In this document: piece by piece, positions 1-32,780 of the stretch | Layout: each line of letters opens with the position of its first letter | Position numbering within the stretch: the stretch's first letter is position 1 | The notes under the pieces: model-generated | Told to the model about the DNA's origin: nothing | The model's input: the letters and a program-made list of their open reading frames with translations, nothing else | Database searches by the model: none | Made by a program: the position numbers and the translations under genes | From: Aeromicrobium sp. | GTDB taxonomy: Bacteria; Actinomycetota; Coriobacteriia; Anaerosomatales; Anaerosomataceae | Reading direction: 5' to 3' | Assembly (NCBI GenBank): GCA_015351705.1 | Contig: JADIIM010000022.1 | Coordinates: 1 to 32,780 of the forward strand | Length of the DNA: 32,780 bases

Positions 1-312
1 CTCGGCGGCGATGGCCCGCGCGAGCGGCGCGTAGGAGCGGGGATCCACGCGGCCACCGGGGTACAGCACGAGGCCGGTCGTCGGTGCATCGCCGGCTGGC
101 TCGAACAACCATCCGGTCGCAAGCGTCGTCACGGAGACGTCCGGCCCGCTCTCAAGCGCATCGATCGCCTCGGGAAGAGGGCCGAGCGGGTTCGACGCCC
201 AGATGACGAAACCGGCCACCGCGATCGTGAGCAGGACGAAGAAGACCAGGGCGGCGGCACGGACCGTGCCACGCTCGATGAGGTGCAGTCGCCGTTCGAC
301 ACCGAAGGCCAT
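1..312 (-). CDS. Alpha/beta hydrolase, N-terminal part (runs off the left edge)
   Basis: The minus strand is open from an ATG at 312-310 to the window edge, giving 104 residues. The N-terminus is basic and is followed by one hydrophobic segment at about residues 23-42 (VFFVLLTIAVAGFVIWA), so the protein is probably a membrane-anchored enzyme facing outward. The segment LVLYPGGRVDPRSYAPLARA near the visible end matches the start of the alpha/beta-hydrolase fold in Abhydrolase_5-type proteins, where the first core strand ends in a PGG turn. The nucleophile elbow lies outside the window, so the reaction cannot be named. A weak GGAG precedes the ATG. It is divergent from the response regulator at 487, with a 174-bp spacer in which no clear promoter is visible. 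The family call is fairly sure; the substrate is unknown. Confidence 0.72.
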   Translation of the reverse strand, partial: MAFGVERRLHLIERGTVRAAALVFFVLLTIAVAGFVIWASNPLGPLPEAIDALESGPDVSVTTLATGWLFEPAGDAPTTGLVLYPGGRVDPRSYAPLARAIAAE

Positions 313-486
313 CTCGCTCCGTTCGTCGGAAAGGTGGGTTGGCGTGCGCGCGCACGTCGAGTAGTATCGCGCCTGGGCACGCTGTTTGCACCTGTGCGCC
401 CGGAAGCAGGTCGCCTCGGGGGATGCGACACGCAGTCCGGACCGAAGGACAGTGGCGCACGGGTCGTGCGTGAAGAAGGGGTGCAC

Positions 487-858
487 ATGGCGCGACGCAT
501 CCTCCTTGTGGAGGACAACCCTCAGAACCGGTACTTGATGACCTATCTGCTGGAGAGCAAGGGTCACGTGGTCGATGTCGCCGAGGACGGCGAGCAGGCA
601 CTCACGATCCTTGAAGACCAGGTGCCCGACCTCATCTTGATGGACATGCAGCTTCCCAGGGTGGACGGCTACGAGGCCACACGGCGCATCAAGGCCGACG
701 ATCGTCTGCGCTCCGTGCCGCTGGTGGCGCTCACCGCCCACTCGATGAAGGGCGACCGCGCCCGTGCGGTGGATGCCGGCTGCGACGCGTTCGTGAGCAA
801 GCCGGTCGATGCCGAGGAGATCCTTGCGCTCGTGGAGCGCATGACCGCCACCACGTGA
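487..858 (+). CDS. Single-domain response regulator (CheY/DivK type)
   Basis: The 123-residue protein is a lone receiver domain with no output domain. The acidic pocket is E9-D10, the phospho-acceptor is D53 in LILMDMQLP, the switch threonine is T83 in LVALTAHS and the conserved lysine is K105 in VSKPVD. This is a complete active set, so it should accept a phosphoryl group from a histidine kinase and work by protein-protein contact. The sequence most resembles the DivK-like stand-alone regulators that often accompany hybrid kinases. The start at ATG 487 is chosen because the receiver fold begins directly after it and GAAGGGG lies just upstream. An upstream in-frame extension exists but does not look like protein. 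No kinase is adjacent, so the partner must be encoded elsewhere. It stands alone, followed by the SRP RNA. Confidence 0.88.
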   Translation: MARRILLVEDNPQNRYLMTYLLESKGHVVDVAEDGEQALTILEDQVPDLILMDMQLPRVDGYEATRRIKADDRLRSVPLVALTAHSMKGDRARAVDAGCDAFVSKPVDAEEILALVERMTATT

Positions 859-906
859 TCCGGGCGACTCCGGCCCCGCACACTCGCGCGGGCCCTCCCG
901 ACCCCC

Positions 907-912
907 TATACT
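907..912 (+). promoter_or_regulatory. -10 box of the SRP RNA promoter
   Basis: TATACT lies about 16 bases before the first paired base of the SRP RNA and within the only A/T-rich spot of the spacer. A transcript from here would begin close to 919-921. No good -35 hexamer is visible at the usual distance. The assignment rests on position and on the near-consensus hexamer. Confidence 0.5.
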
Positions 913-927
913 GATGCTCTGCGCCCG

Positions 928-1044
928 GCGCTCCGGTCCGGGTCTCGGGCGGCGGTACGTCGTGAACCTGGTCAGGTCCGGAAGGAAGCAGCCATAAGCG
1001 GCCTCTGCCGGGTGTCCGAGGCTCGGACCCGAGCGCCGGAGCGC
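928..1044 (+). ncRNA. ffs: Signal recognition particle RNA, bacterial small (4.5S-like) type
   Basis: The segment contains the highly conserved SRP helix 8 core, with GGTCAGGTCCGGAAGGAAGC at about 969-988 followed by AGCCA, which is nearly the same as in E. coli 4.5S RNA. The flanks are complementary: GCGCTCCGG at 928-936 pairs with CCGGAGCGC at 1036-1044, and GGTCCGGGTCTCGG pairs imperfectly with the matching region near 1018-1033, giving one long hairpin. There is no Alu domain, so this is the short form. It binds Ffh and directs membrane proteins to the translocon. The ends are set by the outermost helix and may be off by several bases. The gene sits just upstream of dnaX. Confidence 0.93.
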
Positions 1045-1048
1045 GCAC

Positions 1049-1065
1049 GGCGGCCTGTCGCCGCC
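1049..1065 (+). terminator. Short GC hairpin after the SRP RNA (possible terminator)
   Basis: GGCGGC pairs with GCCGCC around a 5-base loop immediately after the SRP RNA. It has the position of a terminator, but the stem is only 6 bp and there is no T-run, so function is uncertain. Confidence 0.3.
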
Positions 1066-1107
1066 TGACACGTCCGCAATCACGCCCTCGCGAGGAGCGC
1101 GCACCGT

Positions 1108-2898
1108 ATGGCCCATCTGTCCTGGTATCGCAAGTACCGGCCGCAGACCTTCTCCGACGTGGTCGGCCAGGAGCACATCGAGCGCACGCTCAGCAACGCC
1201 GTGTCCGAGGGGACCGTGTCCCATCTCTACCTGTTCACCGGCCCGCGCGGCACCGGGAAGACGACCACGGCGCGCATCCTTGCCAAGGCGCTCAACTGCG
1301 AGCAGGGGCCCACGCCGAAGCCGGACGACACGTGCGACCAGTGCCGTGCGATCGCCGATGGCGTGCACCCCGATGTCCAGGAACTCGACGCGGCCTCGCG
1401 CCGCGGCATCGATGACGTTCGCGAGCAGATCATCGGGCGAGTGAGCTTCGCGCCATCGCGAGGGACCTGGAAGGTCTACATCATCGACGAGGTGCACATG
1501 CTCACGCGCGAGGCGTTCAACGCCTTGCTCAAGACCTTCGAGGAGCCACCGCCCAACACGATCTTCATCCTTGCCACCACCGATCCGCACAAGGTGCCGG
1601 AGACGATCCACTCCCGGTGCCAGCGGTTCGACTTCCGCCGCATCTCGGTGGAGGACATCGTCGGGCGCCTGCGCCACATCGCCGATGCCGAGGGCGTGAA
1701 CGTGCCCGACGGCGCGCTCACGCTCATCGCGCGACACGCCCGCGGCGGACTGCGCGACGCGATCGCCACGCTCGAGCAACTCGCATCCTTCGGCGGCGGC
1801 GTGATCGCGCTCGACGACGTCGAGGGCCTCCTCGGCGAGGTGGATGCCGAGCTGCTGTTCGGGGCGACCGAGCTGATCATCGAGCGAGACGTGGCCGCGG
1901 CGTTCCGGCTGGTTGCCCGGCTCGCCGAAGAGGGCATCGACATGTCCGAGTTCGTGAAGGGGCTCGTGCGCCACATGCGCGACCTCTTCGTGATCGCGGC
2001 GGTGGGGGCCGATGGCGCCGTGGACACCACGAGTGAGGACCTCGGCCGCATCGAGAGCCAGGCCGCGCGGCTGGGGGCAGAGCGCACCGCTCGCGTGCTC
2101 GACGTCCTGGCGCGGCTGACCACCGAACTGCGCTACGCCGCGGACCAGCGCCTTACCGTGGAGGTCGCCCTCACGCGCATGGCCCGCCCGCAGGCCGACC
2201 TGACCCTGGAGGCGCTCGCCGAGCGGGTCACCGCGCTCGAGGCCGGGGCGCCCATCCGTGAGATGCTCGCGCCGGCGCCGGTCGTCCCACAGCCCGCTTC
2301 CCCGGCGAAGGCGTCCAAGCCGGCTCGGGCCGAGTCGTCCCCACCCGCGGTGAAGGCCGGAGAGGATGCCGCCGCGCCGCCCGGTGCGGCCGAGGCGTCT
2401 ACGCCGCCGCGCGCGGAGGCTCCGGCCGGCGGCCTGGACGTCGCTGCGGTCAAGCGGGCATGGCCCGCCGTTCTCGCCGAGTTCAAGAAGGTGCGCCCGT
2501 CGCGCTCGCACCTGTTCGCCGGCACCGAGGTGGAGCTCGCCGACGGCACGTTGGTGATCGAGTTCCCCGCGGACCAGGCGTTCGCGATGAAGCTCGCCGC
2601 CGAGGGCGATACCCTTGAGCTGTTGCGTCGTAGCACCGCAAGCGTGCTCGGCGTGGAACCGGCGATCGAGTCTCGCCTCGGCCGCGCTGGTTCCTCCGAC
2701 GGGAGCCGGGCGGTCCCCGCGCAGGCGCCTGTCGAGCCGGGAGCGGCGCCGGACACGGCGGCATCGGTCGGACCGGCACAGGACGGCGGGTCCACAGCCG
2801 CTGAAGGTTCCGCGCCCGAGGCGCCCGCGGGCCTGGAGGCGCAGGTCATCGCCGAGCTCGGCGCCGAGATCATCGAGGACGTCACACCCGAGAGTTAG
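1108..2898 (+). CDS. dnaX: DNA polymerase III subunits gamma/tau
   Basis: This is the 596-residue clamp-loader ATPase that loads the sliding clamp and couples the polymerase to the helicase. Residues 1-180 show the classic DnaX start (WYRKYRPQTFSDVVGQ), Walker A GPRGTGKT at 45-52, Walker B IIDEVHML at about 127-134, the sensor region LATTDPHKVPETI and the SRCQRFDFRR arginine-finger element. The zinc module is incomplete: C64, C76 and C79 are present, but the position of the usual second cysteine (73) is Asp. From about residue 365 the protein becomes an Ala/Pro-rich linker and then a C-terminal domain (about 435-505), as in full-length tau. GAGGAG precedes the ATG at a good distance. No clear slippery heptamer for gamma was seen. 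It starts the dnaX-ybaB-recR cluster common in bacteria. Confidence 0.97.
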   Translation: MAHLSWYRKYRPQTFSDVVGQEHIERTLSNAVSEGTVSHLYLFTGPRGTGKTTTARILAKALNCEQGPTPKPDDTCDQCRAIADGVHPDVQELDAASRRGIDDVREQIIGRVSFAPSRGTWKVYIIDEVHMLTREAFNALLKTFEEPPPNTIFILATTDPHKVPETIHSRCQRFDFRRISVEDIVGRLRHIADAEGVNVPDGALTLIARHARGGLRDAIATLEQLASFGGGVIALDDVEGLLGEVDAELLFGATELIIERDVAAAFRLVARLAEEGIDMSEFVKGLVRHMRDLFVIAAVGADGAVDTTSEDLGRIESQAARLGAERTARVLDVLARLTTELRYAADQRLTVEVALTRMARPQADLTLEALAERVTALEAGAPIREMLAPAPVVPQPASPAKASKPARAESSPPAVKAGEDAAAPPGAAEASTPPRAEAPAGGLDVAAVKRAWPAVLAEFKKVRPSRSHLFAGTEVELADGTLVIEFPADQAFAMKLAAEGDTLELLRRSTASVLGVEPAIESRLGRAGSSDGSRAVPAQAPVEPGAAPDTAASVGPAQDGGSTAAEGSAPEAPAGLEAQVIAELGAEIIEDVTPES

Positions 2899-2923
2899 GC
2901 TGTTCTCACGGAACGGAGACCCT

Positions 2924-3241
2924 ATGAAGCCGAACATGCAGAACATGATGAAGCAGGCGCAGCGCATGCAGGCCGAGATGGCCCGCGTGCAGGAGGAGCT
3001 CGCTGACGAGCGCGTGGAGGCGTCGGTCGGCGGCGGGGCGGTCAAGGTCGTCATGACCGGTGCGCTCACGGTGGACTCGGTTGCCATCGATGCCTCGGCG
3101 CTCGACCCCGACGACATCGCGATGCTCGAGGACATGGTGGCGGCAGCCGTCAACGAGGCGCTGCGCCAGGCGCAGGACCTCGCTGGCCGGAAGATGAGTG
3201 CCGTCACCGGCGGACTCGGCCTTCCCGGAGGGCTCTTCTAG
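2924..3241 (+). CDS. ybaB: YbaB/EbfC family nucleoid-associated protein
   Basis: The 105-residue protein has the family layout: a Met/Gln-rich N-terminal helix ([20 protein letters not shown]), a central strand region with [11 protein letters not shown], and a C-terminal helix ending in a Gly-rich tail ([10 protein letters not shown]). YbaB forms dimers that bind DNA and is nearly always found between dnaX and recR, as here. The start at 2924 is chosen for CGGAGAC just upstream and for the family N-terminus; two further Met codons follow closely. The recR start lies 2 bases after its stop, so the two are probably translated together. Confidence 0.95.
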
Positions 3242-3243
3242 CC

Positions 3244-3843
3244 ATGGCGCTCTACGCGCAGCCGATCGTCCGCCTGCTCGAGGAGCTCGAGCGGCTACCC
3301 GGCATCGGCCCCAAGTCGGCGCAGCGTCTCGCGTATCACATCCTGCGCGGGGACGCCGACGCGGCCGAGCGGCTGGCCGAGGCGATCGTGGAGGTCAAGC
3401 GCAAGGTGCGCTTCTGCGCACGGTGCTTCAACTTCGCCGAGGGCGAACTGTGCGAGATCTGCGACGACCCACGCCGTGACCTGTCGGCGCTGTGCGTCGT
3501 GGAGGAGCCCCGGGACGTCGTCGCCATCGAACGGACGGGGGAGTTCCGGGGCACGTACCACGTCCTGCAGGGCGCGATATCGCCCATCGACGGCATCGGG
3601 CCGGATCAACTGCGCGTACGCGAGCTTGTCTCGCGGCTCGGCGAGAGCGACGTGACCGAGGTCATCGTCGCCACCGACCCCGACATCGAGGGCGAGACCA
3701 CGGCGCTGTACATCGCCCGGCTGATCAAGCCCCTGGGGATCCGCGTCACACGGATCGCGTCCGGCCTGCCGGTGGGTGGAGACCTCGAATTCGCCGACGA
3801 GGTGACGCTCGGGCGTGCGCTCGAGGCGCGTCGGGACATGTGA
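3244..3843 (+). CDS. recR: Recombination mediator protein RecR
   Basis: The 199-residue protein matches the usual RecR length. An N-terminal helix-hairpin-helix ([17 protein letters not shown], residues 18-34) is followed by a C4 zinc finger (C58, C61, C70, C73) and a Toprim domain from about 81 to 175 with [12 protein letters not shown] and [15 protein letters not shown]. RecR works with RecO and RecF to load RecA on SSB-coated single-stranded DNA in gap repair. It is the last gene of the dnaX-ybaB-recR cluster. A 176-bp spacer without a recognisable gene separates it from the por genes, and no strong terminator was seen there. Confidence 0.97.
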
Positions 3844-4019
3844 TTTACAGTTTCTTGCTACCGTTCACCGATTCGCGTCCACCACTCGCAGGCGCAGGTG
3901 CACCGCTCGCCGCCACTGCGCCCGTATCCTGTAACGGCTCACCTGCTCCCGCCCGTTTCCTGGCGCACATCCCGCATCGGACGTGAGGCGGCAGCACTAT
4001 CTGGAGGAAGGGGAGATCC

Positions 4020-4595
4020 ATGCAGCAGCTGACGGAGATCCGTTGGCATGCGAGAGCCGGCCAGGGTGCCGTCACGGCGGCCAAAGTCGTCGCCGAGACC
4101 GCGCTGGCCGCGGACCAGTATCTCCAGGCCATGCCTGAGTACGGTCCGGAGCGCATGGGCGCGCCGATCAAGGCGTTCACGCGCATCAGCTCCGAGCCGA
4201 TCGAGATCCACTGCAACATCGAGGAGCCCGACATCGTCATCGTTCTGGACGACTCGCTGCTCGAGATCATCGACGTCGCCGAGGGCATCCACCCCGAAGG
4301 CGCCATCATCGTCAACACGTGCACGCCCCCCGAGCAGGTCCGCACCGCCCTCGGCGTGGCAGACTCGGTCAAGGTGGCGTGTGTCGACGCTTCCGGCATC
4401 GCGCTCGACACCATCAAGCGGGACATCCCCAACACCCCGATGGTGGGTGCCCTGATCAAGGTGGCAGGCGTCGTTGACATGGACTCGTTCAAGGGCCTGC
4501 TCGCCAAGAACCTGTCGAAGAAGTTCGGCCAGGAGATGATCGACGCCAACTGGGCCTCGGTCGACCGCGCGTACGAGGAGGTGACCGTGGCATGA
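4020..4595 (+). CDS. porC: Pyruvate:ferredoxin oxidoreductase, gamma subunit
   Basis: The 191-residue protein opens with the gamma-subunit signature IRWHARAGQGAVTAAKVVAE (residues 7-26) and contains QAMPEYGPERMGAPIKAFTRIS and the late LIKVAGVVDMDSF segment, as in domain III of 2-oxoacid:ferredoxin oxidoreductases. It is part of the four-subunit complex that converts pyruvate and CoA to acetyl-CoA, CO2 and reduced ferredoxin, or the reverse. GGAGGAAGGGGA lies directly before the ATG. The stop overlaps the start of the delta gene in an ATGA. Order gamma-delta-alpha-beta is the classic archaeal/thermophile-style arrangement. The spacer upstream (3844-4019) holds a possible TATCCT but no convincing promoter. 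Confidence 0.92.
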   Translation: MQQLTEIRWHARAGQGAVTAAKVVAETALAADQYLQAMPEYGPERMGAPIKAFTRISSEPIEIHCNIEEPDIVIVLDDSLLEIIDVAEGIHPEGAIIVNTCTPPEQVRTALGVADSVKVACVDASGIALDTIKRDIPNTPMVGALIKVAGVVDMDSFKGLLAKNLSKKFGQEMIDANWASVDRAYEEVTVA

Positions 4596-4912
4596 AGTGG
4601 GACATCTCCCAGATGAGCGAGTGGACGTACAAGGACTTCCCGCCGGCGGCCGTGATCCCCGAGGCGGGCAACAGCCACTACTACATCACCGGCGGTTGGC
4701 GCAGCGAGCGTCCGGTCCGCAGTGACGAGAAGTGCACCCAGTGCCTGCTGTGCTGGATCGTGTGCCCCGACACATCGGTCATGGTCGCCGACGAGAAGGT
4801 CGTCGACTTCGATCTCGACCATTGCAAGGGCTGCGGCATCTGCGCGCAGGTCTGCCCGGTCGACGCGATCGACATGGTCCCTGAAGGCTGCGACCTGCCG
4901 GGGGTGAAGTAG
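4592..4912 (+). CDS. porD: Pyruvate:ferredoxin oxidoreductase, delta (2x[4Fe-4S]) subunit
   Basis: The 106-residue protein is a bacterial-type ferredoxin domain with two complete cluster motifs: C48, C51, C54, C58 and C78, C81, C84, C88. Its N-terminal 45 residues, with WTYKDFPPAAVIPEAGNS and TGGWRSERPV, are typical of PorD and position it against the other subunits. It moves electrons from the thiamine-diphosphate site to external ferredoxin. The start overlaps the gamma stop (ATGA), and the alpha start directly follows its TAG, so expression is probably coupled along the operon. Confidence 0.94.
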   Translation: MKWDISQMSEWTYKDFPPAAVIPEAGNSHYYITGGWRSERPVRSDEKCTQCLLCWIVCPDTSVMVADEKVVDFDLDHCKGCGICAQVCPVDAIDMVPEGCDLPGVK

Positions 4913-6109
4913 ATGCCCGAGCACAAGACACTCGCCGCCACCGGCAACTCGGTCGTCGCCGAGGCGATGCGCCAGTGCAAGCCCGACGTGGTGGCGGCCT
5001 ACCCGATCACGCCGCAGACGACGATCGTCGAGGAGTTCGCGGCGTTCGTGGCCAAGGGTAAGACGCACTGTGAGTATGTGACCGTCGAAAGCGAGCACTC
5101 GGCGATGAGCGCGTGCATCGGCGCTTCGGCGGCCGGGGCCCGCGTCATGACCGCCACCGCCTCACAGGGCCTCGCGCTCATGTGGGAGGAACTCTACATC
5201 GCGAGCGGCATGCGTCTGCCGATCGTCATGGCCAACGCCAACCGCGCGCTCTCCGCGCCGATCAACATCCACTGCGATCACAGCGACATCATGGGCGCGC
5301 GCGACGCGGGATGGGTCACGCTGTTCGCCGAGACCGCGCAGGAGGCGTACGACAACACCATCATGTCGGTGCGTATCGCCGAGCACCCTGACGTGCTCCT
5401 GCCGGTCATGAGTTGCCTGGACGGCTTCATCACCACGCACTCGATCGATCGCGTCTCGGTCATGGACGACGAATCGATCGCCGGTTTCGTGGGCGACTAC
5501 GAGCCGCAGAACGCGCTGCTCGATACCGACAACCCGGTGGCGCACGGCAACTTCTCCGGGCTCGGCGGTCCGTACTTCGAGTTCAAGAAGCAGCAGCGCG
5601 AGGCGATCGAGAACTCCCGTGCGGTCATCAAGTCCGTGGGCGAGGAGTACAGCGCGCTGTCCGGTCGTCCGTTCGACGTCATCGAGACCTGGGGCATGGA
5701 AGACGCCGAGGTCGCGGTGGTGGTCATCGGCTCGACCGCCGGCAACGCCCGGACGGTCGCCCGCCACCTGCGCGCCGACGGCAAGAAGGTCGGTGTGGTC
5801 AAGGTGCGCGTCTGGCGTCCGTTCCCGTACGCGGAGATCGCCGCGGCGCTCAAGGGGCTGAAGGCTGTTGCGGTCCTCGATCGCTCTGAGTCCTTCGGCG
5901 CCGAGGGCGGTCCGCTGTTCCTCGAGGTCCGCAGCGCACTCTACGACCTCGCCGAGCGCGTTCCGGTCGTCAACTACATCTACGGCCTCGGCGGCTCGGA
6001 TGTGAAGCTCGAGCTCATCGAGCAGGTGTTCACCGACCTTGCCGACATCGCCGCGGGTGCCGCGGCTCCCGCCGGGCTGGTCTACCTCGGCGCGCGAGAG
6101 GAGGCGTAA
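4913..6109 (+). CDS. porA: Pyruvate:ferredoxin oxidoreductase, alpha subunit
   Basis: The 398-residue protein carries the alpha-subunit hallmarks: AAYPITPQTTIVEE (about residues 28-41), the YVTVESEHSAMSACIGASAAGARVMTATASQGL region (domain I active-site and CoA-facing part) and the pyruvate-type PINIHCDHSDIMGARDAGW motif near 116-134. The second half holds VVVIGSTAGNARTVA and VRVWRPFPY, as in domain II. Motif choice favours pyruvate over branched-chain or 2-oxoglutarate substrates, but specificity is inferred. It directly abuts porD and is followed 3 bases later by porB. Confidence 0.94.
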   Translation: MPEHKTLAATGNSVVAEAMRQCKPDVVAAYPITPQTTIVEEFAAFVAKGKTHCEYVTVESEHSAMSACIGASAAGARVMTATASQGLALMWEELYIASGMRLPIVMANANRALSAPINIHCDHSDIMGARDAGWVTLFAETAQEAYDNTIMSVRIAEHPDVLLPVMSCLDGFITTHSIDRVSVMDDESIAGFVGDYEPQNALLDTDNPVAHGNFSGLGGPYFEFKKQQREAIENSRAVIKSVGEEYSALSGRPFDVIETWGMEDAEVAVVVIGSTAGNARTVARHLRADGKKVGVVKVRVWRPFPYAEIAAALKGLKAVAVLDRSESFGAEGGPLFLEVRSALYDLAERVPVVNYIYGLGGSDVKLELIEQVFTDLADIAAGAAAPAGLVYLGAREEA

Positions 6110-6112
6110 GCC

Positions 6113-7045
6113 ATGGCGAATCTGAAGGAACTCACGCATCGCGAGGACCGTCTGGCCGGCGGCCACCGCCTGTGCGCCGGATGCGGGGCGTCGATCGCCG
6201 TGCGGCAGGTGCTGCTCGGGGCCGGCGAGGATCCGGTCGTGGTGGGTTGTGCCACCGGGTGCCTCGAGGTCTCGACCACGATCTACCCCTACTCCTCGTG
6301 GAAGACCCCGTTCATCCACAACGCGTTCGAGAACTCCTCGGCGACGATCTCCGGTGTGGAGGCCGCTTTCAACGGCCTGAAGCGCGCCGGCAAGATCGAC
6401 CCCGACAAGAAGGTCCGCTTCGTCGCCTTCGGCGGTGACGGCGGCACGTACGACATCGGACTACAGGCGCTTTCCGGCGCTATGGAGCGCGGGCACGACA
6501 TGGTGTACGTCTGCTACGACAATGGCGCGTACATGAACACCGGCATCCAGCGCTCCTCGGCCACGCCGAAGGGCGCGTGGGCGACCACAGCCGAGGTGGG
6601 CAGCGCTCAGCCGGGCAAGCAGCAGAAGCGCAAGGACCTCACCGCGATCATCGCCGCCCACGGCGTTCCGTACGTGGCGCAGGCGTCGGTCTCGCACTGG
6701 AAGGACCTCACCACCAAGGCCGAGAAGGCGTTCAACACCCCCGGTGCTGCGTTCATCAACGTCTTCGCGCCCTGCCCGCGCGGCTGGCGCACGCCGTCGA
6801 GCGCGACGATCGAGATCGCCAAGAGCGCCGTGCAGACCGGCTTCTGGCCGCTGTACGAGGTGGAAGACGGCGTGTGGCGTCAGACGGTCAAGGTGCACAA
6901 CCGCAAGCCGGTCGAGGAGTTCTTGAAGCCGCAGGGCCGGTTCAAGCACCTGTTCGCCCCCGGCAACGAGGCGTTGCTCGCGGAGATCCAGGCCGACGTG
7001 GACCGCTCGTGGGACCAACTGCTGGCACGCTGCTCGCAGGACTGA
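6113..7045 (+). CDS. porB: Pyruvate:ferredoxin oxidoreductase, beta (thiamine diphosphate) subunit
   Basis: The 310-residue protein binds thiamine diphosphate and the proximal 4Fe-4S cluster. The TPP motif runs from GGDGGTYDIGLQALSGAMER (residues 107-126) to the YDNGAYMNTG element near 135-144. Candidate cluster ligands are C21 and C24 in RLCAGCG, C46 or C50, and C221 in FAPCPRGW, matching the known beta-subunit pattern. It ends the porCDAB operon, and a perfect 16-bp hairpin lies 29 bases after the stop. Confidence 0.95.
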   Translation: MANLKELTHREDRLAGGHRLCAGCGASIAVRQVLLGAGEDPVVVGCATGCLEVSTTIYPYSSWKTPFIHNAFENSSATISGVEAAFNGLKRAGKIDPDKKVRFVAFGGDGGTYDIGLQALSGAMERGHDMVYVCYDNGAYMNTGIQRSSATPKGAWATTAEVGSAQPGKQQKRKDLTAIIAAHGVPYVAQASVSHWKDLTTKAEKAFNTPGAAFINVFAPCPRGWRTPSSATIEIAKSAVQTGFWPLYEVEDGVWRQTVKVHNRKPVEEFLKPQGRFKHLFAPGNEALLAEIQADVDRSWDQLLARCSQD

Positions 7046-7074
7046 GCGCGCGCATCGCAAGCCGGCTCGATCCG

Positions 7075-7109
7075 ATCGGAGCCCCGGCGCTCAGCGCCGG
7101 GGCTCCGAT
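7075..7109 (+). terminator. Strong hairpin terminator of the por operon
   Basis: A perfect 16-bp GC-rich stem with a 3-base TCA loop (arms 7075-7090 and 7094-7109) follows porB. There is no T-run after it, which is usual for intrinsic terminators in high-GC actinobacteria. It separates porB from the HD-GYP gene. Confidence 0.82.
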
Positions 7110-7117
7110 GCTAGAAT
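7109..7117 (+). promoter_or_regulatory. Extended -10 promoter element of the HD-GYP gene
   Basis: TGCTAGAAT has the TGn extension plus a good -10 hexamer (TAGAAT at 7112-7117), directly behind the por terminator. Transcription would begin near 7124. This rules out the in-frame GTG at 7118 as a start and supports the ATG at 7199. The -35 region falls inside the hairpin. Confidence 0.5.
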
Positions 7118-7198
7118 GTGTGTACCGTTGGTCGTGCGCAGCTTGAGAGGCCGAGAGCCCGTGTGTCGTCAGCAGGTCATCGCGAAAGCCCACACTTC

Positions 7199-9742
7199 AT
7201 GAGGTTCAACCTCTTCGGCCGTCATCTCTACACACAGCTCGTCTGGCCGCTGGTCCTGGGGGCCACGATCGTGGCCGTGCTCGCGACCATCGCCGCTGTG
7301 CGCGTCATCGAGTCCCAGGTACTCGACTGGGTCGATCGCAACGGACAGTCGGTCGCTTCCGTCGTTTCGACGCGGCTTGGCCATCGTGCTACTTCCGTGG
7401 AGCGGTCACTGGAGCTCATCAGCGCCGATCCGCGCTTCATCGCCGCCATCGAGGCTGGCGATGAGGAGGCGATGGAAGACTACCTCGCCTTTGCGGAACT
7501 TGCCATCCGGGCGGACACGCTCATGCTCCTCGGCGACGAAGATCGGGTCATCGTGTCGGTCGGGGAGACGACGATGCCCGAGGGCTCCGTACCCTTCCCG
7601 GCCGTGGGGGACCTCGCGGGCAGCGCGATACGCCTGGCGGAGCTTGCCGGTGAGAGTGTGGTCACCGTCACGGTTCCGGTTGCGGATGACCTGCCGGGTG
7701 AGCGCCTCCTGGTTGCCACCATCGCGCTTGATGACGCGCGCCTCGCCGATATCGGCCTGGGCCTCGATGCGGTCTTCGGCCTGGCCGACGGCGATGGGAC
7801 CCTCATCGCCCTCAGCGCCCCTGACACTGTGCCTGAGGACGAGGTCCAGAGCCTCCTGGAGCGGGTCGCCTCTGAAGTCCCCGGGGCGCTTGCGGGGCGC
7901 GATCTCGATGAAGGCGCGGTCGACGCGAGGCTCGGCGACGCCGGGTACCGGATGGTCCTGCACCCCCTGAACGATGTGCTCCCCAACCCGTCCGGCTACG
8001 TCGTGGTGTCGATCGTGAGCACCGCGCTCGCGGACGAAGCACGTGCCACCACGTTCTCGCTCATCGGTATGTGGTTCACACTCGGCCTGGTGGCGCTCGC
8101 GGGACTCAGCTGGTACCTGCGTCGCACGGTGTCCGATCCGCTCGTCCGGCTCTCGAAGAGCGCCACGCGCGTGAGTGGTGGTGACTTCCAGCCGGTCCCG
8201 GCGATCGCGGGGCACAACGAGATCGCGATGCTCGCCGACGACTTCAACCGCATGACGGACTCACTGCGCGAGCGTAGCGAGTCGCTCACCAAGAAGGTGC
8301 TCGAACTCGCCACACTCTACGAGATGAGCCGCTCCCTCGGGTCGACGCTCGAGCTTGATGCGCTGCTTGACTCGGTCCTGGACTCGGCGATGCGGATCTT
8401 TGACGTCGAGGTCGGCTACGTGACGATGGTCGACCGGGAGACCGGAACCCTCGAGCCGATCTCCTGGCGCGGTGTGGACCTCTCCCGCATGGACGAGGCG
8501 TCGATCCGCGGCTCGATGGCCGAGTGGGTCGTGCGCGAAGGCCGCCCTCTCATCTTCAATCCGTCGAGCGAAGAGGGCGAGAGCCGCGCCAGCGCTGCTG
8601 ATCCCGCCAGCGGAGCGGTTGCGGCACTGTGTGTGCCACTGCTCTCCTCCGAGGGGACGCTCGGCGCGATCACCGTCGGGTCCCATCATACGGACCGGCG
8701 TTTCGCCTCAGACGACGTGCGCCTGCTCTCCACCATCGCCAACCATGTCACGATCGCCGTCGGCAATATCGGGCTGTTCTCAAGCGTCCAGGAGGCGTAC
8801 CTGGCGACCGTCCGCGCCCTGGCCGCGGCGGTCGACGCCAAAGACCCGTACACGCGCGGCCACTCCGACGGCGTCGCCCGCTACGCGCTCATGATCGGCG
8901 AGGCCGCCGGCGTCTCGCAGGAGCAGATGACCGCGCTCGAGATGGCGGCGTACCTGCATGACATCGGGAAGATCGGCATCAGCGAGGACATCCTGCTCAA
9001 GCCCGGCAAACTGACCGATGCCGAGATGAGCCAGATGCGGCACCACCCGCTGATCGGCGCCAACATCCTGAAGCCGGTCGCGTTCCCCTGGCCCATAGCG
9101 CCGATCGTCAGACACCATCACGAGCACTATGACGGTGGCGGCTACCCCGCAGGGCTCCGTGGCGAGGAGATCCCGTTCCTGGCGCGGGTGCTGACGGTCG
9201 CCGACGCGTTCGAGGCGATGGTGGCCGACCGTCCGTATCGCCGTGGGCGCTCGCAGCAAGAGGCCATCCTCGAGTTGCGCCGCTGCTCGGGCTCGCAGTT
9301 CGACCCGCGGGTCGTCGACACGTTCATCGAGGTCCTGGAGTCGGTCGGCACGCTCACGCCGTACGACGACGGTGACGACGACGACATCGGTTGCGAGGAG
9401 GCCGAGGCGGTCCTCGTCGCGCTTTGCGACGGCATGTTCGCGAGCTTCAGGCGCCTCGGCGGGCCTCGGCTCGCGTCGAACCTTGAGGGCGCGATCAACG
9501 AGGCGTTCGCCGCACACGACGCGGCGTTCTCGTTCAACGCCGGCCGTCTGGTGGTAGAAGGCCGCGACTCGGACGGCGAGCTCACCGACCGGCTCGTAGG
9601 GGCGGTGCAGATCATCGCCGAGCGTATCGAGGACGCGTCGGGCTCGGGGCTTGCCGAGCACTTCCTGGGTGAGGCGGTGAGCACGCTTCCCGAGCGGATG
9701 CGGCGGTGCGCCGCCAGGCTCGGGTTCCCCGCTTCGCTGTAG
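7199..9742 (+). CDS. Membrane sensor with HAMP, GAF and HD-GYP domains (c-di-GMP phosphodiesterase)
   Basis: The 847-residue protein starts with a transmembrane helix (about 14-35), an extracytoplasmic Cache-like sensor region (36-280), a second helix (about 283-303), HAMP (about 305-358) and GAF (about 375-525). The HD-GYP domain (about 530-690) keeps the HDIGKIG metal motif at residue 587, the HHHEHYDGGGYPAGL signature near 640-650 and the VADAFEAMVADRPYR segment. This full set predicts hydrolysis of cyclic di-GMP in response to an outside signal. After it comes a linker with a D-rich run (DDGDDDD) and a C-terminal domain of about 130 residues that I do not recognise. The start at 7199 fits the promoter and membrane topology; GTG at 7163 is an alternative. 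It is transcribed alone before lysC. Confidence 0.88.
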   Translation: MRFNLFGRHLYTQLVWPLVLGATIVAVLATIAAVRVIESQVLDWVDRNGQSVASVVSTRLGHRATSVERSLELISADPRFIAAIEAGDEEAMEDYLAFAELAIRADTLMLLGDEDRVIVSVGETTMPEGSVPFPAVGDLAGSAIRLAELAGESVVTVTVPVADDLPGERLLVATIALDDARLADIGLGLDAVFGLADGDGTLIALSAPDTVPEDEVQSLLERVASEVPGALAGRDLDEGAVDARLGDAGYRMVLHPLNDVLPNPSGYVVVSIVSTALADEARATTFSLIGMWFTLGLVALAGLSWYLRRTVSDPLVRLSKSATRVSGGDFQPVPAIAGHNEIAMLADDFNRMTDSLRERSESLTKKVLELATLYEMSRSLGSTLELDALLDSVLDSAMRIFDVEVGYVTMVDRETGTLEPISWRGVDLSRMDEASIRGSMAEWVVREGRPLIFNPSSEEGESRASAADPASGAVAALCVPLLSSEGTLGAITVGSHHTDRRFASDDVRLLSTIANHVTIAVGNIGLFSSVQEAYLATVRALAAAVDAKDPYTRGHSDGVARYALMIGEAAGVSQEQMTALEMAAYLHDIGKIGISEDILLKPGKLTDAEMSQMRHHPLIGANILKPVAFPWPIAPIVRHHHEHYDGGGYPAGLRGEEIPFLARVLTVADAFEAMVADRPYRRGRSQQEAILELRRCSGSQFDPRVVDTFIEVLESVGTLTPYDDGDDDDIGCEEAEAVLVALCDGMFASFRRLGGPRLASNLEGAINEAFAAHDAAFSFNAGRLVVEGRDSDGELTDRLVGAVQIIAERIEDASGSGLAEHFLGEAVSTLPERMRRCAARLGFPASL

Positions 9743-9755
9743 TCTCGCCGATTGC

Positions 9756-9764
9756 TGGTACACT
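9756..9764 (+). promoter_or_regulatory. Extended -10 promoter element of lysC-asd
   Basis: TGGTACACT combines a TGn extension with a near-consensus TACACT hexamer, 14 bases after the stop of the previous gene. A transcript would begin near 9771 and leave a leader of about 74 bases, too short for a lysine riboswitch, and none is visible. Confidence 0.45.
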
Positions 9765-9844
9765 ATCTCGCACTGTTCGACGTGCGGCGCTCGCGCTCGG
9801 CATCAGCCTGGAGCCGTGTGTCGACCGTCCGATGCGAGGTTCGA

Positions 9845-11107
9845 ATGCCCATCATCGTTCAGAAGTACGGCGGCACCTCGGTCGGCTCGCCCGAGCGTAT
9901 CCGCGCTGTGGCCGAGCGTATCGTGCGCGCCAAGGAGACCGGCGCGGGCGTCGTCGCGGTCGTCTCAGCGATGGGCGACGTGACCGACGAGTTGGTCGCT
10001 CTGGCCGCAGCCGTCGACCCCGAGCCGCCCGAGCGGGAGATGGACATGCTGCTCGCCACCGGTGAGCAGGTCTCGATCGCGCTTCTGGCGATGGCGATCC
10101 ACGCTCTGGGACACGAGGCGATCTCGTTCACCGGCCCGCAGGTCGGTATCGTCACCGACCACGGGCACACCAAGGCGAAGATCCTCGAGGTGAGGGCCGA
10201 CCGGGTCCGCGAGGCTCTGGACCAGGGCCGCATCGTCATCGTGGCCGGCTTCCAGGGGGTGACCGCCGACGGCAGCATCACGACCCTCGGCCGAGGTGGT
10301 TCGGACACCACGGCGGTCGCGGTGGCGGCGGGCGTGCGTGCAGACGTATGCGAGATCTACACGGACGTCGATGGTGTCTATACCGCCGACCCCCGCGTCG
10401 TGCCCTCGGCCAGGAAGATCGACGAGATCTCCTACGAGGAGATGCTCGAGCTTGCCGCAAGCGGTGCAGGGGTCCTCAATCTCCGTGCGGTCGAGTTCGC
10501 GCGGAACCACGACGTGGTGATCCACTGCCGTTCGAGTTTCACCGAAGCGCCAGGAACCGTCGTCAAGGAGGCTGACGGAACAATGGAACAGGCGATCATC
10601 TCAGGCGTCGCGCACGACACCTCCGAGGCGAAGGTCACGATCCGTGACGTTCCCGACCGCCCGGGTGTCGCCGCCACGGTCTTCACGCGGATGGCCGACG
10701 CGAACGTGAACGTGGACATGATCATCCAGAACGTCTCCGAGGCCGGTACGACCGACATCTCCTTCACCACGCCCGAGACGGACCTGGTCCGCGCGCGACG
10801 GACCGCCGCGGCGGTGGTCGAGGAGCTCGCCGCGCGTGACTTCACGGTCGACGAGTCGATCGCGAAGGTGTCACTCGTGGGCGCGGGCATGAAGACGCAT
10901 CCGGGTGTCGCGGCCCAGATGTTCCGCGCCCTGTCCGATGCCGGCGTCAACATCGATCTCATCTCGACGTCCACGATCCGCGTGACGTGTGTGGTCGACG
11001 GGCATCAGGTGCACGATGCCGTCCGCGCGCTCCACGACAGCTTCGGCCTCGCCACGGGCGAGGTCATCGCCGAGTCCATACCTGGTTGCGGAGAGGGTGA
11101 TCGCTGA
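9845..11107 (+). CDS. lysC: Aspartate kinase
   Basis: The 420-residue protein phosphorylates aspartate, the first step towards lysine, threonine and methionine. The kinase domain (1 to about 240) starts with VQKYGGTSVGS (residues 5-15) and contains ATGEQVSIALLA, GFQGVTADG, TTLGRGGSDTTAVA and the EIYTDVDGVYTADPR nucleotide/substrate loop. Two ACT regulatory domains follow (about 265-335 and 345-410), with PDRPGVAATVF and VGAGMKTHPGVAAQMF typical of lysine/threonine-sensitive enzymes. Length and layout match the actinobacterial Ask alpha chain. The ATG at 9845 is preceded by GCGAGG. The stop overlaps the asd start (TGATG). An internal start for a separate beta chain is annotated on its own. Confidence 0.95.
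   Translation: MPIIVQKYGGTSVGSPERIRAVAERIVRAKETGAGVVAVVSAMGDVTDELVALAAAVDPEPPEREMDMLLATGEQVSIALLAMAIHALGHEAISFTGPQVGIVTDHGHTKAKILEVRADRVREALDQGRIVIVAGFQGVTADGSITTLGRGGSDTTAVAVAAGVRADVCEIYTDVDGVYTADPRVVPSARKIDEISYEEMLELAASGAGVLNLRAVEFARNHDVVIHCRSSFTEAPGTVVKEADGTMEQAIISGVAHDTSEAKVTIRDVPDRPGVAATVFTRMADANVNVDMIIQNVSEAGTTDISFTTPETDLVRARRTAAAVVEELAARDFTVDESIAKVSLVGAGMKTHPGVAAQMFRALSDAGVNIDLISTSTIRVTCVVDGHQVHDAVRALHDSFGLATGEVIAESIPGCGEGDR
10583..11107 (+). CDS. lysC: Aspartokinase beta subunit from an internal in-frame start
   Basis: Inside lysC, codon 247 is an ATG preceded by a strong ribosome-binding sequence (AAGGAGG at 10565-10571, 11 bases before the ATG). The resulting 174-residue chain begins MEQAIISGVAHD and contains only the two ACT domains. 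In Corynebacterium glutamicum and Bacillus, lysC is known to produce such a beta chain from an internal start at the equivalent place, forming an alpha2beta2 enzyme; the C. glutamicum beta chain also begins with a MEEA-type sequence. The match of position, length and a Shine-Dalgarno stretch makes the same arrangement likely here. It is inferred from sequence only. Confidence 0.62.
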   Translation: MEQAIISGVAHDTSEAKVTIRDVPDRPGVAATVFTRMADANVNVDMIIQNVSEAGTTDISFTTPETDLVRARRTAAAVVEELAARDFTVDESIAKVSLVGAGMKTHPGVAAQMFRALSDAGVNIDLISTSTIRVTCVVDGHQVHDAVRALHDSFGLATGEVIAESIPGCGEGDR

Positions 11108-12132
11108 TGGTCTGGGAGCACACCATGCCGGAGCGCCCGGTGGTCGCGGTCGCCGGCGTGACCGGTGCCGTCGGTACCGAGATGCTCGCCGTACTCGAGC
11201 AGCGTTCGTTCCCGGCCGAGCGCGTGGTCGCGCTGGCTTCGGCGCGCTCCGCGGGCAAGCGCGTTCCGTACGCGGGTACGGAGCTCGTGGTCCAGGAGAT
11301 GACCGAGCAGAGCTTCGCAGGCGTGGACATCGCGCTGTTCAGCGCCGGTGCCGCGATCTCGAAGCGGTTCCGCGAGGCGGTCACCTCGGCGGGCTGCGTG
11401 ATGGTCGACAATTCCTCGGCGTTCCGCATGGACGCCGACGTGCCGCTGGTGGTCCCCGAGGTCAACGCGGAGGACCTGGGGTGGCACGCGGGCGTCATCG
11501 CCAACCCCAACTGCTCGACGATCCAGATGGTCGTCGTGCTCGACGCGCTTCGCTCCGTCGCGCCGATCAAGCGCGTGGTCGTGTCCACGTACCAGGCGGC
11601 ATCAGGGGCCGGGCAGGCGGCGATGGACGAGCTTTACGAGCAGACCCGCGAGTTCCTCGGCGGTGACGAGCTCACCGTGGACGCGTTCGCGCACCGCATC
11701 GCGTTCAACTGCATACCGCAGATCGACGTCTTCATGGATGACGGTTCGACCAAAGAAGAGTGGAAGATGGTCGCGGAGACCACGAAGATCATGGGCGATC
11801 CTTCCATCCGCGTGGCCGCCACCTGCGTGCGCGTCCCCGTCCTGCGGTGTCACTCGGAGGCCCTGGCCGTCGAGTTCGCGGGCCCGGTGTCCGTTCAGGC
11901 GGCACGGGCGGCGCTCGAGCGGGCGCCTGGCGTGACCGTGCTCGACGAGGCGGCCAGCTCCACCTACCCGATGCCCGCGATGCTCGAGGGCACCGATGAC
12001 TGTTATGTGGGGCGTGTGCGCACCGACCCGAGTGTCGAGCACGGCCTGCAGCTGTGGGTGGTCGCGGACCAGCTTCGCAAGGGAGCCGCACTCAACGCTG
12101 TCCAGATAGCCGAGGCGCTGCTCCGGCGTTAA
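11107..12132 (+). CDS. asd: Aspartate-semialdehyde dehydrogenase
   Basis: The 341-residue enzyme reduces aspartyl phosphate to aspartate semialdehyde with NADPH, directly after LysC in the pathway. The nucleotide-binding turn is VAVAGVTGAVGTEML (residues 13-27), the catalytic cysteine is C136 in ANPNCSTIQ, and the acid/base histidine is H249 in RVPVLRCHSEA. Length and motifs are those of the standard bacterial type. The ATG at 11107 overlaps the lysC stop and has GAGAGGG upstream; an internal ATG at codon 7 is a weaker alternative. The overlap implies translational coupling with lysC. Confidence 0.96.
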   Translation: MVWEHTMPERPVVAVAGVTGAVGTEMLAVLEQRSFPAERVVALASARSAGKRVPYAGTELVVQEMTEQSFAGVDIALFSAGAAISKRFREAVTSAGCVMVDNSSAFRMDADVPLVVPEVNAEDLGWHAGVIANPNCSTIQMVVVLDALRSVAPIKRVVVSTYQAASGAGQAAMDELYEQTREFLGGDELTVDAFAHRIAFNCIPQIDVFMDDGSTKEEWKMVAETTKIMGDPSIRVAATCVRVPVLRCHSEALAVEFAGPVSVQAARAALERAPGVTVLDEAASSTYPMPAMLEGTDDCYVGRVRTDPSVEHGLQLWVVADQLRKGAALNAVQIAEALLRR

Positions 12133-12197
12133 GATAGAGTGCAGGCTGGCGCATCCGTCGCGCCGTGACCGCTTCTGTCGCTTGGGGGAGTGCCGAG

Positions 12198-12878
12198 ATG
12201 AGCGAGCAGACGATCCTGATCGTCGAGGACGATAGCACCATCGCGCGTTTCGTGGAACTCGAGTTGCGCCATGCGGGTTTTGGCGTCCTGATGGCGGGCG
12301 AGGGCTCGACCGCCATCGAGTTGCTCGATTCGAATCAGGTCGATCTGGTCCTGCTCGACCTGATGCTCCCCGGCATCGATGGCATCGACGTCGCGCGGCA
12401 CATCAGGAAGCGCGGGTCGCAGGTGCCTATCCTGATGCTGACGGCCCGGGCCGAGACCCATGATGTGGTGTCGGGATTCGAGGCGGGCGCCGACGACTAC
12501 CTCCGGAAGCCGTTCGAGATCCCCGAGCTGCTCTCGCGCGTTCGCGCGCTCCTGAAGCGCTCCGGCACGGCGCAGACGCCTGCCGCGTTCGAAGCTTCTG
12601 GCGTCTCGATCGACATGGAGCGTCGTCTGGCGACACTCCGCGGCGCCCCGCTCGACCTCACGGCCAAGGAGTTCGACCTGCTCGCCTATCTCGTGAGCAA
12701 CGCAGGTCGTGTCATCTCACGCGACGAGATCCTGAGCTCTGTCTGGGGAGCGAAGCACTCCACCGACTCGAACGTCATCGAGGTGTTCGTCTGCCACCTG
12801 CGCAACAAGATCGATGACCGGGAGAACCGGGTCATCCAGACGATACGGGGTGTCGGCTACTTCTTCGCGAGGGGCTAA
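12198..12878 (+). CDS. OmpR/PhoB-family response regulator
   Basis: The 226-residue regulator has an N-terminal receiver (E10-D11-D12 acidic pocket, phospho-acceptor D54 in LVLLDLMLPG, TAR and RKPFE switch elements) and a C-terminal winged-helix DNA-binding domain (about 130-225) with LTAKEFDLLAYLVSNAGRVISRDEI, VWG and the closing TIRGVGYFF. It should bind DNA when phosphorylated by the kinase encoded next, whose GTG start directly follows its stop. GGGGGAG lies upstream of the ATG; an upstream GTG in frame lacks homology. A weak TAGAGT at 12135 may be the -10 of the whole run of genes. Targets are unknown but could include the adjoining operon. Confidence 0.92.
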   Translation: MSEQTILIVEDDSTIARFVELELRHAGFGVLMAGEGSTAIELLDSNQVDLVLLDLMLPGIDGIDVARHIRKRGSQVPILMLTARAETHDVVSGFEAGADDYLRKPFEIPELLSRVRALLKRSGTAQTPAAFEASGVSIDMERRLATLRGAPLDLTAKEFDLLAYLVSNAGRVISRDEILSSVWGAKHSTDSNVIEVFVCHLRNKIDDRENRVIQTIRGVGYFFARG

Positions 12879-14381
12879 GTGCGCTTCTCCTCGATACGAT
12901 CGCGCGTTGCTCTGCTGTCCACCGCGTTCGCCCTCGTCCTGGTCGGCAGCGTCACCATCGCGGCCTACGTCTTCGTCTACCAGGGCATGTTGGGACTCGC
13001 TGACGCCACCTCCGAGCGGCTGGCATCGTCGGCATCCCGCGTGGTGACGAGGATGAGCAACGATGCCGTCGCCTCGGCCGACCGTGCGGGGCTGACCGGG
13101 CCGGAGCGCGACGCGTTCATCAAAGAGGAGCTGCTGCTCTCACTCAGCGACATCCTCTCCCAGGGCCTCGTGCACGAGGGGACGTTCGCCTTGTACCTGC
13201 GAGACGCGCCGAGCGACCCGCTGGCGGAGTTCTGGCGGATCGGTGGCGACCCGTTCACCGGCGATGCCGAGCGACGCACCCAGGCGCTCGAGACGGGCGA
13301 TCCCGAACACGCGCATCCGGGCGGACAGTTCCTGCTCGCAGGACTGGTGATGCCGGCGAACCTTGGCGAGTACGTCACGTACGTGCCGATCGTCGTTCCC
13401 GGGGTCGACGGGGCGGTGCTCGATGTCGTCTACACGCCACTGCGCGAAGAGGCGATCCTCGACTCGATGCGCCTGCCGATGATCGCGGTGACCCTGGCCG
13501 CGCTCGCCGTCGCGCTCCTGCTCACGGCGTCGATCACCGGGTGGATCCTCACGCTCATCGGCGATATCCGCTCTGCTGCCGACTCCATCGACGTTGGGCA
13601 GCTCGACGTACACCTGCCGGACTCGGGCGACAACGAGATCGCCGAGCTCGCCCGCTCACTCAACCGGCTGATCGACAACCTGAAGCGGCGCAACGAGGTG
13701 CAAGCCCGCTTCATCGCGGACGCCTCCCACGAGTTGGCGACGCCGGTGGCCGGGATCCGCGGGTACGTGAACATCCTCAGAGCGTGGGGTGCGGAAGACC
13801 CGGGCCTGCGAGAGGAGGCGGTGAGCGCCATCGACCGTGAGTCGCGACGCATGGCCCGGCTGTGCAGCGACCTGCTCTCGGTGATCCGGTCGGAAGGCAT
13901 GGTCGAGTTCCGCTCCATCCGCTACGACCTCAACGGCGTCTGCCGCGAGGTGCTCGCGCACGCCGCCACACGCTACCTTGGCAAGCGCCTCGAGTTCTCC
14001 GGTCCCGACGAGGCGCCCCTGTGGATCTATGGAGATCCGGACCGGATCGAGGAGGCGCTCGGCATCCTGGTGGACAACGCCTGTAAGTACACGCCGGACG
14101 GTGGGAAGGTGAGCGTCTCCACCCGCCGACGGCGCGACCGGGTGATCGTCCGCGTCGCCGACACCGGCGTCGGCATTCCCGCCGAGGACCTGCCCAACAT
14201 CTTTGAGCGGTTCTATCGCAGCGACATCTCGCGCTCCAAGGAGACCGGCGGCTTCGGCCTCGGTCTCGCGATCGCGAAGCACATCATCGATCACAGTGCC
14301 GGCGAGGTCAGCGTAGAGAGCACGCTCGGCGAAGGCACCGTGTTCGAGGTCTCACTGCCCAGGCGCAAGGCGGGTGCGTGA
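12879..14381 (+). CDS. Membrane sensor histidine kinase
   Basis: The 500-residue kinase has a transmembrane helix at about 10-34, an extracytoplasmic sensor region of about 165 residues with no fold I can name, a second helix at about 200-226, HAMP (about 227-272), HisKA with the phospho-acceptor H284 in DASHELATPVAG, and a C-terminal ATPase domain with VDNACKYTP (N box), ADTGVGIP (G1), FERFYR (F box) and GGFGLGLAIAKHII (G2). All catalytic boxes are intact. In the H box the usual Arg after HEL is Ala, a small deviation. It starts with GTG straight after the regulator stop, and its own stop nearly touches the next gene. Confidence 0.92.
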   Translation: MRFSSIRSRVALLSTAFALVLVGSVTIAAYVFVYQGMLGLADATSERLASSASRVVTRMSNDAVASADRAGLTGPERDAFIKEELLLSLSDILSQGLVHEGTFALYLRDAPSDPLAEFWRIGGDPFTGDAERRTQALETGDPEHAHPGGQFLLAGLVMPANLGEYVTYVPIVVPGVDGAVLDVVYTPLREEAILDSMRLPMIAVTLAALAVALLLTASITGWILTLIGDIRSAADSIDVGQLDVHLPDSGDNEIAELARSLNRLIDNLKRRNEVQARFIADASHELATPVAGIRGYVNILRAWGAEDPGLREEAVSAIDRESRRMARLCSDLLSVIRSEGMVEFRSIRYDLNGVCREVLAHAATRYLGKRLEFSGPDEAPLWIYGDPDRIEEALGILVDNACKYTPDGGKVSVSTRRRRDRVIVRVADTGVGIPAEDLPNIFERFYRSDISRSKETGGFGLGLAIAKHIIDHSAGEVSVESTLGEGTVFEVSLPRRKAGA

Positions 14382-14382
14382 G

Positions 14383-14967
14383 ATGTCACGTGCGCGCTCC
14401 ATCGCCCACGCGGGGATGATAGCGGCCGTGTACGCCGCGTTCACGCTGGTGGTCATACAGAGCCCGCTCGGGTACGGCCCCGTGCAGTTCAGGGTCTCCG
14501 AGGCGCTCACGGTGGTGGCGTGCCTGACACCCGCTGCGATCCCCGGCCTGTGGCTCGGGACTGCGGTGGCTAACGCCTACCTCGCCACCCAGTTCGGTGT
14601 CCTTGCGGTGCTCGATGTGGTCCTCGGCTCGACCGCGTCCCTTCTCGGCGCGTGGTGGGCGTGGCGTCATCGGGAGCGGGCGGCGCTGGCCCTGGCCGGT
14701 CCGGTGGTGGCCAACGCGCTCATCGTGCCGGCGTACCTGCCGCTCATGCTCGCCGGACTTGCCGGTGTGGACTTCTACCGTGTGCCGGCGCTGGGCGTCG
14801 ATGCGTCGGGGGCGTGGCTCACGATGTACCTGTTCGGCGTGGTGGCCGTCGGGCTTGGCCAGGCGGTCGTCGTCTACGGACTCGGCATGCCCCTGCTGCA
14901 CCTCATGCGTCGCCTCGGCATCGACCGGCTGCTCGCCGAGTCGCAACGGGGGGGCGGCCGTGACTGA
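14383..14967 (+). CDS. queT: QueT-like ECF transporter substrate-binding membrane protein
   Basis: The 194-residue protein is very hydrophobic with about five to six helices. The N-terminal half carries the family motif GPVQFRVSEALTVV (about residues 26-39) followed by PAAIPGLWLGTAVAN, and the second half has LDVVLGSTASLLGAWWAW and VVVYGLGMPLL. These match the QueT (formerly DUF988) S components of energy-coupling-factor transporters, thought to import queuosine precursors. The transported molecule is inferred from the family. No EcfA or EcfT genes are adjacent and no preQ1 riboswitch is visible, as the gene lies within an operon. ATG 14383 is chosen 1 base after the kinase stop; GTG 14374 is an alternative. 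Confidence 0.8.
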   Translation: MSRARSIAHAGMIAAVYAAFTLVVIQSPLGYGPVQFRVSEALTVVACLTPAAIPGLWLGTAVANAYLATQFGVLAVLDVVLGSTASLLGAWWAWRHRERAALALAGPVVANALIVPAYLPLMLAGLAGVDFYRVPALGVDASGAWLTMYLFGVVAVGLGQAVVVYGLGMPLLHLMRRLGIDRLLAESQRGGGRD

Positions 14968-16756
14968 GGCCGCAACGTCCCATCCGGAGCGTCAACCGCT
15001 CCTGAGCTCGCCCGGCGACTTGTGCGACGGATGCGGTGCCTGCGTACGAATCTGTCCCGTGCGGGCGCTTCGGGTCGTCGGCGACCGGGTGGAGATCATC
15101 CCCGAGAAGTGTGTGGCGTGCGGCCTGTGCGTGCGAGAGTGCTCGCGCGGCGGCCACTCGGTACGTGACGACATTCCGGCCGTCGAGGCGCTCCTGCGCT
15201 CGAGGACGCCGGTCGTCGCGCTCCTTTCGACCGAGTTCATCGCGGCCCTTGCGCCCCTGACCGTCGTTCAGATCGAGCGGGCGCTCGAGGCGCTCGGCTT
15301 CTGCGCGGTGGAGACGACCGTCCTCGGCGAGGAGATGGTGGCCGAGAGCTATGAGCACCTGCATGGCCGTGATGACACCCTGGTGAGCATCCGCTCGACC
15401 TGCCCGGTGGTGACCTCGTTCGTGCGTGCGTATCACCCGGCGCTGGCCGGAGCACTCGCTCCGATCGTCCCGCCGTACGTGGCGCAGGCACGCCTGATCC
15501 GCGCGCTGTATCCGGAGGGCGTCGCGATCGTCTACGCCGGACCGTGTTACGCGCGCAAGGACGAGGTGTACGAACCTCAGCTTGTCGGCGTGATCGATGT
15601 GGCGGTCGACTTCACCGAGCTCAGGCGCTTGATCGACCGCCATGCGGCATCGCCGTCCCACACCCGGCTCACCGCGCCGCCACTCCAGCGCCCGCGGGTC
15701 CTCAAGGAGGTCTCCCTCACCGACGGGTTCCCGCGCAAGACCGTTGCCGAGCGCCAGCTCTCCGGCTGCGGCGTGGAGACGGTGCGCGGTCTTGCCGAGC
15801 TTGAGCGGCTCCTGTGCGCCGTCGAGGCGGGAGAGGTCGCGCCGCGGATCATCGACGCGCTGAGCTGCGAGGGCTGCATCGACGGCCCTGCGGTGGCGCC
15901 CGGCCTGTCGCTGTATGCCAAGCGCACGATCGACGCGAGTGCGCGTGAGGACCGCGGTGCGACCCGGGTGAGCACTCGTGCCCTTCTCGAGGTGCTGCCG
16001 TCGGTCGATCTTCGTCGCTCGTTCGATCCCGACCCGGTGGCGCTCGTACGGCCGGAGGATGCCGAGGTCGATGCCGTGCTCGCGGCGGGGGGTATCGATC
16101 GGGAACAGGCACCGGACTGTGGGGCGTGTGGATGGGCCACGTGTGTCGAGCACGCGGTGGCCATCTACCGTGGAGACTCCACATGGGACCTCTGCCTGCC
16201 GCTGCAGCGCTCCCTGCTGAAGGACCGCTCGTCCCGTCTGGAGGCATGCGAGACCCTCGATCCGCTGACCGGGGCCTGGAACCGTCGCTCCTTCGCCGAC
16301 CGACTCAGCCTTGAGCATGCGCGACACGCTCGCTACGGTACACCGCTCGCGGTGCTCGCCCTCGATGTGGACGGTCTCGGCGCGGTCAACGATCGGCTCG
16401 GCGAGGCGGCGGGTGACCGCGTCCTGCGAGAGATCGCCTCGCGGCTGGCCCGTGAGGTGCGCTCGACCGACCTGGTGGCGCGCTGGGGTGGCGACCGGTT
16501 CTCGGTAATCGTGCCGGGCATCTCCAAGACCGCCGCGTTCGCGGTCGCGGAGAAGCTGCGTGTGGCGGTCTCCGGAGCGACGATCCCCGTCGAGAGCGAC
16601 GGGTATACACATGACGTGTCTGTGACGGTGTCGGTGGGCGTGGCAGCCGCGGGTCCGGGTGCGCCGGACCCGGGAGAGATGCTCGAGGCCGCCGATACCG
16701 CGCTTCTGCAGGCGATCGCCGCCGGAGGTGACCAGGTGCGCCTGGCTCCCGGCTAG
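14960..16756 (+). CDS. [FeFe]-hydrogenase-like iron-sulfur protein fused to a GGDEF domain
   Basis: The 598-residue protein has four parts. (1) Two 4Fe-4S motifs: C22, C25, C28, C32 and C51, C54, C57, C61. (2) A domain like the large subunit of sensory-type [FeFe] hydrogenases (about 80-330), with the H-cluster cysteines recognisable: C148 in RSTCPVV, C196 in GPCYARKDE, and C303 and C306 in LSCEGCIDGP. (3) A small 4Fe-4S domain with C387, C390, C395 and C412. (4) A GGDEF domain (about 432-598) with DPLTGAWNRRSF, signature GGDRF at 510-514 and an inhibitory-site motif RSTD at 501-504. Sensory group C/D hydrogenases are known to be tied to signalling domains, so the iron-sulfur part probably senses hydrogen or redox state. 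Glu of GGDEF is Arg here, so cyclase activity is doubtful. GTG is preceded by GGGGGGG, and the gene overlaps queT by 8 bases. Confidence 0.86.
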   Translation: MTEAATSHPERQPLLSSPGDLCDGCGACVRICPVRALRVVGDRVEIIPEKCVACGLCVRECSRGGHSVRDDIPAVEALLRSRTPVVALLSTEFIAALAPLTVVQIERALEALGFCAVETTVLGEEMVAESYEHLHGRDDTLVSIRSTCPVVTSFVRAYHPALAGALAPIVPPYVAQARLIRALYPEGVAIVYAGPCYARKDEVYEPQLVGVIDVAVDFTELRRLIDRHAASPSHTRLTAPPLQRPRVLKEVSLTDGFPRKTVAERQLSGCGVETVRGLAELERLLCAVEAGEVAPRIIDALSCEGCIDGPAVAPGLSLYAKRTIDASAREDRGATRVSTRALLEVLPSVDLRRSFDPDPVALVRPEDAEVDAVLAAGGIDREQAPDCGACGWATCVEHAVAIYRGDSTWDLCLPLQRSLLKDRSSRLEACETLDPLTGAWNRRSFADRLSLEHARHARYGTPLAVLALDVDGLGAVNDRLGEAAGDRVLREIASRLAREVRSTDLVARWGGDRFSVIVPGISKTAAFAVAEKLRVAVSGATIPVESDGYTHDVSVTVSVGVAAAGPGAPDPGEMLEAADTALLQAIAAGGDQVRLAPG

Positions 16757-16765
16757 GAGGGCCTG

Positions 16766-17788
16766 ATGCACGAGGCGCTGCTCTGGGAGCCTGAGGGCGA
16801 GCGCATCCACTGTTTGCTCTGCCCGCATGACTGCCGCATCGCCGAGGGGGCACGTGGGATCTGCGGCGTACGCGAGAACCGCTCGGGCAGACTGCACGCG
16901 CTCACGTACGGACTGGTGTCGTCGGTCGCGGCAGATCCCATCGAGAAGAAGCCGGTGTTCCACTACCGGCCGGGGACGTTCGCGCTCTCACTCGGCAGTG
17001 TGGGCTGTTCGATGCGCTGTGGGCACTGTCAGAACTGGCGTATCAGTCGCGCGCGCCCCGGCAGCGACGACGGTCTCGAGCGCCTCGCGCCGGAGCGTGT
17101 CGTGCCACTGGCGCGCGAGAGTGGGTGCGCCGGTGTGGCGTTCACCTACAACGAGCCCGTGATCTGGATCGAGTACGTACTCGACGTCGCGCGCGCGTGC
17201 CGTGAGGCCGGCCTGTACACGGTCATGGTGACCAACGGCTACATCACCACGGCGGGGCTGGACCTCATCGGGCCGTACATCGATGTCTGGCGGGTCGATG
17301 TGAAGGGCTTCAACGACACGACATACCGGGAGTTCTGTCGTGCGCGGTCCGTGCATCCGGTGCTCGAGGCGGCCGAGCGCGCCAAGAAGCGCTGGGGGAT
17401 GCATCTCGAAGTCGTCACGAACATCGTACCCACCGTCAACGACGATGATGACACCCTGCGCTCGATCGCGCGGTGGATCGCGGCATCACTCGGCCCGCTG
17501 ACGCCGTGGCACGTGACCCGCTTCTTCCCGTATCTGGACATGGCCCACCTGCCGCCCACGCCGATCGCCACGCTCGAGCGCGCCATCCAGACCGGTGCCG
17601 AGGAGGGACTCTGCTTCGTGTACGCCGGCAACGCACAGGTGCCCGGCGGGGAGGACACGGTGTGCCCGTCGTGCGGCGCGGTCGCCATCGGGCGCTCCGG
17701 GTACCGTATCATCAGGCATGAGACGATCGCGGGTGCGTGCACAGCGTGCGGTGCGGCACTCGGCATCATCGAGGAGGCGATTGCATGA
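16766..17788 (+). CDS. amrS: AmmeMemoRadiSam-system radical SAM enzyme
   Basis: The 340-residue protein belongs to the pyruvate-formate-lyase-activase-like radical SAM group. N-terminal cysteines C16, C19, C23 and C33 (HCLLCPHDC and GICG) are followed by YGLVSSVAADPIEKKPVFHY, typical of AmrS. The SAM cluster motif is C81, C85, C88 in GCSMRCGHCQNW, then AFTYNEPVIWIEY and the DVKGFNDTTYREF strand. The C-terminus has two CxxC pairs like a zinc ribbon. In the named system AmrS accompanies AMMECR1 and MEMO proteins; neither is in this window, so its substrate is unknown. A very strong TAGGAGGG precedes the ATG. Its stop overlaps the start of the selenoprotein gene in an ATGA, which ties the two together. 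Confidence 0.88.
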   Translation: MHEALLWEPEGERIHCLLCPHDCRIAEGARGICGVRENRSGRLHALTYGLVSSVAADPIEKKPVFHYRPGTFALSLGSVGCSMRCGHCQNWRISRARPGSDDGLERLAPERVVPLARESGCAGVAFTYNEPVIWIEYVLDVARACREAGLYTVMVTNGYITTAGLDLIGPYIDVWRVDVKGFNDTTYREFCRARSVHPVLEAAERAKKRWGMHLEVVTNIVPTVNDDDDTLRSIARWIAASLGPLTPWHVTRFFPYLDMAHLPPTPIATLERAIQTGAEEGLCFVYAGNAQVPGGEDTVCPSCGAVAIGRSGYRIIRHETIAGACTACGAALGIIEEAIA

Positions 17789-18480
17789 GCGGAAGCGGTC
17801 ACGAGACAGCGGCGTCGGGGACCGGTGGCGGTGCCGGAGAGGCGGTACGGCCGCGGGTCCTCGTCTTCTTCGACTACACGTGACCCTTCTGCTACGTCGA
17901 CCAGTTCCGGTTCGACAGGTTGCGTGAGGAGTTCGACGCCGAGCTCGTCCTGGTGCCGTTCGAGCTCAGGCCGGACGCTCCGCCCGAGGGGCTCTCGGCC
18001 AAAGCCGAGGGGCTCACACATTCGGAGCGCGTGGAGGCACGGCTGCGCGAACTGGCCGCCGAGGCCGGTGCGCCGATGCTCGACATCGACCTCGTGCCCA
18101 ACACGCACATGGCGATGACGCTCGGGGAGTTCGCGCGCGACCTCGGCGAGGAGACGCACCGGGCGGTGCATGCTGCGATCTTCGGCGCGTACTACGGGGA
18201 GGGCCGCGACATCGGGAGGCGCGAGGTCCTCCTGGATGTCGCGACAGAGCAGGGACTCGACGCCGCCGAGGCCGGTGCCGCGCTCGATGACGGCCGCTAT
18301 GACGAGAGACTGCACGAGTTCGTCCATCTCGCGTTACATCTCGGCATCGACACCACGCCGAGTGCGCTGATCTGCAACGAACTGCTGATCGGCTCGCGTC
18401 CGTACGGCGTCTTGCGCGAGGCGGTCAAGCGGTGCCTCATCACGCCGCAGAACATCGGGGAGAGCGACGAAACGCTATAG
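17785..18480 (+). CDS. FrnE/DsbA-like thioredoxin-fold selenoprotein (UGA read as selenocysteine)
   Basis: The gene reads as one 231-residue protein only if the in-frame TGA at 17881-17883 (codon 33) is decoded. That codon falls exactly on the first active-site position of a DsbA-family CxxC: FFDYT-[UGA]-PFCYVDQ, where relatives have DxxCPWCY. Downstream homology continues without a break (a helical insert with EARLRELAAEAG, then the cis-proline loop DTTPSALI with P192 and a C-terminal helix). C36 supplies the second redox residue, so the motif is U-P-F-C. A SECIS-like hairpin follows the UGA. There is no signal peptide, so it should be a cytoplasmic thiol/selenol oxidoreductase, as FrnE proteins are. 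It overlaps amrS by 4 bases. The alternative is a nonsense mutation or sequencing error, or a truncated protein from TTG 17920, but that would lack the active site. Confidence 0.86.
17896..17916 (+). promoter_or_regulatory. SECIS-like hairpin downstream of the UGA codon
   Basis: GTCGACC (17896-17902) pairs with GG plus TCGAC (17909-17916, one T bulged at 17911) around the 6-base loop AGTTCC. The loop starts 20 bases after the UGA and has G in its second position. These values fit what I recall of bacterial SECIS rules (loop about 16-37 bases from UGA, a G early in the loop, short upper stem). It would be the SelB binding site that directs selenocysteine insertion. Confidence 0.68.
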
Positions 18481-18481
18481 T
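18476..18481 (+). promoter_or_regulatory. Possible -10 box before the glycosyltransferase gene
   Basis: TATAGT overlaps the stop codon of the selenoprotein gene, 58 bases before the chosen glycosyltransferase start. It is a good hexamer in a GC-rich setting, but no -35 or TGn extension is visible. Confidence 0.25.
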
Positions 18482-18538
18482 GGTCAGTGCTTCCTGCAGT
18501 ACGTGACATGCCGGCCGCCAGGCCGTGAAGGGACGCCC

Positions 18539-19795
18539 GTGTATCCGACCGTCGTCATACCTACGTTCTGGACCCGTCGCCGCACACGCGGGGGCCGCGG
18601 GGGCCGTCGCGAGCGGTTCTCCTACGACCACCCGACCCCGCTCGGCGAGCCGGGAACGCTGCCTGACTGCCTCAGGTCGCTTGACGGTGTCACCGGCCTG
18701 GGCAGGGTCGTGGTCATCGTGGCGGTCACGGACGACTCGATAGCGCACGCTGCCGAGGACCAGGTGCGCGAGATCCTGGACGAGTTCCCCGGTCTTGATG
18801 CGTGGGTGTTCGGCTCTGCCGAGGCCGGCTCGCTGCACCGCCGGATGGAGCAGCTCGAGTTCGCAGACCTGCTGGGAGGGGCCGGGCTGTCCGGGTACGG
18901 CGGCGTGCGTAACGTCGGCCTGATGCTGGCTGCTGTCTTCGGCAGCGACGCCGTGGTCTTCCTTGACGACGACCAGGTGATCACCGATCCCGCGTTCCTC
19001 GTCCGGGGCCTCGAAGGCCTCGGTGAGCAGGTGGGCCCGAAGGGCCAGCCGGTGCTTGCCAAGAGCGGCTACTACGTCGACGACCAGGGCGCCTGCAAGA
19101 TTCCCGATCCCCGCCCGTGGCACGACACGTTCTGGCGACAGACCGAGTTCTACAATCGCGCCGTCTCGGCGCTCGTGGCCCCGAGCCCGCGCCTCAAGCC
19201 GAGTCCGCTCGCCTTCGGCGGCTGCATGGCGCTGCACCGCGACATGTACTGCAACGTCCCGTTCGACCCGTGGGCTGTTCGCGGGGAGGACATCGACTAC
19301 GTGATCAACGCGCGCATGCATGGCGGCGACGTGTTCCTCGATGCCGAGTGGTCGGTGGTGCACCGTCCGCCGGCGCCTGCGAGCGCCGCAGCGCTGTTCA
19401 GGCAGGACGTTTACCGCTTCATCTACACACACCGCAAGCTCGAGTTCTCGAAGTCGCAGGTGGACCTGCGACAGGTCACCGCTGACGCGCTCATGCCGTA
19501 CCCGGGGCATCTGGTGGACTCCTCGGTGAACTGGCGCACCCGCCTGACCGCGCTGATGCGCGGTGTCGCCGGGCCCGAGCGCGGTGAGTACCTTGCCGTC
19601 GCGCGCCGCTCGGTGCCGGAGGCCCAGGAGTACGCGCGCAAGAACTGCGAGCGCTACTTCGCCTTCCAGCGACGTTGGCCGATGCTCATGGACCGGCTGT
19701 GGGAGGACATCGCACTCAAGTCGCTCTTCACCGGCGAGCGGCACGTGGACCGCGGCGCCATCACCGGTCGCTTCCCGGTGATCCGCGCCGACTGA
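18539..19795 (+). CDS. GT-A fold glycosyltransferase (GT2-like)
   Basis: The 418-residue protein begins with TVVIPTFW, the first strand of a GT-A nucleotide-sugar domain, followed by GYGGVRNVGLMLAAVF and an acidic metal site FLDDDQVI (D143-D145). Further on come FGGCMALHRDMY and the RGEDIDYVINARMHGG acceptor/catalytic segment, as in family 2 glycosyltransferases. The last 120 residues are helical and not recognised. There is no membrane helix, so it acts in the cytoplasm. Donor and acceptor are unknown. The GTG at 18539 is favoured by GAAGGGA upstream and by the domain starting right after it; GTG at 18503 would add 12 residues. It is 58 bp after the selenoprotein gene and 5 bp before the GNAT gene. 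Confidence 0.72.
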   Translation: MYPTVVIPTFWTRRRTRGGRGGRRERFSYDHPTPLGEPGTLPDCLRSLDGVTGLGRVVVIVAVTDDSIAHAAEDQVREILDEFPGLDAWVFGSAEAGSLHRRMEQLEFADLLGGAGLSGYGGVRNVGLMLAAVFGSDAVVFLDDDQVITDPAFLVRGLEGLGEQVGPKGQPVLAKSGYYVDDQGACKIPDPRPWHDTFWRQTEFYNRAVSALVAPSPRLKPSPLAFGGCMALHRDMYCNVPFDPWAVRGEDIDYVINARMHGGDVFLDAEWSVVHRPPAPASAAALFRQDVYRFIYTHRKLEFSKSQVDLRQVTADALMPYPGHLVDSSVNWRTRLTALMRGVAGPERGEYLAVARRSVPEAQEYARKNCERYFAFQRRWPMLMDRLWEDIALKSLFTGERHVDRGAITGRFPVIRAD

Positions 19796-19800
19796 GCGCG

Positions 19801-20607
19801 GTGTTCCGTCCGGCGACCGCCGACGAGCTCGGCCGTCTTGTCCGTCCGCTCATCGCCGCGCGTCTGTTCACCGACGAAGCCGAGGTACGCGCCGCACACG
19901 TGGCCGACCCGTGGCGCGTCCTGGTGGCTGGACGCGATGTGGCTGTCTGCGATCGATGGCGGGACCATCTCGGCTTGCTCGCGGTGGAGGCGCTGTGGTG
20001 CGCCGAGCCCCGGGTGGCCGAACACGTGCGTGGGCTCATCGACCTCGCACACGAGCGTGGCTACGACGCCCTGTTGAGCCCACCCGTGTCTGAGGCCGAC
20101 ATCGCTCCGTACGAGGCCGCAGGCATGCACGTCATCGAGACCGCATCATCGTGGTGGCGTCCGCTCGTGCGTCGGCCCGTGCCGGTGGCAGGTGGTCCTC
20201 CCGGCATGACAGTGCGCGTGGGCGGGCCGGCCGACATACCGGCCGTTGCGGCTGCCGACGGGGCCTGTTTCGAGCAGTTCTGGCGGTACGACCTGCGCCA
20301 TCTCGACCGACTCGTCGGCACACAGCGGCTGACCGTCGCCGAGTCCGGAGACGACGTCGTAGGCTATACTCTCAGCACGGTCGACCGTGGCCATGCGCAA
20401 CTCGGCAGGCTCGGCGTCGTGCCGGCATGGCGCAACAAGGGCGTTGGCCGGGCGCTGCTCGACGATGCGATGCGGGCCGCCCGGACTCGGGGCGCCGTCA
20501 GGTTGACCTTGTGTACGCAGGTGGACAATGCGGCCGCACGGGCGCTGTACGGGAGTGCCGGCTTCGAGGAGTCGGACGTACGCTTCGCGTTCCTGCGGTC
20601 GGACTGA
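19801..20607 (+). CDS. GNAT-family acetyltransferase, tandem domains
   Basis: The 268-residue protein looks like two GNAT units. The N-terminal half (1 to about 125, from VFRPATADELGRLVRPL to AAGMHVIETASSWWRPL) has the secondary pattern but no acetyl-CoA loop and is probably degenerate. The C-terminal half (about 138-268) has TVRVGGPADIPAVAAAD, LGRLGVVPAWRNKGVGRALL with the R-x-x-G-x-G acetyl-CoA loop, and NAAARALYGSAGFEE. It should transfer an acyl group to an unidentified amine. GTG 19801 is chosen because it starts 5 bases after the previous stop and directly opens the domain. It may act on the same product as the glycosyltransferase, but this is only suggested by position. Confidence 0.78.
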   Translation: MFRPATADELGRLVRPLIAARLFTDEAEVRAAHVADPWRVLVAGRDVAVCDRWRDHLGLLAVEALWCAEPRVAEHVRGLIDLAHERGYDALLSPPVSEADIAPYEAAGMHVIETASSWWRPLVRRPVPVAGGPPGMTVRVGGPADIPAVAAADGACFEQFWRYDLRHLDRLVGTQRLTVAESGDDVVGYTLSTVDRGHAQLGRLGVVPAWRNKGVGRALLDDAMRAARTRGAVRLTLCTQVDNAAARALYGSAGFEESDVRFAFLRSD

Positions 20608-20627
20608 GACGGGATCGGGGGGTCGGC

Positions 20628-21917
20628 ATGTCGACGGTGCGGTCCTGGGTCGTCGACGCCGTGCTGGTGGTCACGACCGTGATCATCGCCGTGGTCGCCG
20701 CCGCGAGCCTCATCGCCGAGGTCCCTCGGCCGGTGTTCATAGCCGCGACCGTCGGGCTCGTGCTGATCGCGGTCGGCATGGCCGCATCGCGCGTGGTCAC
20801 CCGCCCGGACCATCTGAAAGCGCTGCATTCGCAGCACGTGCTCGAGATCGCCGACCGTTCGCTCGTGTACCTCCGGCAGGGTCTCGAACCGGCAACGGCG
20901 CAGGAGGTCTGCCGTCTGGCGCTCGACGAGAGCGAGGCGGCCGCCGTGGCGATCACCGACACCGAGTGCGTGCTCGGGTTCGCCGGCATCGGCGAAGACC
21001 ACCACGCTCCCGGCGGCCCGATCATCACCAAGGCGACGCGCGAGGCGATCGAGACCAACGAGCACCGGATACTCGCCTCCCAAGACGAGATCGGCTGCCC
21101 TAAGCGGGACTGCCTGCTGCGCGCGGCGATCGTCGTGCCCCTCGAGATGCGCGGTAGGGCGGTCGGCACACTGAAGTTCTACTACACCACACCGCGGCTC
21201 CTGAACGAGACGCAGGTGACGATGGTCGAGGGCCTCGCACGTCTGTTGTCCACCCAGCTCGAACTGTCTGAGCTGGAGCGCCAGACCGAGCTCGCCTGCC
21301 GCATGGAGCTCCGGGCACTTCAGGCGCAGATCAACCCGCACTTCTTGTTCAACACCATCAACACCATCGCGATGCTGATCCGGACCGACCCCGCCAAGGC
21401 ACGCGAGTTGTTGCGCGAGTTCGCCGCGTTCTACCGTCGCATGCTCGAGGACAACGAGGGGCTCATCCCGCTCCGGCAGGAGCTCGAGTACGCGCTCACC
21501 TATCTGCGCTTCGAGCAGGCTCGGTTCGGCGAGCGGCTCCGCGTGCAGCACGACTTCGACGAGAGCGTTCTGGGCGTGCCGGTCCCGGCCTTCATACTGC
21601 AGCCGCTCGTGGAGAACTGCGTCCAGCACGCCACGCCGGCCGAGGGCGCGCTCACCGTCACGCTCGGCGGACGTCGCGACGGTCGGGCGGTGACCGTCCT
21701 GATCGCCGACGATGGCGCGGGGATCGACCCCGCGGACCTTCCGCGCGTGTTGGAGCCGGGTTTCGGCAAGGGGCTAGGCATCGCGCTCAAGAACGTGGAC
21801 GATAGGCTCCGGGGACACTTCGGCCCCGGCAGCGGCCTGGCGGTGGACAGCGAGCCGGGTCGTGGCACCACGGTCACCATGACGATCATCGAGGACCCAC
21901 CGGCGACAGGCGACTGA
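20628..21917 (+). CDS. LytS-type sensor histidine kinase
   Basis: The 429-residue kinase has two N-terminal membrane helices (about 7-29 and 34-55), a linker helix, a GAF-like domain (about 80-205) that contains several cysteines (TECVLGF, GCPKRDC), a His_kinase domain with the phospho-acceptor H238 in QAQINPHFLFNTINTIA, and an ATPase domain with LQPLVENCVQHA and DDGAGI, ending in GKGLGIALKNVDDRL. This is the LytS/YpdA/BtsS type. Such kinases in other bacteria sense small carboxylates such as pyruvate. The LytTR regulator starts 4 bp downstream and symporter genes follow within 2.3 kb, so control of carboxylate uptake is a fair inference. The GAF cysteines may have a redox role, but this is not shown. 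Confidence 0.9.
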   Translation: MSTVRSWVVDAVLVVTTVIIAVVAAASLIAEVPRPVFIAATVGLVLIAVGMAASRVVTRPDHLKALHSQHVLEIADRSLVYLRQGLEPATAQEVCRLALDESEAAAVAITDTECVLGFAGIGEDHHAPGGPIITKATREAIETNEHRILASQDEIGCPKRDCLLRAAIVVPLEMRGRAVGTLKFYYTTPRLLNETQVTMVEGLARLLSTQLELSELERQTELACRMELRALQAQINPHFLFNTINTIAMLIRTDPAKARELLREFAAFYRRMLEDNEGLIPLRQELEYALTYLRFEQARFGERLRVQHDFDESVLGVPVPAFILQPLVENCVQHATPAEGALTVTLGGRRDGRAVTVLIADDGAGIDPADLPRVLEPGFGKGLGIALKNVDDRLRGHFGPGSGLAVDSEPGRGTTVTMTIIEDPPATGD

Positions 21918-21921
21918 GACG

Positions 21922-22629
21922 ATGCTCAAGGCACTTCTTGTCGATGATGAGGTACCCGCCCGCTCGGAGCTGCGCTACCTGCTCGGGGAGGCGGGAGGCG
22001 TCGAGGTGGTCGGCGAGGCGGGCAGCGCGAGCGAAGCGCTGCAGCTGATCCGTGCCATCGCCTACGACGTCGTGTTCCTCGATGTCAACATGCCTGGGCT
22101 TTCGGGCATCGAGTTGGCCGAGACGCTCTCAGGCCTTGAGCATCCGCCCGCGATCGTCTTCGTGACCGCACACAGCGAGCACGCGGTCGACGCGTTCGAG
22201 GTCGCCGCCGCAGACTACCTCGTCAAGCCGGTGGAGACGGCGCGGCTGCGCACGGCCATCGAGCGGGTGACCCCTGCGGCCGAGGCGCCGGCGCGCATCG
22301 AGCGCATCCCGGTGGAGAAGGCCGGGCGCAAGTTGCTGCTCCAGGTGGCCGACATCCTGCATATCATGGCCAAGGACGACTACAGCTACATCTTCACCGA
22401 GGGGGAGCGATACTTGTCCACGCTCTCGCTCGCTGAGCTCGAACAACGGCTGTCACCCCAGGGCTTCTTCCGCGTCCATCGGCGGTACCTGGTGAACCTC
22501 GCGCAGGTCAAAGAGGTCGCGCCGATGTACGGTGGCACGATGGAGCTCACGCTCAAAGACGATGCGGCGACGCAGGTCCCCGTATCGCGGCGGCGTGCTC
22601 CTGCGCTGAAGCGGGCGCTCGGGCTGTGA
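21922..22629 (+). CDS. LytTR-family response regulator
   Basis: The 235-residue regulator has a receiver domain (acidic pocket D8-D9, phospho-acceptor D54 in VVFLDVNMPG, VTAH and LVKPVE switch elements) and a C-terminal LytTR DNA-binding domain (about 135-235) with ILHIMAKDDYSYIFTEGERYLS, the FFRVHRRYLVNLAQVKEV core and VPVSRRRAPALKRAL. LytTR domains bind short direct repeats. It forms a two-component system with the LytS-type kinase just upstream. No matching repeat pair was identified before the symporter genes by eye. The start lies 4 bp after the kinase stop. Confidence 0.92.
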   Translation: MLKALLVDDEVPARSELRYLLGEAGGVEVVGEAGSASEALQLIRAIAYDVVFLDVNMPGLSGIELAETLSGLEHPPAIVFVTAHSEHAVDAFEVAAADYLVKPVETARLRTAIERVTPAAEAPARIERIPVEKAGRKLLLQVADILHIMAKDDYSYIFTEGERYLSTLSLAELEQRLSPQGFFRVHRRYLVNLAQVKEVAPMYGGTMELTLKDDAATQVPVSRRRAPALKRALGL

Positions 22630-22633
22630 TCGC

Positions 22634-23080
22634 GTGCTGATCGGCGTCATCTCGGATACTCACGGCACGCTCCCGCCCTCGGTCGCGGCCGCCTTCAGGG
22701 GCGTCGACCGCATCCTCCACGCCGGGGACGTAGGTTCCGAGACCGTGCTCGACGAACTTGCCGCGATCGCGCCGGTGGTGGCGGTCAGCGGCAACACCGA
22801 TGTCGGTCCTCTCGACTGGCGTCTGCCCGGTGCGGCCACCATCGCCTGCTGTGGCCTGCGCGTACACATGACTCATCGGCCACAGGACGTCCCGAAGGGC
22901 CTGGATGCGGACGTGGTCGTCACCGGTCACACACACCGCGCGCTCGTCGCTCACCGCGACGGGGTGCTGCACGTCAACCCAGGCCCGGCCGGTGCCGCAG
23001 CCCGCGATGGGCGTGGTCCGACCGTCGCCCTGCTCGATTGTGCCGCTCGCCCGGTGACCGCTCGCATCGTGGAGCTGTAG
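22634..23080 (+). CDS. YfcE/MJ0936-like metallophosphoesterase
   Basis: The 148-residue protein has the full calcineurin-like metal set: D and H in ISDTHG (residues 6-11), GDV near 32, GNTD near 54, and GHTHRALV followed by HVNPGP in the last third. This is the short YfcE-type phosphodiesterase that splits artificial phosphodiesters in vitro; the natural substrate is unknown. It starts with GTG 4 bases after the LytTR stop and is probably co-transcribed. A 228-bp spacer follows (23081-23308), holding only a weak 5-bp hairpin at 23089-23104 and no gene. Confidence 0.88.
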   Translation: MLIGVISDTHGTLPPSVAAAFRGVDRILHAGDVGSETVLDELAAIAPVVAVSGNTDVGPLDWRLPGAATIACCGLRVHMTHRPQDVPKGLDADVVVTGHTHRALVAHRDGVLHVNPGPAGAAARDGRGPTVALLDCAARPVTARIVEL

Positions 23081-23308
23081 TCACCCTTCACCCGCAGCAG
23101 GGTGGCGGTGAGCGGTGCGCTTCGAGGCATGAACGGCGGCTGCTACGCCCGGTGGTCTGTTCGCCTGCCACTCACCGCCGATACGCACCCCTCCGCCGAC
23201 ATGCCGCCACCACACGCGGCGACTTCATCGCGCCCGCTCCGATCCGGTCGTAGCCTGTGTCTGCGGGCGCATATCGGCCGCCCGAACGGTACTGGGGAGG
23301 TGTCACGC

Positions 23309-23803
23309 ATGAAGGTCTGCATCAAGGGCGCCGCCGAGGACATCAAACTCGGTGACATCGATGAGGTGTGCCATGAGATCGACCGCATCCTTCTGCCCAC
23401 CGATGGCTCGGAGCCGTCGGTGGCAGCCACGGAGTACGCGGTGATCATGGCGCGCACGTTCGGGGCACGGGTCAAGGCGATCTATGTGGATACCGGCCTT
23501 GAATCGCTCGAGTACCCCGAGGAGATCATGTCCGAGGAGGTCTACGAGGGTGTCCATCAGTCGGTCAAGGGCCTCGTCATCGCCAAGACGCTGTGCGATC
23601 GAAACGGCGTCGACTGCGAGGTCGAGATCGTCCAGGGCGGTGTCGCCAAGCGGATCCTGGCGACCGCCGAGGAGTGGAAGGCCGACATGATCGTCCTCGG
23701 CGACACGGGTCGTACGGGCATCAAGCGGATCGCACTCGGCAGTGTGGCCGAGACCGTGGTCAAGGGCGCTCCCATCCCCGTGATGGTCGTCAAGGCGGAG
23801 TAG
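23309..23803 (+). CDS. Universal stress protein (UspA family)
   Basis: The 164-residue protein has an extra N-terminal stretch of about 27 residues (MKVCIKGAAEDIKLGD) before the Usp fold starts at RILLPTDGSEPSVAATEYA. The ATP-binding signature is present near the end: IVLGDTGRTGIKRIALGSVAETVV, with the G-x2-G-x9-G-S pattern. It should therefore bind ATP. Such proteins next to symporters often regulate transport or energy stress, here only by inference. The ATG at 23309 is preceded by GGGGAGGTG. Upstream in-frame sequence lacks any family match. It lies 44 bp before the symporter small subunit, with a small hairpin between. Confidence 0.88.
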   Translation: MKVCIKGAAEDIKLGDIDEVCHEIDRILLPTDGSEPSVAATEYAVIMARTFGARVKAIYVDTGLESLEYPEEIMSEEVYEGVHQSVKGLVIAKTLCDRNGVDCEVEIVQGGVAKRILATAEEWKADMIVLGDTGRTGIKRIALGSVAETVVKGAPIPVMVVKAE

Positions 23804-23806
23804 GCT

Positions 23807-23821
23807 GCCGACGCTGTCGGC
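23807..23821 (+). terminator. Small hairpin between usp and symporter genes
   Basis: GCCGAC pairs perfectly with GTCGGC around a 3-base loop, then comes TTCATCGTTT. With a 6-bp stem it is likely a weak or partial terminator, allowing some read-through into the symporter genes. Confidence 0.38.
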
Positions 23822-23847
23822 TTCATCGTTTGGAGGAGGTGCGCAAC

Positions 23848-24210
23848 ATGGGAGAGACGAGTGCACGGGCGACCCACGTCCAGCACGGCAGCCACATCGA
23901 CACGATCGAGAGTGTCGATGCCGTCTTCCGCGAGCAACGCAAGCTGAGCTTCGCGTACGGCGCCGTGTTCTTCGTGGTCACACTTGCGATCCCCGCCATG
24001 TCCGTGTGGTGGAAGAGTTGGTACGCCGTTCCCATCTGGGGCGGTTTCACGGCCAACTACCTGTTCGTATCGCTGCTCTACTACCTGTTCCTGTGGGGCC
24101 TGAGTTGGACGTACATCAAGAAGGCCGACGCCCTCGACGAGCGTCTCTCGCACATGGCTGACGAGATTGCCGCGGCCACACTCGCGGCGGCCGAGGGCGG
24201 TGAGTCGTGA
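23848..24210 (+). CDS. Sodium:solute symporter small subunit (DUF4212)
   Basis: The 120-residue membrane protein has two helices (about 38-58 and 70-93), with FAYGAVFFVVTLAIPAMSVWWKSW and FTANYLFVSLLYYLFLWGLSWTYIKKAD, the pattern of the DUF4212 partner of VC_2705-type symporters. Its role is thought to be assembly or activity of the large subunit. TGGAGGAGG before the ATG is a near-perfect ribosome-binding site, while an upstream in-frame extension runs into the usp gene and is rejected. It overlaps the large-subunit gene by 1 base. Confidence 0.87.
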   Translation: MGETSARATHVQHGSHIDTIESVDAVFREQRKLSFAYGAVFFVVTLAIPAMSVWWKSWYAVPIWGGFTANYLFVSLLYYLFLWGLSWTYIKKADALDERLSHMADEIAAATLAAAEGGES

Positions 24211-26051
24211 TGGGTAACCTCAACATCATCGCCATCGTGATGGTCATCGGCCTGACGGTCTTCACCGTCGGTCTGGCCATCTTCGTACGCCGCTTCACCC
24301 GCACCACCGCCGACTTCTACCTTGCGGGACGCAAGGTCGGCACCATCGCGAACGCCTCGGCGATCTCCGGTGATTACCTGTCGGCGGCGTCCTTCCTCGG
24401 CGTTGCGGCGGCGGTCTACGCCTCGGGTCTGGACGGCGTGTGGTATGCGGCGGGCTTTGCCGGCGGGTTCATCGTCGTCGTGTTGTTCATCGCCTCGGCG
24501 CTCAGGCGCTTCGGTGAGTACACCGTGGCCGACTTCGCTTTCGGCCGCTTCGGCTCCAGCCGCATCCGGTTGTTCACGGTGGTCATGGTGCTCCTGACGA
24601 GCCTCTTCTACATGGCGCCGCAGATGTATGGTGCGGGCACCACGTGGACCGTTCTCGTCGGCGCCGGCATGTTCGGGCTGTCGCCGTACCAGACGGGCGT
24701 CGTCATCGTCGGCCTCATCATCATGTTCTACGTCATGGTGGGCGGCATGAAGGGCACCACGCTCAACCAGATCTTCCAGTTCTGGTGGCTGTGGACCGCG
24801 ATGTTCCTCGTCGTCGTGTTCGCTTTCACCGCGGGCAAATTCAACTACGCCAAGGGCCTCGAGGAGGTCACCGCCGAGAACCACCGCGACGTGAAGACGG
24901 TCACGGTGGCCGAGCTGACGGCCGACGATGCGGCACTGCTCGCCTCGGTCGAGACCGCGATGAGCGAGAAGGGCTTCGCCGAGGTCCAGGCCGTCGTCGA
25001 CGCGGGCGATCCCGATGCCACCGTCGGCGTTCTCATTCCGGCCAAGAACAAGCTCCACACGCTGCGTGACATGTTCTTCAACGAGCCCGGACACCGCTAC
25101 AACGCGTTCGACCAGTTCTCGATGGTTCTCGCGCTCGTGCTGGGCACCGCCGGTCTCCCGCACATCTTGAACCGGTACTACACGAACCCCTCGGGCTCGG
25201 CGGCGCGGCGCTCGACGTTCTGGGTGCTCGTCTTCATCGGGACGTTCTACATCCTCGCCCCGATCGCGGGACTCGCCGGCAAGCTCATCATCGACGACGC
25301 ATGGCGGGCCGGGCTCGCGCCGGCCAACGCGGCGTACGTCGACGGGCTGCTGCTCAAGTCCGACGCCATCATGCCCACGCTTGCGCAGATCCTCGGCGGG
25401 GAGTGGCTGATGGGCGCGGTCGCTGCCGGAGCGTTCGCGGCGATGTTCTCCACCACCGGAGGTCTGCTCATCGCTTCGGCGTCGGCCATCGGGCATGACG
25501 TGTACGAGAAGTACATCAACCCCGACGCTCCCGAGGCTCGCAAGGTGCTCGTGGGTAAGATCTCCGTGCTCTTCTTCGCGGTGGTCGCACTCGGGATCGG
25601 TCTCGGGATCCCGGCGGTCGGGCTGGACAAGGCCTACCCTGCGCTTATCGCGATGATGGTGACGTGGGCGTTCGCCGTCGGCGCTGGAGCGTTCGTGCCG
25701 ATGCTGCTCACGGGCATCTGGTGGAAGAAGACCACCGAGCGTGGTGCGCTGGCAGGCATGCTCGTCGGCGGACTCGGCTCGTTCTTCTTCATCATCATGA
25801 ACATCCTGAAGCAGCTCGGCCACCTGCCCAGCGAAGGTGTGCTCGCCTTTGTCGGAAGCCTGACCTTCCCGACGCTCTTCACGTTCCCCGCTGCCCTGCT
25901 CACCATCATCATCGTGAGCAAGATCGACGGGCAGCTGCCCAAGAACGTGGACGAGATCTGGATGCGCATCCACGGTACCGCGAGCGAGCGACACGAGAAG
26001 GAGCTCGGGCTGGACAAGGTGAGCACGATGTTCGGCAACAGCAAGCACTGA
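24210..26051 (+). CDS. Sodium:solute symporter, acetate (ActP)-like, VC_2705 type
   Basis: The 613-residue protein is a multi-helix permease of the sodium:solute symporter family. It has an N-terminal helix, FYLAGRKVGTIANASAISGDYLSAASFLG (unwound helix 1 region with Ser/Asp), and AAGAFAAMFSTTGGLLIASASAIGHDVY late in the protein, which matches the second sodium-site helix. A soluble insert of about 90 residues (about 215-300) is typical of the VC_2705 subgroup. Acetate or another short carboxylate is the likely substrate by family. ATG 24210 overlaps the small-subunit stop; GTG 24207 is one codon earlier. A 13-bp hairpin follows the stop. Confidence 0.9.
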   Translation: MGNLNIIAIVMVIGLTVFTVGLAIFVRRFTRTTADFYLAGRKVGTIANASAISGDYLSAASFLGVAAAVYASGLDGVWYAAGFAGGFIVVVLFIASALRRFGEYTVADFAFGRFGSSRIRLFTVVMVLLTSLFYMAPQMYGAGTTWTVLVGAGMFGLSPYQTGVVIVGLIIMFYVMVGGMKGTTLNQIFQFWWLWTAMFLVVVFAFTAGKFNYAKGLEEVTAENHRDVKTVTVAELTADDAALLASVETAMSEKGFAEVQAVVDAGDPDATVGVLIPAKNKLHTLRDMFFNEPGHRYNAFDQFSMVLALVLGTAGLPHILNRYYTNPSGSAARRSTFWVLVFIGTFYILAPIAGLAGKLIIDDAWRAGLAPANAAYVDGLLLKSDAIMPTLAQILGGEWLMGAVAAGAFAAMFSTTGGLLIASASAIGHDVYEKYINPDAPEARKVLVGKISVLFFAVVALGIGLGIPAVGLDKAYPALIAMMVTWAFAVGAGAFVPMLLTGIWWKKTTERGALAGMLVGGLGSFFFIIMNILKQLGHLPSEGVLAFVGSLTFPTLFTFPAALLTIIIVSKIDGQLPKNVDEIWMRIHGTASERHEKELGLDKVSTMFGNSKH

Positions 26052-26099
26052 GTTCCGGGTTTCGGTGTCCCACCCCCAGGGGACTCCGGAGCGCACAGG

Positions 26100-26129
26100 C
26101 GCCGGCCCCGCCATCAGGCGGGGCCGGCG
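26100..26129. terminator. Bidirectional hairpin between symporter and pgi genes
   Basis: A perfect 13-bp GC-rich stem with the loop ATCA lies between two convergent genes, 48 bp after the symporter stop and 33 bp after the pgi stop on the other strand. It can end transcription from both sides. There is no clear T-run. Confidence 0.75.
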
Positions 26130-26162
26130 TCGGCTGTCTTGGTGGCTCGCTGACGCGGCGCC

Positions 26163-27824
26163 TCAGGGCTCCTCGCTGCACGCCGCGACAAGATCGGCCG
26201 CAAGTGCGGTCACCTCGGCGGGGTCCGACGATGGCAGATCGAGCCGGAGCACCCTGCGGGAATGCCGGCCGAGCGTGACGAGATCGCCCTCGGCCTGAGC
26301 GCGATGCAGCGCGCCGAGGGTGAACCGCTGCCCGGGGATCTCCAGGTCCACTCGGTCGCGCGCCGTCACCAGGATGAACACGCCGGTGTTCGGTCCGCCC
26401 TTGTGGAGCTGCCCGGTGGAATGGAGGTACCTCGGGCCGAGCTCGAGCGTGACCGGTCGGCCGGTTGCCGTCGCCACCTGTGAGGCCGCGTCACGCAGGG
26501 GAGCGAGCACGCGCTCGTCTTCCGGGAGATACGCGAGCACGACGAGGTAGTCGGTCTCGGCCAGGGCAGCAAGCGTGTGGCGCACGGCGCTCGCCCGATC
26601 GGCCGGTGCGATGTCCGGTGCCGCAAGCCCGCCCGCGAAGGTCGTCCACGTCCCGCCCAGGTCCGCCTGCGCCTTCGGCACCTCGGCCGCCCCGCCGTCC
26701 AGGATACCGTTCGTGGCCTGCTTGGCCTCGGTGACCGACGGCTCGTCGAACGGATTGACGCCGAGGAGCGGGCCGGCGAGCGCGATCGCATGCTCCCATC
26801 GGACGAACTCCGCTGCGATGTCGTAAACGTCGGTCACCGTGAGCTCGATCACGGGGTGGGCGAGCGCCGTGTCGCGCGACCAGCCGGCACTGCCCTCGTC
26901 TGCCGTGAACCGGGTCACCACGATCGCGCGGTCGGCGCCGAGTGCTGCGGTGCCGGGCAGCCCGTACTCGATCACCGGCACCACGCCACGCCCGTCCTTG
27001 CCCAGCGACTCGGCCACCAGCTGTTCGATCCACAGCCCGAGCGGTTCGAGCGGCGCGGAGAACACGAGTGTGAGCTTGTCGCGGCCGGCTTCCCACGCAT
27101 CGGCGATCCAGGCCGCGAGCAGCGCGCCCGGATTCTCCGGCGCGGGAGCGGTGCAGGCGTCTTCCATCGCCTGGGCGCGCCCGATGAGCGACGGCAGGTG
27201 CACGCCGATCATCGCCGAGGGCGCGAGCCCGAACATGGAGAGCGCCGAGTAGCGTCCGCCGACGGTCACCGGTGCCGAGAGCGTCGTGCGCATGAGGTCG
27301 CGCTGGCGCAGCTTCTCAAGCGGCGTCCCCTGGTCGGTGATGACGGCGCAACGGCGGCCGGCCTCGGCGCGCGTCATGCCCGCCGCCTCAAGCCACGCGC
27401 GCACGATCGCGTACAGCGAAAGCGGCTCGATGGTCGTTCCGGACTTGCTCGCCACCAGCACGAAGCTGGCGGCCGGGTTCAGTCCGGCCAGTGTGTCGCG
27501 CACCTGTATCGGCGAGGTGGTGTCGAGCACGTGGAGTCGTGGACGGTCCTCGGCGCCACCGATGATGCGGCTGATCACCAGCGGCGCCAGTGACGACCCG
27601 CCCATGCCGAGCAGCAGGACGTCGGTGACGCCCTCGGCGGCGATGGCGGCCGACAGGTTGTCGAGGAGCGGGAGCCGACCGGGGGCCTTGGCCGCGAGAT
27701 CGGTCCAGCCCAGGCGCTGTACGATCGGGATGCGTGCGTCGAGCCCCTCGGCGAACAGGCTCGGGTCTCGCTCACGGAGCCGCCTGACGGCATCGGTCTC
27801 GACGATCCTGTCCAGTGCCGTCAT
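26163..27824 (-). CDS. pgi: Glucose-6-phosphate isomerase
   Basis: The 553-residue enzyme interconverts glucose 6-phosphate and fructose 6-phosphate. Two SIS domains are seen: the first with LLLGMGGSSLAPLVIS and VLVASKSGTTIEPLSLYAIV (sugar-phosphate loop), then GGRYSALSMFGLAPSAMIG; the second with NPFDEPSVTEAKQATNGIL and LGPRYLHSTGQLHKGGPNTGVF. These segments resemble the isomerase half of bifunctional transaldolase/PGI proteins, but no transaldolase half is present here. Start ATG 27824 is fixed by TAGGAGG, which overlaps the stop of the upstream transporter gene. It is the last gene of the minus-strand hyp group. Confidence 0.9.
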   Translation of the reverse strand: MTALDRIVETDAVRRLRERDPSLFAEGLDARIPIVQRLGWTDLAAKAPGRLPLLDNLSAAIAAEGVTDVLLLGMGGSSLAPLVISRIIGGAEDRPRLHVLDTTSPIQVRDTLAGLNPAASFVLVASKSGTTIEPLSLYAIVRAWLEAAGMTRAEAGRRCAVITDQGTPLEKLRQRDLMRTTLSAPVTVGGRYSALSMFGLAPSAMIGVHLPSLIGRAQAMEDACTAPAPENPGALLAAWIADAWEAGRDKLTLVFSAPLEPLGLWIEQLVAESLGKDGRGVVPVIEYGLPGTAALGADRAIVVTRFTADEGSAGWSRDTALAHPVIELTVTDVYDIAAEFVRWEHAIALAGPLLGVNPFDEPSVTEAKQATNGILDGGAAEVPKAQADLGGTWTTFAGGLAAPDIAPADRASAVRHTLAALAETDYLVVLAYLPEDERVLAPLRDAASQVATATGRPVTLELGPRYLHSTGQLHKGGPNTGVFILVTARDRVDLEIPGQRFTLGALHRAQAEGDLVTLGRHSRRVLRLDLPSSDPAEVTALAADLVAACSEEP

Positions 27825-27834
27825 GTCGGACCTC

Positions 27835-28767
27835 CTAGACGTGGTCGACCTCGAGCGTCGGCCCCGGGGCTTCCATACCCGGTACCGGCTCCATTCTAGC
27901 GACCAGCGCGCCAGCGGCCACCACGAGCGCCCCACCGACCACGGTGAGCACCGTCAGCGGCTCGGCGAGGAAGATCGCCGCGAAGAAGACCGCGCTCACC
28001 GGCTCGGCGTACGTGAGCACTGCGGCGTGGTCGGCGCGGACCACGCGCAGCGCCGAGAGGAACAGGAATCCGGTGAACGCCGTGTGTACGATACCGAGCG
28101 CCGCGAGCGCCCCCCACTCGATGGCGGTGGCCGGGCCGGGCACCACGAGGACGACCGGCAGCAGGATGAGCGCAGCGGCGAGGTCCTCGCCGAGCATGTA
28201 GACGGTGGCCGGGATGCCCTGGAGGAGGCGCTTGGCGTTGAGCACGAGGATCGCGTACGTGAACGCCGAGGCGAAGGCCAGTCCCGCGCCGAGCAGGTGC
28301 GTGCCTCCGGAGAGCTGGAGTTCGCGCGGGCCCACGATCACGGCCGTGCCGGCAAGCGCAAGGGCCAGCGGGACGAGCACCCGACGATCGAACGGGTCGC
28401 GCGTCACGACCGGGGCGAGCGCGGTCACGAAGATGGGGCCGCAGTAGGCGAGCAGGACCGCGACGGCCACATCGGTCAGCTGCAGCGCGGCGAAGAACAG
28501 CACCCAGTTCAAGGCGAGCATCCCGCCCATCCCGGCGAGCGCGAGCTTCTTGCGGCCGGGGAGGCGGACGAGCTCTCCCAGGCGTCCGCGCGCGAGCAGG
28601 TATATCGCGATCGTGAGGCCCGCGAACGTGACCCGCCAGAACACGATCACGAACGGACTCGTTCCCACCTGCCGTGAGAAGAGGGCGATGGAGCCCCAGA
28701 TGATGCCCGCTACGGCGATGCGGGCCAGGCCGCCGCCGTACGACGATGTGGCGAGTGGATGGCGCAT
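27835..28767 (-). CDS. EamA/DMT-family transporter
   Basis: The 310-residue protein has ten predicted helices arranged as two EamA repeats of about 140 residues. Repeat one includes IIWGSIALFSRQVGTSPFVIVFWRVTFAGL and ALNWVLFFAALQLTDVAVAVLLAYCGPIFV; repeat two includes AFTGFLFLSALRVVRADHAAVLTYAEPVSAVFFA. The cargo is unknown; relatives export amino acids or metabolites. ATG 28767 is chosen because it lies 7 bases after the hypE stop; an upstream in-frame start at 28806 would overlap hypE. Its place within the hyp operon is probably only transcriptional. Confidence 0.84.
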   Translation of the reverse strand: MRHPLATSSYGGGLARIAVAGIIWGSIALFSRQVGTSPFVIVFWRVTFAGLTIAIYLLARGRLGELVRLPGRKKLALAGMGGMLALNWVLFFAALQLTDVAVAVLLAYCGPIFVTALAPVVTRDPFDRRVLVPLALALAGTAVIVGPRELQLSGGTHLLGAGLAFASAFTYAILVLNAKRLLQGIPATVYMLGEDLAAALILLPVVLVVPGPATAIEWGALAALGIVHTAFTGFLFLSALRVVRADHAAVLTYAEPVSAVFFAAIFLAEPLTVLTVVGGALVVAAGALVARMEPVPGMEAPGPTLEVDHV

Positions 28768-28774
28768 CGCCGCG

Positions 28775-29785
28775 TCAGCAGATCCTCGGCAGTTGCTCTC
28801 CCACAAGCATGTCCATGATGCGGGTGGCGCCGAAAGCCGTCTTCACATACACCTTGCCCGCAGGTGCAGCGGCCACCTCGCCGATGATCGCGGCGTCGGC
28901 GCCGTAGGGTGCCGAGCGCATCGCCGAGAGCGCCGCCTCGGCCTGGTCGGCGGGGACGACGGCGACCATCTTGCCCTCGTTGGCGACCTGGAAGACGTCA
29001 TAACCGAGCATCTCGGACGCGCCGCGGACCTGCTCGCGCACCGGCACGTCGGTCTCGTTGACGGTGATCGACACACCCGAGGCGTCGGCGAGCTCATTGA
29101 GCGTGCTGGCCAGACCGCCCCGCGTGGGGTCGCGGAAGCAGCGCACGTCGTGGGCGGCGTCGAGCACCGCGGCGACGAGGTGGTTGAGCGGTGCGGCGTC
29201 GGTCTGGATGCTCGTTGAGAACTCGAGGCCCTCGCGGGTAGAGACGACCGCGATGCCGTGATCGCCGAGCGTGCCCGAGAGCACCACGACGTCGCCGGGC
29301 CTGCAGTGCGAGCCGGAGAGGTCCACGCCGTCGGAGAGTACGCCCACGCCGGCCGTGTTGATGTACACGCCGTCGCCGTGACCGCGCTCGACCACCTTGG
29401 TGTCGCCGGTGACGATGCGGACGCCCGCCTCGGCGGCGGCATCGTGCATCGACACGAGGATGCGCTTGAGGTCGTCGACCGGCATGCCCTCTTCGAGTAC
29501 GAAGCCCACCGAGAGATAGAGCGGCCGGGCGCCTGAGGTCGCGACGTCGTTCACCGTGCCGCACACGGCGAGGCGACCGATGTCGCCGCCCGGGAAGAAC
29601 AGCGGCGAGACCGTGTAGGTGTCGGTCGAGAAGGCCAGCCGCGAACCGGGGAAGTCGAGCGCCGCGGCGTCGTCCATCCGGAGCAGCACCTCGTCACCGA
29701 AGCCGGCCACGAAGACCTCCTCGATGAGCTCCTTCATCATGGTGCCGCCGCTGCCGTGGGCGAGCAGGATGCGGTCTGAGCGCAT
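28775..29785 (-). CDS. hypE: Hydrogenase maturation protein HypE
   Basis: The 336-residue protein uses ATP to turn a carbamoyl group on its C-terminal cysteine into cyanide, the ligand of the NiFe site. It ends in PRIC, with C336 at the same place and length as in E. coli HypE. The N-terminal part has LLAHGSGGTMMKELI and DDAAAL, and the central part GDTKVVERGHGDGVYINTAGVG, as in PurM/SelD-like ATPases. AGGAGTAGAGG lies before the start. It follows hypD by 6 bases. The NiFe hydrogenase itself is not in the window. Confidence 0.96.
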   Translation of the reverse strand: MRSDRILLAHGSGGTMMKELIEEVFVAGFGDEVLLRMDDAAALDFPGSRLAFSTDTYTVSPLFFPGGDIGRLAVCGTVNDVATSGARPLYLSVGFVLEEGMPVDDLKRILVSMHDAAAEAGVRIVTGDTKVVERGHGDGVYINTAGVGVLSDGVDLSGSHCRPGDVVVLSGTLGDHGIAVVSTREGLEFSTSIQTDAAPLNHLVAAVLDAAHDVRCFRDPTRGGLASTLNELADASGVSITVNETDVPVREQVRGASEMLGYDVFQVANEGKMVAVVPADQAEAALSAMRSAPYGADAAIIGEVAAAPAGKVYVKTAFGATRIMDMLVGEQLPRIC

Positions 29786-29791
29786 GCGCCT

Positions 29792-30889
29792 CTACTCCTT
29801 GCCGTAGTCGGTGTAGCGATAGTACGCCGCGCAGCTGCCCTCGCTCGAGACCATGCACGGACCGACGGGGTGCTCCGGGGTGCAGCCCCTGCCGAACAGT
29901 CTGCACTCGAACGGGAGGACCACGCCTCGAAGCACGTCGCCACACTGGCAGCCCGTGATCTCACGTGGCTCGGGTGGTGTCACCGGAATGCGCACGCGGG
30001 CGTCGAAGTCAGCGAACTCGGGCCGCAGCGCAAGCCCGGTCCCGGGGATGACGCCGATGCCCCGCCATTCCGAGTCGCACGGCTCGAACGCCCGCTCGAT
30101 GGCCGCGAGTGCGGCGGGGTTGCCCTCGGGGCTTACGCCACGCCCGTAGGCGATCTCCACCTCGGCGCGGCCCTCGGCGACCTGCGTGGCGAGCATCCAG
30201 ACGCCCTGGAGGACGTCGACCGGCTCGAAGCCGGTGATCACGCTCGGGACGCCGTACTCCTCGGCTAAGAAGCGGTACGGCTCCAGGCCGATGATGGTGG
30301 ACACGTGGCCGGGCAGGATGAAGCCGGTCACGCGGACCTCGGGGTCGTTCACGAGCGCGCGGAGCGCGTCGGGGACCGTCTTGTGGAGCGAGAGCGCGGA
30401 CCAGTTGGGCAGCCCGCGCCGGGCGGCCTCGGCGATGGTGAGTGCAACGGTGGGCGCGGTGGTCTCGAAGCCCACGCCGAGGAAGACGACGTGCCGGTCC
30501 GGTTCACGCTCGGCGACGGCGAGCGAGTCGAGCGGCGAGTAGACCACGCGGACGTCCCGGCCGTCGGCCTTCTCGGCGGAGAGTGACGAGTAGGAGCCGG
30601 GAACCTTCATCATGTCGCCGAAGGTGGCCAGCGTGACGCCCGGCTGGCGCGCCATCTCGATCGCGAGGTCGATGTCGGCGTTGGCAGTGACGCAGACCGG
30701 GCAGCCAGGGCCCGACAGCAGCGTGATCGTCTCGGGCATGAGGCCGCGCAGACCGTGCTTGGCGATCGCCATCGTGTGCGTGCCGCAGACCTCCATGAGC
30801 GTGCAGGGGGTGTGAGCGGTCTCGCGGATGGCGTCTACCAGGCCGCGCGCGATCTCCGGGTCGCGGAAGCCGTCGAGGAGTCCGCTCAC
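29792..30889 (-). CDS. hypD: Hydrogenase maturation protein HypD
   Basis: The 365-residue iron-sulfur protein forms the scaffold on which Fe(CN)2CO is built together with HypC. Key cysteines are visible: C35 in MEVCGTHTM, C63 and C66 in GPGCPVCVT, and the C-terminal 4Fe-4S set in ITGCQCGDVLRG, PFECRLFGRGC and GPCMVSSEGSCAAYYRY. VGFETTAPT is also conserved. The GTG start overlaps the hypC stop by 4 bases, so HypC and HypD are probably made in step. Confidence 0.97.
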   Translation of the reverse strand: MSGLLDGFRDPEIARGLVDAIRETAHTPCTLMEVCGTHTMAIAKHGLRGLMPETITLLSGPGCPVCVTANADIDLAIEMARQPGVTLATFGDMMKVPGSYSSLSAEKADGRDVRVVYSPLDSLAVAEREPDRHVVFLGVGFETTAPTVALTIAEAARRGLPNWSALSLHKTVPDALRALVNDPEVRVTGFILPGHVSTIIGLEPYRFLAEEYGVPSVITGFEPVDVLQGVWMLATQVAEGRAEVEIAYGRGVSPEGNPAALAAIERAFEPCDSEWRGIGVIPGTGLALRPEFADFDARVRIPVTPPEPREITGCQCGDVLRGVVLPFECRLFGRGCTPEHPVGPCMVSSEGSCAAYYRYTDYGKE

Positions 30890-31176
30890 GACGCGGGGGC
30901 CTCGGACGCGCCGGACCCCTCAGCCTCGGCGAGCTCGGCCTCGATGTCCTCGGCGGTCTTGATCCCCATGGAGCGCAGCATCTCGAGGGACTCGGCGGCG
31001 AACTCCTCGTCGATGATCTGGATCGCGAAGCCCGCGTGCACGAGCACGTGGTCGCCCTTCTTGGCCGCCGGTGCCATCATCGTGCAGATGTGACGCTTCA
31101 CGCCGAGGATGTCGACCTCGGCCATCTGGATCTCGTTGGGCTCACTGACAAGCTGCGCCGGGATGGCGAGACACAT
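30886..31176 (-). CDS. hypC: Hydrogenase maturation chaperone HypC
   Basis: The 96-residue protein begins MCLAIPAQ, the HypC signature with the functional Cys at position 2. It continues with AEVDILGVKRHICTMMAPAAKKGDHVLVHAGFAIQIIDEE, the OB-like fold of the family. The tail of about 20 residues after the fold is Glu/Ala-rich (EAELAEAEGSGASEAPAS) and longer than usual. AGGAGG precedes the ATG. HypC shuttles the iron ligand complex between HypD and the hydrogenase large subunit. It is the first gene of the minus-strand hypCDE group, now separated from hypF by the plus-strand toxin-antitoxin remnant. Confidence 0.96.
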   Translation of the reverse strand: MCLAIPAQLVSEPNEIQMAEVDILGVKRHICTMMAPAAKKGDHVLVHAGFAIQIIDEEFAAESLEMLRSMGIKTAEDIEAELAEAEGSGASEAPAS

Positions 31177-31210
31177 AGAAGACCTCCTGGTGTACGGTCA
31201 GACGTCCCCT

Positions 31211-31216
31211 ACTATA
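31211..31216 (-). promoter_or_regulatory. -10 box, possible hypC promoter
   Basis: On the minus strand TATAGT lies 35 bases before the hypC start. No good -35 is seen. It could supply the hypCDE genes independently of hypF, which would be needed if the inserted toxin-antitoxin cassette blocks read-through. Confidence 0.4.
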
Positions 31217-31324
31217 GCCGTGACGCACGCGCGCGGGTAGGTCGGGGGCGCGCCGTCCGGCAACAATCCGCAGCGCGGTGCCGTCGCGGGTGGTCGGCTC
31301 ACCGCGGGGGAGCGTGACAACGAG

Positions 31325-31344
31325 TGTGTTGTTGATACAACACA
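31325..31344. promoter_or_regulatory. Inverted-repeat operator of the HTH-MNT gene
   Basis: TGTGTTGT and ACAACACA form 8-base arms around the spacer TGAT. The repeat covers the -35 element of the promoter next to it, the place expected for an autorepressor site of the HTH protein encoded just downstream. Confidence 0.68.
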
Positions 31345-31357
31345 AGAGATGTAGTAT
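31329..31357 (+). promoter_or_regulatory. Promoter of the HTH-MNT gene, probably leaderless
   Basis: TTGTTG (31329-31334) and TAGTAT (31352-31357) are spaced by 17 bases. The expected transcription start, about 7 bases on, is the A of the ATG at 31364, and no ribosome-binding sequence is present, so the message is probably leaderless. Confidence 0.62.
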
Positions 31358-31363
31358 CGGCAC

Positions 31364-31927
31364 ATGACACCACTCACCGACATCGGCGCGGAGCTCGTGG
31401 CCGCGCGCATCGCGCAGGGGCTTTCGCAGCGCGAACTCGCCGAGCGTCTGGGCGTGCATCAGCAGCAGATCGCCCGGTGGGAGAAGGATCGATACGGTCG
31501 CGTGTCGCTCAGTCGCGTCTCGCGCGTTGCCGATGCGCTCGGCGTGGGTGCTCAGCCGCTCATGGCGGCCGAGCCGACGGCGACGTACGGACCCGGTGTT
31601 CTCGAACGTCCGGCCCTCGCCACGCCCGTGCGCGACCTCGGTGAGGTGGTCGCCCGCATCCGCGCCCACGCTCCCGAGCTGCACGAGCGCTTCGGCGTCA
31701 CGCGCATCGACGTGTTCGGCTCGTTCGCGCGGGGCGAACAGACACCTGAGAGCGACGTCGACCTCATCGTGGAGGTGGAGGAGCCTACGCTCGAGACGGT
31801 GTTTGGGTCGGAGGAGCGGCTGACCGAGATTCTCGGCAGGAAGGCGGACGCCGGGAGCTTTGAGACGCTTCGTCCCCGTGTGCAGCCGTACGTGGAGCGG
31901 GAGCGGGTAAGGGTCTGGCATGCGTGA
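31364..31927 (+). CDS. HTH-fused MNT nucleotidyltransferase antitoxin (MntA type)
   Basis: The 187-residue protein has an N-terminal Xre-type helix-turn-helix (about 8-65, with GLSQRELAERLGVHQQQIARWEKDR) and a C-terminal minimal nucleotidyltransferase domain (about 95-187). The catalytic signature GS-x10-D-x-D is complete: G119-S120, D131 and D133 in VFGSFARGEQTPESDVDLIVE. MntA-type antitoxins are known to neutralise HepT toxins by adding AMP to a tyrosine near the active site; the HTH part would repress the operon. The gene overlaps the hepT remnant by 8 bases (ATGCGTGA). It reads opposite to the hyp genes around it, so it was probably inserted. The DNA-binding and transferase parts look intact although the toxin is not. 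Confidence 0.87.
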   Translation: MTPLTDIGAELVAARIAQGLSQRELAERLGVHQQQIARWEKDRYGRVSLSRVSRVADALGVGAQPLMAAEPTATYGPGVLERPALATPVRDLGEVVARIRAHAPELHERFGVTRIDVFGSFARGEQTPESDVDLIVEVEEPTLETVFGSEERLTEILGRKADAGSFETLRPRVQPYVERERVRVWHA

Positions 31928-32155
31928 CCCTGGCGTCTACCTTGAGGACATGGTCGGTGCGTGTGAGCGAATCATCGCGTTCTCGCGCGGCGTCAGCGAC
32001 ATTGAGCTCATGGATGAGGATGCGCCGCTACGCGGTGCTGTACTGCATCAGCTGATGATCCTGGGTGAGGCGGCTCATCGTGCGCAGGTGTGCCCATGCT
32101 GCTGCCGGTAGTGCGCGACATGTTGGCGGTGATGGACCGCGAGGAGCAGCGCTGA
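31920..32155 (+). pseudogene. HepT (DUF86, HEPN) toxin, internally deleted and frameshifted
   Basis: The first 54 codons are clearly HepT: MRDPGVYLEDMVGACERI and then AVLHQLMILGEAAHR. The frame then runs into a short nonsense tail (AQVCPCCCR) and stops at 32111. From about 32087 another frame reads GVPMLLPVVRDMLAVMDREE and stops at 32155, which looks like the normal HepT C-terminus. HepT proteins are usually about 110-115 residues, so roughly 40-45 codons are missing at the join. That gap would contain the R-x4-6-H-x-Y ribonuclease/AMP-acceptor motif. The toxin is therefore almost surely dead. Its end lies 6 bp from the hypF stop on the other strand. Confidence 0.78.
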
Positions 32156-32161
32156 GCCGCT

Positions 32162-32780
32162 CTACGCCTCGCGCCGTCTCGCCCACGCTACGACCGCCTG
32201 GCCGAAGGCGACGCCACCGTCGTTGGCGGGCAACCGCAGATGGGTGAGTGGTTCGAGGTCGGCCTCGCGCAGGCCGAGGACGCACCCGCGCACGACGAGC
32301 CGGTTCATGAAGACGCCGCCAGCAAGGGCGACACGCCGCACGCCGAGATCCGGTGCGCGCTGTGCGCACACGCTGACGACGGCCCGCACCACTGCGCGGT
32401 GGAACCGAGCGGAGATCACCGGTGCGCCTACGTCGGCCGCGACGTCGTCGAGCACCGCTTCGAGTACCGGTGCGCTGTCGACCACGAGCACCCCGTCGTC
32501 ACCCTCGGAGATACCGAACCCGTACTCACCGTGCGCCGAAGCGTCCGCGAGCGCCTCCAGCTCGATCGCCGCCTGGCCCTCGTAGAGCGCGTCGTCGCGC
32601 ACTCCCGCAAGCGCGGCCACCGCGTCGAACAGACGGCCCATCGAGCTGGTGCGCGGCGTGTTGAGTCCGTGCGCGATCATCGCGAGCACGGTGGACTCCT
32701 CGCCGGCCATGAGCCGCTCGCGGAGGGCCGCCGCGCCCGGGTGGTCCAGCAGCCCGCACTCGGCAAGCGCGCCAAGCGCC
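32162..32780 (-). CDS. hypF: Carbamoyltransferase HypF, C-terminal part (runs off the right edge)
   Basis: The minus strand is open from the window edge to a TAG at 32164-32162, giving about 205 residues of the HypF C-terminus. ALGALAECGLLDHPGAAALR, then TSSMGRLFDAVAALAGV, VALAGGVFMNRLV and LPANDGGVAFGQAVVA, are typical of the YrdC/Kae1-like C-terminal domain. HypF makes a carbamoyl-adenylate from carbamoyl phosphate and passes it to HypE for cyanide synthesis. In many genomes hypF lies directly before hypC; here about 1 kb of plus-strand toxin-antitoxin sequence lies between. Confidence 0.94.
   Translation of the reverse strand, partial: ALGALAECGLLDHPGAAALRERLMAGEESTVLAMIAHGLNTPRTSSMGRLFDAVAALAGVRDDALYEGQAAIELEALADASAHGEYGFGISEGDDGVLVVDSAPVLEAVLDDVAADVGAPVISARFHRAVVRAVVSVCAQRAPDLGVRRVALAGGVFMNRLVVRGCVLGLREADLEPLTHLRLPANDGGVAFGQAVVAWARRREA

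Follow-up and report, generated by a model that had tools for sequence, protein, structure and literature searches.

A GGDEF-linked signalling protein probably derived from sensory hydrogenases and proposed to lack an H-cluster

A 598-residue protein encoded in the window (the whole stretch of DNA analysed, 32,780 nucleotides, from a member of the order Anaerosomatales) joins an [FeFe]-hydrogenase-type H-domain and additional Fe–S motifs to a GGDEF domain. It is classed here among the signalling proteins that derive from sensory hydrogenases, as a form with a new output and no H-cluster; judging by its sequence and genomic setting, it most likely senses the cellular redox or Fe–S state, not hydrogen gas. 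The fusion is genuine, and it is both old and widespread. The explanation considered probable here is that of a maturase-independent Fe–S/redox sensor that arose from a kinase-linked sensory hydrogenase and acts as a redox-gated cyclase in most lineages and as a c-di-GMP-binding regulator in the family of the window's organism. The sequences show the layout, the lost motifs, the missing maturases, the conservation, the single clade and the synteny described below; cluster type, redox input, c-di-GMP binding and the partner are inferred. The original prediction had coupled hydrogen or redox sensing to c-di-GMP signalling; the connection of an Fe–S/redox module with c-di-GMP signalling is retained, and hydrogen sensing by an H-cluster is not.

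Architecture, distribution and descent of the fusion

The fusion gene occupies positions 14960–16756 of the forward strand as a single uninterrupted frame that runs from GTG at 14960 to TAG ending at 16756; its start overlaps the 3′ end of a QueT-like gene by 8 bases. A Pfam search identified two Fer4 motifs (residues 20–64), an Fe_hyd_lg_C domain (residues 86–310; 93 bits, cut-off 22), an FeS domain (PF04060; residues 386–414) and a GGDEF domain (residues 433–591; 126 bits). These scores exceed the curated cut-offs, which excludes chance matches. The NCBIfam [FeFe] models place the protein far under their cut-offs (TIGR04105, 113 bits vs 450). The features of the protein are as follows.

14960..16756, +, fusion protein of 598 aa: two [4Fe-4S] ferredoxin motifs, H-domain, FeS domain, GGDEF domain (frame and Pfam)
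15017..15157, +, two ferredoxin-type [4Fe-4S] motifs, C22 C25 C28 C32 and C51 C54 C57 C61, all invariant (Pfam, alignment)
15215..15889, +, H-domain, Fe_hyd_lg_C, residues 86–310 (Pfam)
15233..15235, +, Glu92, at the position of CpI S232, the hydrogen-bond donor to the proximal cyanide (PMC12138974) (alignment)
15392..15406, +, L1 motif RSTCP with C148; Thr in place of the proton-relay Cys (alignment)
15542..15565, +, L2 motif PCYARKDE with C196; Arg at the K358-equivalent position (alignment)
15866..15889, +, L3 motif CEGCIDGP with C303 and C306; CxxC, not CxxxC (alignment)
16118..16195, +, FeS domain Cx2Cx4Cx16C, C387 C390 C395 C412; like M2e/M2f sensory hydrogenases (PMC8163306) (Pfam, alignment)
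16196..16255, +, linker of about 20 residues from FeS to GGDEF, predicted to be mostly helical (low-confidence model)
16256..16732, +, GGDEF domain (Pfam, alignment)
16460..16471, +, c-di-GMP inhibitory site (I-site) RxxD, R501-S-T-D504 (alignment)
16487..16501, +, degenerate cyclase signature GGDRF, fourth residue Arg for Glu (translation, alignment)

The AlphaFold2 model of the fusion, built from a 10-row alignment, has a mean pLDDT of 61 and values below 50 in the L3 region; no argument rests on it.

Full-length fusions with 46–69% identity are encoded in 60 of the 69 genomes of the order. In the remaining genomes, the fusion is split across contigs (two genomes), broken (one) or was not seen (six). 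The broken ortholog (locus L103, G011:C28:8000-19000) extends over two frames, which reflects either decay or an assembly error. A wider search with a profile limited to the first 407 positions showed that the full-length fusion recurs in 23 more genomes from other groups of Actinomycetota; the GGDEF domain is present in each of the six fusions from outside the order that were scanned with Pfam. The one-chain layout predicted originally, with its coordinates and domains, is thus borne out. A frame error that would split off the GGDEF part, or an assembly artefact, is ruled out as the source of the fusion by the 60 full-length orthologs of the order.

In a tree of the H-domain region (quick method), the fusions occupy one side of a single branch (SH-aLRT 96), which makes one single fusion event likely. 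The nearest relatives by this tree are kinase-fused proteins with the layout 2×Fer4–H-domain (CxxC)–FeS–HisKA–HATPase, present in genomes G416 and G497 and in many Bacteroidota; their usual place is immediately next to a catalytic [FeFe] hydrogenase. A second protein with an H-domain and GGDEF, very divergent and with CxxxC spacing (L102:2065-3855), was found in one Coriobacteriia genus (g82). In the H-domain tree it was labelled among the rows lacking GGDEF; it sits on a long branch, and its placement is unsure.

The GGDEF domain and the gene neighbourhood

The diguanylate-cyclase signature GG(D/E)EF is replaced by GGDRF in the window protein, a detail that, like the CxxC spacing of C303 and C306, goes beyond the original prediction. 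The canonical signature is lost in 25 of the 25 members of the window's family (f1) and kept in 30/31 orthologs from the rest of the order; it is intact in most fusion lineages other than this family. The FK and GH motifs are also lost in nearly all family members. The metal- and guanine-binding residues D469, N477, D486, D512 and K532 are retained in the window protein. The RxxD motif aligns with that of PleD and is kept in all 56 orthologs of the order, and the window protein has the combination of a degenerate A-site and an intact RxxD that characterises degenerate-GGDEF receptors. In one such receptor, PelD, c-di-GMP is bound via the RxxD of a degenerate GGDEF domain (PMC7112168). Ten pairs from the window's family gave dN/dS values of 0.11–0.32 for the degenerate domain; this corresponds to purifying selection and indicates that the domain is not decaying freely.

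Replacement of AGDEF by AGDAF abolished c-di-GMP synthesis by VCA0965 (PMC3974145). The window protein is likely to be inactive as a cyclase, because it has Arg at this same fourth position of the signature. The predicted c-di-GMP output therefore has to be divided: synthesis is unlikely for the window protein, given the degenerate domain of its family, and likely for its relatives. An active redox-gated cyclase in the window's organism too, with GGDRF still making c-di-GMP, is rather unlikely. The metal, guanine and phosphate residues remain, making weak activity conceivable, most orthologs outside the family are canonical, and changes in the first position of the signature can be tolerated, some of these degenerate signatures being active (PMC3974145); the family, however, has lost the fourth-position Glu in every member, as well as the FK and GH motifs in nearly all, and it was the fourth position whose change to Ala inactivated VCA0965.

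Three neighbouring loci recur with the fusion gene.

14374..14967, +, QueT-like transporter, directly upstream in nearly every genome of the order that was checked (Pfam, synteny)
16766..17788, +, radical SAM enzyme of the AmmeMemoRadiSam system; begins 9 bases downstream of the fusion gene and adjoins it in most of the order (profile match, synteny)
20151..22629, +, LytS/LytR-type two-component system, close to the fusion gene throughout the order and in several further groups of the phylum (profile match, synteny)

The gene order QueT–fusion–radical SAM (AmmeMemoRadiSam)–DsbA-like–glycosyltransferase–LytS–LytR is conserved in almost the whole order; outside it, many groups have LytS/LytR or the radical SAM gene close to the fusion gene. 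This conservation suggests regulation shared with the fusion and names no partner. In the window, LytS/LytR is followed by genes for a phosphoesterase, a universal stress protein and an ActP-like symporter of the VC_2705 family (20151–26051 for the whole run). Upstream of the fusion, the same conserved neighbourhood includes a HAMP-GAF-HD_5 protein (7118–9742), a candidate HD-GYP-type c-di-GMP phosphodiesterase according to the reading of its domain.

Since the radical SAM gene lies next to the fusion gene in the majority of the order and also in several groups outside it, the Fe–S chain might feed electrons to this enzyme, with the GGDEF domain as its c-di-GMP-controlled regulator. Such a role in electron transfer is improbable: some orthologs within the order lack this adjacency, as do many of the groups outside it, and there LytS/LytR is the closer of the conserved neighbours; moreover, the nearest relatives of the fusion carry a histidine kinase, which is a signalling output. 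The adjacency is a possible lead to the function of the AmmeMemoRadiSam system.

Fe–S clusters, the [2Fe] pocket and the maturases

All 16 cluster cysteines (eight in the ferredoxin motifs, four in the H-domain and four in the FeS domain) are invariant in the 79 fusions aligned, and the H-domain cysteines C148, C196, C303 and C306 are those named originally. Four [4Fe-4S]-type sites in a lineage of anaerobes would also suit a sensor of Fe–S status, oxygen or NO, in which the signal is the assembly or loss of clusters and not redox potential. This version is quite improbable as a separate reading, and nothing in the data separates it from redox sensing.

K358 acts at the distal cyanide. This position is not Lys in 76 of the 79 fusions; it is Arg in 56/56 proteins of the order and Ala, Gln, Lys (three), Val, Trp or His outside it, a variety that suggests relaxed constraint. 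Lys occupies it in 15/16 kinase-fused, 12/12 PAS-type and 8/8 catalytic proteins. S232 of CpI donates a hydrogen bond to the proximal cyanide (PMC12138974); the corresponding residue is Glu in 79/79 fusions, and the 37 other H-domains compared all have Ser or Ala there, although this Glu arose once on the tree and counts as one event, not per sequence. The L3 spacing is CxxC in all fusions and CxxxC in catalytic enzymes and PAS-tailed relatives. The CxxC spacing by itself was rejected as proof of H-cluster loss because it is shared by kinase-fused relatives in maturase-bearing genomes. Replacement of the proton-relay Cys by Thr says little, since this Cys is commonly lost in sensory types (PMC10055695). 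In sum, the fusion has the four [4Fe-4S] cysteine ligands of an [FeFe] hydrogenase and the 2×Fer4–H-domain–Cx2Cx4Cx16C core of group C/D sensory hydrogenases, and lacks the CxxxC spacing, K358 and the Ser/Ala at the S232 position.

The [2Fe] part of the H-cluster requires HydE, HydF and HydG (PMC11736057; PMC6212873). No match above the cut-off was found for HydF in the 69 genomes of the order (the matches seen span the GTPase part only), for HydG in the same 69 (0/27 in the family, 0/42 in the rest of the order) or for HydE in the 25 tested; all three were likewise negative in the 23 fusion genomes outside the order. Thermotoga maritima, the positive control, was positive in each search. Most genomes that encode catalytic [FeFe] hydrogenases also gave matches: HydE and HydF in G158, G192, G238, G416, G516, G517, G706 and G742, and HydG in G416 and G516–G518. 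None of the three maturases was found in G109 or G193; the former genome encodes a protein of 538 aa whose H-domain match is strong (220 bits; G109:C12:204711-205415).

Three class relatives of genus g82 (G158, G192 and G238) possess catalytic [FeFe] hydrogenases, with HydE and HydF above the cut-offs and no HydG. In G192, HydE is encoded at C118:29371-30387 and HydF at C118:28145-29296, and a weak HydG match falls on the HydE gene. HydG-independent maturation or an assembly gap is possible in this genus. The absence of HydG by itself is therefore insufficient as proof, and HydF and HydE, both present in g82, were searched for as well.

PF02906 has exactly one match in each of the 48 fusion genomes tested, which leaves no other H-domain protein there; in the window's own genome (96.75% complete), the fusion is the sole H-domain protein. 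The two isolates of the Coriobacteriia order Anaerosomatales are reported to have [NiFe] hydrogenases only (PMC9686372). Absence of hydEFG had been named in advance as an argument against a real H-cluster, and this absence, together with the replaced residues of the [2Fe] pocket, weighs against the H-cluster. A hydrogen sensor, in which a real H-cluster signals H2 or the redox potential to GGDEF, would fit the four invariant cysteines, the core layout of M2e/M2f sensory hydrogenases (PMC8163306) and the finding that kinase-fused CxxC relatives have catalytic [FeFe] hydrogenases as neighbours in maturase-bearing genomes, but is very improbable in view of the missing HydE, HydF and HydG in all fusion genomes tested, the Glu at the S232 position, the replaced K358, the CxxC spacing of L3 and the lack of a catalytic [FeFe] hydrogenase to regulate.

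Proposed mechanism and comparison with known systems

According to the favoured explanation, that of a maturase-independent Fe–S/redox sensor, the fusion would be a soluble Fe–S signalling protein descended from a sensory [FeFe]-hydrogenase-like ancestor. The four cysteines of the H-domain probably hold an ordinary [4Fe-4S] cluster, the [2Fe] subcluster having been lost, and with this loss the protein is proposed not to react with H2. Four [4Fe-4S] sites, presumably filled, would be present in total: two in the ferredoxin motifs, one in the H-domain and one at Cx2Cx4Cx16C. Their redox state or loss may serve as the signal and would alter the short linker and, through it, the GGDEF domain. Most lineages have an intact GGDEF domain, and their proteins probably work as diguanylate cyclases gated by redox state, with feedback from the product through the I-site. 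In the window's family, the active site appears to have decayed with the I-site kept under purifying selection, and the domain most likely binds c-di-GMP, which would link the level of this messenger to the Fe–S module or to a putative partner.

The chances are about even that these proteins form a hydrogenase-derived class, spread over several groups of one phylum, which lost the H-cluster to become maturase-independent Fe–S redox sensors and gained a c-di-GMP output, one family having turned from making c-di-GMP to reading it. If this is true, the second messenger feeds back on the redox module. Through this class, c-di-GMP would be coupled to redox state in anaerobic Actinomycetota, and the scaffold of a sensory [FeFe] hydrogenase would be seen to survive the loss of the H-cluster and of the maturation genes. 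The fusions are natural material in which the sensing of H2 and that of redox state could be told apart. The presence of all four cysteines in an H-domain cannot be taken as evidence for hydrogen metabolism, and annotation by domains only would misread these genomes.

An H-domain homologue that functions without an H-cluster is known in Nar1/NARF, which has a eukaryotic role in cluster assembly and no GGDEF domain. Literature searches returned no description of a fusion of an [FeFe] H-domain with GGDEF. In HydDB, [FeFe] group C is linked to kinases (C1), chemotaxis (C2) and phosphatases (C3), and the only cyclase link is that of [NiFe] group 2c (PMC5037454). This agrees with the original remark that GGDEF is an unusual output for such proteins.

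The fusion resembles histidine-kinase-linked (C1-type) sensory proteins in its two Fer4 motifs, H-domain with an L3 CxxC, Cx2Cx4Cx16C FeS domain and C-terminal signalling output; the C1 label of these relatives comes from domain layout, and the C1-like placement of the fusion from the tree. Unlike the fusions, the kinase-linked proteins have a HisKA–HATPase output, keep S232 and, in 15/16 cases, K358, and sit by catalytic [FeFe] hydrogenases in genomes with maturases. Group C1 proteins of Hydrogenedentota with a HATPase domain have also been reported to lack the usual H-cluster motifs (PMC11406978). TmHydS (group C, M2f) and TamHydS (group D, M2e) share the 2×Fer4–H-domain–Cx2Cx4Cx16C core and the absence of the proton-relay Cys (PMC8163306; PMC10055695), but bind the H-cluster and turn over H2; neither has GGDEF, M2f carrying PAS and M2e being without an output domain. 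[NiFe] group 2c of HydDB is similar as a hydrogenase-type sensor with a proposed link to c-di-GMP (PMC5037454), although the enzyme is unrelated. In the window's family, the degenerate A-site with a kept RxxD is like that of PelD, PopA and CdgA (PMC3974145; PMC7112168), which differ in having no Fe–S or H-domain and in acting with other partners.

Follow-up and report, generated by a model that had tools for sequence, protein, structure and literature searches.

Introduction

The described systems closest to the gene studied here are DsbA-like proteins of COG2761, which we take to be the FrnE group. Members of COG2761 with a UxxC motif were recognised as selenoproteins in a 2005 survey of the Sargasso Sea, which contributed nine sequences (PMC1088965), and DsbA-like selenoproteins also figure in a 2006 list from bacterial genomes (PMC1794560) and, as 'DsbA-like protein form 1', in a 2026 selenoprotein inventory (PMC13188914). 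The original prediction, made from DNA sequence, had noted that selenocysteine (Sec) forms of DsbA/FrnE-like proteins were already on record, and these sources bear it out. In the portions of the survey and the inventory drawn on here, the members come from a marine metagenome and a few genomes of Deltaproteobacteria and Clostridia (PMC1088965, PMC13188914). With them our gene shares the Pfam family (PF01323), a predicted Sec as the first residue of UxxC and a SECIS element just downstream, but it belongs to a syntenic set that spans an order of Coriobacteriia-related bacteria, and its product has an extra Cys pair.

The FrnE protein of Deinococcus radiodurans (DR_0659, PDB 5CNW) is active as a reductase on insulin and DTNB, and regeneration of its active site by a C-terminal CXXXXC motif has been proposed (PMC8945050). 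Our protein resembles it in its full-length fold, its CP(W/F)C-type site and its predicted cytoplasmic location; D. radiodurans FrnE, however, has Cys in the active site together with CXXXXC, whereas the protein described here would have Sec and a pair of cysteines (Cys197/Cys217) that lie 20 residues apart. The Streptomyces coelicolor protein SCO1869 (PDB 3GL5, a probable DsbA oxidoreductase) has the same fold, is 26% identical and comes from the same phylum, yet is a Cys form according to its PDB sequence match. Another thioredoxin-like selenoprotein model, that of the Rcas_1661 family (seleno)lipoprotein (NF041057, DsbG-like), was the sole NCBIfam match; its score of 24.8 bits lies below the cut-off of 190, and we rejected membership of this family.

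The window, i.e. the whole stretch of DNA that was analysed (32,780 nucleotides), belongs to a 2.07-Mb draft genome of 60 contigs that is 96.75% complete. Its relevant features are as follows.

16766..17788, plus strand: AmmeMemoRadiSam-type radical SAM protein, overlapping the start of the selenoprotein gene (ATGA) and adjacent to it at 33 of 35 loci
17785..18480, plus strand: predicted FrnE/DsbA-like selenoprotein gene, 231 aa, UPFC active site (reading with TGA as U, Pfam, orthologs)
17881..17883, plus strand: UGA predicted to be read as Sec (residue 33), the first position of the UxxC motif
17890..17892, plus strand: Cys36, which ends UPFC and would be its resolving residue; unchanged in every ortholog
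17896..17916, plus strand: predicted SECIS hairpin of bacterial type, whose apical loop (AGUUCC, 17903-17908) lies 19 nt downstream of the UGA
18373..18375, plus strand: Cys197, located five residues beyond the Pro in a TP motif that presumably forms the cis-proline loop; conserved without exception in 33 aligned orthologs
18433..18435, plus strand: Cys217, the other auxiliary cysteine, likewise without variation in these 33 orthologs
18503..19795, plus strand: downstream glycosyltransferase-like gene, found beside the FrnE-like gene at 33 of 35 loci

Results

Translated with TGA as U, 17785-18480 yields 231 residues with a single UGA at residue 33 (context FFDYT-U-PFCYV) and a TAG stop, and its ATG overlaps the stop codon of the upstream gene as ATGA (17785-17788). 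The frame is open except for the TGA, which occupies the place of the first Cys of CPxC, just as originally predicted, and the claim that homology continues past it is upheld by the Pfam model DSBA (PF01323), which matches residues 25-214 with 90.3 bits (curated cut-off 25.6; E 1.7e-25). Hence, the UGA, with 198 codons after it, sits inside one continuous domain. The table-11 list of open reading frames contains solely 17920-18480 here (TTG start, 186 aa), from which the active site is absent, in line with what had been foreseen for a standard gene caller. Since the NCBIfam scan of the protein found no fitting model, standard annotation is expected to shorten the gene in this way and to lose the active site.

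Orthologs were sought in the window's own genome and 60 relatives, with matches in 39 of the 61 genomes, 34 of them (window included) essentially full length. Scoring the catalytic column wherever it is present left 35 genes, again counting the window. Exactly one in-frame TGA, always in this same column, was found in 21 of them, while Cys, as TGC or TGT, stands there in the other 14, two of which are truncated by contig ends. The original prediction had proposed asking whether relatives have Cys or Sec at position 33, and had named random stops elsewhere in the gene as evidence against it; the column does alternate between UGA and Cys, and none of the 35 orthologs, when read through, has a stop at any other place. 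When the Sec/Cys label is mapped onto a protein tree of 33 orthologs, it requires six changes (bootstrap trees give five to six), at least two of which are forced by well-supported branches, and one Sec form and one Cys form, for example, are sisters within one family. This argues that Sec has been gained or lost repeatedly in the order.

A single-protein search of genome contigs returned one true ortholog with a name, from Coriobacteriaceae bacterium EMTCatB1, along with distant DsbA-like proteins. NCBI places this bacterium in Coriobacteriia, and the order of the window accordingly falls within that class or near it. In other classes of the phylum, nine FrnE-like genes (L120, L121, L123, L125, L126, L129, L130, L132, L134) have a UGA at the same catalytic position, in UP(F/Y/W)C motifs, each followed by a hairpin, and some genomes from these classes also carry a Cys paralog (L136, L137). 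These UPxC proteins with their hairpins suggest that the family is wider than the published tables, in the portions cited above, would indicate. In relative G054, only the C-terminal end of a FrnE-like gene follows the radical SAM gene (L100 at the end of contig C26, L099 at the start of contig C17), and this fragment is to be explained by a deletion within the gene or else by faulty assembly where the contigs end.

The predicted SECIS hairpin (17896-17916) pairs as GUCGACC-AGUUCC-GG(U)UCGAC, with a 6-nt loop that has G in loop position 2 and a 7-bp stem with one bulge, and its minimum free energy ranges from -7.5 to -12 kcal/mol, depending on the flank folded. As such, it satisfies the constraints of a published bacterial SECIS model (PMC13188914). 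Judged from the window sequence alone, its stability is unremarkable against dinucleotide shuffles (z 0.1 to -0.6). Across the orthologs, the core GACC[AG]GUUC[AC]GG is found in all 21 Sec forms and in 2 of the 14 Cys forms; the 12 Cys forms on the tree lack it, and the two further ones that retain it, both from one genus, look like the outcome of a recent Sec-to-Cys change. All 21 Sec forms likewise keep the two inner C-G pairs of the hairpin. Moreover, codon 5 (GTC or GTG, both Val) covaries with codon 11 (GNN or CTN) such that the pair stays C-G or G-C, a compensatory exchange whose four G-C cases come from one genus and are probably one evolutionary event.

For the Arg that follows the loop, each of the 21 Sec forms uses CGG or AGG, two codons that make up 126 of the 465 Arg codons (27%) in the window's genes. 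The residue eight positions after Sec, encoded by TTC in the SECIS loop, is Phe throughout the Sec forms (21/21) and in 2 of 14 Cys forms, the other 12 having His, Pro, Ala or Val. That Phe is universal among the former and rare among the latter is what one would expect if the RNA holds the loop codon.

The AlphaFold model (pLDDT 92.5) has D. radiodurans FrnE as its best structure match in the PDB (TM 0.82; Z 25.9 over 203 residues; rmsd 2.4; 26% identity), followed by SCO1869 (Z 24.9), and D. radiodurans FrnE is also the best PDB match by sequence. In the model, a helix (14-30) follows model position 13, which corresponds to residue 33, so that the active site comes to lie at the start of helix 1. 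There is no N-terminal hydrophobic stretch in the protein, which fits a cytosolic enzyme. The C-terminal CXXXXC motif is not found in the 231 residues either, the second pair here being Cys197/Cys217; given that some FrnE proteins are without CXXXXC (PMC8945050), this does not exclude membership of the FrnE family. The Cys197/Cys217 pair was not seen in the more distant members from other classes.

Both flanking genes are conserved (see above), and such synteny within one order is weak evidence for a shared pathway; a literature search on AmmeMemoRadiSam and AMMECR1/MEMO1 found no function for the radical SAM neighbour. Further upstream, the window encodes (14597-16756) 4Fe-4S and iron-only-hydrogenase-like domains joined to a C-terminal GGDEF domain, whose GGDEF part precedes the FrnE-like locus in most relatives. 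From its domains, the product is possibly a redox or hydrogen sensor that makes cyclic di-GMP. A gene for a QueT transporter (PF06177; 14374-14967, plus strand) overlaps with its end the called start of this hydrogenase/GGDEF gene, and the true start of the latter probably lies downstream of the annotated one (14597).

As for the Sec machinery, the window's genome has selD, itself with an in-frame UGA (context KAG-U-AAK), on the minus strand of contig C29 (L023, about 2082-3120). It also has, on contig C14 (L112, 1792-1794, minus strand), a formate dehydrogenase-like gene with one in-frame UGA at ARI-U-HSSTV, presumably the usual Sec site of this enzyme. A UHxP entry in the selenoprotein inventory, in the part cited here, supports this assignment of the formate dehydrogenase Sec site (PMC13188914). 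By contrast to selD, the genes selA, selB and tRNA-Sec are absent from the 2.07-Mb draft when searched for with family HMMs, a covariance model and the DNA of the closest relative's selABC block. The original prediction had counted a genome without sel genes against itself; in the draft, this applies to selA, selB and tRNA-Sec and not to selD. The best selB matches were rejected as EF-Tu/EF-G-like GTPases and the best tRNA-Sec matches as Ser, Trp, Leu and other tRNAs, and whatever else came up was put down to chance similarity. A second selD-like match in the window (28949-29680) encodes an AIRS-domain protein beside hypC and hypD and is probably HypE rather than SelD; the HypE-like, HypD and HypC genes (28775-31176, minus strand) are part of a [NiFe] hydrogenase maturation cluster.

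Of the 60 relatives, 48 have selA, as do 18 of the 21 genomes with a Sec form; in relatives, tRNA-Sec (anticodon UCA), confirmed in four of these relatives, adjoins selA and selB. The gene order in the closest relative is selD, a toxin-antitoxin-like pair, selA, selB and tRNA-Sec. In relative G007, selA-selB-tRNA-Sec together take up about 3.5 kb. Contig C29 has selD and the same toxin-antitoxin-like pair, then ~1.2 kb of non-matching sequence with an unrelated ORF, and then ends. As the three missing genes cluster beside selD in relatives and C29 ends nearby, one assembly gap explains their absence, and we consider this the likeliest reason for it.

Discussion

We are highly confident that 17785-18480 encodes a cytosolic thiol-disulfide oxidoreductase of the FrnE family whose nucleophilic Cys of CPFC is replaced by Sec. 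This reading, drawn from sequence comparison and a modelled fold, agrees with the FrnE/DsbA-like Sec protein originally predicted and brings together the Sec/Cys column, the SECIS element, the other UGA genes, the Sec machinery of relatives and the FrnE fold.

The absence of selA, selB and tRNA-Sec from the assembly bears on another scenario, in which the gene has recently died since the lineage lost selA-selB-selC and UGA now terminates, the family being a selenoprotein elsewhere. That the ~1.2 kb of C29 past selD and the toxin-antitoxin-like pair is not the sequence beside the closest relative's selA may be read in the same sense. Yet the three UGA genes (FrnE-like, selD, formate dehydrogenase) are otherwise intact, as is the window's SECIS core, and the clustering of the missing three genes means that a single gap at a contig end suffices, so to our minds recent death of the gene is quite improbable. 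We give still less credit, next to none, to a sequencing error or an ordinary nonsense mutation, as might be suspected from a single stop in a draft genome: the same TGA recurs in 20 other orthologs, which are spread over seven families of the order, and always in the catalytic Cys column. Its presence in the nearest relative's ortholog, which is from another genus of the same family and 73% identical, excludes sequencing error. Nor do we see any real prospect that the true product is a shorter protein from TTG 17920 without the active site. Although this is the ORF that a table-11 caller lists, TTG at that codon occurs in only 2 of the 21 Sec forms and is not a conserved start, and the part that would be removed holds the conserved FFDY-U-PFCYVD segment together with strand 1 and the greater part of helix 1.

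For the Sec-containing FrnE-family enzyme that we favour, a mechanism may be envisaged in which the hairpin just after the UGA recruits SelB and Sec-tRNA for insertion of Sec. The selenolate of Sec33, deprotonated at neutral pH, would attack substrate disulfides, if the reaction runs in that direction, and Cys36 would resolve the mixed selenenylsulfide. Cys197/Cys217 may then accept oxidising equivalents and regenerate the site, as is thought for the CXXXXC motif of D. radiodurans FrnE.

This kind of selenoprotein has been known since 2005, and 17785-18480 adds a well-supported member to it. What is new, as read from the genomes compared, is the order-wide syntenic set of Sec and Cys orthologs with its repeated Sec/Cys switching, the extra invariant Cys pair and, apparently, a Phe that is held by the RNA signal. 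Whether these features combine into one picture, in which the RNA signal shapes the enzyme through repeated Sec/Cys interchange and a SECIS-held Phe, with a second Cys pair specific to the lineage, is a proposal we put forward tentatively, with rather less than even confidence. If true, the orthologs would form a natural series for measuring both the benefit of selenium to a FrnE enzyme and the cost of SECIS to its protein sequence. For annotation, the finding means that a seemingly broken gene is to be described as an intact one. It also matters for work on how bacteria exchange sulphur and selenium, and an order-wide Sec/Cys set at one conserved locus provides a clean natural experiment on how a cytosolic disulfide enzyme uses selenium.
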